64,000 nt of DNA, taken from Sporocytophaga sp. (GTDB lineage: Bacteria > Bacteroidota > Bacteroidia > Cytophagales > Cytophagaceae). Below, piece by piece: positions 1 to 64,000 of this stretch. The DNA lies in the NCBI RefSeq assembly GCF_017745095.1, contig NZ_JAGHZZ010000018.1, positions 62,001 to 126,000 on the forward strand. Reading direction: 5' to 3'. The translations under genes and the position numbers were made by a program. Below the pieces are notes generated by a model, which worked only from the letters and a program-made list of their open reading frames with translations, had not been told where the DNA came from and made no database searches. How positions within the stretch are numbered: position 1 is the stretch's first letter; every line of letters starts with the position of its first letter.

Positions 1-1620
1 GATTCAATTAAACACGAATATGGAAAGCTTTTAAGGTGGTCATTGAGCAGCAAGCGTTGGGTATTATTGGCGACAATTATTTTGCTTATAAGTTCTTTCG
101 CATTGCTTCCTCTTGGATTTATAGGAGCTACCTTTATCAGTTCCGGTGACCGTGGTGAAATGAGCGTTAAACTGGAACTGGCTTCACAAAGCTCGCTTTA
201 CCAGACAAACATGATGGCACAGAAAGTCGAGAAGATGATCATGGCTAAACCTGAAGTTGTTAAAGTTGTGACAACCATCGGTTATAGTAGCTCCAGCCCG
301 TCATCAGGAGGTGGTTCTAACAGCAATATTGCGGAGATGACAGTGGTGATGGTTGATAAGGAGGCACGTAGTATTTCTGCAGAAGATTTTGGAGTTCAGT
401 TAAAGGGTGAAATAGCTAAAATTCCAGGTGTAAAGGTAACTGTGAATCCAGTGAATATTACTGGTAGTAGCGGTGAATCACCGATTCAGGTTGCTGTAAA
501 AGGTACTGATATGAAAGTGATTCGTGAGGCAGCTGCTATGGTTAAAGATGCTGTTAAAAGTGTACCTGGTACGCAATATGTTCAATATAGCGCAAAAGAT
601 CCTAAACCGGAGATTGAAGTGACACTTGATAGAGAAAAGATGGCTCAGCTTGGATTGAGTGCTAATGATGTGGGATCGACACTTCAGAATGCTTTCAGAG
701 GAGACGAAACATCCAAATTTAAAGTGGGCGGTAATGAATATGATATATTCATCTCTCTTGATAAGTTTGACAGATCCAATATTGCAGATGTTAAAAATCT
801 AACATTTGTGAATAACAAAGGCCAGAATTTCCACCTGGATCAGTTCTCTGAAGTTAAAGAGACAATGGGTGAAAGTGTACTTGAAAGAATTGACAGATTG
901 TCTTCTATAAAGATCAATTCTTCTGTGGTCGGCAGACCTGTAGGTACTGTGGGTGCAGAGATAAAGGCTAAGGTTGATAATTTAAAACTTCCTGATGGTG
1001 TCATGATAGAGTATCTGGGAGATATGCAAAGACAGAAAGATGCCTTTGGAAGTCTTGGATTGGCTTTGATTCTGGCTTTGGTTCTTGTATATCTTATTAT
1101 GGTGGCGCTTTATGAAAGTGTTGTTTATCCATTCGTGGTATTATTTGCAATTCCTGTGGCGACTGTCGGTGCTTTCCTTGCTCTGGCCCTGACTATGGAA
1201 AGTTTAAGTATCTTCTCTATTGTTGGTATGATCATGCTTATTGGACTTGTTACAAAGAACGCTATCCTTATTGTTGACTTTACAAATCAGTTAAAAGAAG
1301 AAGGACATAGTGCAAAAGAAGCCTTGATTGAGGCAGGTAAAGAACGTCTTCGTCCTATCCTTATGACTACTATTGCGATGATTGTTGGTATGTTGCCTAT
1401 CGCATTATCTACCGCATCTGGTGCGGAAGTAAAGAACGGAATGGCCTGGGTAATCATCGGAGGTCTTACCAGCTCATTGTTACTGACACTTGTAGTTGTG
1501 CCAGCGGTTTATATGATTGTTGAGACAATCATCAATAAGTTTAAACCAAAGAAGAAGGACGAGGAGCAAACTGGAACAGAGGAGAAGGTAACTATCAACT
1601 TGCCAGTAATGCAGAACTAG
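1..1620 (+). CDS. RND efflux transporter (AcrB/HAE1 family), C-terminal part, truncated at left window edge
   Basis: Frame stays open upstream of the listed TTG to base 1 (DSIKHEYGKLLRWSL...); TM-rich C-terminus with the typical RND motif GLVTKNAILIVDF and the segment RPILMTTIAMIVGMLPIAL. Confidence 0.95.
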   Translation, partial: DSIKHEYGKLLRWSLSSKRWVLLATIILLISSFALLPLGFIGATFISSGDRGEMSVKLELASQSSLYQTNMMAQKVEKMIMAKPEVVKVVTTIGYSSSSPSSGGGSNSNIAEMTVVMVDKEARSISAEDFGVQLKGEIAKIPGVKVTVNPVNITGSSGESPIQVAVKGTDMKVIREAAAMVKDAVKSVPGTQYVQYSAKDPKPEIEVTLDREKMAQLGLSANDVGSTLQNAFRGDETSKFKVGGNEYDIFISLDKFDRSNIADVKNLTFVNNKGQNFHLDQFSEVKETMGESVLERIDRLSSIKINSSVVGRPVGTVGAEIKAKVDNLKLPDGVMIEYLGDMQRQKDAFGSLGLALILALVLVYLIMVALYESVVYPFVVLFAIPVATVGAFLALALTMESLSIFSIVGMIMLIGLVTKNAILIVDFTNQLKEEGHSAKEALIEAGKERLRPILMTTIAMIVGMLPIALSTASGAEVKNGMAWVIIGGLTSSLLLTLVVVPAVYMIVETIINKFKPKKKDEEQTGTEEKVTINLPVMQN

Positions 1621-1644
1621 ATTTTTTTAAGATTTGGGTTTTAT

Positions 1645-1678
1645 AAAAAAAGGCGATCATTTATGATCGCCTTTTTTG
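1645..1678 (+). terminator. Rho-independent terminator after RND gene
   Basis: GGCGATCAT-TT-ATGATCGCC perfect stem followed by T6. Confidence 0.85.
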
Positions 1679-1718
1679 TTGGTGAGAGCTGTATCATTAT
1701 GATCAAGTTCTTCGATTT

Positions 1719-2195
1719 TTAATTTAAGTAATTCAATGAATTTAGGTGGGAAGGATCTAGGATTAATTCTTTGTAGAATTCCTTTTTTAAGGAAATGTCC
1801 AAAACTCTTCCATTTTGGATTTTCATAATATTGGGGAAGCCAAGATGAGTTATGCTATAAAGTATGGGGGAAATATGTCTTTGTGGAAATTCAGATACAG
1901 GTATCTTTCCATCCAGTAAAATTATGTGGATATCAGGATCGAGTTGAGGTAAAATTATTGTTTCGATTATTGTTCTGGATTTCTTTTTTGATGTATAACA
2001 AAAGAATTTTTTACCTTCATTCTGAGTAAGAAATTCTTTATATTCTTCTTCATTCCTCGCATTTGAAAAAATAATAAAAGGAGAGAAAAGTAATAGTAAT
2101 GGAATAAGGAGAATTAAAATAGCAATAGAACCTAAGATCAAAAGTCCAATTCCAAATTGTATTGCTATTTTGTTGAAGTTATTCATAAGTTTCAA
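1719..2195 (-). CDS. hypothetical membrane-anchored protein
   Basis: 158-aa ORF with N-terminal hydrophobic helix; no family recognised. Confidence 0.6.
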   Translation of the reverse strand: MKLMNNFNKIAIQFGIGLLILGSIAILILLIPLLLLFSPFIIFSNARNEEEYKEFLTQNEGKKFFCYTSKKKSRTIIETIILPQLDPDIHIILLDGKIPVSEFPQRHISPILYSITHLGFPNIMKIQNGRVLDISLKKEFYKELILDPSHLNSLNYLN

Positions 2196-2278
2196 TAAAT
2201 GAAATGGCTAGTTTGCCATACTCTAATAAAAGGTAATCCTGTCTATCCCCAAATCCCATAAATCCCAGTTCAGACAAT

Positions 2279-2794
2279 TTACCATTCTCTAATCCCAGCT
2301 TTATACTCCACAGCTCTTATAAACTCTGTTTTAGCCTGAGCATAATCGTTGATGTCATCCCAATCTTTTTCCGACAATTCAGATTTTAAAAGATTGTAAG
2401 CTTCTTTTTCTTCCTGATGGTCTCTCAAGTAATTTCGAAACGCAAGATGCCTTATCCAAAAAGGAGAGTTTAATTCTACCATGTGAATCTGGTGAGTTCT
2501 TTTGTCCTCAGATGATTTGGTGAAATATCTTCTGTATGGCATGGCGTCCTCATAAATAGAAATATAAGAATAGTTGCAAGTTTCTATCGGAGATATAAGG
2601 TCATTGACTTTTGAAAAATCTGGTACACCAATGAGGATATCAATGATTGGCTTAGCACTGAGGCCTTCAATAGAAGTACTTCCGATATGTTCAATATGGA
2701 TATCTGGATTTTGTATTGCAGATGAAATTAGTTCTTTTTCTATCTTAAAAAGATTCCTCCAATTCTGGTTATATAGTTGTAATTCTACTTTCAT
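2279..2794 (-). CDS. GrpB family protein (UPF0157, nucleotidyltransferase-like)
   Basis: IEHIGSTSIEGLSAKPIIDILIGV motif typical of the GrpB family. Confidence 0.9.
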   Translation of the reverse strand: MKVELQLYNQNWRNLFKIEKELISSAIQNPDIHIEHIGSTSIEGLSAKPIIDILIGVPDFSKVNDLISPIETCNYSYISIYEDAMPYRRYFTKSSEDKRTHQIHMVELNSPFWIRHLAFRNYLRDHQEEKEAYNLLKSELSEKDWDDINDYAQAKTEFIRAVEYKAGIREW

Positions 2795-2803
2795 TTTTTG
2801 ATA

Positions 2804-3343
2804 TTAATTGGTCAGCCCTAATTCATTAGTCAATTTATAAAATTCATTAATGGCATTTTGATTCATTAAGTCTCCATAACTATCGCCTGCTAATTTAGCC
2901 GTTGAACGAAGTTGCGCACATGAAAGACAAATCTGAGTTTGAGCAATTACTTCTCCTTTTTTGTAGAATATAAATGCTAATCTTGGTTCGTAACATGCTA
3001 CTAAACTTGGATTCTCATAAGTCTTTTTATTGCCTAAAATTTTATTCAACCTTACAATTTGACTGGCAGATAGCTTTTGGGTCTTTTTAATTGAGCTGAT
3101 ATAGTATCCATTTTTGCCTATAGGCATATAGACATGCTCGCCTTCAAAGCCAATATAATCCATGCCAACAACAGAATCGCAAGGGAAACCTTTTGCATGA
3201 GAAAGTTCTTTATTTATTGCGAGTTTTGCCGGTTTGTCTTTCCTATAATATAATCGTTCATATTGAAAAGGACTAAACTCATTTGAACGAGAAGTAAAAT
3301 CAAGGAATATAAATGCAGTAAGTAATGTATATAAGTATTTCAT
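2804..3343 (-). CDS. hypothetical protein with signal-like N-terminus
   Basis: 179-aa ORF, hydrophobic N-terminus, closely packed with neighbours on the same strand. Confidence 0.6.
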   Translation of the reverse strand: MKYLYTLLTAFIFLDFTSRSNEFSPFQYERLYYRKDKPAKLAINKELSHAKGFPCDSVVGMDYIGFEGEHVYMPIGKNGYYISSIKKTQKLSASQIVRLNKILGNKKTYENPSLVACYEPRLAFIFYKKGEVIAQTQICLSCAQLRSTAKLAGDSYGDLMNQNAINEFYKLTNELGLTN

Positions 3344-3348
3344 TATGA

Positions 3349-4029
3349 CTATTTCTTTAAATGTCTCTCTAAAAAATCAACATAATGGTCGATTAATTCA
3401 CTCGGATAATTTTTTTCAAATATTCCAAAACCTATAATAAAAGTTGGTTCGGGCATTAAAAACCTCGAAGCATTATTGACTGATTCAATGAATTCTTGGG
3501 CATTTCCGACAGTTGTAATTGCAGTATGTAGTTTTTCTAACCAGAGAGGATCTTCACCTGTATTGTACGTTAGGTAAGGGATTATAAAAGGCACATACTT
3601 GGAAAACTCAGGGTTTATTTCAGTGTAAAGTCTTTGGTCCTGCCACTTACCAATTGGGAAGGCCTGTGGGCCCGGTGTATTCATGTGAAAGAAATACTTT
3701 TCTTCTATCAGCTTTTTATAATCACAAAACCTATTAACCTCAATTACATTAAATAAGGTATCCCATATATCATCTCCTGCTTGATTAATAATTTGGTATG
3801 GATGAAAAGATGCCCCGATGGTAATTGTTCCATTAATACCAGTTAATGGCTGTATTAAATTATAGAAGCCGTTCTTGTTGTCCGACATGCGCATTGGATT
3901 TCCCTGGGTAAATCCCCAGATATATTCTTTTCTAAAAGAGTCAAGAGTAATTTTGTCAGAATTTATAGATTCATCTTGTCGGTTTTCTGATTCTTTCTTT
4001 TTGTCCATGGATATTCTGTTTTTGTTCAA
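3349..4029 (-). CDS. hypothetical protein
   Basis: 226-aa ORF, 5 bp from the next gene on the same strand. Confidence 0.6.
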   Translation of the reverse strand: MNKNRISMDKKKESENRQDESINSDKITLDSFRKEYIWGFTQGNPMRMSDNKNGFYNLIQPLTGINGTITIGASFHPYQIINQAGDDIWDTLFNVIEVNRFCDYKKLIEEKYFFHMNTPGPQAFPIGKWQDQRLYTEINPEFSKYVPFIIPYLTYNTGEDPLWLEKLHTAITTVGNAQEFIESVNNASRFLMPEPTFIIGFGIFEKNYPSELIDHYVDFLERHLKK

Positions 4030-4066
4030 TGATAAATGGAAGTTTGAAGGATGTTAAAAATCCTTC

Positions 4067-4618
4067 TTAACAGATAAGTGACCTCCGTTTGGTAAGAAAA
4101 ATAAACACAATGAAGCTAATGACCGAGCCTGCGGTTAAACCTGTGTATTTCAATTTCCTTACTGCAGAGACGAAAAAAAATCCAATTATATTATGAATCT
4201 GCTCACTTGCAGGTACTGATTTATTATACTGAATTGTAAAGCTTTCATAAGGAACATGTGAAAGCCATATAATAAAAAGATCAAATGAGGGAGGAATCAA
4301 TGGTATAATCAAAGAAATGATAATAAAAACTATCGTTGTAATGATTACTGATTTGATAGTTAATTTGGGCTCTTTTTGAAATAGGATGAAAAATCCGGTA
4401 AAAGATAAAATTCCAATCCACCAATTATCCATTATTCCTGTTATGACCGTTCCCCACTTGTTGTGGAATACATTAGGAATATTATTTTCTTTGAATAGAT
4501 TTTTAGTAAAGTATTCTTCTGCAATGGTATAATTGATAAGGTCGAAAAGTATTCCGTAAAGAATTCCTGATAACCAAGAAATTAGTATCAGGTACGTTAA
4601 TTTTTTACTTTTATTCAT
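4067..4618 (-). CDS. hypothetical multi-pass membrane protein
   Basis: 183-aa ORF with several hydrophobic segments. Confidence 0.6.
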   Translation of the reverse strand: MNKSKKLTYLILISWLSGILYGILFDLINYTIAEEYFTKNLFKENNIPNVFHNKWGTVITGIMDNWWIGILSFTGFFILFQKEPKLTIKSVIITTIVFIIISLIIPLIPPSFDLFIIWLSHVPYESFTIQYNKSVPASEQIHNIIGFFFVSAVRKLKYTGLTAGSVISFIVFIFLTKRRSLIC

Positions 4619-4869
4619 TAGTACTTTAAACTAAATTAATCATTAGTCTTTGAAAATCCTGAATAAATCCATCACTTTATAAAAATCCCATCTACGATTT
4701 ACATTTTTTAAATGCCTAATCCCTTTTTAAAATTACTTAAAACCTGCTGCTGAAACCATAAGTCCAGATTTATATTTTGGGAAATTAGGGTGACATTAAT
4801 TTTACGAAACTTTTTTATTGAATTTTCAGTAATTATTGAAAGTTTGAAAATTAGTTTTATATTTGAATC

Positions 4870-5376
4870 ATGAATTTCGCAGAAGGTAAAAAGCAATTTA
4901 TTCAAACCTGGGGGAAACTTGGGTCCGAGTGGGGGATTAACAGGACAATGGCTCAGGTACATGCTCTTTTGCTAATTGCTCCTAAACCGCTCAGTACGGA
5001 AGAAATAATGGAAGAACTTAGCATTTCCCGCGGAAATGCTAATATGAACATCAGAGACCTTATAAGCTGGAATCTGGTCCATAAAGAACTGGTTCCTGGC
5101 GACAGAAAGGAATATTTCCTGGCAGAAAAGGATATCTGGGAAATAGCCAAAAGAATTTCCAGGGAAAGAAAAAGAAGGGAAATTGAACCTGTTAAAAATG
5201 TCTTACACCAGCTTCAAGAGGTAGAAGGGGACAGATCCAACGAAGACGTTAAAGCCTTTACCGATATGATGAACCAACTGGGTGGGTTTGTAGATAAAAT
5301 GGATAAATCGGTTGATATTATGCTCAGTTCTGATCAGAGCTGGTTCTTCGGAATGTTGTTAAAGCTTATTAAATAA
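4870..5376 (+). CDS. GbsR/MarR family transcriptional regulator
   Basis: WGKLGSEWGINRTMAQVHALLLIAPKPLSTEEIMEELSISRGNANMNIRDL wHTH pattern of GbsR family. Confidence 0.9.
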   Translation: MNFAEGKKQFIQTWGKLGSEWGINRTMAQVHALLLIAPKPLSTEEIMEELSISRGNANMNIRDLISWNLVHKELVPGDRKEYFLAEKDIWEIAKRISRERKRREIEPVKNVLHQLQEVEGDRSNEDVKAFTDMMNQLGGFVDKMDKSVDIMLSSDQSWFFGMLLKLIK

Positions 5377-5417
5377 GCTTTTTTATTTGAGTTTAATTTT
5401 CAATAAATTCTGAAAGT

Positions 5418-6233
5418 ATGAAAACTTTAAAAAGTCATGTGATCATTTATGATGAGGAATGCCCCATGTGTAATCTATATACTTCGGCTTTTGTAAAATC
5501 CGGAATGTTGGATTCAAAAGGTCGGGAAGCCTATAATAAAATAGGGGAGGATATTACTTACAGAATAGATAAGGATCGTGCAAGGAATGAAATAGCCTTA
5601 GTTGATACAGAAGGAGGCTCAGTTTCTTACGGATTGGAAAGTTTGTACAAGATTATCGGACATAATTTTCCATTCATGTGGCATGCTTTCAAGCTCAAAC
5701 CTTTCCATTTTCTATTGAAGAAGTTGTATTTCTTCATCTCTTATAATAGAAAGGTAATTGTGCCGTCAGCTGAATCTGCCTTCAATGCCTGCATTCCTGA
5801 TTTAAATAAAAAGTATCGGGTTGCATTTATTCTATTTGCATGGATTGTTTCTGCATTGACTTTAAATGCTTTTTCAGATCGTTTGGTTCCTTTGGTTCCT
5901 GCTTCAAATCTATTGAGGGAATTTTTGATTTGTGGTGGTCAGCTGATATTTCAAGGAGCCTTGATACTCTATTTTAATAAGACTAAGATATGGGATTATC
6001 TTGGTAATGTCATAGCTGTTTCATTGATAGGTTCTATTCTGTTAATGCCTGCCTTATGCTTTCCTTACTCAGGGGACATGCTTTCCAATGTTGGATTTCT
6101 TGGTTATTTCCTCCTTGTGGTTGGCTTGTTATTATTGGAACACAAAAGGAGAGTGAATATTTTGAAGCTGCCTCCTGCATTGACTTTAGGGTGGTTAGGT
6201 TATCGTCTGATCGTTTTATTAATAATACTATAA
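5418..6233 (+). CDS. DCC family (DUF393-like) thiol-disulfide oxidoreductase with membrane C-terminus
   Basis: N-terminal HVIIYDEECPMCNLYTSAFVKSG motif, then TM helices. Confidence 0.8.
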   Translation: MKTLKSHVIIYDEECPMCNLYTSAFVKSGMLDSKGREAYNKIGEDITYRIDKDRARNEIALVDTEGGSVSYGLESLYKIIGHNFPFMWHAFKLKPFHFLLKKLYFFISYNRKVIVPSAESAFNACIPDLNKKYRVAFILFAWIVSALTLNAFSDRLVPLVPASNLLREFLICGGQLIFQGALILYFNKTKIWDYLGNVIAVSLIGSILLMPALCFPYSGDMLSNVGFLGYFLLVVGLLLLEHKRRVNILKLPPALTLGWLGYRLIVLLIIL

Positions 6234-6243
6234 ACTTACTGAT

Positions 6244-7158
6244 ATGAATAGAATAATATTAGCGGGTGGCTCAGGCTATCTCGGAATGGTGCTTGCAGAA
6301 TATTATAAAGATAAAGTGACTGAGATCATCATTTTAACCAGAGGAAAGAATGATTGGAAGGATAATATCAGATGGGTACACTGGGATGGTCAGCATGTTT
6401 CAGTTTGGAGTGAATGGCTTGAAGGCTCGGACTTACTAGTTAACCTCACCGGCAAAAATGTTAATTGTCGCTATACTGAAGAGAATAAAAATGAAATCAT
6501 AAGTTCCAGAGTTAATGCTACAAATGTATTGGGTGAGGTTTTGTTGAAGCTGAAAAATCCTCCAAAGGTATGGATACAATGTGTCTCATCCACTATTTAC
6601 AGAGATTCCAGAGATAAATACATGGATGAATTCTCAGGGGAATTGGGAGAGGGGTTCTCTGTAAATGTCTGTGAACAATGGGAAGAAGCTTTTGAAAAAC
6701 ATGAGATTCCAGGAGTAAGGAAAGTAGCATTAAGAATAAGCTTTGTTCTGGGAAGAAACGGTGGTGCATTTCCTACCTTGCACAATCTTGCCAGACTAGG
6801 TCTTGGTGGAAAACAAGGCGATGGTCAACAATACGTGAGCTGGATTCATGAAAAGGATTTCGCAAGAATTGTTCAATGGGGCTATGAAAATGAAAAGATT
6901 AAAGGAGTCTACAATTGCACTGCTCCCAATCCTGTTACAAATGAAGTTATGATGTTTGGGATTAGAAAAGTAGCCGGAATTCCCGTTGGTTTACCTTCTC
7001 CAGAGTGTTTAATCAAAGTAGGTGCATTCCTAATTGGTACAGAGCCAGAGCTGGCATTGAAAAGTCGAAAAGTAGTTCCTGCTAAATTATTGAATGAAGG
7101 GTTTCGGTTTGAGTATAATCAAATAGATGTTGCTCTTGCAGATCTTATTAATGGTTAA
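6244..7158 (+). CDS. TIGR01777-type NAD-dependent epimerase/dehydratase
   Basis: ILAGGSGYLGMVLAEYY Rossmann motif, NLTGKNVNCRYTEENKNEIISSRVNATNVLGEV, RISFVLGRNGGAFPTL. Confidence 0.9.
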   Translation: MNRIILAGGSGYLGMVLAEYYKDKVTEIIILTRGKNDWKDNIRWVHWDGQHVSVWSEWLEGSDLLVNLTGKNVNCRYTEENKNEIISSRVNATNVLGEVLLKLKNPPKVWIQCVSSTIYRDSRDKYMDEFSGELGEGFSVNVCEQWEEAFEKHEIPGVRKVALRISFVLGRNGGAFPTLHNLARLGLGGKQGDGQQYVSWIHEKDFARIVQWGYENEKIKGVYNCTAPNPVTNEVMMFGIRKVAGIPVGLPSPECLIKVGAFLIGTEPELALKSRKVVPAKLLNEGFRFEYNQIDVALADLING

Positions 7159-7179
7159 TTAAAATTCCTTATATAAGCT

Positions 7180-7214
7180 AAAAGACCCGTCAATAAGAAG
7201 AACGGGCCTTTTGT
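7180..7214 (+). terminator. probable terminator
   Basis: AAAGACCCGT...ACGGGCCTTTTG stem-loop with T-rich tail. Confidence 0.55.
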
Positions 7215-7244
7215 TTGTTTTTTATTAAGTTTTCAATTCAGGCT

Positions 7245-7589
7245 TTAATCAAAATTACCTGCTTGATATAAATTTATCTTAATGTTGTAGTTAATCCTTT
7301 TATCGTCCACTTTAACGCTTAAAAAGGTAAGATTTTTGGCTGAAATATTCTGCCTGAAAAATCCCATCTTTTCATTCCCAATAGCTTGTTTCTTCGGAGT
7401 GGTAATATACCCGCCTCTGATTTCTCCATCCGGTGTCAGGATGATTTTAATCGTAGACGGTAAAAGCTCTTCCTGATAAGTTTCACTTTCAATGATAAGT
7501 TTGCCTGTCAGGTTTTCTTCAAAATTCCACTCGATCATGTTGGTTTTTGAATTCAAATCAATTGTTTTAATCAATTTTCCTTTAGCCAT
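7245..7589 (-). CDS. hypothetical protein
   Basis: 114-aa ORF; no family recognised. Confidence 0.55.
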   Translation of the reverse strand: MAKGKLIKTIDLNSKTNMIEWNFEENLTGKLIIESETYQEELLPSTIKIILTPDGEIRGGYITTPKKQAIGNEKMGFFRQNISAKNLTFLSVKVDDKRINYNIKINLYQAGNFD

Positions 7590-7701
7590 AGCGTTAAGAA
7601 TTTTAAGTTGGACCTGCGGGTTTATACGGTCTCTCCTAAGGGAAGTTGAAGATGTTAATAACTATAATTTTTTGATTTACAATTGAATTTTGTATGCAAA
7701 A

Positions 7702-8076
7702 TTAACCATTTAAAATCCACTGTTTTGCATTGTGGTTATTGGTGAATAAGCGGGTTGGCTTTGCCGGAGGATTTAATACGAAATACATATTTGCTAAAGA
7801 ACGCTTCATGTCGGAATTAGTCACTATTGCAATTTTCGATAGTCCTTCATAACCAACTTCAGAAAAAAATCTCCAGGCTTGAGGTTTAAAAACTTTTAAC
7901 TCATGTGACAAAGAAACTATTGCAGGAAAAGTTTTTCCCTTTTGTAGTTCCAATCTGTTTTTTAAAATTTCTTTTGCAACGCTTAGTGTGATGATTGCAT
8001 CACTTTTGTAGTGTGCATGTAGAATTTCGTCTTCAAACCAAAGCTGTATGTGCTGATCCTCAAATATTATTTCCAT
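7702..8076 (-). CDS. hypothetical STAS/SpoIIAA-like (DUF7793-type) protein
   Basis: 124 aa; compact alpha/beta pattern, no TM; family assignment by general resemblance only. Confidence 0.5.
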   Translation of the reverse strand: MEIIFEDQHIQLWFEDEILHAHYKSDAIITLSVAKEILKNRLELQKGKTFPAIVSLSHELKVFKPQAWRFFSEVGYEGLSKIAIVTNSDMKRSLANMYFVLNPPAKPTRLFTNNHNAKQWILNG

Positions 8077-8248
8077 ATTTTTTATTAAAAATCTTTTAAA
8101 GATAAGAAACTTATTATTGTCCGCCCAATTAGAATTTTAAATTGATTATTAGTCCGTCTATTTATTGGTAATAATAAGATTATTAGATAGATAGGTTTAA
8201 TTTTAATATAAAGTTAAGATCCGTCATTTGAGAGGAATGCCTTTCTGA

Positions 8249-9061
8249 ATGCCAACAGTGAATCTACCTTTGAATATAAATTTTAATGATATGGATCTAC
8301 TATCCTTAGAAAATAGAAAAACTAAGCACCTAAAAGTGCTACTGATATTTTTAGTTATCTCATCTTCAATATTTTTAATCCTTCATGGGCCTATTCCTCA
8401 ATCCGCTTCTTATCATAGTTTTGCAGATCATTATACTTTTTATGGTATCAATAATTTTTACAATGTAGTGTCAAACTTTCCCTTTTTTATTGTAGGAGCC
8501 GCAGGAATAATTTTTATTCTGAAAAATGATTTTTTATATAAATCTGCAAGACTATGTTTTTTTATAGGTATATTTTTTACGGGGCTTGGGTCGGCTTACT
8601 ATCACTATGATCCATCGACATCTAGTCTTGTCTGGGACAGGCTTCCAATGGCAATCACATTTATGTCTTTTTTTTCTTTTATTCTTTTTAGGAACTTTTC
8701 TTTTCGTAATCATGATAATATATTGATTGCATTGTTGCTGACAGGAGTTGCCAGTATCGTATATTGGTATATCGGAGAGCTTAATGGTAATGGAGATTTG
8801 AGATTGTATGCCCTGGTTCAGTTTTACCCTGTTGTCGCTATAATTATTATATTGCTCTGGAATCGAAATGACCGACAAATGTTTGGGGTTATATTCTGGT
8901 ATATTGCCGCAAAAATATTTGAAGCAACAGACCAGGAATTCTTATCAATGACTGAAGTGATAAGTGGTCACACGATCAAGCATTTGATGGCAGCATGTGC
9001 AGCGATACACCTTTTTGTTTTATTCTATATCGAAAATAAATCATTGAGAAAGATTTCTTAA
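8249..9061 (+). CDS. CREST-superfamily (alkaline ceramidase-like) membrane protein
   Basis: NVVSNFPFFIVG, GLGSAYYHYDPSTSSLVWDRLPMAI and GHTIKHLMAA in a multi-TM protein match the Ser/His/Asp layout of CREST hydrolases; start may be the internal ATG (MDLLSLEN). Confidence 0.75.
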   Translation: MPTVNLPLNINFNDMDLLSLENRKTKHLKVLLIFLVISSSIFLILHGPIPQSASYHSFADHYTFYGINNFYNVVSNFPFFIVGAAGIIFILKNDFLYKSARLCFFIGIFFTGLGSAYYHYDPSTSSLVWDRLPMAITFMSFFSFILFRNFSFRNHDNILIALLLTGVASIVYWYIGELNGNGDLRLYALVQFYPVVAIIIILLWNRNDRQMFGVIFWYIAAKIFEATDQEFLSMTEVISGHTIKHLMAACAAIHLFVLFYIENKSLRKIS

Positions 9062-9063
9062 TT

Positions 9064-9741
9064 ATGAAAAGAGTTGTTTCAATTCTGTATAAATCATTCA
9101 AATACGTATTCGTTTTTTTGTTATTGTATTTAGTTACAGCTTTTGTATTTACAATTATCCCTGTAAATAATTCCTTTACAGAGGCAAAAGATGGTGTTCA
9201 GATTTTTATAAGATCCAATGGAGTCCATACCGATATTGTAGTGCCTGTAAAGGACACTGTAAAGGACTGGAGACAGGAGTTGACCGGTTTACACAAATAC
9301 AATGAGAATCAAATCAAATATGTTGCCTTTGGATGGGGCGATAAAGGTTTTTATCTTCATACACCTACCTGGGCTGATTTAAAAGTTTCCACAGTATTAA
9401 AGGCGGCATTCTGGCTAAGTACTTCGGCAATGCATGTTACTTATTATCCTTGGAAGCCCATTCCTGATGAGGATACCAGATCAATTTATATTTCTTCCGA
9501 TCAATATCGTATGCTTGTAAATTATATCACGGATTCATTCAGGTTGAATTCAGATGGCAGGTTTGAAGTGATTAATTGCTGTCAGTATTCTGGACTGGAT
9601 AATGAATTTTATGAAGGGAAAGGTGTATACAGCTTATTAAAAACATGTAATACCTGGACGAATAAAGGACTCAAGGAAGCTGGAGTGAATACAGCAGTTT
9701 GGGCGCCTTTTGAGTGGTCAGTAATGTATCATAGGGATTGA
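9064..9741 (+). CDS. TIGR02117/DUF2459 family protein
   Basis: IFIRSNGVHTDIVVPV and YVAFGWGDKGFYLHTPTWADLK motifs. Confidence 0.85.
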   Translation: MKRVVSILYKSFKYVFVFLLLYLVTAFVFTIIPVNNSFTEAKDGVQIFIRSNGVHTDIVVPVKDTVKDWRQELTGLHKYNENQIKYVAFGWGDKGFYLHTPTWADLKVSTVLKAAFWLSTSAMHVTYYPWKPIPDEDTRSIYISSDQYRMLVNYITDSFRLNSDGRFEVINCCQYSGLDNEFYEGKGVYSLLKTCNTWTNKGLKEAGVNTAVWAPFEWSVMYHRD

Positions 9742-10442
9742 AATAGTTAAAAGTGGATTTTATCTGTAAGTTGAGAGTGAAGATGTTTAGGTAGGTTTGA
9801 GGAAGGGAGAGAAATGTATATTTTAAAATGAAGACTATTTTAATAAAATGAAAAAGTTCTCAGTTTATAGTCTCGTATGGAGATATTCCTTTTTAATCAA
9901 ATAAATCAGCTATGCTAGGATTGCTAGATTTTAAATCATTATTTGCCTTCTGAGTAGGGACATCTTTTTTTTTGATATAATTAAACTGTAGCTAATTTAA
10001 ATCCCGCAAATAAAATAATATAAAAGACTGATAACAATAGAACCGATCTTTTTAGGGAGTTGTTTTTAATTCAAATTCTTTTGTATATAATAAGAATGAA
10101 AAGCTACGAACAATCAGTTAGAAATGATTTATAATTCATGCTGCAAGGAAAATTTAGATTTTAATCTTGAATAAAATAAGGTTAGCTGAATTTCGATAAA
10201 CGAAAGGTCCTTCATTTTTTTTAGAAGGGCATTAAATGTATACAGATTCTTTTCCTTACTTCATTTCATCTGGAAACCTGGGTTCTGTTTGACAGCCTGC
10301 TGAGGCAGGAGGTGCTTACAGAAATCAAGATAAATACTAGTAAATTTTTAAAACATATTACTTTTCAAAATGATTGTACCAATAGCCATTATTTGGTCTA
10401 TTTAAGGTCACACATTTACAAGTTATTAAAAAAGAAAGTATT

Positions 10443-11198
10443 ATGAAAATCTTAGTGATTGGCGGTTCTGGCCTTATCGGAACAAAGGTAGTAGCCCAAC
10501 TACAACAGAAGGGACACCAGGTTATTGCAGCTTCTCCTTCTACCGGAATTAATACGATCACAGGAGAAGGTTTGGCTGAAGCAATGAAAGATACTGACAT
10601 TGTTATTGATCTTGCCAATTCTCCATCTTTTGAAGACAATGCCGTATTGGAATTTTTCCAGACTTCAGGCCGGAATTTATTGCGTGCGGAAATCAATGCT
10701 GGTGTAAAAAAACATGTGGCACTCTCTATAGTGGGTGTCGACACTATGCAGAATATTGGTTATATGCGCGCAAAAATGGTACAGGAAGATTTGATCAGGC
10801 AATCTGGAATGCCTTATACTATTATCCGGAGTACACAATTTTTTGAGTTTGTAGGAGGTATCGCCAATCAGGCCACACAAGGAAATGAAGTCCATCTCTC
10901 TGATGTGAAATTCCAGCCTATAGCCGCAGATGATGTAGCTGCATTTGTAGTTAAATATGCCCTTGCTGAACCTGTTAATGGTAAGATAGAAATTGCAGGT
11001 CCTGATCGTTTTGACATGTATAAAGTCGCAGAGCGTTATCTGCAATACATCAAAGATTCACGTAAAGTAATATCTAATGGGAGGCCAGAGTATTTTGGCG
11101 GAGAGGTCAATCATACTGCACTTGTGCCAGCGGGAAAGGCCGAATTAGGAGCAATCAGCTTCGAGAAATGGTTGAGCACACAATTGCAACACGTATAA
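10443..11198 (+). CDS. NAD(P)-binding NmrA/SDR-like protein
   Basis: MKILVIGGSGLIGTKVVAQL nucleotide-binding motif; IRSTQFFEFV segment typical of NmrA-like SDRs. Confidence 0.9.
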   Translation: MKILVIGGSGLIGTKVVAQLQQKGHQVIAASPSTGINTITGEGLAEAMKDTDIVIDLANSPSFEDNAVLEFFQTSGRNLLRAEINAGVKKHVALSIVGVDTMQNIGYMRAKMVQEDLIRQSGMPYTIIRSTQFFEFVGGIANQATQGNEVHLSDVKFQPIAADDVAAFVVKYALAEPVNGKIEIAGPDRFDMYKVAERYLQYIKDSRKVISNGRPEYFGGEVNHTALVPAGKAELGAISFEKWLSTQLQHV

Positions 11199-11199
11199 A

Positions 11200-11378
11200 A
11201 TGACTGAATCGCCTATTGGAGACAATTGGAGCAGTCTTTTTAATCATTCTTTTCTCCTGAGAGAATCGTAGAAGCTGAATTTTGTCAATATGTATATGAC
11301 GAGACTGCTTATGCTATTCCGATATTTAACTTTCATAGTAACGCAAATGAACTGCATCAGGCATTTTTACCTTTATAG
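11200..11378 (+). pseudogene. possible frameshifted ORF remnant
   Basis: ATG ORF 11200-11271 (MTESPIGDNWSSLFNHSFLLRES*) continues in another frame at 11244-11378 (SFFSPERIVEAEFCQYVYDETAYAIPIFNFHSNANELHQAFLPL*); one inserted nucleotide would fuse them. Confidence 0.3.
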
Positions 11379-11381
11379 GAA

Positions 11382-11699
11382 ATGGAAGAGTCGAAAGATC
11401 CTTATAGCGTCTTAAACTATGATCAAGTTTTTATTCTCCTGAAAGATGGAGTTGGAAAAGAAGAATATCAAGGATATGTCAAGCTTGATCGTATTCGAAA
11501 AAAATACTTTCTTTCTGGACGTTTTGTGAAGCAGATGAACTTTAAAATGAGTTCGCTTCGATTTCTCCCAGAAAAGAATTTCAAAGCTTACAAAGAAACT
11601 AAAAGGGCTATAGATCAGGAACGACTAACATTAAATGTATCATTTAGTCACATTGACTTCATCACATTGCCTTTTGATAGCTTTGATTGGAAGGGGTAA
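11382..11699 (+). CDS. hypothetical protein
   Basis: 105-aa ORF, no family recognised. Confidence 0.5.
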   Translation: MEESKDPYSVLNYDQVFILLKDGVGKEEYQGYVKLDRIRKKYFLSGRFVKQMNFKMSSLRFLPEKNFKAYKETKRAIDQERLTLNVSFSHIDFITLPFDSFDWKG

Positions 11700-11818
11700 T
11701 AAGGTTTCTTAAGAAGGGGATTCGAATTTAATTTAAGACTATCTCAGTCTTTGACTCGAAAGATATTTTAAAAACGGAGTTAATTTACTGATTGTTAGTT
11801 TGTTGACTCTTTAATTAG

Positions 11819-11892
11819 TGCACCCGGAGAGGTTCGAACTCCCAACCATCAGAACCGGAATCTGACATTCTATCCAATTGAACTACGGGTGC
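11819..11892 (-). tRNA. tRNA-Arg (anticodon CCG)
   Basis: Reverse complement GCACCCGTAGTTCAATTGGATAGAATGTCAGATTCCGGTTCTGATGGTTGGGAGTTCGAACCTCTCCGGGTGCA; 7-bp acceptor GCACCCG/CGGGTGC, TCAGA/TCTGA anticodon stem with loop TTCCGGT, T-loop GTTCGAACC. Confidence 0.95.
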
Positions 11893-11903
11893 TTATAAAA
11901 GTA

Positions 11904-11939
11904 ATGAGGAGGGATTCAATTGAACCCACTCCTCATTTA
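11904..11939 (-). terminator. probable terminator downstream of sucC
   Basis: Imperfect inverted repeat AATGAGGAG..GATTCAATTGAA..CTCCTCATT between sucC and tRNA. Confidence 0.5.
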
Positions 11940-11950
11940 TGCTTTTGTAA

Positions 11951-13144
11951 TTATTTAGAAAGTACTTCTTTTACTTTAGCAGCTGCATCTTTCAACAAGA
12001 TAGCAGAGAATACTTTAAGTCCTGATTGCTCAATGATTTTAGCACCTTCTTCTGCATTTGTTCCCTGAAGTCTTACGATGATTGGAACTTTGATGTCACC
12101 GATTTTTTTGTAAGCTTCTACAACTCCGTTAGCAACTCTGTCGCATCTTACGATACCACCAAAGATATTAATAAGGATTGCTTTTACATTTGGATCTTTC
12201 AGGATGATTCTGAAACCAGCTTCTACCGTCTGAGCGTTTGCTCCACCACCAACATCAAGGAAGTTAGCAGGCTCACCGCCAGAAAGTTTGATAATATCCA
12301 TAGTAGCCATTGCAAGACCTGCACCGTTTACCATACAACCAACGTTTCCGTCAAGTTTTACATAGTTAAGGCCAGAGTTTGAAGCTTCTACTTCCAAAGG
12401 ATCTTCTTCGTTAAGATCTCTTAGAGCAGCAAGGTCTTTATGTCTGTATAGCGCGTTATCGTCAAGATTTACTTTTGCGTCAACAGCAAGGATTTTGTTA
12501 TCTGAAGTCTTTAATACAGGATTGATTTCAAACATTGCAGAATCAGTTTCCTCATAAGCTTTATATAAAGCCTGAATGAAGTTTACCATTTCTTTGAAAG
12601 CTTCACCTTCAACACCTAGTTTAAAAGCAATCTTTCTTGCCTGAAATCCTTGAAGACCTACACGTGGATCAACCCACTCTTTAATGATTTTCTCAGGAGT
12701 ATGCTCCGCAACCTCTTCGATTTCCATACCACCTTCAGTGCTGGCAATGATAAGGTTTTTGCTTGTATTTCTGTCCAATAGAATGGACATATAGTATTCT
12801 TTTGGCTTGCTTTCTCCTGGATAATAAACGTCCTGAGAAATCAGAACCTTGTGAACATGCTTTCCTTCAGGACCTGTTTGTTTAGTTACAAGGTTCATAC
12901 CGATGATCTTACCTGCAAGATCTTTAACTTCATCAAGGTTTTTAGCTAATTTAACTCCCCCGCCTTTTCCTCTTCCACCTGCATGAATTTGAGCCTTTAC
13001 AACATACCATTCGGTACCTGTTTGCTGGTTTAGTTTTTTAGCGGCTTCTACTGCTGCTTCAGCTGTTTCTGCAACAATTCCTTCCTGTATACGAACACCG
13101 TATTTTTTCAGGATCTCTTTACCTTGATATTCATGTATATTCAT
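11951..13144 (-). CDS. sucC: succinyl-CoA synthetase (ADP-forming) beta subunit
   Basis: [76 protein letters not shown]. Confidence 0.98.
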
Positions 13145-13320
13145 GAGTAAATAAATAGTTAAAAGTTTAACACCACAGATGTTCTTTTCTTTCAGGGTAT
13201 TCCCATCTATCGGAAGAACGGCACGAATCTATCATTTTTGGCTTTTAATTTCAAGAAAAGAAGGATTTTTAATCCTTTTAGATTTAAATTTGTTTTTACA
13301 AAGTCAGAATGAGTTGATTT

Positions 13321-13974
13321 ATGATGCTGGAAGCAAGAAATATTTATAAAGGTTATCCAAACCTTGAAGTTTTAAAGGGTATCGATCTACAGATTAAACA
13401 GGGGGAGATTGTCTCTGTTGTCGGGGCCTCTGGAGCTGGTAAAACTACACTATTGCATATCTTAGGGACACTTGATAAGCAAGATAAGGGGGAGTTATTT
13501 ATTAACGGAACGAATCTTAATCAGATCGGGGAAAAGGAACTTGCGTTATTCCGAAATAATCATATCGGTTTTGTTTTTCAATTTCATAATCTGCTTCCCG
13601 AATTTTCTTGTTTTGAAAATGTATGTCTTCCTGGGTATATAGGAAAAAGAGATAAAAAACAAGTGGAACAGAAGGCAAAAGAATTACTAGATCGACTTGG
13701 ATTGTCTCAACGTCTAAATCATAAACCTTCAGAGTTATCGGGAGGGGAGCAGCAAAGAACAAGCGTGGCCAGGGCACTTATTAATTCCCCTTCAATAGTA
13801 TTTGCAGATGAGCCTAGTGGAAATCTGGATTCCAATAATGCAGAAGAGCTTCATAAGTTATTTTTTGAACTCAGAAATGAATTCAATCTTACTTTTGTAA
13901 TAGTGACACACAATCAGTCTCTTGCGCAAAGTGCGGATAGAAAATTGGAAATGAGAGACGGGAGGATTGTATAG
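13321..13974 (+). CDS. LolD/MacB-type ABC transporter ATP-binding protein
   Basis: Walker A GASGAGKTT, signature LSGGEQQRTSVARALI, Walker B SIVFADEPSGNLD; start is the ATG at 13321 or 13324. Confidence 0.92.
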   Translation: MMLEARNIYKGYPNLEVLKGIDLQIKQGEIVSVVGASGAGKTTLLHILGTLDKQDKGELFINGTNLNQIGEKELALFRNNHIGFVFQFHNLLPEFSCFENVCLPGYIGKRDKKQVEQKAKELLDRLGLSQRLNHKPSELSGGEQQRTSVARALINSPSIVFADEPSGNLDSNNAEELHKLFFELRNEFNLTFVIVTHNQSLAQSADRKLEMRDGRIV

Positions 13975-14231
13975 GTTGGTGTGATTTTTTATTGGTTTAT
14001 CAATTGTTTTGATATATTTTTTGAAGATTATACTGGTTTAATTACTTTTTATTTTTTGTTTTTTGTTTTGCTGTTTTTGGGTTAGTTCTTTGATTTTTAG
14101 TTGTTTATTATTTTTATTTTACTTTAAATAACAAAAATTTATTACATCTGTTTAGTGTGTAGGAATGAGTGTAATATAATTGGAGTTTTGAAAATATTTA
14201 AAGTGAATTATTTGATTTAATAACTACTGCG

Positions 14232-14738
14232 ATGAATACTATTGAATTTAATAACCTAGTTTATACAGCCTCCAAATCTTTAAAATACCCTGCTTTAAAG
14301 TTTACTCACAATCAGGCTGACGCAAATGATCTTATTCAGGATACCATTTTAAAGGCGTTAAAAAATAAGACCAAGTTTAAGAAAGGTACTAACATAAAGG
14401 CGTGGCTTTATATAATTATGAAGAATACTTTTATAAGTAATTATCATAAGATAGACAAAAGAAATAGCCTTGTGGATCCGATTGATGATGATTATACTCT
14501 TAATGTGCCTAGTACTATTACGTATAATGATGGTACTGCTAATGTTGCAATGGAAGAGATAAATAAGGCGATTAATTCACTGGATAAAGTTTTCCGTGAG
14601 CCTTTTATGATGCATTTTTCGGGATTTAAGTATGAAGAAATTGCTCAGAAGTTGAAAATTCCTATGGGTACAGTGAAAAATAGAATTCACGTTGCAAGGA
14701 AAACTTTGATGAGTGCACTTAAAGATTATAAAATTTGA
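14232..14738 (+). CDS. RNA polymerase ECF-type sigma factor (paralog 1)
   Basis: Region 2 DANDLIQDTILKAL, region 4 EEIAQKLKIPMGTVKNRIHVARKTL. Confidence 0.92.
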   Translation: MNTIEFNNLVYTASKSLKYPALKFTHNQADANDLIQDTILKALKNKTKFKKGTNIKAWLYIIMKNTFISNYHKIDKRNSLVDPIDDDYTLNVPSTITYNDGTANVAMEEINKAINSLDKVFREPFMMHFSGFKYEEIAQKLKIPMGTVKNRIHVARKTLMSALKDYKI

Positions 14739-14763
14739 ACTTAGTTAATCTAAGTGTTGCAGA

Positions 14764-14795
14764 ATGCCAGGCTGACTAGTCTGGCATTTTTTGTT
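14764..14795 (+). terminator. Rho-independent terminator after sigma paralog 1
   Basis: ATGCCAG-gctgactagt-CTGGCAT then T6. Confidence 0.75.
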
Positions 14796-15058
14796 TAATT
14801 GAAGTTTAAATATTACATTTCTAATATTGATTAAAATGACTTATTGATTACATTGGTTTATTTTATTTAATATTCTGTAATAAAATATCAAAAAGTATTC
14901 ATTTTTATAAACTCTTTTATTGATATACAGTAAATTAACATAGTGATGTTGATAACATGGGGAGAAATATGGTGTTTGAAAACTGATAAAAGTGCTTGTA
15001 TAATTTTTAAAAAGTGTAAAAAAGTGTACATTTGTTACATATTAATCACAACAGGAAA

Positions 15059-15190
15059 ATGCTAGCGACGAGAAAAAATATCAAACAGGAAAAAGACATA
15101 ATTAAAGCTGAAGAAACAGAAAAAAAAGTAGCCTCTCTAAGTCCTCTTCAAATTAAAGAAGCACTCTTCAAAAGAAGATATAATATTTAA
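15059..15190 (+). CDS. candidate 43-aa small protein upstream of sigma paralog 2
   Basis: ATG ORF MLATRKNIKQEKDIIKAEETEKKVASLSPLQIKEALFKRRYNI*; absent from the supplied ORF track because it is shorter than 60 aa; AGGA just upstream; highly charged. Confidence 0.45.
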   Translation: MLATRKNIKQEKDIIKAEETEKKVASLSPLQIKEALFKRRYNI

Positions 15191-15270
15191 TCCGAACGAA
15201 ATCGGTGACAATCAGGTCAAAAAGAAAATAACCTTACAAAAGACATTAATAACCTTAACCAAAAGAACTT

Positions 15271-15777
15271 ATGACAGCTGTTGAATTCAATGAATTAGTA
15301 TATACGGCATCAAAATCATTGAAAATACCTGCGTTAAAATTTACGCACAATCACAATGATGCAAATGATCTGATTCAGGATACTATTCTTAAAGCTTTAA
15401 GAAACAGAACAAAATTTAAGTCTGGTACTAATATTAAGGCTTGGTTATATATTATCATGAAAAATACTTTTATCAGCAACTACCATAAAATTGATAAAAG
15501 AAACACATTGGTTGATCCAATCGACGAGGGTTATAATTTTAATGTTTCAAGTACAATTTCATTCAACCAGGGTGCTAGCAATATTGCATCTAAAGAAATC
15601 TACAAAGCAATAAACAAGCTGGATAAAACCTTCAGAATCCCATTTATGATGCATTATGAAGGCTTTAAATACAACGAAATAGCCGACCACCTAAACATCC
15701 CAATGGGAACAGTAAAAAACAGGATCCACGTCGCTAGAAAAAACTTAATGGAATCTTTAAAAGAATACCAATACTAA
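15271..15777 (+). CDS. RNA polymerase ECF-type sigma factor (paralog 2)
   Basis: Same 168-aa length and ungapped alignment to 14232-14738; DANDLIQDTILKALRNRTKF and IADHLNIPMGTVKNRIHVARK. Confidence 0.92.
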   Translation: MTAVEFNELVYTASKSLKIPALKFTHNHNDANDLIQDTILKALRNRTKFKSGTNIKAWLYIIMKNTFISNYHKIDKRNTLVDPIDEGYNFNVSSTISFNQGASNIASKEIYKAINKLDKTFRIPFMMHYEGFKYNEIADHLNIPMGTVKNRIHVARKNLMESLKEYQY

Positions 15778-15797
15778 CACGCAAATAATCACATTTT

Positions 15798-15900
15798 AAA
15801 AACCCGGAGCAGTTTTTATTCAGTCCTGTTCTGATTCCTAGAAATCTAATCGTTTCGAAAAACGATTGCAGCATGAGAAAAGGAACTGCTTTGGGTTTTT
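15798..15900 (+). other. structured RNA/terminator-like element with 17-bp closing stem
   Basis: AAAAACCCGGAGCAGTT (15798-15814) pairs with AACTGCTTTGGGTTTTT (15884-15900) using two G-U wobbles; inner hairpin AATCGTTT-cgaa-AAACGATT (15848-15867); followed by a T-rich tract. Confidence 0.6.
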
Positions 15901-15973
15901 ATTTTTTTATATTCCTCTTATAAATTACTTTTATCCTTCAAGATACTTTCATTCATTTATTGCTATTGTATTC

Positions 15974-17893
15974 TTGCAGGATATACATAAAATATTACTC
16001 CAGTATTTCGGTTACTCTCAATTCAGACCTCTTCAGGAAGAAATTATTTCCTGTGTTTTGAACGGAAAGGATACTCTAGCCTTGCTTCCTACAGGAGGTG
16101 GGAAATCACTCTGTTTTCAGGTGCCAGGACTTGCTATGGATGGCCTTTGCATAGTTGTTTCCCCTCTGATTGCTTTAATGAAAGATCAAGTGGAAAGACT
16201 CAGGGAAAAAGGGATAGCTGCATTTTCAATTCACTCCGGATTGTCTTTTAATGAAATAGATGTTATACTGGATAGGTGTGTATATGATCAGGTAAAATTT
16301 TTATACCTTGCTCCTGAAAGGTTGTCATCAGAAATGCTCATCCAAAGGGTGAAGAAAATGAAAGTAAACCTCCTTGCTGTGGACGAGGCGCATTGCATCT
16401 CTCAATGGGGATATGACTTTCGACCTTCCTATCTCGAAATTGCTACATTTAGACACGTCATCGGTGATTCAGTTCCAATAATGGCATTAACAGCTACCTC
16501 AACTCCTGGAGTAACTCAGGATATTCAGGATAAGCTGGAGTTTAAAAAGCCGAACGTAATCTCAAGGTCTTTTAAAAGAGATAATCTTTCTTTCTCTTGC
16601 TTTAAGGAAGAAAATAAGGAAAGAAAGATTTTGCAGATTCTGAAAAATGTACCGGGAACTGCTATAATCTATGTTCGAAACAGAAAGAAAACAGAAGCCT
16701 TGGCTGTGTTTCTAAATAGGAATAAAATCTCCGCATCTTTTTACCATGCCGGCCTGGACTATTCTACAAGATCAAAGAATCAGGACTTGTGGATCAATAA
16801 TAAAGTAAGAGTTATGGTCGCTACCAATGCCTTTGGTATGGGAATCGATAAACCAGATGTAAGGACAGTCGTTCACTATGACTTTCCTGAAAATCCGGAA
16901 AATTATTACCAGGAGGCTGGAAGGGCAGGAAGGGATGGCAAAAGATGTTATGCGGTTCTTTTGTTCAATGATAAAGATGTTGAAGAGCTTGAAGCAAAGG
17001 TTGAAAGTAATTTTCCAAGCGCAGAAATTATTAAAAGGGTTTATCAGGCTTTGGCTAACTTCTATAAACTTGCAGTAGGCTCATCTCAATTTATAAGTTT
17101 TGATTTTGATATCGAGGCGTTTATTAAGACTTATAAATTGCCTAAAATTCAAACCTATTATGCCTTGAAAAGGCTGGAGCAGGAAGGTATGATTCAGATG
17201 AATGAAGCTTATTATAACCCTTCCAAAGTTTTTATTTCTACTGATAAAACAAGACTTTACGAATATCAGCTGCGTAATCCTGAAGATGATGTTTTTATCA
17301 AGTCTATTTTAAGAATTTATGGAGGAGAGGTATTTTCTAATTATGTAAATATCAGGGAAACAGAAATTGCTAATTACATTCAAAAATCTCAAACCGATGT
17401 AACAAGAAAACTTAGCTTTTTGGATCAAAAGGGTTTGTTAGTTTATGAAAAGCAAAAAGATAAACCTCAGATAGAATTTGTAATGCCAAGAATGGATGCC
17501 TCAGTATTACCTTTAGATTATAAAGATCTTGCTAAACGAAAGGAACTTTATAAGGCAAAGGTAGATGCAATGGTGGGGTATGCTACGAATTCAAATAAAT
17601 GTAGGAGTTTAATGCTGCTGGAATATTTTGGGGAAGAAAATGGTGAAAAGTGTGGTTTGTGCGATGTATGTCTGAAAGAAAAAAAAGAAGACGCCAAAGA
17701 TCATCTTGAAGTCGAACTTTCAGGGAAAATTATAGAAAAGTTAAAGGTAGATTCTTTATTCCCTGAAGATCTCGTGTTTTCATTTAGTTCTACCGAGAAA
17801 GAGGAGGTGCTTAAAGTTATGAGACGCCTCATTGATTCGGGTTGGGTGATTTATCTTGAAGATGGCAGGCTCTCTCTGGCAAAAGATATATAA
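15974..17893 (+). CDS. recQ: RecQ family ATP-dependent DNA helicase (short form)
   Basis: FGYSQFRPLQEEII, LLPTGGGKSLCFQVP, VDEAHCISQWGYDFRPSY, QEAGRAGRDGK, zinc motif CGLCDVC; listed ORF start (15866) lies inside the structured element, an in-frame TTG at 15974 (LQDIHKILLQYFGY) fits better. Confidence 0.92.
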   Translation: MQDIHKILLQYFGYSQFRPLQEEIISCVLNGKDTLALLPTGGGKSLCFQVPGLAMDGLCIVVSPLIALMKDQVERLREKGIAAFSIHSGLSFNEIDVILDRCVYDQVKFLYLAPERLSSEMLIQRVKKMKVNLLAVDEAHCISQWGYDFRPSYLEIATFRHVIGDSVPIMALTATSTPGVTQDIQDKLEFKKPNVISRSFKRDNLSFSCFKEENKERKILQILKNVPGTAIIYVRNRKKTEALAVFLNRNKISASFYHAGLDYSTRSKNQDLWINNKVRVMVATNAFGMGIDKPDVRTVVHYDFPENPENYYQEAGRAGRDGKRCYAVLLFNDKDVEELEAKVESNFPSAEIIKRVYQALANFYKLAVGSSQFISFDFDIEAFIKTYKLPKIQTYYALKRLEQEGMIQMNEAYYNPSKVFISTDKTRLYEYQLRNPEDDVFIKSILRIYGGEVFSNYVNIRETEIANYIQKSQTDVTRKLSFLDQKGLLVYEKQKDKPQIEFVMPRMDASVLPLDYKDLAKRKELYKAKVDAMVGYATNSNKCRSLMLLEYFGEENGEKCGLCDVCLKEKKEDAKDHLEVELSGKIIEKLKVDSLFPEDLVFSFSSTEKEEVLKVMRRLIDSGWVIYLEDGRLSLAKDI

Positions 17894-17914
17894 TTTAAAA
17901 GTTATTTCGAAAAT

Positions 17915-18853
17915 ATGAAAATAGTACTTCTGGATGCGGATACTCTTGGAGAGGTGTCAGCAATTGACGATTTGAAAAAGCTTGGGGATTTTGTAAAATA
18001 CGGATTTACCAAACAGGATGAAGTCATCAATCGCTTATCTGGTGCTGATGTAGCTATTACGAATAAAGTGGTTTTGTCTAAAGAAATTTTGTCCCAGCTG
18101 CCTGATTTAAAACTGATTTGTGTAGCAGCAACAGGTACAGATAATATAGATATTGCTTTTGCATCTGAAAAGGGGATTCCGGTAAAAAATGTCAAAGGGT
18201 ATTCAACTGACAGTGTTGCGCAGCATACATTCTCATTGCTACTTCACCTGGTAGATAAACTTGAACATTATAATAATTATGTCCTCAGTGGGGGATATTG
18301 TAAAAGCGCAATTTTCACTTCTCTGGCCCGTCCATACTGGGAGATTAAGGGAAAAGTTTTTGGAATTATCGGACTAGGCGCTATTGGAAAAAGGGTTGCA
18401 GCTATAGCAACGGCTTTTGGGTCAAAAGTAATTTACTATTCTACCTCGGGAGTGCATGATGATCCCGATTTTAAAAGAGTTGATTTGGAGGAATTATTAA
18501 AACAGAGTGATGTAATATCTATTCATTCTCCTTTGAATGAGAAGACTCGTGGGCTGATTGGTGAGAAAGAATTTAAACTGATGAAAGAAAATGCAATCCT
18601 GATAAATGTTGGTAGGGGAGGAATAGTTAATGAAAATGCACTTATTGAAGCCTTGAATGATAATAGGATCGCAGGTGCTGGTATAGATGTTTTTGAGAAA
18701 GAACCAATGGTTGCTTCCAGTCCTATTCTGAAAATTAAAAACAAAGAGGGTCTTGTTGTAACTCCTCATATTGCTTGGGCAAGTATTGAAGCAAGAGGTA
18801 GATTGGTAGAGGGGATTATTAGTAATATTAATGAGTGGAAAGCTAAATGCTGA
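17915..18853 (+). CDS. D-2-hydroxyacid dehydrogenase (glycerate dehydrogenase-like)
   Basis: GIIGLGAIGKRVAAIA, ILINVGRGGIVNENALIEAL, AGAGIDVFEKEP. Confidence 0.93.
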   Translation: MKIVLLDADTLGEVSAIDDLKKLGDFVKYGFTKQDEVINRLSGADVAITNKVVLSKEILSQLPDLKLICVAATGTDNIDIAFASEKGIPVKNVKGYSTDSVAQHTFSLLLHLVDKLEHYNNYVLSGGYCKSAIFTSLARPYWEIKGKVFGIIGLGAIGKRVAAIATAFGSKVIYYSTSGVHDDPDFKRVDLEELLKQSDVISIHSPLNEKTRGLIGEKEFKLMKENAILINVGRGGIVNENALIEALNDNRIAGAGIDVFEKEPMVASSPILKIKNKEGLVVTPHIAWASIEARGRLVEGIISNINEWKAKC

Positions 18854-18931
18854 AATTAAAAGTGATTCATTGCATGGTAACTGTTCTTTTCAGATCATGG
18901 TTTTAACAAGAAAAACATTAAAGGACAATAT

Positions 18932-18966
18932 AAAAAAAAGAGACTGATTTTTCAGTCTCTTTTTTT
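18932..18966. terminator. bidirectional terminator between convergent genes
   Basis: A-tract AGAGACTGA-TTTT-TCAGTCTCT T-tract. Confidence 0.85.
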
Positions 18967-18988
18967 ATTGATTATGTTTAATAAGGGC

Positions 18989-20173
18989 TTATTGAAGAGC
19001 TGCAACACCTGGAAGAACTTTTCCTTCCATGTATTCAAGAAGTGCACCACCACCAGTAGAAACATAAGATACATCATCTCCGAAACCAAGGTTGTTGATT
19101 GCAGCAGCTGAATCACCACCTCCGATAAGAGAGAATCCACCTTTTTTAGTAGCATTCACAACTGCTTTAGCAACAGCTACAGTTCCTTTTTCGAAACTTG
19201 GCATTTCGAAAACTCCCATAGGGCCATTCCAAAGTAAAGTTTTAGATTTGTCGATTACCTCAGAGAAGCTTCTTTGAGATTCAGGTCCGATATCAAGTCC
19301 CATCCAGCCATCAGGAATGTTTCTGTTAGGGGCTATTTGGGTAGCAGCATTGTTGTCAAATTTATCAGCAACTACAGTATCAATTGGAAGGATTAGATTT
19401 ACTCCTTTGTTTTTTGCTTTCTCAATCAGAGATTTTGCTAATTCAACTTTGTCAGCTTCAAGTAGAGAGGTTCCGATATTTCCACCAAGAGCTTTTGCGA
19501 AAGTATATGACATTCCACCACCGATGATAAGATTGTCCACTTTGTCAAGAAGTCTTTCGATAATAAGGATTTTATCAGAAATTTTTGCACCACCCATGAT
19601 TGCAGTAAAAGGCTTATCCGCTTTCTCTAGGATTTTGTTTGCATTGTCAAGTTCTGCCTGCATTACATATCCGCAAACTCTGTCATTGAAGAATTTAGCG
19701 ATAATCGCAGTAGAAGCATGGGCTCTATGAGCAGTTCCGAAAGCATCATTTACATACACATTTCCAAGTTTGGAAAGTTTTTGAGCAAATGCTTCGTCTC
19801 CTTTTTCTTCTTCTTTATAGAATCTTAGGTTTTCAAGTAAAAGGATTTCACCGGCCTTTAAATTTGCAGCAAGTTTTTCAGCATCATCACCAATACAGTC
19901 TGTTGCAAATTTAACTGTAATGTTAAAGGTTTTATTAAGGTAAGCCAGAAGATGTTTCAAAGAGTATTTTTCTTCATATCCACCTTTTGGCCTTCCTAGG
20001 TGAGACATAAGGATAACACTTCCTCCGTCTTTAAGAATTTTGTTTACTGTCGGAATTACAGCTTTAAGACGGGTGTCGTCAGTAATTTCGTATTTATCGT
20101 TTAAGGGCACATTGAAATCAACCCTAACCAAGGCTTTTTTACCTGAAAAATTAAAGGTGTCTACAGTTTTCAT
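18989..20173 (-). CDS. pgk: phosphoglycerate kinase
   Basis: KKALVRVDFNVPLND, VILMSHLGRPKGG, LLLENLRFYKEEEKGD, TLLWNGPMGVFE, GGGDSAAAI. Confidence 0.98.
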   Translation of the reverse strand: MKTVDTFNFSGKKALVRVDFNVPLNDKYEITDDTRLKAVIPTVNKILKDGGSVILMSHLGRPKGGYEEKYSLKHLLAYLNKTFNITVKFATDCIGDDAEKLAANLKAGEILLLENLRFYKEEEKGDEAFAQKLSKLGNVYVNDAFGTAHRAHASTAIIAKFFNDRVCGYVMQAELDNANKILEKADKPFTAIMGGAKISDKILIIERLLDKVDNLIIGGGMSYTFAKALGGNIGTSLLEADKVELAKSLIEKAKNKGVNLILPIDTVVADKFDNNAATQIAPNRNIPDGWMGLDIGPESQRSFSEVIDKSKTLLWNGPMGVFEMPSFEKGTVAVAKAVVNATKKGGFSLIGGGDSAAAINNLGFGDDVSYVSTGGGALLEYMEGKVLPGVAALQ

Positions 20174-20218
20174 ATCGCAAATTTTAAGGAGGCCAATATT
20201 AAAGAAATCTTGGTAAAA

Positions 20219-20253
20219 TAAAAAAGGTGATATTGAATTATCACCTTTTTTTA
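20219..20253 (-). terminator. terminator downstream of ferredoxin gene
   Basis: AAAAAAGGTGATA-TTGAA-TTATCACCTTTTTT. Confidence 0.75.
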
Positions 20254-20274
20254 ATATTAGAAATTAAATTTCAA

Positions 20275-20622
20275 TTATTCTGCATGAAGCCATGCTTTTT
20301 TAGCTAGTAGAGTCTCTTCCTCCTCCACATTATCTGGATCAGGAACGCAACAATCTACAGGACAAACCGCTGCGCATTGAGGTTCTTCATGAAATCCCAT
20401 ACACTCGGTACATTTGTTTGCAACAATATAGTAAAACTCATCAGAAACAGGTTCTTGAGGGCTTTTTGCGTCCATCGAAGACCCATCTTCAAGTTCAATC
20501 TCACTTAATTTAGTGCCTCCTGAGTAATTCCACTGTACACCGCCCTCATAAATTGCTGTATTAGGGCATTCCGGCTCACAAGCTCCACAGTTTATACACT
20601 CATCGGTAATCATTATAGCCAT
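20275..20622 (-). CDS. 2x[4Fe-4S]-type ferredoxin
   Basis: [16 protein letters not shown] and [22 protein letters not shown]. Confidence 0.93.
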
Positions 20623-20757
20623 GACGTACTCCTTCTTTATTAAATAATTTAAATGGTTTAAAAAGTGTTTTAAGCAACAAAATTAAGCACAATTTGATTC
20701 TCAATCAATATAAATCCTAATTTTGCAGAAATACTACATTTCTACAATTCAATTTTA

Positions 20758-21771
20758 ATGGAGACGGGACTTTCCAAAAGGGCAGATGCTTTTGTGGCAT
20801 TGGGAAAATATTTAAATAATTTATCTGATAATGAGTTAGATACATGGGCCAGGCAGGCAGAAAATAACAATAGTTGGTTTACGAATGCTAATGTTAAGCA
20901 TGCATTAAATGGAATCATAGCTTTATTGGATGAAAAAAAACTCAGGCAATGGATTGAGGGATATTCATCTGCCTACAAATCCAAAAATGTAGGGGTCGTG
21001 ATGGCAGGAAATATTCCTGCTGCCGGTTTTCATGATTTTTTATGTGTCCTTTTAACCGGACATCATTTTTATGGGAAATTAGCAGCTACGGATAATGTTC
21101 TCCTTCGGAAAATTGCCGCATTATTAATAGAAATTGAACCTGCATTTGCAGATAAAATTTCTTTTCAGGATATGCTTAAAAATATGGATGCATATATTGC
21201 TTCAGGAAGTGATAATTCTGCCAAATATTTTAAAGCATATTTTTCCAAAGTACCTCATATCGTTAGGAGAAACAGATCTTCGGTGGCAATCTTAAATGGG
21301 GAAGAAGGAGAGGGTGAGTTAAAACTTTTATCAGAAGATATCTTCACTTATTTCGGATTGGGGTGCAGAAATGTATCAAAACTGTTTGTTCCTAAGGGAT
21401 ATAATTTTGATACTTTCTACAGAAATATGAACAAGTTCGAGGGGATACTAAATTTTCATAAATATGCCAATAATTATGATTATCAGAAATCAATTTTCCT
21501 GTTAAACAAGGTAGATCATTTGGACAATGGCTTCCTGATGTTAAAAAGGGATGAGCAAATTGTATCGCCTATATCGGTTGTATATTTTGAGGAGTACGAA
21601 GATCTTGCGGCCTTACAGTCTAAATTATCATCTAATCAGGAAAAAATTCAGGTTGTATTGTCAGCTAATGGCTGGTACTCGGATTCGGTTGCCTTCGGAA
21701 GTGCTCAATGTCCTGCACCATGGGATTACGCTGATAATATTGATACCATGAAATTTTTGATGGAGTTATAA
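20758..21771 (+). CDS. acyl-CoA reductase (LuxC-like)
   Basis: VGVVMAGNIPAAGFHDFLCVLLTGHHFYGKLAATDN; downstream DIFTYFGLGCRNVSKLFVPKGY. Confidence 0.85.
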   Translation: METGLSKRADAFVALGKYLNNLSDNELDTWARQAENNNSWFTNANVKHALNGIIALLDEKKLRQWIEGYSSAYKSKNVGVVMAGNIPAAGFHDFLCVLLTGHHFYGKLAATDNVLLRKIAALLIEIEPAFADKISFQDMLKNMDAYIASGSDNSAKYFKAYFSKVPHIVRRNRSSVAILNGEEGEGELKLLSEDIFTYFGLGCRNVSKLFVPKGYNFDTFYRNMNKFEGILNFHKYANNYDYQKSIFLLNKVDHLDNGFLMLKRDEQIVSPISVVYFEEYEDLAALQSKLSSNQEKIQVVLSANGWYSDSVAFGSAQCPAPWDYADNIDTMKFLMEL

Positions 21772-21774
21772 ATA

Positions 21775-21810
21775 AAAAAGCCCCCCGACCAAGGTCGGGG
21801 GGCTTTTTTA
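21775..21810. terminator. bidirectional GC-rich terminator
   Basis: AAAAAAG CCCCCCGACC-AA-GGTCGGGGGG CTTTTTTA between convergent genes. Confidence 0.9.
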
Positions 21811-24800
21811 TTATCTGATAATTTCAATCCAACCTTTATATGCTTTGCCATTTGGTAAAAGCAGGTCGTAGAAATAAACTCCATCCGGTTGATCTTCTCC
21901 ATCCCAACTGTTATCATAGTTGTCACTTGCAAAGACCCTGCTACCCCATCTGTTATGAACATAGAATTTAGATCCGTATGGTATTGACATGATTTCGAAT
22001 CTATCGTTTTTACCATCTCCATTCGGTGTAAACATATTTGGAATAAAGAATCCGGATCCAACTACTACTTCTTTTTCTAGTTTACAGCCGTTTCCGTCCT
22101 TGATATAAATTTTATATTCTCCAGGAGCAAGGTTACTATAGCTGTTCAATGTTGAATCTGCTAATACATAGGTTGAATATACAAGGTCATCATTACTAAT
22201 TAAATAGAATGGTGTACCTCCCTGTATGTCATAAACATATATAGTGCCTGAGTTGATTTCTCTTGAACTCTTGATCACAAATGTTTCAGCAGTGATAGGC
22301 TCTGGCTCATTGATGATAATATTAGAATTGTAGATAGTATCATAATCAGTTCCATTGAATAGGTAATAGCCACCGATAGGGAATGGTACATCGCAATCCC
22401 CATTCTTAATACCCATTGAATAAATACCTGCACCTAAATCAGGGATAACATTTTTCGTAGTCGTATCAATATTGTATAGATAATAAGTAATATATGGTTG
22501 TCCAGGTCGTTGTAGCGAATCAATGTAGATCTCTCCTTTCTTTTCATTGAAACAAGGTACATCTTTGGTTCTTATATATGGCATTGGTCCGATACGAATT
22601 AAGGTTGTATCAGCATAGGCAACACAATTATTGGCGTCTTTAATTTTAAAGCGGTATGTATTTACAAAAAGATTGCTGAATACATTTTTGGTTTCATATG
22701 TATTAGTGTCTATAGCATACAAATATGGTGTACTACCGCCAACCCCGTTTATAGTCACGCTACCTTCATTTGAACAGGTAATTTGTTTTACATCACTCAT
22801 GATAATCCTAATCTGCTCCGGCTCTGGAATTTCAAACGGATAAGATACCGGACATTGATCATCTTTATTAGAGATCACAAGTGTAGATTTTCCTCCTGAC
22901 AGGTTATCAAATTCACCAGTATTGTTCTTTGTACCATTTAATGTGAAAATATATGGTTGAAGACCTCCGGTTATGTTTGATAGTTTGATAGAACCATTCT
23001 CATCACCAAAACACTTAACCCCGGTAATTTCTTCCACTATTTTCGAAATATTAATAGTATCTGGAGCTGTAACTTTGGCTGATAAAGAATCCGCACAACC
23101 ATTCTTGTCGATTACTTTTACAAAATAATCATTTTGAGAAAGGTTTGTGAAAACAGGAGCAGTGCCGTAAGTACCATTGTTTATAGAATATTTAAAGCCT
23201 CCATTTCCTCCTGCAACTTCCAAATGTATTTCTCCATTATTTGAATTTGCACAAGGCTTGATCGTCATGATGGTATCAATGCCCAGAACAAGTTTCTGAG
23301 GCTCTTTAATTTCTACAGGGTAGTCGTCGTATGGACAACCTGTAACATCATAGATTGAAACTGCATAAATACCTTTTTTCAATCCGGTAAAAGTAGAACT
23401 TTGCTGATAGATACCTCCATCAAGAGCAAACAAATATTGTCCGGATCCTCCTTTAAAATTAGCAAGAGAAATAATACCATCAGATTTACCAAAGCAAGAT
23501 ACATCTTTGGATAAGTTGTCAATAATAAGTTTTTCTATGGATATTTTTACTGAGTCAACTTTACTTTCGCATATATTATCCTTCACAACAATCTTGATTA
23601 ATGTATCAGAATAGATTGGTCTTGAAAACATATTGGATTTTTGGAAGGTTTTTCCTCCATCAAACGAATAACCAATATAAACTTCCGGAATTGTAATCGT
23701 AACTGTTTTAGATTTACAGATAGGATTTGGATTCACAACAGGAGTAAGCTGCATCGGAAGAGGCTCGTTTATTTCGAACATATCCTTATAGGTACAGTTT
23801 TTAGCATCTTTAAAGGTTACAAAATAAATACCTGCTGGTAGATCATAGTTGTTTGGTCCAGTCAATGTGCTTGGCGTCCATTCGTAATTTGAATATGGTC
23901 CTGTTCCACCTGAAATATTCAGATGTAATTCTATCTGTCCGTCTGATTTTCCATTACATGAAACGTCTTTTACAGCACTTGCATGATCAACAATCAGGGT
24001 GTCAGGTTGAGTAATAATAAAGGTAGTATCTTTGCGACATGAATTCTGGTCAGTGATTTTTACATCATAAGTTCCAGGTGTTAGATTACTCAACTTAGCA
24101 TCAGTATCTAATGTACTCCATAAATAACTGTATGCCGGAGTACCTCCGGTTGGAGTCATTTCAATGGATCCATTACTGCCTTTGTAGCACTGAACATTAG
24201 TCACAATTGACTTAGCATGAAGTGGAGCTGGTTCATTGATAGTAAAGCTTAAAGTTTCACTACATCCACCGGCGTCAGTAATTTTTACACTATGAGCACC
24301 TTTACCTAAATTCTGAATATTGTTTGCTGTCTCTCCGGAATCCCACAGATAACTATAAGGTGATGATCCTCCGGAAGTAACATTTACATTAATACTACCA
24401 TCGCTTGAACCATTACAAGTAATGTTTGTTTTGACAGTGTCATATGTAAATCCATCTGGTTCTTCGATTACAAAATTGGAGTCTAAAGTACACCCGTTTG
24501 CATCAGTTACCGTTAGTTTATAGGTTCCTTTACCAAGATTAGAGATTCCCTGAGTTGTTACGTTCTCTGGCCATAGATAAGTATATGGAGCTGTACCTCC
24601 AGTTACGGAAGTAATAGTTATGGTACCATTTGTACTTCCTTTACAAACAGGTTCGCTGATATTAGCAGTAATGGCTAAAGGTGTTGGCTGATTTACAATG
24701 AAGTCCTGTGACTGATAATTACATCCTTTGTCATCACTGAATTTTACCTTGTAAGTTCCAGCCTTTACATCAATTAGCTCTTGTGTCGTTGCCCCATTTG

Positions 24801-27765
24801 ACCATTCAAAATTTGAATAAGGTGCTACTCCACCTGATATTGTCAATTCAATTTTTCCATCACTCCCTCCATAGCATTTTACATTAGTTATTGTTGGTGT
24901 TATGGAAATAGTTACTGAATGATTAACTGTAAAATTAAAGGTTCCAGAACATCCTTTGCTATCTGTTACAATTACTGAATAAGGTCCAGCCATAAGGCCT
25001 GTTCGGTCTTGAGTAGTTGTGCCATTGTCTAGCCACTCAAAGCTATAAGGTGCTGTTCCTCCATTGATAATAAGGCTTATGCTTCCGTCATTGCCGGTGC
25101 AAGATTCATCTGTTATTGTTGATTCTGCTGAAATAGGAGCGGGGTCATCTACAATTATTGTAAATGATTGAGTACAAGCAGAATTGTCCATAATGGTTAA
25201 TCCATATGTATTGGCGTATAATCCATTTATATCCTTAGTTGTCTCTCCTGAGTCCCAGAAGAAGCTGTATGGACCGGTTCCTCCAGAAACTGAAGTGATT
25301 TGAATTGCCCCATCATTACCTCCAACACAAGTTGGTTTGGTTACATTGGTATCAATGGTCATTGGTATCGGAGCGTTAATGGTGAAACCAATGGTATCTG
25401 AACAACCATTTGCGTCAGAAATAATTACTGAATAATTACCTGATGCAAGGTTAGTTACATTTTGACTAACGGCACCATTAGACCAGTTGAAAGCATAAGG
25501 AGCAACTCCTCCTGACACTGAATTAATATTAATTTTTCCATTATCTAAGACATCACAGGTTTCATTTGTAGAACTGCTGTCTATTACAAAAGGAGCTGGC
25601 TGAGTAAGGGTGAAAGTAGAGTCTTTTTTACATCCTTTAGAATCAGTCACAGTAACCGTGTAAGTTCCAGCAGCCAGGTTTGTGTTATTCTGAGTAGAAG
25701 CAGTTCCATTCAAAGCATAAGAGAAAGGAGCCGTTCCCCCGGAAACAGAAGTTACATTAATAGATCCGGTAGCCGCGCCGTTACAGTTAGGATTAGTAAC
25801 AGTAGCAGTCATTGCCATAGGAGCTGGCTGAGTAATATTGAATGTAGAATCTTTCGAACAACCACTTCCATCAGTTATTTTTACCAGATAGCTTCCCCCT
25901 CCAAGTGATGTTCTATTCTGAGAAGTTGAACCATTATCTGGCCATAAGAAACTATAAGGAGTAGTTCCTCCGTTGACACTTAAGTTAATGGATCCACTAT
26001 TTGTCGAACATATAGGATTGATAACTACAGCAGTAACAGAAAAAGGAATTGGCTTAATTATAGTGAATAATGTATCTTTTTCGCAACCACTTGCATCCTT
26101 AATTTTTACTGAATAAGTTCCTGCTGCCAAGCCAGTGCGGTTTTGAGAAGTTATCAAATCATTCCAAAGGAAAGTATAAGGAGTTGTACCGCCTGAAACA
26201 TTAAGGGTGATTGCGCCATTATTAACGGTACAAGAAGTATTTGTTATAATAGCTACAACTGAGTATGCTGCAGGGTTGGTAATATTAAAAGAGGTATCTT
26301 TCTCACATCCGTTTACATCTCTTATTTTAAGGCTGTAATTTCCTGTACCTAATCCAGTACGGTTTTGAGTAGTGACTCCGTCGCCCCATGTAAATGTATA
26401 AGGAGCTGTACCGCCGGAAACTGCATTAATATTTATTGCACCATTAGCTAAACCGCAACTTGCATTGATTACGGTTGCAATCAATGATATAGCTACAGGA
26501 GAATTAATAGTAAAGGTGGAATCTATTTGACACCCATTGGCATCAGTAATTTCTATAGTATAGGTACCAGCGATCAGGCCAGTACGATCCTGAGTGGCTG
26601 GACCGCTAACCCATGAATATAAATAAGGAGCTGTACCGCCAGTTACAGAAGTAATATCTATGCTTCCATTAGGCATTCCGCAGGTTGAATTTGTAGCAAC
26701 AGCAGTTAAAGCTAATGGAGTTGGTTGTGTTATAGTAAAGAATGTATCTAACTCACAACTATTATTGTCTTTGATCTTAACATTGTAGGTTCCTGGTGCA
26801 AGATTAGTTCTGTTCTGGCTTGTTGATCCATTATCTGGCCAATTGAAAGTATATGGAGCTGTTCCTCCTGATACTGATAAGCTAATAGAACCGTCAGCAT
26901 CTCCATTACAATTGATATTGTTTAAAACAGCTATAACCGACAATGGTGTCGGTTCAATTATATTAAATGTTGTGTCTTTGTTACAATTATTTGCGTCTTT
27001 AATATGAACCGTATATATACCGGCTTTTAAATTTGTTCGATTTGAACTCGTTATAGAGACATCATCGTCCCAATGAAAGCTATATGGTGGAGTAGCCCCA
27101 GAGACAGAAAGATTTATACTTCCATTATTTCCTCCGTTGCATGTTGTATTTGTAGAAGAACCTGATAGTACAAAATTATTTGGTGAACCTACTGTATACG
27201 AAGCTGTTTTTTCACAGTTATTAGCATCTGTAACTTTAACAGAATATATTCCGCTTCCAATTCCGGTAAGATTTTGGTTTGTAGTAAGGTTGCTCCATGA
27301 ATAAGAATAAGGAGGGGTACCTCCTGTTACATTTAAATTAATAATACCATCACTTCCTCCTGAACATTTGGGTGGAGTTACGTTTCCACTTAAAGTAATA
27401 TCAAGAGGAGTTGTTAATAGTATGGGTTGAGAACATAAAACTTCTCCTGGAATACTTATAAGGAGTATGTAATTTGCAGCAATAAGATTAGTGAAAGAAC
27501 ACGTTTTAGAAGTTGTCACTATCGATGTTCCCAAAGGAGCGAGTCCTCCATATAAAATATATGTATAATTATTAGAGAAAGTCGTTCCATTGATCTGGAC
27601 ATCTACTTGTCCTGTACTGGAACCAAAACAATCGATATTTTTTTGTGTAACTGTATATGTGATTCCAGATAAGTTTAGAACACATTGAGCATACGTATGA
27701 GTGTTTGCCCATATAAGCAAAAAAAGTAAAATACAGCTGCAGGCTATTTTTTTAAATGTCTCCAT
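21811..27765 (-). CDS. giant SprB-repeat surface adhesin with T9SS gliding-motility C-terminal domain
   Basis: About 20 repeats of the form C.G...GSI.l.vsGGtaPY.f.W...g..t.nrt.L..GtY.v.itDanGC...; signal peptide at METFKKIACSCILLFLLIWANTHTYAQ; C-terminus FIPNMFTPNGDGKNDRFEI...WDGEDQPDGVYFYDLLL; ATG at 27765 preferred over TTG at 27777. Confidence 0.95.
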   Translation of the reverse strand: METFKKIACSCILLFLLIWANTHTYAQCVLNLSGITYTVTQKNIDCFGSSTGQVDVQINGTTFSNNYTYILYGGLAPLGTSIVTTSKTCSFTNLIAANYILLISIPGEVLCSQPILLTTPLDITLSGNVTPPKCSGGSDGIINLNVTGGTPPYSYSWSNLTTNQNLTGIGSGIYSVKVTDANNCEKTASYTVGSPNNFVLSGSSTNTTCNGGNNGSINLSVSGATPPYSFHWDDDVSITSSNRTNLKAGIYTVHIKDANNCNKDTTFNIIEPTPLSVIAVLNNINCNGDADGSISLSVSGGTAPYTFNWPDNGSTSQNRTNLAPGTYNVKIKDNNSCELDTFFTITQPTPLALTAVATNSTCGMPNGSIDITSVTGGTAPYLYSWVSGPATQDRTGLIAGTYTIEITDANGCQIDSTFTINSPVAISLIATVINASCGLANGAININAVSGGTAPYTFTWGDGVTTQNRTGLGTGNYSLKIRDVNGCEKDTSFNITNPAAYSVVAIITNTSCTVNNGAITLNVSGGTTPYTFLWNDLITSQNRTGLAAGTYSVKIKDASGCEKDTLFTIIKPIPFSVTAVVINPICSTNSGSINLSVNGGTTPYSFLWPDNGSTSQNRTSLGGGSYLVKITDGSGCSKDSTFNITQPAPMAMTATVTNPNCNGAATGSINVTSVSGGTAPFSYALNGTASTQNNTNLAAGTYTVTVTDSKGCKKDSTFTLTQPAPFVIDSSSTNETCDVLDNGKININSVSGGVAPYAFNWSNGAVSQNVTNLASGNYSVIISDANGCSDTIGFTINAPIPMTIDTNVTKPTCVGGNDGAIQITSVSGGTGPYSFFWDSGETTKDINGLYANTYGLTIMDNSACTQSFTIIVDDPAPISAESTITDESCTGNDGSISLIINGGTAPYSFEWLDNGTTTQDRTGLMAGPYSVIVTDSKGCSGTFNFTVNHSVTISITPTITNVKCYGGSDGKIELTISGGVAPYSNFEWSNGATTQELIDVKAGTYKVKFSDDKGCNYQSQDFIVNQPTPLAITANISEPVCKGSTNGTITITSVTGGTAPYTYLWPENVTTQGISNLGKGTYKLTVTDANGCTLDSNFVIEEPDGFTYDTVKTNITCNGSSDGSINVNVTSGGSSPYSYLWDSGETANNIQNLGKGAHSVKITDAGGCSETLSFTINEPAPLHAKSIVTNVQCYKGSNGSIEMTPTGGTPAYSYLWSTLDTDAKLSNLTPGTYDVKITDQNSCRKDTTFIITQPDTLIVDHASAVKDVSCNGKSDGQIELHLNISGGTGPYSNYEWTPSTLTGPNNYDLPAGIYFVTFKDAKNCTYKDMFEINEPLPMQLTPVVNPNPICKSKTVTITIPEVYIGYSFDGGKTFQKSNMFSRPIYSDTLIKIVVKDNICESKVDSVKISIEKLIIDNLSKDVSCFGKSDGIISLANFKGGSGQYLFALDGGIYQQSSTFTGLKKGIYAVSIYDVTGCPYDDYPVEIKEPQKLVLGIDTIMTIKPCANSNNGEIHLEVAGGNGGFKYSINNGTYGTAPVFTNLSQNDYFVKVIDKNGCADSLSAKVTAPDTINISKIVEEITGVKCFGDENGSIKLSNITGGLQPYIFTLNGTKNNTGEFDNLSGGKSTLVISNKDDQCPVSYPFEIPEPEQIRIIMSDVKQITCSNEGSVTINGVGGSTPYLYAIDTNTYETKNVFSNLFVNTYRFKIKDANNCVAYADTTLIRIGPMPYIRTKDVPCFNEKKGEIYIDSLQRPGQPYITYYLYNIDTTTKNVIPDLGAGIYSMGIKNGDCDVPFPIGGYYLFNGTDYDTIYNSNIIINEPEPITAETFVIKSSREINSGTIYVYDIQGGTPFYLISNDDLVYSTYVLADSTLNSYSNLAPGEYKIYIKDGNGCKLEKEVVVGSGFFIPNMFTPNGDGKNDRFEIMSIPYGSKFYVHNRWGSRVFASDNYDNSWDGEDQPDGVYFYDLLLPNGKAYKGWIEIIR

Positions 27766-27773
27766 CGGTCGTC

Positions 27774-28124
27774 TCAATTTTCAGATGAAATTGTAACTGA
27801 TTGCTGTATCATTTTCTTTGAGTTGTCAACTATTATGAAAATGAAAGATCCTGGGAGAAGTTTTTTTAACTCAAGTTTTCCAGTACTTTCCTTTCTTTGG
27901 TATGCTGATGTCTGACTGTGTATATCAATAGTATACGGTGCTTCACCTCCCGTAATATTCAACAGAATATAACCATCCTTAGCATCTTTAGAAGATGCAT
28001 CTTTTGTTTTTACAGAGACGGATAAGTCCGCTTGGTCTTTAGAAACTTCCTGAGCACAAGCCTCATTAAAGCAGGCAAATGCACTGGATAGTGTAAAAAT
28101 CATGTAAAAATAAAAGCGTAACAT
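27774..28124 (-). CDS. small secreted protein with a single SprB-like half-repeat
   Basis: N-terminal signal-like segment then DGYILLNITGGEAPYTIDIHS and LLPGSFIFIIVDN, resembling one SprB repeat core; immediately upstream of the SprB-like gene. Confidence 0.75.
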   Translation of the reverse strand: MLRFYFYMIFTLSSAFACFNEACAQEVSKDQADLSVSVKTKDASSKDAKDGYILLNITGGEAPYTIDIHSQTSAYQRKESTGKLELKKLLPGSFIFIIVDNSKKMIQQSVTISSEN

Positions 28125-28418
28125 GTTTAGAGTATGTCTAAGATTTAGTGTGTTTATTTCTCTCTTTTACGCTACTGATTAATATAGGGTTTGCTTTTTT
28201 AGCACTTTTGGGGGGATTGTTTGTAACTTTTAATTTTACGGGTGGAATATAAAACTGGATAATAATTCGTTAGAGAGGGTATTTAAAATTTAATGGATTT
28301 TTCAATAATTAATTACTCTATGTTTATATAAGGGTTTTTTGGTATTATTCTTTTTGTAAATTTGTCTCAACAGGGGGATAGAATATGAAACTGCCCCCAA
28401 ATATTATTACAATTCATG

Positions 28419-28457
28419 CAGACTGGTAAAGAATAAAGGTGGCCGTACCAGCGTCTG
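28419..28457 (+). promoter_or_regulatory. leader hairpin upstream of acnB
   Basis: CAGACTGGTA (28419-28428) pairs with TACCA-gc-GTCTG (28446-28457) about 40 nt before the ATG. Confidence 0.35.
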
Positions 28458-28496
28458 TTTTATAAATCTGCCTTTAACGTTGAAAATACTTCTATT

Positions 28497-31268
28497 ATGA
28501 ACACTTATAAGGATTACATCAAGGAGATCGAAGAAAGAAAAGGTCAAGGACTTCATCCGAAGCCGATTGATGGTGCAGAATTGTTAAGCGAAATTATTGC
28601 ACAGATCAAAGATTCAGATAACGCGTATCGGGAAGATTCTCTTAAATTCTTTATTTACAATGTTTTACCAGGGACTACGAGTGCTGCTGGTGTGAAAGCT
28701 AAGTTCTTAAAGGAGATTATTCTTGGTAAATCCGTAGTAAAAGAAATTACGCCTGCTTTTGCTTTTGAACTATTATCCCATATGAAAGGTGGACCTTCAA
28801 TTGAAGTTCTATTAGATCTGGCCTTGGGTAATGATGAGTCGATTGCGAAAGAAGCTGCAACCGTTCTGAAGACACAGGTTTTTCTATATGAGGCGGACAC
28901 AGACCGTCTAAAAGAGGCATTCAAAAGCGGTAACAAAATCGCTAAAGAGATTATTGACAGTTACGCAAAGGCTGAATTCTTCACTAAGCTACCAGACGTA
29001 CCAGAAGAAATTAAGGTAGTTACTTACATTGCTGGTGAAGGTGATATTTCGACTGACTTACTTTCTCCGGGTAATCAGGCTCACTCACGTTCAGACCGTG
29101 AACTTCATGGTAAATGTATGATTTCTCCTGAGGCACAAGAAGAAATTAAGGCATTGCAAGCAAACCACCCTGACAAGAGTGTGATGTTGATTGCTGAGAA
29201 GGGTACTATGGGAGTAGGTTCATCAAGGATGTCAGGTGTAAACAACGTGGCCCTATGGACAGGTAAGCAAGCAAGCCCATACGTTCCATTTGTTAACATT
29301 GCTCCGATTGTTGGAGGTACAAACGGTATTTCTCCGATTTTCCTCACAACTGTTGATGTTACTGGTGGTATTGGAATTGACCTTAAAAACTGGGTGAAAA
29401 AGCTGGACGCAAACGGCAAGCCTGTCCTCAATGAAAACGGAGAGCCGGTTCTTGAGCAAGCATACTCTGTAGCTACTGGCACTGTCCTTACGATTAACAC
29501 GAAAAAGAAGAAACTTTATAAAGGTGACCAAGAATTGATTGACATTTCTAAGGCATTCACTCCTCAGAAGGTTGAATTTATAAAGGCAGGTGGTTCATAC
29601 GCTATTGTATTCGGTAAAAAGATTCAGACATTTGCCGCGAAAATGCTGGGTATTAGTATTCCTCCTGTATTTGCTCCATCAAAAGAGATTTCTAATGAAG
29701 GTCAAGGTCTTACAGCAGTTGAGAAAATATTCAATAGAAATGCTGTTGGTACGACTCCTGGGAAAATATTGCATGCTGGTTCAGATGTTCGTGTAACAGT
29801 TAATATCGTAGGTTCACAAGATACAACTGGTCTTATGACTGCTCAGGAATTGGAGTCTATGGCTGCTACAGTGATTTCACCGGTTGTTGATGGTGCATAC
29901 CAGTCTGGCTGTCACACTGCTTCAGTATGGGATAAAAAAGCTCAGGCAAATATTCCAAAACTTATGAAATTCATGAACGATTTTGGGCTAATCACTGCTC
30001 GTGACCCGAAAGGCGTTTATCATTCAATGACTGATGTAATTCACAAGGTTCTTAACGATATCACAGTGGACGAGTGGGCTATCATCATCGGAGGTGACTC
30101 ACATACAAGAATGTCTAAAGGCGTTGCTTTTGGTGCTGACTCAGGTACTGTTGCTCTTGCACTTGCTACTGGTGAAGCTTCAATGCCAATTCCTGAATCA
30201 GTAAAGGTGACATTCAAAGGAAATATGAAGGGGTATATGGATTTCCGTGATGTTGTTCATGCTACACAAGCTCAGATGCTTCAAAAGTTTGCCGGAGAGA
30301 ACGTATTCCAAGGGAGAGTAATTGAAGTACACATCGGAACCCTTACTGCTGACCAGGCATTTACGTTTACTGACTGGACTGCAGAAATGAAAGCTAAAGC
30401 TTCTATTTGTATTTCGGAAGATAAGACTTTGATTGAATCACTAGAGATTGCTAAGAGTAGAATCAAGATCATGATCGACAAGGGCATGGATAACAAGAAC
30501 CAAGTTCTTCAGGGATTGATTGATAAAGCTAATAAGAGAATCGCTGAGGTTAAATCGGGTGAGAAACCAGCCTTAACTCCGGATGCAAATGCTAAATATT
30601 ATGCTGAAGTTGTAGTTGATCTTGATTTGATTGCAGAACCAATGATTGCTGACCCAGACGTTAATAACGCTGATGTTTCAAAACGTTATACTCACGACAC
30701 AATCAGACCTTTATCTTTTTATGGAGGAGATAAAAAAGTTGATCTTGGATTTATAGGTTCATGTATGGTTCACAAGGGCGATATGAAAATCCTTGCTCAG
30801 ATGCTTAAGAATATCGAAGCGCAAAAGGGCAAAGTTGAGTTCAAGGCACCACTTGTTGTAGCTCCACCTACTTATAACATTGTAGATGAATTGAAGGCTG
30901 AAGGAGACTGGGAAGTATTACAGAAATATTCAGGCTTCGAATTCGATGATAATGCCCCTAAATCTGCAGCACGTACTAAATACGAAAATATGTTGTATCT
31001 GGAGCGCCCAGGTTGTAACCTTTGTATGGGTAACCAGGAAAAAGCAGAAAAAGGAGATACGGTGATGGCAACTTCAACTCGTCTTTTCCAAGGAAGGGTA
31101 GTAGAAGATAGTGAAGGTAAAAAAGGAGAATCCTTGCTTTCATCTACACCGGTTGTAGTATTATCTACTGTTCTTGGTAGAACGCCTACAATCGATGAAT
31201 ATAAAGCTGCTGTACAAGGTATCAATCTGACTAAGTTTGCACCATCAAATAAGCAGCTAGTAAAGTAG
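28497..31268 (+). CDS. acnB: aconitate hydratase B / bifunctional 2-methylisocitrate dehydratase type
   Basis: 923 aa, AcnB-type N-terminal helical domain; IIIGGDSHTRMSKGVAFGADSGTVALALATGEASMPIPESV; cluster Cys region YLERPGCNLCMGNQ. Confidence 0.95.
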   Translation: MNTYKDYIKEIEERKGQGLHPKPIDGAELLSEIIAQIKDSDNAYREDSLKFFIYNVLPGTTSAAGVKAKFLKEIILGKSVVKEITPAFAFELLSHMKGGPSIEVLLDLALGNDESIAKEAATVLKTQVFLYEADTDRLKEAFKSGNKIAKEIIDSYAKAEFFTKLPDVPEEIKVVTYIAGEGDISTDLLSPGNQAHSRSDRELHGKCMISPEAQEEIKALQANHPDKSVMLIAEKGTMGVGSSRMSGVNNVALWTGKQASPYVPFVNIAPIVGGTNGISPIFLTTVDVTGGIGIDLKNWVKKLDANGKPVLNENGEPVLEQAYSVATGTVLTINTKKKKLYKGDQELIDISKAFTPQKVEFIKAGGSYAIVFGKKIQTFAAKMLGISIPPVFAPSKEISNEGQGLTAVEKIFNRNAVGTTPGKILHAGSDVRVTVNIVGSQDTTGLMTAQELESMAATVISPVVDGAYQSGCHTASVWDKKAQANIPKLMKFMNDFGLITARDPKGVYHSMTDVIHKVLNDITVDEWAIIIGGDSHTRMSKGVAFGADSGTVALALATGEASMPIPESVKVTFKGNMKGYMDFRDVVHATQAQMLQKFAGENVFQGRVIEVHIGTLTADQAFTFTDWTAEMKAKASICISEDKTLIESLEIAKSRIKIMIDKGMDNKNQVLQGLIDKANKRIAEVKSGEKPALTPDANAKYYAEVVVDLDLIAEPMIADPDVNNADVSKRYTHDTIRPLSFYGGDKKVDLGFIGSCMVHKGDMKILAQMLKNIEAQKGKVEFKAPLVVAPPTYNIVDELKAEGDWEVLQKYSGFEFDDNAPKSAARTKYENMLYLERPGCNLCMGNQEKAEKGDTVMATSTRLFQGRVVEDSEGKKGESLLSSTPVVVLSTVLGRTPTIDEYKAAVQGINLTKFAPSNKQLVK

Positions 31269-31300
31269 TCATTAGTAATTAAATGATTTTAAGAATTGAA

Positions 31301-31331
31301 AAACCATCCTGTAAAACAGGATGGTTTTTTT
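31301..31331 (+). terminator. Rho-independent terminator after acnB
   Basis: AAACCATCCTG-taaaa-CAGGATGGTTTTTTT. Confidence 0.85.
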
Positions 31332-31446
31332 ATGTCACTTTCCTTCAAAATTTAGCAGTAAGATTGTTGTTTTTAACCGGCCTATTTTAGTATTTTAACT
31401 TTTAGTGTGTTCAATTGTTAACCCTATTAGATATACTTAAGTATTT

Positions 31447-33720
31447 ATGGCTTTCGATTTTGAAATGATTAAAGCTGTTTACGCTCGTTTTGAAGAGCGT
31501 ATTGAGACAGCAAAAAAAGTTGTCGGCAGACCACTTACACTGACAGAGAAAATTCTTTATTCTCACCTTTTTGATGGTAAAGCAAGTCAGTCTTATGAAA
31601 GGGGAAAATCTTACGTAGATTTTGCTCCAGACCGCGTAGCGATGCAGGATGCTACAGCTCAGATGGCATTGCTTCAATTTATGTCTGCGGGTAAAAAGAA
31701 AGTCGCGGTTCCTTCAACTGTTCACTGTGATCACTTGATCCAGGCTGAAATAGGTGCGCAGAAAGACCTTGAAACTGCTAATAAAGTAAATAAAGAAGTT
31801 TATGATTTCCTCGCTTCCGTTTCTAATAAATACGGTATCGGATTTTGGAAACCGGGTGCTGGTATCATTCACCAAGTTGTAATCGAAAATTATGCATTCC
31901 CTGGTGGAATGATGATTGGTACAGATTCTCACACTCCAAATGCTGGCGGTCTTGGTATGATAGCTATCGGAGTTGGTGGAGCAGATGCTGTGGATGTTAT
32001 GGCAGGCATGCCATGGGAACTCAAATTTCCTAAATTAATTGGAGTTAAATTAACAGGAAAACTTAACGGTTGGACTTCGGCAAAAGACGTAATCCTTAAA
32101 GTTGCCGGTATTCTCACAGTAAGTGGTGGAACAGGTGCAATTCTTGAATATTTTGGTGAAGGTGCTGAAAGCTTAAGCTGTACAGGTAAAGGTACTATTT
32201 GTAATATGGGTGCTGAAATAGGAGCTACAACTTCTCTTTTTGCATATGATCAAAAAATGAAAGCATATCTTGAGGCTACAGGTAGAAAGGATATAGCTTC
32301 GGAAGCTGATAAAGTTGCGAAATATTTAAGAGCTGATGATGAAGTTTATCAAAATCCTTCGAAATTTTTTGATCAGTTAATTGAAATCAATCTTTCAGAG
32401 TTAGAACCACATGTGAACGGTCCTTTCACTCCTGATTTAGCATGGCCACTTTCTAAATTCTCAGAAGCTGTTAAAGAAAAAGGATGGCCTGCAAAATTAG
32501 AAGTAGGTTTGATAGGTAGCTGTACAAATTCTTCTTATGAAGATATTACAAGGGCAGCTTCAATTGCGAAACAGGCGGTTACTAAAAAATTGAAAGTTAA
32601 ATCTGAGTATACTGTAACCCCTGGATCTGAATTGGTTAGATATACTACTGAAAGAGACGGACTACTTAAAGTATTTGAAGATATTGGGGGGGTTGTTCTG
32701 GCAAATGCTTGCGGTCCTTGCATTGGACAATGGGCAAGACATACCAACGATCCTAACAAGAAAAACTCTATTATTACTTCTTTTAATAGAAACTTTGCAA
32801 AAAGAAATGATGGAAACCCTAATACCCACGCATTTGTAGCATCGCCAGAGGTCGTTACAGCTCTTGCAATTGCAGGTGATCTTACCTTCAATCCATTAAA
32901 AGATAAGTTGAAAAATGAAAATGGTGAAGAGGTAATGCTTGACGAACCACAAGGTATTGAACTTCCAATTAAAGGTTTTGCAGTTGAAGATGCCGGTTAT
33001 ATTGCTCCAGCGACTGACGGAGATAAAGTTCAAGTAATTGTTGATCCAAAATCTGACCGTCTTCAACTTCTTGATCCATTCCCTGCATGGGAAGGAACCG
33101 ACCTTAAAGGATTGAAACTTCTTATAAAAGCTAAAGGAAAGTGTACTACTGACCATATTTCTATGGCAGGTCCTTGGTTAAAATACAGAGGTCACTTAGA
33201 TAATATTTCCAATAATATGCTTATTGGAGCGGTTAACTTTTATAATGAGGCAACCAATAAAGTCAAAAACCAGTTAACTGGTCAATTTGGCGAGGTTCCT
33301 GCAACAGCTAGAGCTTATAAAGCTAAAGGGATTGGTTCAATAGTAATAGGAGATAATAATTATGGTGAAGGTTCTTCTAGAGAGCATGCTGCAATGGAGC
33401 CACGTTTTCTTGGTGTTCGTGCAATACTTGTAAAATCTTTTGCAAGAATTCATGAGACAAACCTTAAAAAGCAAGGAATGCTAGGTTTAACTTTTGCGAA
33501 TCCTTCAGATTATGATAAAGTCAGGGAAGATGATAATATCGATATTCTGGGATTAAAATCATTTACGCCGGGTGTCCCTTTGACAATTGTTTTAAATCAT
33601 TCCGATGGTTCAAAAGAAGAGTTTAAAGTTAACCATACTTATAATGAGTCTCAAATAGAGTGGTTCAAAGCTGGTTCAGCTTTAAATTTAATTGGTTTGA
33701 AAGAAAAAAGTGGTAAATAA
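31447..33720 (+). CDS. aconitate hydratase, mitochondrial/AcnA-like type
   Basis: [106 protein letters not shown]. Confidence 0.97.
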
Positions 33721-33740
33721 ATTCTAAAGCGGAAGTAACT

Positions 33741-33780
33741 AAAAGAGGCCATCTTATTTGAATGGCCTCTTTTAATTTTT
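33741..33780. terminator. terminator between convergent aconitase and DUF58 genes
   Basis: AAAAGAGGCCAT...ATGGCCTCTTTT. Confidence 0.75.
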
Positions 33781-33805
33781 TAGTTGATTAAATGTAAAGG
33801 GCGAA

Positions 33806-34711
33806 TTACTTCATTTTATTCCTTTTAATAAGATAATTTAGTAAGATCTGATCAAAGCCATTATTAATATCAGCTTTTATAAAATCAATTTTATACTGTC
33901 CTGCTTTTAGTTTTATATCTTCGAAATATTGTTTAGTAGCAGAAAGGTAAGCATCCTTAACTTGTGACGGATTGATTTTTACCTTTTGTCCTTTTTCAAT
34001 ATCAATAAACTCATACGGCCTCTCTTCAAAGTTAAATTCTTCTTCTGTTTTTGAATCAATTACATGGAAAAGTAAAACCTCGTGATTATTGTGCTTTAAA
34101 TGTTGTAGAGCAGGGAAGATACTATCTTTATCTCCTCTGTTTTCTAACATATCACTGAATATTATTACCAAAGATCTTTTGTTAATTTTATCCGCTATCT
34201 GATGTATTACATTAGCCACTCCTGATTTTTTTTCACTATGATTTTCTTTCAGCAGGTTTTCCAATTGAAGGAAAATGGTATGAAGGTGGCTTGGGGTTGA
34301 TTTTATTGGAGTAAGAATTTCTATGTCTTCAGAAAAGGTACAAAGGCCTACCGCGTCTCTTTGATTCTGGAGTAAATAAGCTAGGCAGGCTGCAGCCATC
34401 GTACTAAAAGTAATTTTACCTAAGTTTTTTTCTGGATAAAACATTGAGGAAGAGGTGTCAATCAATAGAAGACATCTTAAATTGGTCTCTTCTTCATATC
34501 TTTTAGTATATAAACGGTCGGTTTTACCATAGACTTTCCAATCGATATGTCGGGTACTTTCTCCAGTATTATATAATCTATGTTCGGCGAACTCAACTGA
34601 AAAACCGTGATAAGGAGATTTGTGTAAACCAGTAATAAAGCCCTCAACCATCTGTTTGGCAAGGAACTCTATATTCCCGAATTGTCTTATCGCATTTAAA
34701 TCTAAATTCAT
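33806..34711 (-). CDS. DUF58 domain-containing protein (vWA-like)
   Basis: GFSVEFAEHRLYNTGESTRHIDWKVYGKTDRLYTKRYEEETNLRCLLLIDTSSSM. Confidence 0.92.
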   Translation of the reverse strand: MNLDLNAIRQFGNIEFLAKQMVEGFITGLHKSPYHGFSVEFAEHRLYNTGESTRHIDWKVYGKTDRLYTKRYEEETNLRCLLLIDTSSSMFYPEKNLGKITFSTMAAACLAYLLQNQRDAVGLCTFSEDIEILTPIKSTPSHLHTIFLQLENLLKENHSEKKSGVANVIHQIADKINKRSLVIIFSDMLENRGDKDSIFPALQHLKHNNHEVLLFHVIDSKTEEEFNFEERPYEFIDIEKGQKVKINPSQVKDAYLSATKQYFEDIKLKAGQYKIDFIKADINNGFDQILLNYLIKRNKMK

Positions 34712-34714
34712 TAA

Positions 34715-35419
34715 TTAATAACTTTTTAAAAATCCGGTGATTCCTTTTTTTTGAAGCAAAGCTATTTCAGCTTCTCCATTCTTTTTTTCATAAGGCCCTA
34801 TAAGTATTCTATTAATAATAGTGTTTTTGACTTTAATAACTTCAATATAAATATTATTTGAATCAATTTTTTTCTGAAGTCTGTTAATTTCTTCTGATAA
34901 AACTTCGGAATCTTTAAATGCACCTGTTTGAATATAATATCCCTTCAATTTAGTTTCATTGAAGTTGAAATCGTATGTTCCTGGTGATGAAGGAATTGTT
35001 TTTGCAGTTTTATCTGGATCAGGTGTTTCAGCTAAAGAAGTTGTATCTTGAATAATTGAACTCTCATTCAATATCTCAATTTTTACTTTAGTTATACCTT
35101 TTTTGACAAAATTCAGTTCTTTAGCAGCACAATAAGAAAGATCAATTATTTTCCCCTTGCCATAAGGGCCTCTGTCATTGATGGTGACAATTACAGAACT
35201 ATCGTTAGACAAGTTTGTTACTTTGACTTGAGTGTCAAAAGGGAGAGTTCTATGAGCAGCAGTAAATTTATGTTTGTTGTATTTATCTCCCGAAGCTGTT
35301 CTTCGCCCATGAAATTTGTCAGCATAATAGCTGGCCAATCCTTCTTCCGAAGAAGTAGTTTGGGCAAACACTACTACTTTCCAAGTGAAAAACAGAAAAA
35401 AGAAGATTCGTTTTTTCAT
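34715..35419 (-). CDS. RlpA-like septal ring lytic transglycosylase with SPOR domain
   Basis: EEGLASYYADKFHGRRTASGDKYNKHKFTAAHRTLPFDTQVKVTNLSNDSSVIVTINDRGPYGKGKIIDLS; SPOR-like GYYIQTGAFKDSE; start at MKKRIFFFLFF (35419) fits a signal peptide better than 35494. Confidence 0.9.
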   Translation of the reverse strand: MKKRIFFFLFFTWKVVVFAQTTSSEEGLASYYADKFHGRRTASGDKYNKHKFTAAHRTLPFDTQVKVTNLSNDSSVIVTINDRGPYGKGKIIDLSYCAAKELNFVKKGITKVKIEILNESSIIQDTTSLAETPDPDKTAKTIPSSPGTYDFNFNETKLKGYYIQTGAFKDSEVLSEEINRLQKKIDSNNIYIEVIKVKNTIINRILIGPYEKKNGEAEIALLQKKGITGFLKSY

Positions 35420-35562
35420 ACAGCGGTTATAACGATCTGTTCTGTTAAAAATATACAAAAAAATAATAATGTAATTTTTTTTGTAGAATTTCACTTTTTT
35501 TTTTGAAAGAAAAGGAAAGTTTTATATTTTTACTTGTAAGTAAACAAAATTATCCAAGGACT

Positions 35563-35913
35563 GTGGAAGAGAATAAGGATCAAGAAAAAGTAGAAATTTA
35601 CTCTCAGAGAGTAAGAGCAGGGAAAAGAACGTATTTCTTTGACATTAAGTCAACACGTTCAAACGATTATTATCTTACGATCACTGAGAGTAAGAGGAGG
35701 TTTAAAGATGATGGGTATTTTTATGAGAAACATAAAATCTTCCTTTATAAAGAGGATTTTGACAAGTTTCTTGAAGCTTTAAAAGGTACCATTGACCATG
35801 TGAAAACCGAATTAATGCCTGATGTGGATTTCTCAAAATTTGAGGATAATGGAGAGAGAGACAGGGATGAGGAAGGTACTACGCCTTCAAGTGATGAATT
35901 AACTTGGGATTAA
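35563..35913 (+). CDS. PUR-alpha-like DNA/RNA-binding protein (DUF3276)
   Basis: EIYSQRVRAGKRTYFFDIKSTRSNDYYLTITESKRRF; in-frame GTG at 35563 preceded by AAGGA is a better start than TTG 35503. Confidence 0.88.
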   Translation: MEENKDQEKVEIYSQRVRAGKRTYFFDIKSTRSNDYYLTITESKRRFKDDGYFYEKHKIFLYKEDFDKFLEALKGTIDHVKTELMPDVDFSKFEDNGERDRDEEGTTPSSDELTWD

Positions 35914-35936
35914 AATAAAGGCTAAAACGATATTTT

Positions 35937-35970
35937 AGCTCCTTAATTATAAATTAAGGAGCTTTTTTTG
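35937..35970 (+). terminator. Rho-independent terminator
   Basis: AGCTCCTTAAT-tataa-ATTAAGGAGCT then T7. Confidence 0.85.
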
Positions 35971-36029
35971 TTTTTGGAACCTCCAAAAATGCATTTTGTT
36001 TATATATTTGCAATAAAAATAAATTTAAG

Positions 36030-37130
36030 ATGGGACTTCAGTGTGGTATTGTAGGATTACCCAATGTAGGGAAATCAACTTTGTTCAACGCACTTTCAAA
36101 TGCTAAAGCAGAAGCGGCTAATTATCCTTTTTGCACAATTGAGCCAAATGTTGGGGTGATTACTGTCCCTGACGAACGTTTAATTACGTTGGAACAGCTT
36201 GTAAATCCGGAAAAGGTATTACCAACAGTAATAGAGTTTGTTGATATTGCCGGTTTGGTAAAAGGTGCAAGCAAAGGAGAGGGGTTAGGTAATAAATTTC
36301 TTGCGAATATCAGAGAAGTTGATGCTATTATTCATGTTGTTAGATGTTTTGAAGATGAAAACATTGTTCACGTGGGTGGTAAAGTGGATCCTATTTCTGA
36401 TAAGGAAATTATAGATACAGAACTTCAACTTAAAGATCTTGAGTCTGTAGATAAGAAAATCCTTAAAGTAGAGAAAATGGCTAAAGCTGGTGATGCCAAA
36501 GCTAAAAAGGAACTAGCTATACTAAACCAGTTTAAACAGACTCTGGAGAGTGGGAAAAATGCAAGAAGTCTGCAGTTAAACAGTGAAGATGAGTTGGAAG
36601 CGGTGGCTGATTTACATTTGTTGACAATTAAACCTGTTATTTATGTTGCAAACGTAGATGAGGCATCTGTTATCAAGGGCAATAAATTTGTCGATACATT
36701 AAAAAATGGCGTAGCCGATGAAAATGCTCAGGTAATTATTGTTTGTGCGGCTATTGAATCTCAAATTGCTGAATTACAGGAAGCTGAAGAAAAGCAGATG
36801 TTCCTTCAAGAATATGGCCTTGATGAGTCGGGTTTGAATAAACTAATTAAAGCATCTTATAAATTACTCGATTTAATTACTTATTTTACAGCTGGTGTAA
36901 AAGAAGTGAGAGCTTGGACGATAAAGAGTGGTTGGAAAGCTCCTCAGGCAGCTGGTGTGATCCATTCTGATTTTGAAAAAGGATTTATTAAAGCTGAAGT
37001 AATTAAAATGTCTGATTACGAGAAGTTTAAAACAGAGTTGGCGTGTAAAGAAGCCGGTAAAATTTCAATTGAAGGAAAAGAATATGTAGTCGAAGACGGT
37101 GATATTATGCACTTCCGATTTAATGTTTAA
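36030..37130 (+). CDS. ychF: redox-regulated ATPase YchF
   Basis: CGIVGLPNVGKSTLFNALSNAKAEAANYPFCTIEPNVGVITVPDERL; C-terminal TGS-like domain. Confidence 0.98.
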   Translation: MGLQCGIVGLPNVGKSTLFNALSNAKAEAANYPFCTIEPNVGVITVPDERLITLEQLVNPEKVLPTVIEFVDIAGLVKGASKGEGLGNKFLANIREVDAIIHVVRCFEDENIVHVGGKVDPISDKEIIDTELQLKDLESVDKKILKVEKMAKAGDAKAKKELAILNQFKQTLESGKNARSLQLNSEDELEAVADLHLLTIKPVIYVANVDEASVIKGNKFVDTLKNGVADENAQVIIVCAAIESQIAELQEAEEKQMFLQEYGLDESGLNKLIKASYKLLDLITYFTAGVKEVRAWTIKSGWKAPQAAGVIHSDFEKGFIKAEVIKMSDYEKFKTELACKEAGKISIEGKEYVVEDGDIMHFRFNV

Positions 37131-37210
37131 AACAATTTTCCTTAACTTAGTGTTGTATCCAGGTAAAATAAAAAGTTTTTTATTAAACGATTTTTTAAAA
37201 TTATTAAGAT

Positions 37211-38008
37211 TTGAGAGTAAGAATAGTTTTCGGCTTAACAAACAAAGGGGCTTCGGTACCCTTTCACCATCAGTTTTTACTATCCGGGTTAGTAAATTCT
37301 GTTATGGACAGACACAGGATTGAGTTTCCTGATTTCGACTTATATAATTTCTCGGGTTTAAAAGGACAAACTAAAGTTGGTAAAGAAGGCTTGCATTTCT
37401 ATTCTAACAAAGTGACTCTTGTCTTTTCAAGTCCAAATGAAAAATATATAGATGTTTTCGTCAAGGCATTATTTAAAATGCCTCAGGTTGAAATCGGTAA
37501 GTTATTACTCGTTCCTCTCACCGTAGAAAGAGAAGCTGAACCTCAGCTTGCGAATGAGGTGAAGTTTATCTGTATTTCTCCATTGGTAATTATCAATCCG
37601 GAGGAAAAAGGTAGTGATCCTAAGAAGTTCATTAGTCCTTCTACAGATATGTTTTCAGATATGCTTTATGAAAGTACGATGAGTAGAATGGAAAAATCTA
37701 AAAGATTTACTCCTGAGGAAATTGCGTCTTTCTATAAATTCCAGATTGTTCCAGATAAAGACTATCTGACAAAGATAAGAGAGGAAGAAAAGAAATTTGC
37801 ACGTATTTTCCCTGTTTTTCATAAAGCTGAAAAATACGAGGTAAGAGGATATACGTTCCCTTTTACACTATATGCAGATCCTAAAGTACAGCAGTTTGTT
37901 TTTGATTGCGGCTTAGGATTTTATGCCTTTAAGGGCTTTGGTATGCTGGATATTGCTAATGCAGATCCGAACCAAAGAACTACTCCCTTCAATGTTAGTA
38001 ATGATTAG
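37211..38008 (+). CDS. Cas6-like RAMP superfamily endoribonuclease
   Basis: N-terminal MRVRIVFGLTNKGASVPFHHQFLLSGLVNSV and C-terminal glycine-rich CGLGFYAFKGFGMLDI match Cas6 two-ferredoxin-fold architecture; TTG start. Confidence 0.8.
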   Translation: MRVRIVFGLTNKGASVPFHHQFLLSGLVNSVMDRHRIEFPDFDLYNFSGLKGQTKVGKEGLHFYSNKVTLVFSSPNEKYIDVFVKALFKMPQVEIGKLLLVPLTVEREAEPQLANEVKFICISPLVIINPEEKGSDPKKFISPSTDMFSDMLYESTMSRMEKSKRFTPEEIASFYKFQIVPDKDYLTKIREEEKKFARIFPVFHKAEKYEVRGYTFPFTLYADPKVQQFVFDCGLGFYAFKGFGMLDIANADPNQRTTPFNVSND

Positions 38009-38009
38009 T

Positions 38010-38046
38010 AATATAAACGGGAGAAGATTAATTTCTTCCGTTTATA
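38010..38046. terminator. bidirectional terminator-like inverted repeat between convergent genes
   Basis: AATATAAACGGGAGAAG ... TTTCTTCCGTTTATATT; includes the stop codon of the minus-strand gene. Confidence 0.6.
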
Positions 38047-39341
38047 TTAATAGATTTGTAGCCTACCACAATATCTGATCTCGCTCCTGGTGGTCTGTAA
38101 TAGACTATAAAATCGTATAAGTTCTGAGTAGCGAAATGAGATCCTTCAAAAAAAACTTCATCGCTGATTTTGCTTCCTTGTGGGACAAAAGCGTATCTGT
38201 AATTGTAATAGCCTTGTTTTAATAAGGTTTTCAATTGATATGTGTTTGTTTCACTGTTAAATAATAATTCCGAACCAGGCCCTAACTCATAATTATTGAA
38301 TGATCCTACCACAAAAACTTTACCTGGCATGGGTTCCTTCGTGTCCAGTGAGAAATTTGTGAATATATAATCAGGTTCCACTTCTTTTGTCTTGGTTTCG
38401 TAAAGCTCCACAACGAAACGTCCATCTATATCAGGATAAAGTGCGTAGGCTTGATTATTAGTGCTCAAATCTCTCTTTAAAAAAGCTTCTGCAAAATCGG
38501 GTTGGATGAATATCTTATCTACATTAATATCATTAAACTTGACACTCCTTGTACTAAAAGTCCTGAATTCATTTCCACCAGGAAAGTTATTTTCAAGGTT
38601 AAAGAAATTATAATCCAGTTTATGGATATCCTCCTGTACATATAAAGGTTGTAAATTGTCTATAACTTTGTCCCATCTGTTGTTTTGGCGAATAACTACC
38701 TTTACAGAACCTCGGGGATTTATAATTTCCATATTCGGATACAGTATACTAAAATCCAATTGTTGATGGGTGAAGCGTTGGTTTATTCCAGTAGAAGGTT
38801 TTTGCTCTGCTAATATTGTTACTTTGCTATCAAAAACAATAAACCTCTTGGTTAAAATAAAATCTGATTCATCTCCGCTTCTATATATTACCGCAAGGTA
38901 ATTGCCTGTGACTTTTACCTTAGGTAAAGTTATTTTATAATGAGTATAAGGAATTCGTGTTCCTATAGACGACTTTCTGTCCTCTATAAAATTTTCATTG
39001 TAGCCATCAAGATATTGAACTGTACTAAGGCTTGAGATTGTCCAATCGGCATTGCAGTGAATGATTTTCAGGTATAAGCTTGATGTGTTTTCTCCTAACT
39101 CGTCAAATTCCAAAATCATTGGCACATTCTGAATTAACGGTACAATGGGAGTGTTCAATTCATCATTGGTTCCTGAATTAGCAGGATATAGCAATACCGT
39201 TTTAAAGGTTTCTTCGTATACAAAGTCTCTGGTAAGTAGAGTCTTGTCCTGCGATTTTAAATTACTGCTAAAAGTTAATTGAATAATGCTCGAAATAAAT
39301 AGGAGACAAGAAAGTCTCCTTAAAAATTTAGATTTTGTCAT
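38028..39341 (-). CDS. DUF5103 / type IX secretion system Plug-like protein
   Basis: YEETFKTVLLYPANSGTNDELNTPIVPLIQNVPMILEFDELGENTSSLYLKIIHCNADW and NPRGSVKVVIRQNNRWDKVIDNLQPLYVQEDIHKLDYNF; start MTKSKFLRRLSCLLFISS at 39341, immediately after the ABC-F stop. Confidence 0.85.
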   Translation of the reverse strand: MTKSKFLRRLSCLLFISSIIQLTFSSNLKSQDKTLLTRDFVYEETFKTVLLYPANSGTNDELNTPIVPLIQNVPMILEFDELGENTSSLYLKIIHCNADWTISSLSTVQYLDGYNENFIEDRKSSIGTRIPYTHYKITLPKVKVTGNYLAVIYRSGDESDFILTKRFIVFDSKVTILAEQKPSTGINQRFTHQQLDFSILYPNMEIINPRGSVKVVIRQNNRWDKVIDNLQPLYVQEDIHKLDYNFFNLENNFPGGNEFRTFSTRSVKFNDINVDKIFIQPDFAEAFLKRDLSTNNQAYALYPDIDGRFVVELYETKTKEVEPDYIFTNFSLDTKEPMPGKVFVVGSFNNYELGPGSELLFNSETNTYQLKTLLKQGYYNYRYAFVPQGSKISDEVFFEGSHFATQNLYDFIVYYRPPGARSDIVVGYKSININGRN

Positions 39342-39342
39342 T

Positions 39343-41271
39343 TTATTTTTTGTCTTCAAGCTCTTGGATTTTTTCTGCATATTCATCCCATTTCTGTTGC
39401 TCTTCTTCGAGTTGCTGACGAAGCTGTTCATATTTAGAGTTGGTATCTGCAAGTTTTTGGACATTACTATAAACGTCCGGCTTAGCCAATTCTTCTTCTA
39501 CCTTTACTTTTTTATTTTCAAGCTCAGTAATTCTAGCTTCAATTTTATCAAGCTGATTTTGCAGACTCTTTAGTTCTTTTTGAATGTCCTTTCCTGGTTC
39601 AATGTTATTTTTAACTGGATTTTCTTCCGACTTCTTAGTAACAGAAGGCCTTGCAGGAGCAGTTGCCGGATTTTTAATCCTTTGTTCCTGCCAGTAGCAG
39701 TATTCTTCGTAGGTTCCAGGATACTCTTTTATTTCATTGTCTTCTATAAACCAAATTTTATTAGCTACCTGAGACACAAAATGTCTGTCGTGTGAAATTA
39801 CAATATAGGTTCCTTCATACTGCTGCAGAGCCTGTATCAGAATATTCACAGAGACAATATCCAAGTGGTTGGTTGGCTCATCAAGTAAAAGAAAATTGGC
39901 TTCTGAAATCAGTGTTTTGGCAAGTGCTACTCTTGATTTTTCGCCTCCAGATAATACTTTAATTTTTTTGAAAACATCATCATTGGAGAAGAGAAAACAA
40001 CCCAGTACTGTACGAAGCTCTAACTCTGATTTGTCACTGCCAGCTTCTTTAAGCTCATCCAGCATAGAGTTGTTAACGTTTAGGGATTCAAGCTGGTGCT
40101 GTGCAAAAAATCCTTGAAGAACATTGTGTCCTTCTGTTCTTTCTCCTTCAATATTTTCAGTACCTGCTATAATTCTTAAAAGAGTAGATTTTCCTTTACC
40201 ATTTGCACCGATCAAGGCTATTTTATCTCCTCTTTCAATGATTGCATGTGTATTCTTCAAAATATTAAGGTCTCCATAAGACTTTGAAATATTTTTTAAA
40301 GAGAGAATTGTTCTTCCCGGATTTTTGCTGAATTTAAATCTGAAATTTACTCTTGCATTTTCTTCCACGACATCCTCAATCAAATCCATTCGCTCCAGGG
40401 ATTTAACACGAGATTGCACTTGTCGTGCTTTGGAAGCTTTTGCTTTGAATCGATCTATAAAGCGCTCAGTCTGGCGGATTTTGGATTGCTGATTTTCAAA
40501 TGCACCCTTCTGAATCTCGGCCCTTAGTGCCTTTTCTTCTAGGTAGAATTGATAGTTGCCAGCATAAATATGAAGATTTTGCTGAGTTACTTCTACAACT
40601 GTTTTTACAGTATTATCCAGGAAGTATCTATCGTGAGATACCACAATGATAGCCCCTTCATAGCTTTCAAGATATTTCTCTATCCATTGGATGGAAGGAA
40701 GATCAAGGTGGTTGGTAGGCTCATCAAGAAGAAGGAGTGATGGTTTTGCCAAAAGGAGTTTAGCAAGCATAACCCGCATTCTCCAGCCTCCGGAAAATGT
40801 TTTTAAAGGTTTCTCTAAATCTTTGGTAGAAAAGCCCAGCCCCTCTAATATTTCTTCTGCTTTGGATTGAATTGAATAACCATCCAATGCTTCAAATCTT
40901 TCCTGAAGTTTCGTTAGTTTGTCAACTAGAGAGTCCTTATAATCGGTCTCCATTTCTTTTAGAACTTCATCAATTTTCTTTTGAAGGGCCATAGCTTCTT
41001 CAAAAGCCTGCATAGCTACGTGTAATATGCTTTCCTGAGAATCATAGGAGAGAAGATCCTGATTAAGAAAACCAATAGTACATTCTCCACTCCTGGAAAT
41101 ATCTCCTTTGTCGGGCTTATACTCTCCTGTAATAAGGCGAAGCAATGTTGATTTGCCTGTACCATTGGCACCTATTAGTCCAATTCTGTCTTTAGGCTTT
41201 ATATGTAAGGAAACATCTTCGTAAAGTGGACGACTACCAAAATAGAAAGACAGATTGTTTATTGAGAGCAT
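39343..41271 (-). CDS. ABC-F family ATPase
   Basis: Two ABC domains: GANGTGKSTLLRLI / TFSGGWRMRVMLAKLLL and GANGKGKSTLLRII / VLSGGEKSRVALAKTLI; C-terminal coiled coil. Confidence 0.95.
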   Translation of the reverse strand: MLSINNLSFYFGSRPLYEDVSLHIKPKDRIGLIGANGTGKSTLLRLITGEYKPDKGDISRSGECTIGFLNQDLLSYDSQESILHVAMQAFEEAMALQKKIDEVLKEMETDYKDSLVDKLTKLQERFEALDGYSIQSKAEEILEGLGFSTKDLEKPLKTFSGGWRMRVMLAKLLLAKPSLLLLDEPTNHLDLPSIQWIEKYLESYEGAIIVVSHDRYFLDNTVKTVVEVTQQNLHIYAGNYQFYLEEKALRAEIQKGAFENQQSKIRQTERFIDRFKAKASKARQVQSRVKSLERMDLIEDVVEENARVNFRFKFSKNPGRTILSLKNISKSYGDLNILKNTHAIIERGDKIALIGANGKGKSTLLRIIAGTENIEGERTEGHNVLQGFFAQHQLESLNVNNSMLDELKEAGSDKSELELRTVLGCFLFSNDDVFKKIKVLSGGEKSRVALAKTLISEANFLLLDEPTNHLDIVSVNILIQALQQYEGTYIVISHDRHFVSQVANKIWFIEDNEIKEYPGTYEEYCYWQEQRIKNPATAPARPSVTKKSEENPVKNNIEPGKDIQKELKSLQNQLDKIEARITELENKKVKVEEELAKPDVYSNVQKLADTNSKYEQLRQQLEEEQQKWDEYAEKIQELEDKK

Positions 41272-41401
41272 AATTTTAAAATAATAGAATAAAAGGCAAA
41301 TTTAACCAAATAAGAGGAGGATGGAAAGTTTTATCAAATAATGAAGGTCTGGGAGTAAAAGTTCAATGCTATTTAGTTAATTTTGCATTAAAAATACTCC
41401 T

Positions 41402-41896
41402 ATGGAAAAACCTGCTTTTGATGATATTTACATGGAACTGGCTGTAAATCTTTCCAAAAGATCTCATTGTGTGAAAAGACAAGTAGGAGCTGTCCTGACC
41501 AAAGATACAAGGATTATTTCCATTGGTTATAATGGCCCTCCTGCAGGTACTCATAATTGCGATGAAGAATGGCCAGGAGAGGGGTGCCCCCGGGATTCAA
41601 AAGGAAGTTGTTCACTTGCCTTACATGCGGAGCAAAATGCAATTATTTATGCAATTGATAATGGCGCAATAATTAAGGGATCAACGATTTATGTTACATT
41701 ATCCCCTTGTATTGCCTGTGCTAGAGTTATTTTCAGTCTTGGAATTTCAAAAGTAATTTTCCTTCATTCATATGCTGAATATAAAGGTATTGCAAGTGAC
41801 GAAGGTGTAGACTTTTTGAGGAAATTTGGTGTTGAAGTTGAGAAATACAAGGGTGAGTTACCTCATTTTACCCCTAACGATGTCAGCCGAGGTTAA
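41402..41896 (+). CDS. dCMP/ComEB-like deaminase
   Basis: LALHAEQNAIIYAI and VTLSPCIACARVI zinc deaminase motifs. Confidence 0.93.
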   Translation: MEKPAFDDIYMELAVNLSKRSHCVKRQVGAVLTKDTRIISIGYNGPPAGTHNCDEEWPGEGCPRDSKGSCSLALHAEQNAIIYAIDNGAIIKGSTIYVTLSPCIACARVIFSLGISKVIFLHSYAEYKGIASDEGVDFLRKFGVEVEKYKGELPHFTPNDVSRG

Positions 41897-41898
41897 TA

Positions 41899-42915
41899 TT
41901 ATAAAATATTAACCTCGGTTTCCAGTTCAATACCGAATTTTTCGGTTACAGACTTTTTAATTTCTAAAGAAAGATTTTTGATCTCTTCTCCGCTGGCTTC
42001 ACCACAATTAATTAAAACCAGGGCCTGACTTTTATGGACACCTGCATTGCCTATAACTTTTCCTTTCCAACCACACTGTTCGTTTAACCAACCTGCAGGA
42101 ACCTTCACTTTTCCTGGTTCGCAGGGAAAAAAAGGTATAGTTGGATATTGAAGTTTTAGTTTCTCAAATTGCTCCTCCGGAATCTCAGGATTTTTGAAAA
42201 AACTTCCGGCATTGCCAGTTACTGCAGGATCAGGAAGTTTTGATTTTCTAATATGAATAACCGCATCACTTACATCTTTAACGGTAGGCTTAAATACATT
42301 CATCTCTTTTAATGTATCTGTAATAGCTCCGTAAGAAATATTTAGATGAGGATTTTTTTCCAGTTTGAAAAATACACTGGTAATGACAAATTTTCCTTTA
42401 AAATGTTGTTTGAAAATGCTGTCTCTGTAGCCAAATAAACAATCTTGGTTAGTAAATACAGCTTTATCACCAGTAGCAATATGGATAGCTTCCAGACTTT
42501 CCATGCAATCTTTGATTTCAACTCCATAGGCTCCAATATTTTGAACAGGCGCAGCTCCGACACAACCGGGAATCAGGGATAAGTTTTCTAATCCTCCAAA
42601 ACCTCGAGCTACTGTATATAATACAAGATCATGCCATAGTTCTCCTGCTCCAGCTTTGATGTATACAGAAGTATCATTTTGCCCAATAATTTCAATGCCC
42701 TTTATTTGATTATGTAGTACAAGTCCATCAAAATCTTTTGTAAAAAGAATATTGCTTCCGCCACCAAGTACTAATTTGGGTAACTTTTTATATTCTTCAT
42801 TATTCAATATTTCTAATAACTCACTCTCATTTTTAAATTGAGTATACCCTTTTGCATTGACATCTATTCCAAAAGTGTTGTATTTCTTTAAACTAAAGTC
42901 TGATTTTATTTCCAT
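41899..42915 (-). CDS. murB: UDP-N-acetylmuramate dehydrogenase
   Basis: KLVLGGGSNILFTKDFDGLVL, SLIPGCVGAAPVQNIGAYGVE, GNAGSFFKNPEI. Confidence 0.97.
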   Translation of the reverse strand: MEIKSDFSLKKYNTFGIDVNAKGYTQFKNESELLEILNNEEYKKLPKLVLGGGSNILFTKDFDGLVLHNQIKGIEIIGQNDTSVYIKAGAGELWHDLVLYTVARGFGGLENLSLIPGCVGAAPVQNIGAYGVEIKDCMESLEAIHIATGDKAVFTNQDCLFGYRDSIFKQHFKGKFVITSVFFKLEKNPHLNISYGAITDTLKEMNVFKPTVKDVSDAVIHIRKSKLPDPAVTGNAGSFFKNPEIPEEQFEKLKLQYPTIPFFPCEPGKVKVPAGWLNEQCGWKGKVIGNAGVHKSQALVLINCGEASGEEIKNLSLEIKKSVTEKFGIELETEVNIL

Positions 42916-43434
42916 TTAAAATAAAAATTCTCCTATAAAAACCCCAAGTATTTTAATTCTGTTCAAAGTTAACTTTTCAAAAAAAGAAAAAGATGATGAA
43001 GATCAAATTTTGCATTTTGAGCTAAAAAAACTTATTCACATTTTTTTTGAATCATGTAAGGAATGGGTAAGATTTTGAAGATGTTATTGTCAGAAGTTAA
43101 AAAACCTAATGAGTTGAAATCATGAGGTTTAGTTGTCAAAAGTGGATGTTTTAGGTTAATTATTTGATTTATAAACTTTTAAATTGAATTGTCCACAAAG
43201 TTTAGTATTTTTTGTGGAAAAAAATTATTTAAAATCATTCTAAATTATAGCTATTTTTTGAGTTTTTAAAATGTAATTATTTGATTTTCAGGAGTATTTT
43301 ATTGGAAGCCCCCCTAAGGTTATATTTTCATTAAAATTGCTCTAAAAACATTTTTGATAAATTCAATTCGCATCTTAGATTTGTGCGACTTTATAAAGAG
43401 TATGCCCAAATTAACGGATAAAACTAATTTTAAC

Positions 43435-44694
43435 ATGTCCTTAACCAATACCATCAATCGCTCGGCGATTACTTTGTTATTACTTTTTCTTTCACTTTTT
43501 GTCAGTTTGCCATCGAATGGTGAGGACAAACCGGCTGCGGGCGCAGCCGGAGCCGATCCAGCAAAGGTAGCTGAAGGTGCAAAGTTGTTTGAAGCAAATT
43601 GTAAGGCTTGTCACGCTGTCCATGACGTAGTTGTTGGGCCTGCGCTGAAAGATGTAAACAAAAGAAGACCAATTGGCTGGATAGTCAATTTCGTTCACAA
43701 TTCACAGAAAGTAATTGCAAGTGGTGATCCTTATGCTGTTGAGCTTTACAACAAATTCGGTAAAACGGAAATGAAATCTTTCCCTGAGCTTTCAGAGGAT
43801 CAGATTAAAAGTATAGTTGCATATATTGTAGATGAAGGTGGTAAAAAGGTGGATGTGGGACCTAAGCCTCCTGTTGATGGACAACCTCAATCTGAAGCGA
43901 AGGATGAAGGAGGTTATTCAGGCATCATCTTGATCCTAATCATCATCGTTCTTGTTCTAGTTCTTGTAATGTTAGTAGTATTCCTTTCAGTATTGAAAAG
44001 ATACCTGAAAGACAAAGAAGAAAAACTTGCAGAATCTGACAGAGAAATAGTAAATCAAAAATTTGATGTACTTAAAGTAATAAAAAGCAAAGGATTCCTT
44101 TCTATAGTAGGTATCATCTTTGTTTCATTAGCCCTTAGAGCTTGCTGGAACAACATGTTCTATGTAGGTGTAGATCAAGGTTATGCTCCAATTCAGCCAA
44201 TACCATTCTCTCATAAACTTCACGCTGGTCAGTACAAAATCGATTGTAACTATTGCCACACTGGAGTAACTAAAGGTAAACAAGCTAACATCCCATCTTT
44301 GAATATCTGTATGAACTGCCACTCTCAAATTAAGAGCGGTCCAAGATTCGGTCAGGATGGAATTGCAAAAGTTATTGACGCTTACAATTCAAATAAGCCT
44401 GTTAAATGGGTAAGAGTACACAACCTTCCTGATCTAGCTTACTTCAACCATGCACAACACGTGAAGGTAGGTGGTATAGAGTGTAAGACATGCCACGGCC
44501 AGATCGATACAATGGAAGTTGTAAGACAACACTCACCTTTAACAATGGGATGGTGTATCAATTGCCACAGAGAGACTGCGGTGAACGGAAAAGACAATGC
44601 TTATTATGACAAGCTGCTTGAGCTTCATTCTAAGAAAGGTCCGTTAAAAGTTGCTGAAAACGGAGGTCTTGAGTGTGCAAAATGTCACTATTAA
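43435..44694 (+). CDS. actA: ActA, multiheme cytochrome c subunit of alternative complex III with N-terminal monoheme domain
   Basis: Six CxxCH motifs (CKACH, CNYCH, CMNCH, CKTCH, CINCH, CAKCH); signal sequence best from ATG 43435. Confidence 0.9.
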   Translation: MSLTNTINRSAITLLLLFLSLFVSLPSNGEDKPAAGAAGADPAKVAEGAKLFEANCKACHAVHDVVVGPALKDVNKRRPIGWIVNFVHNSQKVIASGDPYAVELYNKFGKTEMKSFPELSEDQIKSIVAYIVDEGGKKVDVGPKPPVDGQPQSEAKDEGGYSGIILILIIIVLVLVLVMLVVFLSVLKRYLKDKEEKLAESDREIVNQKFDVLKVIKSKGFLSIVGIIFVSLALRACWNNMFYVGVDQGYAPIQPIPFSHKLHAGQYKIDCNYCHTGVTKGKQANIPSLNICMNCHSQIKSGPRFGQDGIAKVIDAYNSNKPVKWVRVHNLPDLAYFNHAQHVKVGGIECKTCHGQIDTMEVVRQHSPLTMGWCINCHRETAVNGKDNAYYDKLLELHSKKGPLKVAENGGLECAKCHY

Positions 44695-44731
44695 TCAATT
44701 TAGAAGCCTAATTCATTTTATATAGATTCTT

Positions 44732-47700
44732 ATGAAAGATAACAATAAAAAATACTGGAAAGGTATTGAGGAATTATCCAACGATCCAGAATTTTTAAAG
44801 CATGCGCATAATGAGTTCCCTGAATTTTTATCTGTAAAGGAAAAAGGAAGCAGTGAAGCTTCTGATGCTCCTGACAGAAGAGATTTTTTGAAACTATTAG
44901 GCTTTAGTGTTGCTGCAGTTTCCCTTGCTGCTTGCGAGGCTCCTGTAAAAAAAGTTATTCCATATGTAAATAAACCTGTTGACGTTGATCCAGGTATTGC
45001 AAACTGGTATGCTTCTACATACCAAGAAGGTGGCGAATATTGCAGCATCTTAGTAAAAACTAGAGAAGGAAGACCTATTAAAATTGAAGGAAACAAACTT
45101 TCTCCAATTACAATGGGTGGAACAAGTGCAAGAGTACAGGCTTCTGTTCTAAGTTTATACGATACTGAAAGATTAGAATTCTTTGTTGAGAATGGCAAGC
45201 AGATAAAAGTGAAGTCGATAGCAGAGTATGCTCCTCTTGACAGAAAGATTATTGATAAATTAGCTGCAGCTCAGGCTTCAGGTAAATCAATTAGAATTGT
45301 TTCTCAGACAATTTTAAGCCCTACAACTAAAAAAGCAATCGAAGAATTTAAGGCAAAATATCCTGCAACTGAACATGTTATGTATGATGTTCTTTCAGCA
45401 GAAGGTATCCTTAAAGCAAATGAAATATCTCTTGGTCAGAGAATAATCCCTTCTTATAATTTTGGTGCCGCAGATGTAATAGTAAGCTTTGGTGCTGATT
45501 TCCTTGGAACATGGATTTCTCCGATAGAATATGCTAAGCAATATTCTAAAACAAGAAAATTAAGTGCTCACAAGAAAACAATGAGTAAGCATTACCAAAT
45601 TGAAAGCAATTTATCGCTTACTGGTTGTAATGCTGATACGAGATTACCTATCAAACCTTCTGAAGAAGGACTTTATGTTGCAGCGCTATACAATGCACTT
45701 GGATTTGGTGGATTAAGTACTAAAGCCCCAAACCATGAAGTAATTAAAAAGGCAGCAACAGATCTTTTAAAGGCTAAAGGAAAGTCATTAGTTGTGAGCG
45801 GTTCAAATGATCCGTATGTTCAGCTTTTGGTAAATAAAATCAATAGTGAATTAGGCAATTACGGTAAAACTATTGATGTAAGTACTCCTTCATTTCAGAA
45901 ACAAGGAAGCGATGAGGCAATCCTTAAATTTATTGAAGATGCTAAATCAGGCCAGGTAGGTGCAGTTATTTTCTACGGTGCTAACCCTGTTTATGATCAT
46001 CCAAAAGGAGAGGAGCTAAAAGAAGCATTAAAGAAAATTTCATTGAAAATTTCCTTTAATGATCGTATGGATGAGACTTCTTCTGAAGTTGACTATGTTT
46101 GTCCAGATCTTCATTTCCTTGAGTCATGGAATGATGCTGAGCCTAAAAAAGGATTTTTTAGCTTAACTCAGCCTACAATTACTCCAATATTCAAAGGTAA
46201 CAGAGCTGCACAGGAGTCACTTTTGATATGGTCAGGCAACAAGACTGATTACTATACTTACCTAGAAAATAACTGGAAATCAAGATTAACTGGTGGTAAC
46301 TTCCAGGAATTGTGGGATAAAACTTTACATGATGGTTTGTATTCTGGAAAAACTAGTGAACTACATGTTACACCTGGTCATAGCGAAACAGAAGCATATG
46401 CAGCAATTTCTGATACTGCATCTGTCGGAGCATTTCACACAGGAGGATCATCTACTCCTAATGTTAATCTAAGTGAAGTAGAAGATAATATCAACAGAAC
46501 TTATAAAACTAATTCAGGCATTGAGCTTAGTCTTTATTATAAAGTAGGATTAGGATCGGGTTCGCTTTCAGCAGGAAATAATCCTTGGTTACATGAATTA
46601 CCGGATCCTGTTTCTAAAGCAACTTGGGATAACTATCTGGCTATTCCTAAAAAGATGGCTAATGAGATGGATATTGCTCAAGGTGATGTAGTTGCTCTTA
46701 CAGTTGATGGAAAGAATACAGGAATTGAAGTTCCTGTGTTAATTCAGCCAGGTCAGGCAAACAATACTGCTTCTTTAGCTCTAGGATATGGAAGAACTAA
46801 AGCTGGAAAATGTGGAAATGAAGTAGGGAAGAATGCTTATCCTTTGATCAAAGTTAAAGGTGGCAGACTTGATTTGAATGCTGGTGTTGTAACCTTTGCT
46901 AAAACTGGTGATGAGAGAAAAATAGCTCAGACACAAACTCACCATACAGTTATGGCTCGTCCAATTATTCAGGATGCTAGTCTAGCTGAATATCAAAAAG
47001 ATGCAGGTGCGGGAAGATACAAGCCGATGATTCATACAAACCTGTATGGAGAAAAGAAACCTACCGAAATCACTACCTGGTATGAACATGAGAAACCTAA
47101 CCATTTATGGGGTATGAGTATTGACCTCAACTCTTGTATTGGTTGTGGAGCTTGCGTTGTAGCATGTCAGTCTGAAAATAACGTTCCTGTAGTAGGTAGA
47201 AAAGAGGTGCTGAACAGAAGAGAGATGCACTGGATTCGTATCGATCGTTACTACAGCAGTGATGCAGAAACTGATAAAACTGGTGAGTATTTTGAAAGTG
47301 AATCAGGAGTTAAAGATCTTGAAATAGCTGCAGAGAATCCGACAGTAACATTCCAACCAATGTTATGTCAGCAATGTAACCACGCACCTTGCGAGTCAGT
47401 GTGCCCTGTTGCAGCTACTACCCACAGTAGCGAAGGGCTAAACCAAATGACCTACAACAGATGTATCGGAACAAGATACTGTGCAAATAACTGCCCATAT
47501 AAAGTAAGAAGATTTAACTGGTTTAAATACTTTGAAAACGAGGAGTTTGACAAAAACGTCAGCATGAACAACTTCCTTGGTAGAATGGTGTTGAACCCTG
47601 ATGTAACTGTAAGATCAAGAGGAGTTATGGAAAAATGCTCTTTCTGTGTACAGAGAATTCAGGAAGGAAAGCTTAAAGCTAAGATGGAAAAGAGAAGACC

Positions 47701-47896
47701 AATTGATGGTGAAATCGTTACAGCTTGTGCTTCAGCATGTCCTACAGATGCGATTATATTTGGTGACAGAAATGATACAGAAAGCAGACTACATAAAGAC
47801 AATGTTGTAGAGAATGCAGAAAGATCATATGCAGTCCTTGAAGAGCTTAATGTTCAACCAAACATTTTGTATCTAACTAAAATCAGAAACTCTTAA
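44732..47896 (+). CDS. actB: ActB, molybdopterin-oxidoreductase-like/Fe-S subunit of alternative complex III
   Basis: RRDFLKLLGFSVAAVSLAAC leader; ferredoxin motifs CIGCGACVVACQ, CQQCNHAPCESVCP, CIGTRYCANNCP, CSFCVQRI. Confidence 0.95.
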   Translation: MKDNNKKYWKGIEELSNDPEFLKHAHNEFPEFLSVKEKGSSEASDAPDRRDFLKLLGFSVAAVSLAACEAPVKKVIPYVNKPVDVDPGIANWYASTYQEGGEYCSILVKTREGRPIKIEGNKLSPITMGGTSARVQASVLSLYDTERLEFFVENGKQIKVKSIAEYAPLDRKIIDKLAAAQASGKSIRIVSQTILSPTTKKAIEEFKAKYPATEHVMYDVLSAEGILKANEISLGQRIIPSYNFGAADVIVSFGADFLGTWISPIEYAKQYSKTRKLSAHKKTMSKHYQIESNLSLTGCNADTRLPIKPSEEGLYVAALYNALGFGGLSTKAPNHEVIKKAATDLLKAKGKSLVVSGSNDPYVQLLVNKINSELGNYGKTIDVSTPSFQKQGSDEAILKFIEDAKSGQVGAVIFYGANPVYDHPKGEELKEALKKISLKISFNDRMDETSSEVDYVCPDLHFLESWNDAEPKKGFFSLTQPTITPIFKGNRAAQESLLIWSGNKTDYYTYLENNWKSRLTGGNFQELWDKTLHDGLYSGKTSELHVTPGHSETEAYAAISDTASVGAFHTGGSSTPNVNLSEVEDNINRTYKTNSGIELSLYYKVGLGSGSLSAGNNPWLHELPDPVSKATWDNYLAIPKKMANEMDIAQGDVVALTVDGKNTGIEVPVLIQPGQANNTASLALGYGRTKAGKCGNEVGKNAYPLIKVKGGRLDLNAGVVTFAKTGDERKIAQTQTHHTVMARPIIQDASLAEYQKDAGAGRYKPMIHTNLYGEKKPTEITTWYEHEKPNHLWGMSIDLNSCIGCGACVVACQSENNVPVVGRKEVLNRREMHWIRIDRYYSSDAETDKTGEYFESESGVKDLEIAAENPTVTFQPMLCQQCNHAPCESVCPVAATTHSSEGLNQMTYNRCIGTRYCANNCPYKVRRFNWFKYFENEEFDKNVSMNNFLGRMVLNPDVTVRSRGVMEKCSFCVQRIQEGKLKAKMEKRRPIDGEIVTACASACPTDAIIFGDRNDTESRLHKDNVVENAERSYAVLEELNVQPNILYLTKIRNS

Positions 47897-47930
47897 TTAG
47901 AACCTATTACAGATTTTTAATATAAAAAAT

Positions 47931-49298
47931 ATGCAAGTTACTTCGCCCGTAAGACCGCCTCTGGTAACAGGGGGCAAAACTGTCTCTGATGTTACTCAGG
48001 ATATAAGCAGGCACGTAGAAAATAAACCTACAAAATTGTGGATCATGGCATTCACACTTTCTGTTATCACACTTTGTTATGGTTCATATTGTTTGTGGAC
48101 TACATGGTATAAGGGAATTGGAATGTGGGGATTGAATAAAACAATAGGTTGGGCATGGGATATCACTAACTTCGTATGGTGGGTTGGTATTGGTCACGCA
48201 GGAACTTTGATTTCAGCTATCCTTTTGCTTTTCAGACAAAAATGGAGAACCTCTATTAACAGAGCAGCGGAAGCTATGACCATATTTGCGGTTATTTGTG
48301 CTGCAAGTTTTATCGTAGCTCACATGGGTAGACCATGGCTTGCATATTGGGCACTTCCTCTGCCTAATGCTTTTGGATCACTCTGGGTAAACTTTAACTC
48401 ACCGCTAGTGTGGGACGTATTTGCGATCAGTACATATTTTACTGTTTCGCTTGTATTCTGGTACATCGGTCTGGTTCCGGATTTTGCTACAATCAGAGAA
48501 AGGGCAACAGGAGTTAGAAGAGTTGCTTATGGAGCTCTAAGTTTAGGATGGGACGGTTCTGCAAAGGCATGGCAGAGATATGAGGCTGTCAGCTTAGTGC
48601 TTGCAGGTTGTTCTACACCCCTAGTATTATCGGTTCACACAATCGTTAGTATGGACTTTGCAACTTCAGTAATACCTGGTTGGCACGCAACAATTTTCCC
48701 TCCTTACTTCGTTGCTGGTGCAATCTTTTCAGGATTTGCAATGGTGTTGACTCTTATGTTAATTACAAGAGTAGTGTTCAGACTTGAAGATTACATTACT
48801 GTAGAGCATATGGAGTCAATGAATAAAGTTATTGTATTAACTGGATCAATCGTTGGTATTGCATATTTATCTGAATTCTTTATTGCATGGTACTCTCACG
48901 TTCCTTATGAAAGTTACACTTTCATTAACAGAGCGTTTGGAGATGACTATTGGTGGGCATATTGGTCTATGATGACTTGTAACGTAATTTCCCCACAGCT
49001 TTTCTGGTTCAGAACTGTTAGAAGAAGTATTGCTTGGACATTCCTTCTTTCGATAGTTGTAAATATCGGAATGTGGTTTGAGCGTTTTGTTATCATCGCG
49101 ACTTCACTTTCAAGAGACTTCATACCTTCTAGCTGGGCATATTTCTCACCTACTCTTTATGATATCGGTGATTACTTGTTCACTTTTGGTCTGTTCTTTA
49201 CACTCTTCTTATTATTTGCTAAGTTTTTTCCTGTTGTAAACATGGCTGAGGTAAAGGCAATTATTAAATCATCATCTGCAAAAAAAGATACTAAATAA
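47931..49298 (+). CDS. actC: ActC, NrfD-like membrane subunit
   Basis: TM-rich NrfD family protein, conserved cluster order; [24 protein letters not shown]. Confidence 0.93.
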
Positions 49299-49303
49299 GG
49301 AAT

Positions 49304-49840
49304 ATGTCAAAAAGCACAAACTATATAATAGGAGTATTTAACGACGAGGATGTTTTAATGGATGCGGTTAGCACATTAAAGTCATCAGGTGTTAAAATTC
49401 AGGAGGCTTATACACCATTTCCTGTACACGGTTTAGATGATGCTTTAGGTTATAAACCATCTAACCTTCCGATTGCAGCGTTTCTATTTGGATTAACCGG
49501 AACAATCTGCGCTTTATTATTAACTATTGGAACTATGGGCTTTGATTGGCCTATGGATATTGGAGGTAAGCCATTTGTTCCGCTACCTCACTTTATACCG
49601 GTAACCTTTGAGCTAACAATTCTTTTAGCATCATTAGGAATGGTAGCAACCTTCTTGATTATCAGCAATCTTAAACCTTGGGGACATGATCCATTCATGT
49701 TCGACGGAAGAAGTACAGATGATAAATTTCTTATTGTTATTGATCTGGATAAAAATAAGATGGATAAAGTCGCTCTTACCAATTTATTCAAACAGACAGG
49801 AGCATCAGAAGTAAATTCTAAAATTGTTGAAAATCATTAA
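49304..49840 (+). CDS. actD: ActD, DUF3341 membrane subunit
   Basis: YIIGVFNDEDVLMDAVSTLKSSGVKIQEAYTPFPVHGLDDALG. Confidence 0.93.
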   Translation: MSKSTNYIIGVFNDEDVLMDAVSTLKSSGVKIQEAYTPFPVHGLDDALGYKPSNLPIAAFLFGLTGTICALLLTIGTMGFDWPMDIGGKPFVPLPHFIPVTFELTILLASLGMVATFLIISNLKPWGHDPFMFDGRSTDDKFLIVIDLDKNKMDKVALTNLFKQTGASEVNSKIVENH

Positions 49841-49854
49841 TATTATTTTCTGAC

Positions 49855-50517
49855 ATGAGAAACGCTTATAAATACACATATATATTTTTAATTCTTACTG
49901 TTATCCTCTCTTCTTGTGTTGATCAAAAGAAGTTTGAGAACATTGGAACGCATGAGAAACCTAATGTTGAGTTTGCACCAAATATGTATCATTCATTGGC
50001 TTATGAACCATTAACTCAGATCACAGATACTGAGGCAGGTTTATGGTTAAATTCTAACGATAGTGATACTGGAGAGTTTTTTAACTCTAACCCTTATAAT
50101 CCTCATAAAATGAATATGAGAGATCCAGCTGCTCATACAGTTAGGTTTAATAGCGATGGTTTTTTACCTTACCGTCTTCCAAAAGATTGTCTTGATTATG
50201 CTGCAAGGACTCTTGTTAATCCATTAAAAATTAATGATAAGACAATTGAAGACGGAAAAATTCTTTATACTAAGTTTTGCGCTCACTGTCATGGAGAAAC
50301 AGGACAAGGTGATGGCCCAGTGAATGACGCTTTCAAAGGGGTAGCTAATTTAACTACAGGTTCTGTAAAGGATGCAACACCAGGCCACATCTTCCATGTG
50401 ATTACTTGGGGTAAAGGCAGAATGGGAGCTCACGGTAGTCAGTTAAACCAGGAAGAACGTTGGAAGATTGTTTCCTACGTAAAAGAAAATTTACAAAAAG
50501 CTGAAGCGCAACAATAA
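49855..50517 (+). CDS. actE: ActE, monoheme cytochrome c lipoprotein
   Basis: Lipobox-like ILSSC; CAHCHGETGQGDGPV. Confidence 0.93.
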   Translation: MRNAYKYTYIFLILTVILSSCVDQKKFENIGTHEKPNVEFAPNMYHSLAYEPLTQITDTEAGLWLNSNDSDTGEFFNSNPYNPHKMNMRDPAAHTVRFNSDGFLPYRLPKDCLDYAARTLVNPLKINDKTIEDGKILYTKFCAHCHGETGQGDGPVNDAFKGVANLTTGSVKDATPGHIFHVITWGKGRMGAHGSQLNQEERWKIVSYVKENLQKAEAQQ

Positions 50518-50537
50518 ACACATTAAATTTTTAACTC

Positions 50538-51941
50538 ATGGTAGTCGAAGAAAAATTTGAATTTACAAGCGGGGCTAAAAAGAAAATTATAACAACCTTT
50601 GTGGTCGGTCTTGTATTGGCCCTCATAGGAATATTTGTAATAGGCTCAGGAAATCACGGGCATGAAGAAGCTCATGGAGCCGATCATTCTAAAGAAACAG
50701 TAGCAGCTTCAGCTCAACATCATGGTGGACATGAAGCTTCAGCAAATGAACATGCAGGAGCAGAGCATCATGAAGGAGGAGAACATGCTGAAGGTGGACA
50801 TCACGGTGCAACTGGTATTGCATTAAGAGTAATTAAAAACCTTTGGCATAACAGTGTTTTCTTTACTGGTATTGCTGTAATAGGTGTATTCTTTATAGCG
50901 TTTAATTATATCGCCCAGGCGGGTTGGTCTGCTGCAATTAAAAGGGTTCCAGAAGCATTCGGATATTATATTCCGTTTGCTGCAATATCTACAATTACTC
51001 TTTTCTTTTTATTCAAGCAAGACTTGTTTCACTGGTATCATGATGGGTTGTATAATCCGTTTTTAGCAGATGGTAAGACTCCAAATCCAGAGTATGATCC
51101 TATCATAGCTAGCAAAACCTGGTATTTAGGAAAAGGATTTTATATCTTCAGATTATTCGCATACTTCATTCTTTGGTTCTTAGTATGGTTTAAATTAAGA
51201 ACAAATTCTTTAAATGAAGATTTAAATGCTGATTTGAAATATCATGACAGCAGCATTTTCTGGTCTGCTATTTTCCTTATAATTTGGGGTGTAACGTCTT
51301 CCACATCTGCATGGGATTGGGTTATGTCAGCTGATCCTCACTTCTTCAGTACAATGTTTGGTTGGTATGTACTAGCAAGTTGGTTTGTTACAGGCCTTGC
51401 ATTTATTACTTATATCACTGTGGCGCTTAAAGAAGCAGGTTATCTTTCTTTTGTAAATGAAAACCACTTCCATGATTTAGGTAAATTCATGTTTGCGTTC
51501 AGCATTTTCTGGACATATATCTGGTTCGCTCAGTTCTTGCTAATTTATTATGCAAACATTCCAGAAGAATCATATTATTATGTTGAAAGATTAAAGAATG
51601 ATACTTATAGTCCTATATTCTTTATCAATTTGATAGTTAATTTCCTTTTCCCTTTCCTTGTTTTAATGACGAGAGATGCAAAGAGACAAAGGATCATTCT
51701 AAAGGTAGTTGCAGTAGCAATTATTATCGGTCACTGGTTGGATTTCTATATCATGTTAACTCCTCCGATTTTGAAACATGAGGGTGGTTTGGATGCAAAT
51801 TTCTTATTTATCGAATTAGGATTGGCATTAGTATTCGGAAGTATATTTGTTTTCTTGATAATGACTGGATTGTCAAAAGCATCCTTAGTTGCTAAAAACC
51901 ATCCAATGCTTGAAGAAAGTATCCACCATCACGTAGTTTAA
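50538..51941 (+). CDS. actF: ActF, quinol:cytochrome c oxidoreductase membrane subunit
   Basis: Multi-TM protein in conserved order; TSSTSAWDWVMSADPHFFSTMFGWYVLASWFV. Confidence 0.93.
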   Translation: MVVEEKFEFTSGAKKKIITTFVVGLVLALIGIFVIGSGNHGHEEAHGADHSKETVAASAQHHGGHEASANEHAGAEHHEGGEHAEGGHHGATGIALRVIKNLWHNSVFFTGIAVIGVFFIAFNYIAQAGWSAAIKRVPEAFGYYIPFAAISTITLFFLFKQDLFHWYHDGLYNPFLADGKTPNPEYDPIIASKTWYLGKGFYIFRLFAYFILWFLVWFKLRTNSLNEDLNADLKYHDSSIFWSAIFLIIWGVTSSTSAWDWVMSADPHFFSTMFGWYVLASWFVTGLAFITYITVALKEAGYLSFVNENHFHDLGKFMFAFSIFWTYIWFAQFLLIYYANIPEESYYYVERLKNDTYSPIFFINLIVNFLFPFLVLMTRDAKRQRIILKVVAVAIIIGHWLDFYIMLTPPILKHEGGLDANFLFIELGLALVFGSIFVFLIMTGLSKASLVAKNHPMLEESIHHHVV

Positions 51942-51977
51942 TTAGGAATTTAACTTTAATTAATAAATTAAGATAAA

Positions 51978-53072
51978 ATGTTAGGATTATATATAAGCAT
52001 AGCTGCGGTTCTTATCCTTGCTATTCTTTTCCTGGTCTTCAGGATTCAGACCTTCATTGATATTGTCAGGGGAGCTAATTCCAGGAGAGTCGGAACAAGC
52101 AATAAAGTTAATGCATTTTTACTTCTTGCTTTCTTCGTTGTTTCTACAGCATTGTTTATCTGGTATTCTGTACCAGCATCAAAGTTTTTCCTTCCAAAGG
52201 CAGTTTCGGAACATGGTGTAAGAACAGATCAAATGTTTTGGATTACAATGTCTATTCTGATAATCGCGTTTATTGGTACAAATATTTTCTTGTTTTCTTT
52301 TGTATTTAAATATCAATTCAAAGAAGACAGAAAAGCATATTTCTATCCAGATAACCACAAATTAGAAATTATATGGACTGTGATTCCTGCAATTGTAATG
52401 GCTATCCTTGTTTATTTCGGATGGAAAGAGTGGTCTTCAATTACAAGACCTGCGCCTGAAAATGCAGAAGTAGTTGAAATCATGGGGAAACAATTTGCGT
52501 GGCAAGTAAGGTATCCTGGTAAGGATAAAAAATTTGGTGGGTACAATTTTAAATTAATTGATGCTACTAATGAGATGGGGATGAATTTGAGTGATCCTCA
52601 TACTAAGGATGATTTTTTACCAAGTGAAATTCATATCCCTAAAGGTCAGCCAGTATTGTTTAAAATTAGAGCAAGAGATGTTATTCACAGTGTTTTCGCT
52701 CCGCACTTCAGATTAAAAATGGATGCAGTTCCGGGGCTTCCAACCAAATTTTGGTTTACTCCAACTAAAACTACTCAGGAAATGAGAGATGAGCTTGGAA
52801 ACCCGAAATTTAATTATGAAATCGCTTGTACAGAGGTATGCGGTAGAGGTCACTTTGCAATGAGATATATCATTGTTGTTGAAGAGCCAGAAGATTATGA
52901 AACTTGGTTCGCGGCACAAAAGCCTTGGTCTGAGTCTAACCTTGAGTATATTTTAACAAAGGTGGATGAAAAATCCAAAGGATTATATCCAGCGCCTCCA
53001 GCGCCAGCACCTGCGCCAAAAGCTGATACAGCATCTGTAGCGGTTGCTCCAGCTGATACTGTAGCTAAATAA
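51978..53072 (+). CDS. coxB: cytochrome c oxidase subunit II
   Basis: CuA site EIACTEVCGRGHFAMRY; PDNHKLEIIWTVIPAIVMAIL; no CxxCH. Confidence 0.96.
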   Translation: MLGLYISIAAVLILAILFLVFRIQTFIDIVRGANSRRVGTSNKVNAFLLLAFFVVSTALFIWYSVPASKFFLPKAVSEHGVRTDQMFWITMSILIIAFIGTNIFLFSFVFKYQFKEDRKAYFYPDNHKLEIIWTVIPAIVMAILVYFGWKEWSSITRPAPENAEVVEIMGKQFAWQVRYPGKDKKFGGYNFKLIDATNEMGMNLSDPHTKDDFLPSEIHIPKGQPVLFKIRARDVIHSVFAPHFRLKMDAVPGLPTKFWFTPTKTTQEMRDELGNPKFNYEIACTEVCGRGHFAMRYIIVVEEPEDYETWFAAQKPWSESNLEYILTKVDEKSKGLYPAPPAPAPAPKADTASVAVAPADTVAK

Positions 53073-53123
53073 TATTAGCATTCATAAAATTCTTACTAAA
53101 ATCGAAAAATATTTTCTAATAAT

Positions 53124-54971
53124 ATGTCTGTAGCCGAAAGTCATTTGCACGACCATCATGATGATCACGAACATGATCACCATGATTTACCTTGGATTAA
53201 AAAGTATGTATTTAGCGAAGATCACAAGGTTATTGCCAAACAATATCTGATTTCAGGTATTATCTGGGCAATTATCGGAGGCGGTTTATCATTACTTTTC
53301 AGACTTCAGTTAGCTTATCCGGATGCTAATTTTGACTGGTTGAAGCCTTTATTAGGCGGATGGATCCAGAATGGAAAATTAGACCCTGAATTCTACCTGG
53401 CACTTGTTACAATGCACGGAACTATCATGGTTTTCTTTGTATTGACTGCTGGTTTGAGTGGTACTTTCAGTAACTTCCTTATTCCTTTACAAATTGGAGC
53501 AAGAGATATGGCTTCAGGATTCCTGAACATGTTATCCTACTGGTTCTTCTTTGTATCTGGTGTTATAATGTTGTGTAGTTTATTTATAGAAACGGGTCCT
53601 GCTGGTGGGGGATGGACTGTATATCCACCTTTGAGTGCATTACCTCAGGCAATTTCTGGTTCTGGACTTGGTATGACATTGTGGTTGATCAGTATGGCAT
53701 TGTTTATAGTTTCAACTTTACTAGGTGGTTTGAACTATATTACAACTGTCATCAACTTAAGAACTAATGGTATGTCATTTTTAAGAATGCCACTTACAAT
53801 CTGGGCATTTTTCATTACTGCGATCATTGGTCTATTGTCATTCCCTGTATTATTTTCTGCAGCTTTATTATTAATTTTTGATAGAACTTTCGGTACCAGC
53901 TTCTTCCTTTCTGATATTTATATTGCTGGTCAGGCTTTATCATTTGAAGGTGGTAGCCCTGTATTGTTCCAGCATTTATTTTGGTTTTTAGGACACCCTG
54001 AAGTTTATATCGTATTGCTTCCTGCACTTGGTATCACTTCTGAAATCGTAGCTACAAATTCTAGAAAACCGATTTTCGGATATAAAGCTATGATTGGTTC
54101 TATGTTAGCTATCGCTTTCTTATCATTCATCGTTTGGGCACACCATATGTTTATTTCAGGTATGAATCCATTCCTGGGATCTATATTCATGTTCCTTACT
54201 TTGATTATTGCAGTTCCTTCCGCAGTAAAAGCGTTTAACTACATTACAACACTTTGGAGAGGTAATATCATTTTCACTCCTGCAATGTTGTTCTCAATTG
54301 GTCTAGTATCATTCTTCATTTCTGGAGGTTTGACTGGTATTGTTCTTGGTAACTCTGCAGCAGATATTCAGTTGCATGATACTTATTTCGTAGTAGCCCA
54401 CTTCCACATTGTAATGGGTAGCGCTTCTTTCTTTGGTATGCTAGCAGGCGTTTATCACTGGTTCCCTAAAATGTTCGGAAGAATGATGGATGAGAAATTA
54501 GGATATGTCCACTTCTGGATTACATTCATTGGTGTTTACATGGTGTTTTTCCCAATGCACTATATCGGTATTGCAGGTTTCCCAAGAAGATACTACTCAT
54601 TCACTGGATTTGATTTTACTCAGAGCTTTACTGATTTGACTCAGATTATTACTATAGCTGCAATTGTAACTTTTGCTGCTCAGTTTATATTCTTATTCAA
54701 TTTCTTCTTCAGCATATTTAAAGGTAGAAGAGCTACTGAAAATCCTTGGAGATCTAACACACTTGAGTGGACTACACCAGTTGAGCCAGGTCACGGTAAC
54801 TGGCCAGGTGCTATTCCAACAGTCTACAGATGGGCATATGATTATAGCAAGCCTGGAGCTGAAGATGATTTCATACCTCAGAATGTTCCTTTCTCAGAAA
54901 CAAAGGGATCTAATTTCCCTCACGAGAATGAGCAAATGGTAGCTGAGGCTGAGAGTATTCATGGAAAATAA
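53124..54971 (+). CDS. coxA: cytochrome c oxidase subunit I
   Basis: HPEVYIVLLPALG, VWAHHMF, HDTYFVVAHFHIVMGSASFFGMLAG. Confidence 0.98.
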   Translation: MSVAESHLHDHHDDHEHDHHDLPWIKKYVFSEDHKVIAKQYLISGIIWAIIGGGLSLLFRLQLAYPDANFDWLKPLLGGWIQNGKLDPEFYLALVTMHGTIMVFFVLTAGLSGTFSNFLIPLQIGARDMASGFLNMLSYWFFFVSGVIMLCSLFIETGPAGGGWTVYPPLSALPQAISGSGLGMTLWLISMALFIVSTLLGGLNYITTVINLRTNGMSFLRMPLTIWAFFITAIIGLLSFPVLFSAALLLIFDRTFGTSFFLSDIYIAGQALSFEGGSPVLFQHLFWFLGHPEVYIVLLPALGITSEIVATNSRKPIFGYKAMIGSMLAIAFLSFIVWAHHMFISGMNPFLGSIFMFLTLIIAVPSAVKAFNYITTLWRGNIIFTPAMLFSIGLVSFFISGGLTGIVLGNSAADIQLHDTYFVVAHFHIVMGSASFFGMLAGVYHWFPKMFGRMMDEKLGYVHFWITFIGVYMVFFPMHYIGIAGFPRRYYSFTGFDFTQSFTDLTQIITIAAIVTFAAQFIFLFNFFFSIFKGRRATENPWRSNTLEWTTPVEPGHGNWPGAIPTVYRWAYDYSKPGAEDDFIPQNVPFSETKGSNFPHENEQMVAEAESIHGK

Positions 54972-55947
54972 TTCAGACTATAAAAGATTCGGTAAGGTAA
55001 CTTTTGTTACTTTAATTGCAGTCTATTTATTGATATTGGCTGGAGGAATTGTAAGAAGTACAGGTTCAGGAATGGGATGTCCCGACTGGCCCAAATGTTT
55101 CGGGAATTATGTTCCTCCAACCCATATCAGTGAACTTCCTTTGGATTATAAGGAGCGTTATAAAGTTCACGGTTTTGAAGCAGAATTTAATCCGGTAAAA
55201 ACCTGGATTGAATATGTAAATAGGCTAATGGGTGCAGTAGTTGGTTTTTTAATGCTGTTGGTTGTTAGCTTTTCTGTTCCATTGATAAAAAGGGATTGGA
55301 GCTTGTTTGCATTAAGTTTGTTGACCCTTTTCTTGATAGGTTTTGAAGCTTGGTTGGGAAAAATGGTAGTTTCATCAAATTTAGCCCCGATAATGATTAC
55401 AATACATATGGGTGGTTCTCTTGTAATTGTAGGTTTGCTGATCTGGATTTTATTAAAAACATTTCCACAACGCTTTACTTACTTTAAAGGTCCTGCTCAT
55501 TCAAAGTTCAATTTTCTGGTTGTATTTCTATTGATTTTAACATTCCTTCAGATTTCCGTAGGAACTCAGGTAAGAGAAGAAATAGATTTAATCATTGTCG
55601 AAAACAACAACTCAAATAGAGAACTTTGGATAGATAGTTTAGGGAAGGTGTTTTTGTTCCATAGAATTATCGGATATGCATTGTTGGTCTTGTCAGCCTA
55701 TTTGTTCTTTGGATTTAAAAAGATTATTGAGAATAAAATAATTATTAAGTCTGTCTCTGTTGTTTTCTACTGTTTATTAGTAGAGACACTTGCAGGTATA
55801 GCATTAGCTGTTTTCAGCTTACCACCATACCTTCAACCATTACATTTATTGCTGGCGACGATAGTTTTCGGTATACTGTTTTTCGTTTTTACAATAATAA
55901 ATGTCAACCTAGAAGGTTTTAAGATGAAAGCAAAATTGAATTATTAA
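54961..55947 (+). CDS. ctaA: heme A synthase (COX15/CtaA)
   Basis: GGIVRSTGSGMGCPDWPKCFG; overlaps coxA by 11 bp. Confidence 0.95.
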   Translation: MENNSDYKRFGKVTFVTLIAVYLLILAGGIVRSTGSGMGCPDWPKCFGNYVPPTHISELPLDYKERYKVHGFEAEFNPVKTWIEYVNRLMGAVVGFLMLLVVSFSVPLIKRDWSLFALSLLTLFLIGFEAWLGKMVVSSNLAPIMITIHMGGSLVIVGLLIWILLKTFPQRFTYFKGPAHSKFNFLVVFLLILTFLQISVGTQVREEIDLIIVENNNSNRELWIDSLGKVFLFHRIIGYALLVLSAYLFFGFKKIIENKIIIKSVSVVFYCLLVETLAGIALAVFSLPPYLQPLHLLLATIVFGILFFVFTIINVNLEGFKMKAKLNY

Positions 55948-55948
55948 A

Positions 55949-56842
55949 ATGCAGTCAGTAAGTAGATTAAATATTCTTCATCTGGTGGGATTTAAGTCTA
56001 AAGAATATTTTAGATTATTAAAATTCCGTCTTTCCCTTACAGTAGTTTTTTCTGCTGGTATGGGGTACATATTGGGTGGAGGAAAATCGATTGATTGGAC
56101 ATTATTTGGGATATTTGCTCTTGCCGGAATGTGTCTCACAGGAGCGAGTAATATCCTCAATCAGGTTTATGAGAAAGATTCTGACAAATTAATGGATCGA
56201 ACCAAAAGTCGTCCAGTGCCTACTGGTAATGTAAGTGTTCCTGAAGCAATATTTCTTGCATCAGTTTTGGGAGCCTTATCAATTTTCCTCTTTAACGAAT
56301 TCTTCAATTTCAAAACCGCTGTTTTAGGTTTTTCTTCATTAGTATTATATGCTTTTGCTTATACTCCTTTAAAAACTAAAACTCCTCTTGCTGTTTTTGT
56401 TGGCGCCATCCCTGGAGCATTGCCTCCAATGATTGGTTGGATAGCGGCAACGAATAAATTTGGTTGGGAGCCAGGCATTTTATTTGGAATTCAATTTTTC
56501 TGGCAGCTTCCACATTACTGGGCGATAGCTTGGGTTTTAGATGAAGATTATCAGAAAGCAGGTATCAGATTATTACCAAATGCAGGAGGCAGAACATCCG
56601 AGACTGCATTTCAAATAATGATTTATACTTTATTCTTAATCCCATTAGGGTTTATGCCTTATTTTTTAGGTATGACCGGAATAACTTCAGCAATTGTAAC
56701 TTTAATTGCGGGAATCTTATTTCTGGCTCAAACCTTTTATTTAATGAAGGAGTGTACCAAAAAAGCAGCATTGCTGATTATGTTTGGCTCTTTCCTTTAT
56801 TTGCCAATAGTACAAATTGCTTTTGTTTTGGATAAGGTATAG
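55949..56842 (+). CDS. ctaB: protoheme IX farnesyltransferase (heme O synthase)
   Basis: GASNILNQVYEKDSDKLMDRTKSRPVPTG; GAIPGALPPMIGW. Confidence 0.96.
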   Translation: MQSVSRLNILHLVGFKSKEYFRLLKFRLSLTVVFSAGMGYILGGGKSIDWTLFGIFALAGMCLTGASNILNQVYEKDSDKLMDRTKSRPVPTGNVSVPEAIFLASVLGALSIFLFNEFFNFKTAVLGFSSLVLYAFAYTPLKTKTPLAVFVGAIPGALPPMIGWIAATNKFGWEPGILFGIQFFWQLPHYWAIAWVLDEDYQKAGIRLLPNAGGRTSETAFQIMIYTLFLIPLGFMPYFLGMTGITSAIVTLIAGILFLAQTFYLMKECTKKAALLIMFGSFLYLPIVQIAFVLDKV

Positions 56843-56850
56843 TTAAAAAT

Positions 56851-57447
56851 ATGAGTCAACACGAATTAAATTTACAATCAAGCGAGCCTCAGAAGCCGCT
56901 GTCAATGAATCCGAAAAAGTTCGCTTTTTGGCTTTTTCTTGTGACGGTATTGATGATTTTCGCTGCATTAACAAGCGCGTACATCGTGAGAAGAGCAGAT
57001 GGAGGTTGGCTGGAGTTTCAACTCCCTTCAATTTTCTGGCTTAACTCTGTTATTATAGTTGTTAGTTCAATAACAATGCAGCTTGCATATTTTGCAGCTA
57101 AAAAAGATAGCCTTGAGAAAACTAAATTATACTTATTAATTACCAGTCTTTTAGGTTTGGCCTTTTTAGTAGGTCAGTTTTATGCCTGGGGAGATCTTGT
57201 AGAAATTAAAGTTTTCTTCGGAGGAAAGGGCAGTAATCCTTCAGGTTCATTTCTGTATGTATTGACAGGTTTGCATGGTTTGCACCTGATTTCTGCAGTA
57301 ATTTTCCTTTGGGTGGTGTTTGCTCAAAGTTTCAAATATAAAGTTCATTCAAAGAGCATGCTTGTAATAGAATGCTGTACAACGTATTGGCATTTCCTTG
57401 GTGGACTTTGGATATATTTGTTTGGATTTTTATTACTTAACCATTAA
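56851..57447 (+). CDS. cytochrome c oxidase subunit III family (copy 1)
   Basis: TSAYIVRRADGGWLEFQLP, GLHGLHLISAVIFL, YWHFLGGLWIYLF. Confidence 0.93.
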   Translation: MSQHELNLQSSEPQKPLSMNPKKFAFWLFLVTVLMIFAALTSAYIVRRADGGWLEFQLPSIFWLNSVIIVVSSITMQLAYFAAKKDSLEKTKLYLLITSLLGLAFLVGQFYAWGDLVEIKVFFGGKGSNPSGSFLYVLTGLHGLHLISAVIFLWVVFAQSFKYKVHSKSMLVIECCTTYWHFLGGLWIYLFGFLLLNH

Positions 57448-57467
57448 TTTTTCATAAAAATAACAAC

Positions 57468-58211
57468 ATGGCAACAACAGCAGTCATTGACGAAAAAGAA
57501 AAAAGAAATTTGTGGGGTGGAGGTGCTGAACCCCTTAGAGCAAGTTACGGAAAGCTGATGATGTGGTTTTTCCTGCTTTCTGATGCTTTAAGCTTTTCCG
57601 GATTACTAATTACTTACGGTTTAAGCAGATTTGCACATAACGCTTACACAGGGAAAATAGCTGATTTCGTACCATCAGGAAATTATTGGCCGGTACCCGA
57701 AAAAGTATTTACTCACATTCCTTTTACTCATAATCCATATCCTCTTGTATTTGTAGGAATTATGACATTTATCCTTATCATGAGCAGCGTTACAATGGTT
57801 CTTGCTGTTGAAGCTGGTCATAGAATGGATAAAGAAGAAGTATTAAAATGGATGCTTTGGACAATTATTGGTGGTGCTGCCTTTTTAGGTTGCCAGGCTT
57901 GGGAGTGGACAATCTTCATCGTAGGTGACAAAGGTAGAATGATAGCAGATGGAACCACGTTCTTTGGAGCGAATCTTCACCATAATGAATACGGTCCTAC
58001 TTTATTTGCAGACCTGTTCTTTTTCATCACAGGTTTCCATGGTACTCACGTATTGAGCGGTGTTATCATTAATATGATAGTATTCTATAATGTTGCTATT
58101 GGAACTTATGAAAGAGTTGGTCACTATGAAATGGTTGAGAAAGTAGGTCTTTACTGGCACTTTGTAGATCTTGTTTGGGTATTTGTATTTACTTTCTTCT
58201 ATCTGGTTTAA
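57468..58211 (+). CDS. cytochrome c oxidase subunit III family (copy 2)
   Basis: MMWFFLLSDALSFSGLLITY, FFFITGFHGTHVLSGVIINM, LYWHFVDLVWVFVFTFFYLV. Confidence 0.93.
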   Translation: MATTAVIDEKEKRNLWGGGAEPLRASYGKLMMWFFLLSDALSFSGLLITYGLSRFAHNAYTGKIADFVPSGNYWPVPEKVFTHIPFTHNPYPLVFVGIMTFILIMSSVTMVLAVEAGHRMDKEEVLKWMLWTIIGGAAFLGCQAWEWTIFIVGDKGRMIADGTTFFGANLHHNEYGPTLFADLFFFITGFHGTHVLSGVIINMIVFYNVAIGTYERVGHYEMVEKVGLYWHFVDLVWVFVFTFFYLV

Positions 58212-58238
58212 TTTAAATATTTAAGTTGATATAAAATT

Positions 58239-58604
58239 ATGGGACACGGTCATCATACTACAGCGCATGCTCCTCAGGTTCTTCCAAAAGATAAAGAGAA
58301 AATCAAGAAAATCTGGATGACAGCTCTTATCCTTGCGGTTGTAACTGCTATAGAATTCTTGTTAGCTTTTACAATGGAAAGAGGATCTTTGCTTACTTCA
58401 ATATTCGTTCTTCTAACATTTGTAAAATCTTTCTACATCGTGGGAGAATTTATGCACCTTAAATATGAAGCGAAAACTTTAATCTGGTCAATTGTAATAC
58501 CAACGCTTTTTATCGTTTGGTTAGTAGTAGCTCTATTAGTTGAAGGAAATGCAATATTGTATTTCAGAAATCTTTGGCAATGGTACGCTGGTTTAGCTAA
58601 ATAA
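58239..58604 (+). CDS. cytochrome c oxidase subunit IV family
   Basis: Small three-TM protein, KSFYIVGEFMHLKYE, position in cluster. Confidence 0.88.
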   Translation: MGHGHHTTAHAPQVLPKDKEKIKKIWMTALILAVVTAIEFLLAFTMERGSLLTSIFVLLTFVKSFYIVGEFMHLKYEAKTLIWSIVIPTLFIVWLVVALLVEGNAILYFRNLWQWYAGLAK

Positions 58605-58611
58605 TCAGATA

Positions 58612-59274
58612 ATGAATAAAATTATTAAAACCGGTATACTAGTTTTACTTCTGGTAATACCGGTTTTTCTTTTTCAGTATTTTAAGTTCTTTGGAAAAAA
58701 TCATTATAAACTTCCAGTCTTTTTTGCAACAGACTCGGTTTTAAATGATAAAGGACAATATACTATAACAGAAGCGCACGAAATTCCTGATTTTTCATTT
58801 AGAAATCAGGATGGATTGGAAATAAAAGGAGAGAAATTCAAAGGGAAAATTCTTGTCGTGGATTTTTTCTTCTCTCGTTGTCCTGGAATTTGCCCTCAAA
58901 TGACCAATCAATTGGTCAGGGTTCAGGAAAAGTTTAAACAAGATCCTCAATTTCAGATTCTATCCCTTACAGTAGATCCTGAATATGATACAGTGTCTGT
59001 TTTGAAGTCTTATGCACAGAAATATGGAGCAATTCCGGAAAAATGGAATTTCCTAACTGGAAGTAAAGACTCTATCTACACACTAGCTCAGAAAGGTTTT
59101 TTTATTACGGCAATGGAGGATAGGGATAGGCCTCTTGAATTTATCCATAGTGAGAAACTCGTTCTGGTAGATAAAGATGGAAGGATCAGAGGTTATTATG
59201 ATGGAACAAATTCTGAAGAAGTAGACCGCTTAATTACTGAAATACAAGTTCTTCAATATGAATACGCAAATTAA
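58612..59274 (+). CDS. SCO1/SenC family copper chaperone
   Basis: VVDFFFSRCPGICPQMTNQLVRVQEKF; ILSLTVDPEYDT; EFIHSEKLVLVD. Confidence 0.95.
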   Translation: MNKIIKTGILVLLLVIPVFLFQYFKFFGKNHYKLPVFFATDSVLNDKGQYTITEAHEIPDFSFRNQDGLEIKGEKFKGKILVVDFFFSRCPGICPQMTNQLVRVQEKFKQDPQFQILSLTVDPEYDTVSVLKSYAQKYGAIPEKWNFLTGSKDSIYTLAQKGFFITAMEDRDRPLEFIHSEKLVLVDKDGRIRGYYDGTNSEEVDRLITEIQVLQYEYAN

Positions 59275-59860
59275 CCCAGTTATTGAAAAAAAAGATAATC
59301 TTTACTTGATTATCATAGGCATACTGTCAGTTGCTGTACCTGTATTGGTTTCTGTACTTTTTTACCTTCCTCAAACAGGTAAGCTAGGAGATTTGGATGT
59401 TTCTTTTTTACCACACCTTAATGCGGTTTTAAACACTTGTACAACTATTGCTCTTTTAGCAGGGTTTTACTTTATCAAATTTAAAAAAGATGCAAGACTA
59501 CACAGAACGGTGATGATGGTCGCTTTTTGTCTTTCAAGTCTTTTTCTTATTTCATATGTTATTTATCATTATCAGGGGCCTCATACTATTTTTGGAGATA
59601 TGAACCATGATGGTGTTTTAGATTTAGCTGAAAAGTCGTCAGTAGGTATTTGGAGAACTATTTACATATTAATTCTTGTTCCTCATATTATATTGGCAGC
59701 AGTAGTTGTGCCCTTTGTTTTATTTGCTATTTACTTCGGAATCTCAAATCAGTTCGCTAAACACGTAAAAGTTGTAAAATGGACTTTTCCGATCTGGTTG
59801 TATGTAGCTGTTTCAGGGGTTTTAGTTTATTTAATGATTAGTCCTTATTATGGAGCTTAA
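59258..59860 (+). CDS. DUF420 membrane protein
   Basis: FLPHLNAVLNTCTTIALLAGFYFIKFKKDARLHRTVMM; overlaps SCO gene by 17 bp. Confidence 0.9.
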   Translation: MNTQINPVIEKKDNLYLIIIGILSVAVPVLVSVLFYLPQTGKLGDLDVSFLPHLNAVLNTCTTIALLAGFYFIKFKKDARLHRTVMMVAFCLSSLFLISYVIYHYQGPHTIFGDMNHDGVLDLAEKSSVGIWRTIYILILVPHIILAAVVVPFVLFAIYFGISNQFAKHVKVVKWTFPIWLYVAVSGVLVYLMISPYYGA

Positions 59861-59873
59861 TAATTCTGCCAAT

Positions 59874-60152
59874 ATGAAAAAGGTGATCTTTGCTTTGATG
59901 ATTGTTTTTATAGTAATGATGGCCGGATCAACTGATCTAATGGCTCAATGTGCTATGTGTAAAGCTACAATTAAAGATAATGTAGAATCCGGACAAGGGA
60001 TAGGACAGGGCTTGAATAAGGGGATTTTATATCTGATGAGTATACCATACATTATCGGAAGTTTTATCGCTTTTTTCTGGTATAAAAGCAGCAAAAAAAA
60101 TAGCGAAAAACAACAGTTACTTGACAAAATCAAATCAAAATTTGCCAAATAA
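59874..60152 (+). CDS. small membrane protein with CxxC motif
   Basis: MKKVIFALMIVFIVMMAGSTDLMAQCAMCKATIKDN signal plus one TM; ATG at 59874 more likely than 59850. Confidence 0.75.
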   Translation: MKKVIFALMIVFIVMMAGSTDLMAQCAMCKATIKDNVESGQGIGQGLNKGILYLMSIPYIIGSFIAFFWYKSSKKNSEKQQLLDKIKSKFAK

Positions 60153-60192
60153 ATCTTCGTTAATTTAATGTATACCTCTTACGATTGATACC

Positions 60193-63100
60193 TTGAAAAA
60201 TCTTTTAAGAAAGAACATATTTCTATTTTTATCCCTCCTGTTTTTTCTATTATCATTAGTAACCTGGAATTTTTTTAATAATAGCAGTGAAACAATCAAT
60301 AAAAAGAAGATTGTAAAAACTATTTCCGGACAAATTGATCTCTTCCTACAGAAGAACCAAAAATCATCAGAACTTCTATTTAAAACCCTTGAGAATAAGT
60401 CGAGGTATTCGTTTTCGAGCTTAAATATACCATCTGATTATCCTTATTATATTTTCAAAAATAAGCAGCTTATTTATTGGTCAGACTTTAGGTTTGTTCC
60501 TGAATATGATCATGTGAAAGGGGAATATTCTGAAAAAGTTCTGTTTCAAAAGACAGGTAAATACCTTGTATCCCAGAAAAAAATAGTGACAGAAAAGGAT
60601 GTTTTCGAGATTTATTTCTTAACTCCTGTAAGGACATACATCAACCAACCTGCGACATTTAATGATATGGTTGCATTTAAGCCTATCATTAATGATAATA
60701 ATGTCCGTGTTCTTGCAAATCCGGCCAGCGACCCTGATCTGAATATACATTCTCCTCAAAAGGAGTTCTTGTTTTCTATTGAGTTTTTTGAAATCAATAA
60801 GATCAAGAGTAGCTCGCTTTTATTTACTTATATAGTCCTTAGCTTTCTGGCTTTGGCTTCGCTTGTTACTGCTATCTACAGAGTGGCATTAAAAATTTCT
60901 GAGAAGAATTTTGATCTTGCTACTGTAATTCTTGTATTCAACCTTCTGGTGATAAGAATTGCAATGCTATTCTTAAACTATCCTGCATTTTTGTCGGATT
61001 TTGGCCTGTTCAATCCTAAATACTTTGCTTCATCTATTTTATCTCCATCTTTAGGGGACTTATTGCTAAACTTTATTTTCCTTTTTCTGACAGGGCTTTT
61101 TGTGTTTATGAACTACCACCGTTCAAGATTATTACAAAAGGCGAATAACCTTTCCGGTATTTTCAGAAAAGGATTTTCAATAATATTAATCTTTATAGCA
61201 TTACTGATTCAGCATCAGTTTTTCTTCATTTTAAGAGCAATATCACTTAACTCAACATGGTCAATTGATATTACAACAGATATTAGTTTTGGCTTTTTCC
61301 GAATATCATCGATTGTTGCTTTCGTTTTTGCTTCAATAAACCTGTTTTTGTTGCTGCATTTGATTGTAAGGATATTACAGTTCTTCTGCGATAACCAGCT
61401 TTTAAAAATTATTTGGGCTAGTATCATTGCCTGGTCTCTATTTTCAATCTTTTCTTATTTTATTCTTGGTGGGGTTTCTTTATCTGTAAGTCTTGCTTGT
61501 CTTGTCTATATAGTCGTTATTTCATTTCTTAAATTACCAAGACAATTTATCAGGTTCCGTTATGGAACTTATATTTATCTGATATTTTCTGGATTGCTGT
61601 CAGCCTTTACTGCTGCTGTTTCCATCTATGTGACTCAGGAGGAAAAAGAGGTAATAAGAAAACAGAAATTTGCCTCTCAGTTAGTAATAGACAATGACGT
61701 ATTAGGTGAATACCTTTTGTCGGATGCATCTAAGAAGATTAAAGAAGATATCTTTATTAAAAGCAGGCTTGTAACTCCTTTTTCTTCGAAAGAAATTATA
61801 GAGCAAAAGATCAAGAAGATCTACCTTTCCAATTATTTTGATAAATATGATGTGTCGGTCTCCGTATTCGATGCATCTGGTGATGTGTTTGAAAAGAAAT
61901 CATATTATGCCAACTACTTTGAAGTATTGTCCGAGTTGAAAAAAGGTCAGCACAGAACGGAGTATAAGAATATTTATTTTCAAAAGGAAAATTTAAAGGA
62001 TGGATTCAGAAGGTATATATGCTTTAATGAAATAGAGAAAAATGATGTCATCATTGGGTATATTATTATTGAATTAAAGCACAGAAGGATCATTCCAAAC
62101 AGCGTGTATCCTGAACTTTTCCTTGATAAAAAAGTCTTTGAAAACTTTGATAACAAGAATTACCACTATGCTGTATTTTCTGACAGTGCCTTGTTGTATA
62201 GCTCGGGTAATTTCAATTACGATAAAAATCTTTCTGTTATTAACCTTTCCAATAAAAGGATTTATAACGAAGGTGTAAAGTTAAAAGGCTTTCACCATCT
62301 TGCATTCAGACCGGGTAACGGAAAGATCATAGTGGTCTCTTCTCCGGAATATGCATACGCTGATATATTCTCCAATTTTTCATTTCTGTTTCTTACACTT
62401 ATAGTAAGTATACTTCTATTTATAATTGGGTATGCAGTTCTGTTCAGGTTTAAGAAAGACACCATGAGTTTATCGGCAAAGATTCAGATATACCTGAATA
62501 TTGCCTTTTTCCTGCCTTTGTTCATTGTGAGTGTCATTACACTAAGTATTATCAGTAATACCTACCGGGAAAATCTTAATAAAGCTTTTATCAAAAAAGC
62601 GGAGAGTATAAGCGGTAATATCTCAGTTTACCTGGAGGGCTATAAAAAGGATATTTCCAAAAAGGAAAAATTGGAGAGTACTGTGTTGCAGGTAGGGCAG
62701 TTTACTGAGTCTGATATCAATATTTTTAATAACGGGGGAAAATTATTGATATCCAGTCAGCCCGCTATTTACAATGCCGGAATTGTTTCTGAAATGATGA
62801 ACCCTAAAGCGTATTCAGGTATCATCGAAACCAGAAAAAACGTGGTAATGCTTACTGAATCTGTCGGAAAACTTAACTATAAAAATGTATATGTAGCTAT
62901 TCGTTCCTTTGAAACTGGAAATTTATTAGGAATTCTTAGTATACCTTTCTTTGAATCAAAGGCAGAGCTCGAAAAGCAAGTAATCGAGGTATTAACAACC
63001 ATCATCAATATATTTGTTACGATATTTATTGTCTTTATTGCATTATCCTATTTTGTAAGCCACATATTGACTACTCCTTTGAAAATTATTACTCATAGGA

Positions 63101-63909
63101 TTCGTCGTACTTCTTTTGGTGAGGAAAATGAACCTCTTGAGTGGAAGTCCAAGGATGAAATTGGTTTGCTTGTGGGGGAATACAACGAAATGCTTGTAAA
63201 GCTGGAAGACAGTAAACGGGCACTTTCTCAAAGTGAAAAAGAGTCGGCCTGGAGGGAAATGGCAAAGCAGGTTGCACATGAAATTAAAAATCCTCTAACT
63301 CCAATGAAGCTTACCATTCAACATCTTCAACGGATGCTGAAGGATGAAGCGGATAATGGGAAGGCTGTTACCCAGAGAAGTCTGGACACTCTTTTGGATC
63401 AGATAAACAATTTGAATGAAATAGCTACTTCATTTTCTTCATTTGCAAAAATGCCTAATCCTAAATCGGAGAGGATTGAAGTGTCAGGCATTGCAGAAAG
63501 TGTAGTGAACTTATACAACAATAGCAAAGATGCTGTCGTTGAAATTTTTAAGGAAGCAGGGGAGTACTATGTCATAGGTGATGAACAGGCTATGAATAGT
63601 ATCTTTACTAACTTGATTCTGAATGGAATCCAGTCTGTGCCTTATGAGCGTAAGCCACATATCCAAGTCATTTTCAGTCAGAAAGACGGTAAAAATCTTT
63701 TGATTGAAATCTGTGACAACGGATCCGGAATTCCTGAATCTGTGAGAAGTAAAGTATTTATACCTAACTTCAGTACTAAATTCAGTGGATCGGGTATCGG
63801 TCTTGCGGTAGCCAAAAAAGGGGTAGAGCATGCAGGAGGCAAGATCTGGTTTACAACTGAGGACGGAATTGGGACTTCATTTTTTATTGAATTACCATTA
63901 ATTCATTGA
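60193..63909 (+). CDS. NtrY-like membrane sensor histidine kinase (HAMP + HisKA + HATPase)
   Basis: Multi-TM sensor, HAMP-like region, H-box VAHEIKNPLTPMKLTIQHLQRML, DNGSGIPESVRSKVFIPNFSTKFSGSGIGLAVAKKGVEHAGG. Confidence 0.95.
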   Translation: MKNLLRKNIFLFLSLLFFLLSLVTWNFFNNSSETINKKKIVKTISGQIDLFLQKNQKSSELLFKTLENKSRYSFSSLNIPSDYPYYIFKNKQLIYWSDFRFVPEYDHVKGEYSEKVLFQKTGKYLVSQKKIVTEKDVFEIYFLTPVRTYINQPATFNDMVAFKPIINDNNVRVLANPASDPDLNIHSPQKEFLFSIEFFEINKIKSSSLLFTYIVLSFLALASLVTAIYRVALKISEKNFDLATVILVFNLLVIRIAMLFLNYPAFLSDFGLFNPKYFASSILSPSLGDLLLNFIFLFLTGLFVFMNYHRSRLLQKANNLSGIFRKGFSIILIFIALLIQHQFFFILRAISLNSTWSIDITTDISFGFFRISSIVAFVFASINLFLLLHLIVRILQFFCDNQLLKIIWASIIAWSLFSIFSYFILGGVSLSVSLACLVYIVVISFLKLPRQFIRFRYGTYIYLIFSGLLSAFTAAVSIYVTQEEKEVIRKQKFASQLVIDNDVLGEYLLSDASKKIKEDIFIKSRLVTPFSSKEIIEQKIKKIYLSNYFDKYDVSVSVFDASGDVFEKKSYYANYFEVLSELKKGQHRTEYKNIYFQKENLKDGFRRYICFNEIEKNDVIIGYIIIELKHRRIIPNSVYPELFLDKKVFENFDNKNYHYAVFSDSALLYSSGNFNYDKNLSVINLSNKRIYNEGVKLKGFHHLAFRPGNGKIIVVSSPEYAYADIFSNFSFLFLTLIVSILLFIIGYAVLFRFKKDTMSLSAKIQIYLNIAFFLPLFIVSVITLSIISNTYRENLNKAFIKKAESISGNISVYLEGYKKDISKKEKLESTVLQVGQFTESDINIFNNGGKLLISSQPAIYNAGIVSEMMNPKAYSGIIETRKNVVMLTESVGKLNYKNVYVAIRSFETGNLLGILSIPFFESKAELEKQVIEVLTTIINIFVTIFIVFIALSYFVSHILTTPLKIITHRIRRTSFGEENEPLEWKSKDEIGLLVGEYNEMLVKLEDSKRALSQSEKESAWREMAKQVAHEIKNPLTPMKLTIQHLQRMLKDEADNGKAVTQRSLDTLLDQINNLNEIATSFSSFAKMPNPKSERIEVSGIAESVVNLYNNSKDAVVEIFKEAGEYYVIGDEQAMNSIFTNLILNGIQSVPYERKPHIQVIFSQKDGKNLLIEICDNGSGIPESVRSKVFIPNFSTKFSGSGIGLAVAKKGVEHAGGKIWFTTEDGIGTSFFIELPLIH

Positions 63910-64000
63910 TCTGAAATTTTCAAGAACATAGGTCGCATGTTAATCAGTTTGATTGGTTTGGTTAACTTTACATTTGGTTATTCATTTGTCTCAAACATCA

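Follow-up and report, generated by a model that had tools for sequence, protein, structure and literature searches.

The window, a 64-kb stretch of a Sporocytophaga genome, contains an open reading frame (ORF) that encodes 265 amino acids without an internal stop, starts with TTG with no further in-frame start upstream, and is preceded by a U-rich leader (Table 1). Its product is a Cas6-type protein. Cas6 is normally part of CRISPR immunity, and the host belongs to the Cytophagales, an order of gliding bacteria. The first-pass annotation had described the gene as a solitary Cas6-like RAMP endoribonuclease gene among housekeeping neighbors, with no CRISPR array, cas1/cas2, or effector gene in the 64 kb. 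This picture of the surroundings was accurate: the neighbors are indeed ychF, a T9SS plug gene, and an ABC-F gene, and the window contains no cas gene, CRISPR array, or short-spaced direct repeats. An Rfam search over the same 64 kb returned tRNA only. A palindrome between the convergent cas6-like and plug genes (positions 38011 to 38047, ATATAAACGG..CCGTTTATAT) is probably a bidirectional terminator.

Table 1. Positions in the window of the cas6-like gene, its leader, its conserved protein segments, and its neighbors
Feature	Position	Strand	Remark
DUF3276 protein	35503..35913	+	Context; upstream neighbor kept in 69/80 near relatives
ychF	36030..37130	+	Directly upstream; same-strand neighbor in near relatives only
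U-rich leader, two T6 tracts	37171..37210	+	Immediately precedes the start; such a leader is enriched family-wide
Cas6-type RAMP protein	37211..38008	+	265 aa; member of the Cytophagales-specific stand-alone family
TTG start codon	37211..37213	+	GTG/TTG in 98/115 distinct family genes
R2-V3-R4	37214..37222	+	Predicted strand 1; both Arg invariant in 60 sequences
Residues 36-46	37316..37348	+	Place of LH..GY and the catalytic His in CRISPR Cas6; ~13 residues shorter, variable
K51-G52-Q53	37361..37369	+	Invariant in the family
KKFAR, residues 194-198	37790..37804	+	K195 and R198 invariant
EVRGY, residues 210-214	37838..37852	+	E210 and R212 nearly invariant; G213 and Y214 invariant
Gly-rich loop GLGFYAFKGFGM	37910..37945	+	Residues 234-245; RAMP hallmark
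T9SS plug protein	38028..39464	-	Context; convergent downstream neighbor

Judged by profile matching, the Cas6 identity of the ORF is far beyond chance. It matched Pfam Cas_Cas6_C at 1.2e-20 (score, 75 bits; cut-off, 23 bits), NCBIfam TIGR01877 at 6.3e-18 (over its equivalog cut-off), and PADLOC Cas6b at 6e-31, and a profile of the stand-alone family described below matched PDB Cas6 chains at 1.5e-14. The AlphaFold model of the 265-aa protein is a confident, ordered fold (pLDDT, 92.2; pTM, 0.89), and Foldseek placed it inside the Cas6/RAMP fold, with 3qjj, the PhCas6nc of Pyrococcus horikoshii (PH0350), first (E value, 6.8e-18), followed by 3ufc (4.5e-17), both ahead of the active PfuCas6 3i4h. 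The protein combines a Cas6 profile match, a tandem ferredoxin-like RAMP fold, and the C-terminal glycine-rich loop (GLG..KGFGM) that had been noticed on first inspection, so that its assignment as a Cas6-like RAMP protein stands.

In order to examine the active site, we aligned 60 members of the stand-alone family with PfuCas6 and 37 further Cas6 proteins from the phylum; the PfuCas6 letters used agree with the 3pkm stretch. Among the 37 CRISPR Cas6 proteins, the canonical triad (PfuCas6 numbering) was found as Tyr31 in 34, His46 in 35, and Lys52 in 34. All 60 stand-alone sequences lacked the His46 column together with the LH..GY segment around it, and the Tyr31 and Lys52 positions were not conserved among them. 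Along similar lines, an alignment-free measure, the median distance from the HQ motif to the FS motif, gave 25 residues for the family versus 38 for CRISPR Cas6. The N-terminal signature quoted in the first-pass annotation does belong to a Cas6 protein but lacks the catalytic segment; His35 of DRHRIEF is a local residue that does not lie at the Cas6 His46 position, and although some His occurs in this stretch in 23 of the 60 members, none is conserved. The protein has the Cas6 fold without the catalytic residues, as in noncatalytic Cas6 (Cas6nc), and does not have the Tyr31/His46/Lys52 triad of a catalytic CRISPR Cas6. The idea of a domesticated RAMP RNase has to be divided accordingly: domestication is backed by conservation, vertical inheritance, and the dN/dS ratio (see below), while an RNase working by the Cas6 mechanism is unsupported, because the catalytic segment is deleted family-wide.

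Loss of the triad is no proof of loss of activity, since SsoCas6 cleaves without a catalytic His by using basic residues (PMC3652601). For this reason, the chief rival reading is that domestication left an active endoribonuclease, which acts on a conserved cellular RNA from a relocated active site. Such a site could lie, for instance, at His20, which 98% of the family shares, or at some of the several Lys and Arg residues that are invariant. Nevertheless, we consider this reading unlikely, given that the whole His46 segment and the Tyr31 and Lys52 positions were lost together, that the His found in PfuCas6 at the His20 position lies outside its triad, and that the nearest folds are those of noncatalytic Cas6. 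The invariant polar or basic residues of the family (R2, R4, K51, Q53, K195, and R198), several of which are interleaved with hydrophobic residues along predicted strands, form a pattern that suits a charged beta-sheet face, and their predicted location would be consistent with RNA binding in the interdomain cleft.

The INDEPENDENCE of CRISPR was evaluated in the host assembly, which is 6.6 Mb and 99.97% complete. Searches of this assembly for Cas1, Cas3-HD, the RAMPs family, DevR/Cas7, and a second Cas6 all came back empty, as did a search for arrays with ATTGAAAC-ending repeats, a partial test that rang in 5 of 10 control genomes outside the genus. No array with effector genes, either nearby or served by the protein, was found in the window or in the host genome, within the limits of this partial array search. 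The suggestion that the protein processes crRNAs encoded elsewhere in the genome did not hold up, because no class 1 effector was found there and because carriers with class 1 CRISPR often own a His-containing Cas6; with Cas1, Cas3-HD, RAMPs, DevR/Cas7, second Cas6, and ATTGAAAC-ending arrays all negative, a CRISPR system acting in trans in this genome was discarded as a candidate. Of three sister species, all of which carry the gene at ≥97% identity, two show a Cas1 with a low score and the third shows none.

Across the order, 33 of 77 carriers had no Cas1 and 51 of 77 had no class 1-like machinery, scored as Cas1 above 150 bits, RAMPs, or DevR. Within the host's own family, the gene was present in 18 of 19 genomes and class 1-like machinery in 2 (2 of the 18 carriers). 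Several class 1 CRISPR carriers keep a second Cas6, 22 to 27% identical to the first and in most cases no more than ~10 kb away from Cas1 or an array. In one genome (G053), Cas1 lies ~9 kb from the gene, with unrelated genes between. Carriage was positively associated with Cas1 (Fisher P = 0.0009) and more weakly with class 1-like machinery (Fisher P = 0.08), both values being uncorrected for shared ancestry. The association with Cas1 could be taken to indicate an accessory CRISPR protein, that is, a trans-acting Cas6 or a repeat-RNA chaperone that serves transient CRISPR systems and waits in CRISPR-free genomes. PhCas6nc binds repeat RNA. Moreover, type III loci are often served by a Cas6 encoded at another place (PMC12669027). 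We regard such a role as improbable, and less likely than that of an RNase with a relocated site: most carriers, in the order as in the host's family, are without class 1-like machinery, those with a CRISPR Cas6 keep both proteins (22 to 27% identical), and the vertical inheritance and low dN/dS ratio of the gene are unlike those of CRISPR components.

Although solitary at its locus, the gene is not so in evolution, being one of hundreds of orthologues. Of 118 genomes sampled from the host's order, 77 had such an orthologue, and these carriers were spread over many GTDB families (E value of 3e-48 or better; 39 to 100% identity). Among GTDB species genomes, 367 relatives were detected, the nearest being a Sporocytophaga metagenome-assembled genome (97%); among the best 80 of the 367, the labels were mainly those of the Cytophagales or its families, with a few other Bacteroidota labels. 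When 393 genomes were sampled evenly over the phylum, the stand-alone family was confined to the host's order, and scores were bimodal, with family members at ≥380 bits and everything else at ≤76 bits. Some families of the order, such as f11 and f13, lacked the gene entirely in the 118-relative and 393-genome samples; some gene-less families include near-complete genomes and have Cas1.

The 60 family members formed one clade against 38 other Cas6 proteins (100/99). The gene tree needed 14 changes for 13 family labels, whereas shuffled labels needed at least 26, and tree distances of the cas6-like gene correlated with the ychF distances for these loci (Spearman coefficient, 0.43; 0 of 999 permutations as high). 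Within the genus, dN/dS values were 0.02 to 0.06 (about 0.04), indicating strongly purifying selection, and 27 positions were invariant across the 60 sequences. No family member was found in the viral contigs and phage records searched, and plasmid records contained a single copy, on a 602-kb Bernardetia replicon; a mobile origin was rejected on these grounds. That replicon is nonmobilizable, and its copy (NZ_CP147018.1:328852-329631) is annotated as "CRISPR-associated endoribonuclease Cas6." With a tree that follows taxonomy, purifying selection, and no phage-borne copy (one plasmid record), the gene behaves as a vertically inherited, putative housekeeping gene, and the stand-alone family is monophyletic, Cas6 descended, and Cytophagales specific. 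One locus (L143; G057:C2) has a second, short Cas6-like protein (ORF L143_7, 222 aa) beside a CRISPR locus, also without the LH..GY segment; the tree places it beside the stand-alone family, but on long branches that may mislead, and it might mark the family's ancestor.

Given that no CRISPR machinery was found in the host genome, the gene could also be seen as the decaying remnant of a lost CRISPR locus. The intact frame had been read from the start as an argument against decay, and the comparison strengthens it: the frame is intact in carriers, dN/dS is about 0.04, 27 positions are invariant in 60 sequences, and the predicted fold is confidently ordered. Since conservation and dN/dS contradict it, decay was rejected, and we give it hardly any credence.

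Gene order in near relatives is well kept, running DUF3276, (transporter), ychF, and cas6, with a convergent T9SS plug gene. Conservation of the ychF-cas6 pairing, proposed as a check in the first-pass annotation, holds for the closest named relatives, where ychF is directly upstream in 73 of 80 loci and shares the strand of the gene in 74, but not for deeper families, in which the gene sits among other housekeeping genes and the pairing is lost. In three loci of family f9 (L157, L161, and L166), a Sua5/YrdC-like gene, identified by eye, takes the place of ychF near the gene, and in other divergent lineages rpoC or rplJ/rplA-like genes are near. Because the pairing is absent in deeper families, conserved gene order by itself cannot establish ychF as a partner in function, and the strength of the pairing in near relatives was not counted as functional evidence. 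The gene moved yet was kept, and its neighborhood is silent on function.

We then looked at translation initiation, for which the preference of the family for weak start codons (Table 1) can be set beside other genes. All 62 ychF starts were ATG under a pattern requiring M, and a looser pattern gave 53 ATG and 0 GTG/TTG with some mis-hits, so that this comparison is only indicative, because the scoring pattern requires M. CRISPR cas6 starts in the same test were mostly ATG. In the 40 nt before the start, 83% of the 115 family genes have a T5 run; the corresponding values were 31% (ychF) and 26% (generic ORFs), and of 234 windows taken further upstream, 77 had such a run. This enrichment was computed over related sequences and is uncorrected for relatedness. 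T-rich positions in the family leaders clustered near -26 to -21 and -11 to -7. Together, the starts and leaders suggest, at the level of sequence, controlled or low translation; some of the T tracts may instead belong to a terminator of the preceding gene. The leader was also considered as a CRISPR-like repeat (GTTTCAAT), but this was found in only 4 of 115 leaders and was dropped.

We propose that this Cas6-type protein has probably been domesticated as an RNA binder serving the cell and has given up cutting by the Cas6 mechanism. Several parts of this proposal are direct observations, namely, the Cas6 ancestry, the single clade, the agreement of inheritance with taxonomy, the purifying selection, the failure to find CRISPR machinery in the host, and the family-wide loss of the canonical triad. 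A Cas6-descended family would have been taken over for a cellular, CRISPR-independent job; by analogy with PhCas6nc, its two-domain Cas6 architecture would still bind RNA in the cleft between the beta-sheets. The bound RNA would not be cut by the Cas6 mechanism, and the protein would therefore work as an RNA-binding protein or chaperone. More weakly, expression might be low or autoregulated at translation initiation through the conserved GTG/TTG start behind the U-rich leader, which may itself be a binding site; autoregulation via the leader is speculative. A more far-reaching version, in which a dead Cas6 would be a core RNA-binding translation regulator of the order, outside immunity, that binds U-rich or repeat-like mRNA elements, including its own weak-start leader, seems to us doubtful, if conceivable.

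Noncatalytic Cas6 proteins are already known, as is the exaptation of CRISPR parts (PMC8730458). Inactive or noncatalytic homologues have been named PhCas6nc and PfuCas6nc (PMC3727216, PMC3652601), and PhCas6nc binds RNA between its sheets without activity (PMC3727216). PhCas6nc (3qjj) and PfuCas6nc (3ufc) are the nearest solved folds and among the best sequence matches of the Sporocytophaga protein, although only about 20% identical to it. They are archaeal paralogues in organisms with CRISPR, whereas the Cytophagales proteins are bacterial, stand alone, are passed on vertically, and in most carriers occur without class 1 CRISPR; their RNA binding is putative. With catalytic CRISPR Cas6/Cas6b (TIGR01877, PF01881), the family shares matches to the family models above cut-off, the Gly-rich loop, and the fold, but it lacks the His46 segment, does not conserve Tyr31/Lys52, and lies outside CRISPR loci. 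The exapted components considered from PMC8730458 resemble the present case in that Cas parts were recruited for other work, but they are multigene or RNA-guided, whereas the present family is a lone Cas6 passed on vertically in many families of one order, with neither array nor effector. Among open-licence papers, we found no report of an order-wide, vertically inherited stand-alone Cas6 that is mostly without class 1 CRISPR, and a search in passages of the 2025 classification paper (PMC12669027) did not find one either.

If the proposal is true, a single Cas protein would have become, through vertical inheritance, a fixed housekeeping gene in many bacterial families, showing a route from an immune RNA processor to a cellular RNA-binding factor. 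The automatic label "CRISPR-associated endoribonuclease Cas6" would then likely be misleading for several hundred genomes and could inflate CRISPR counts.
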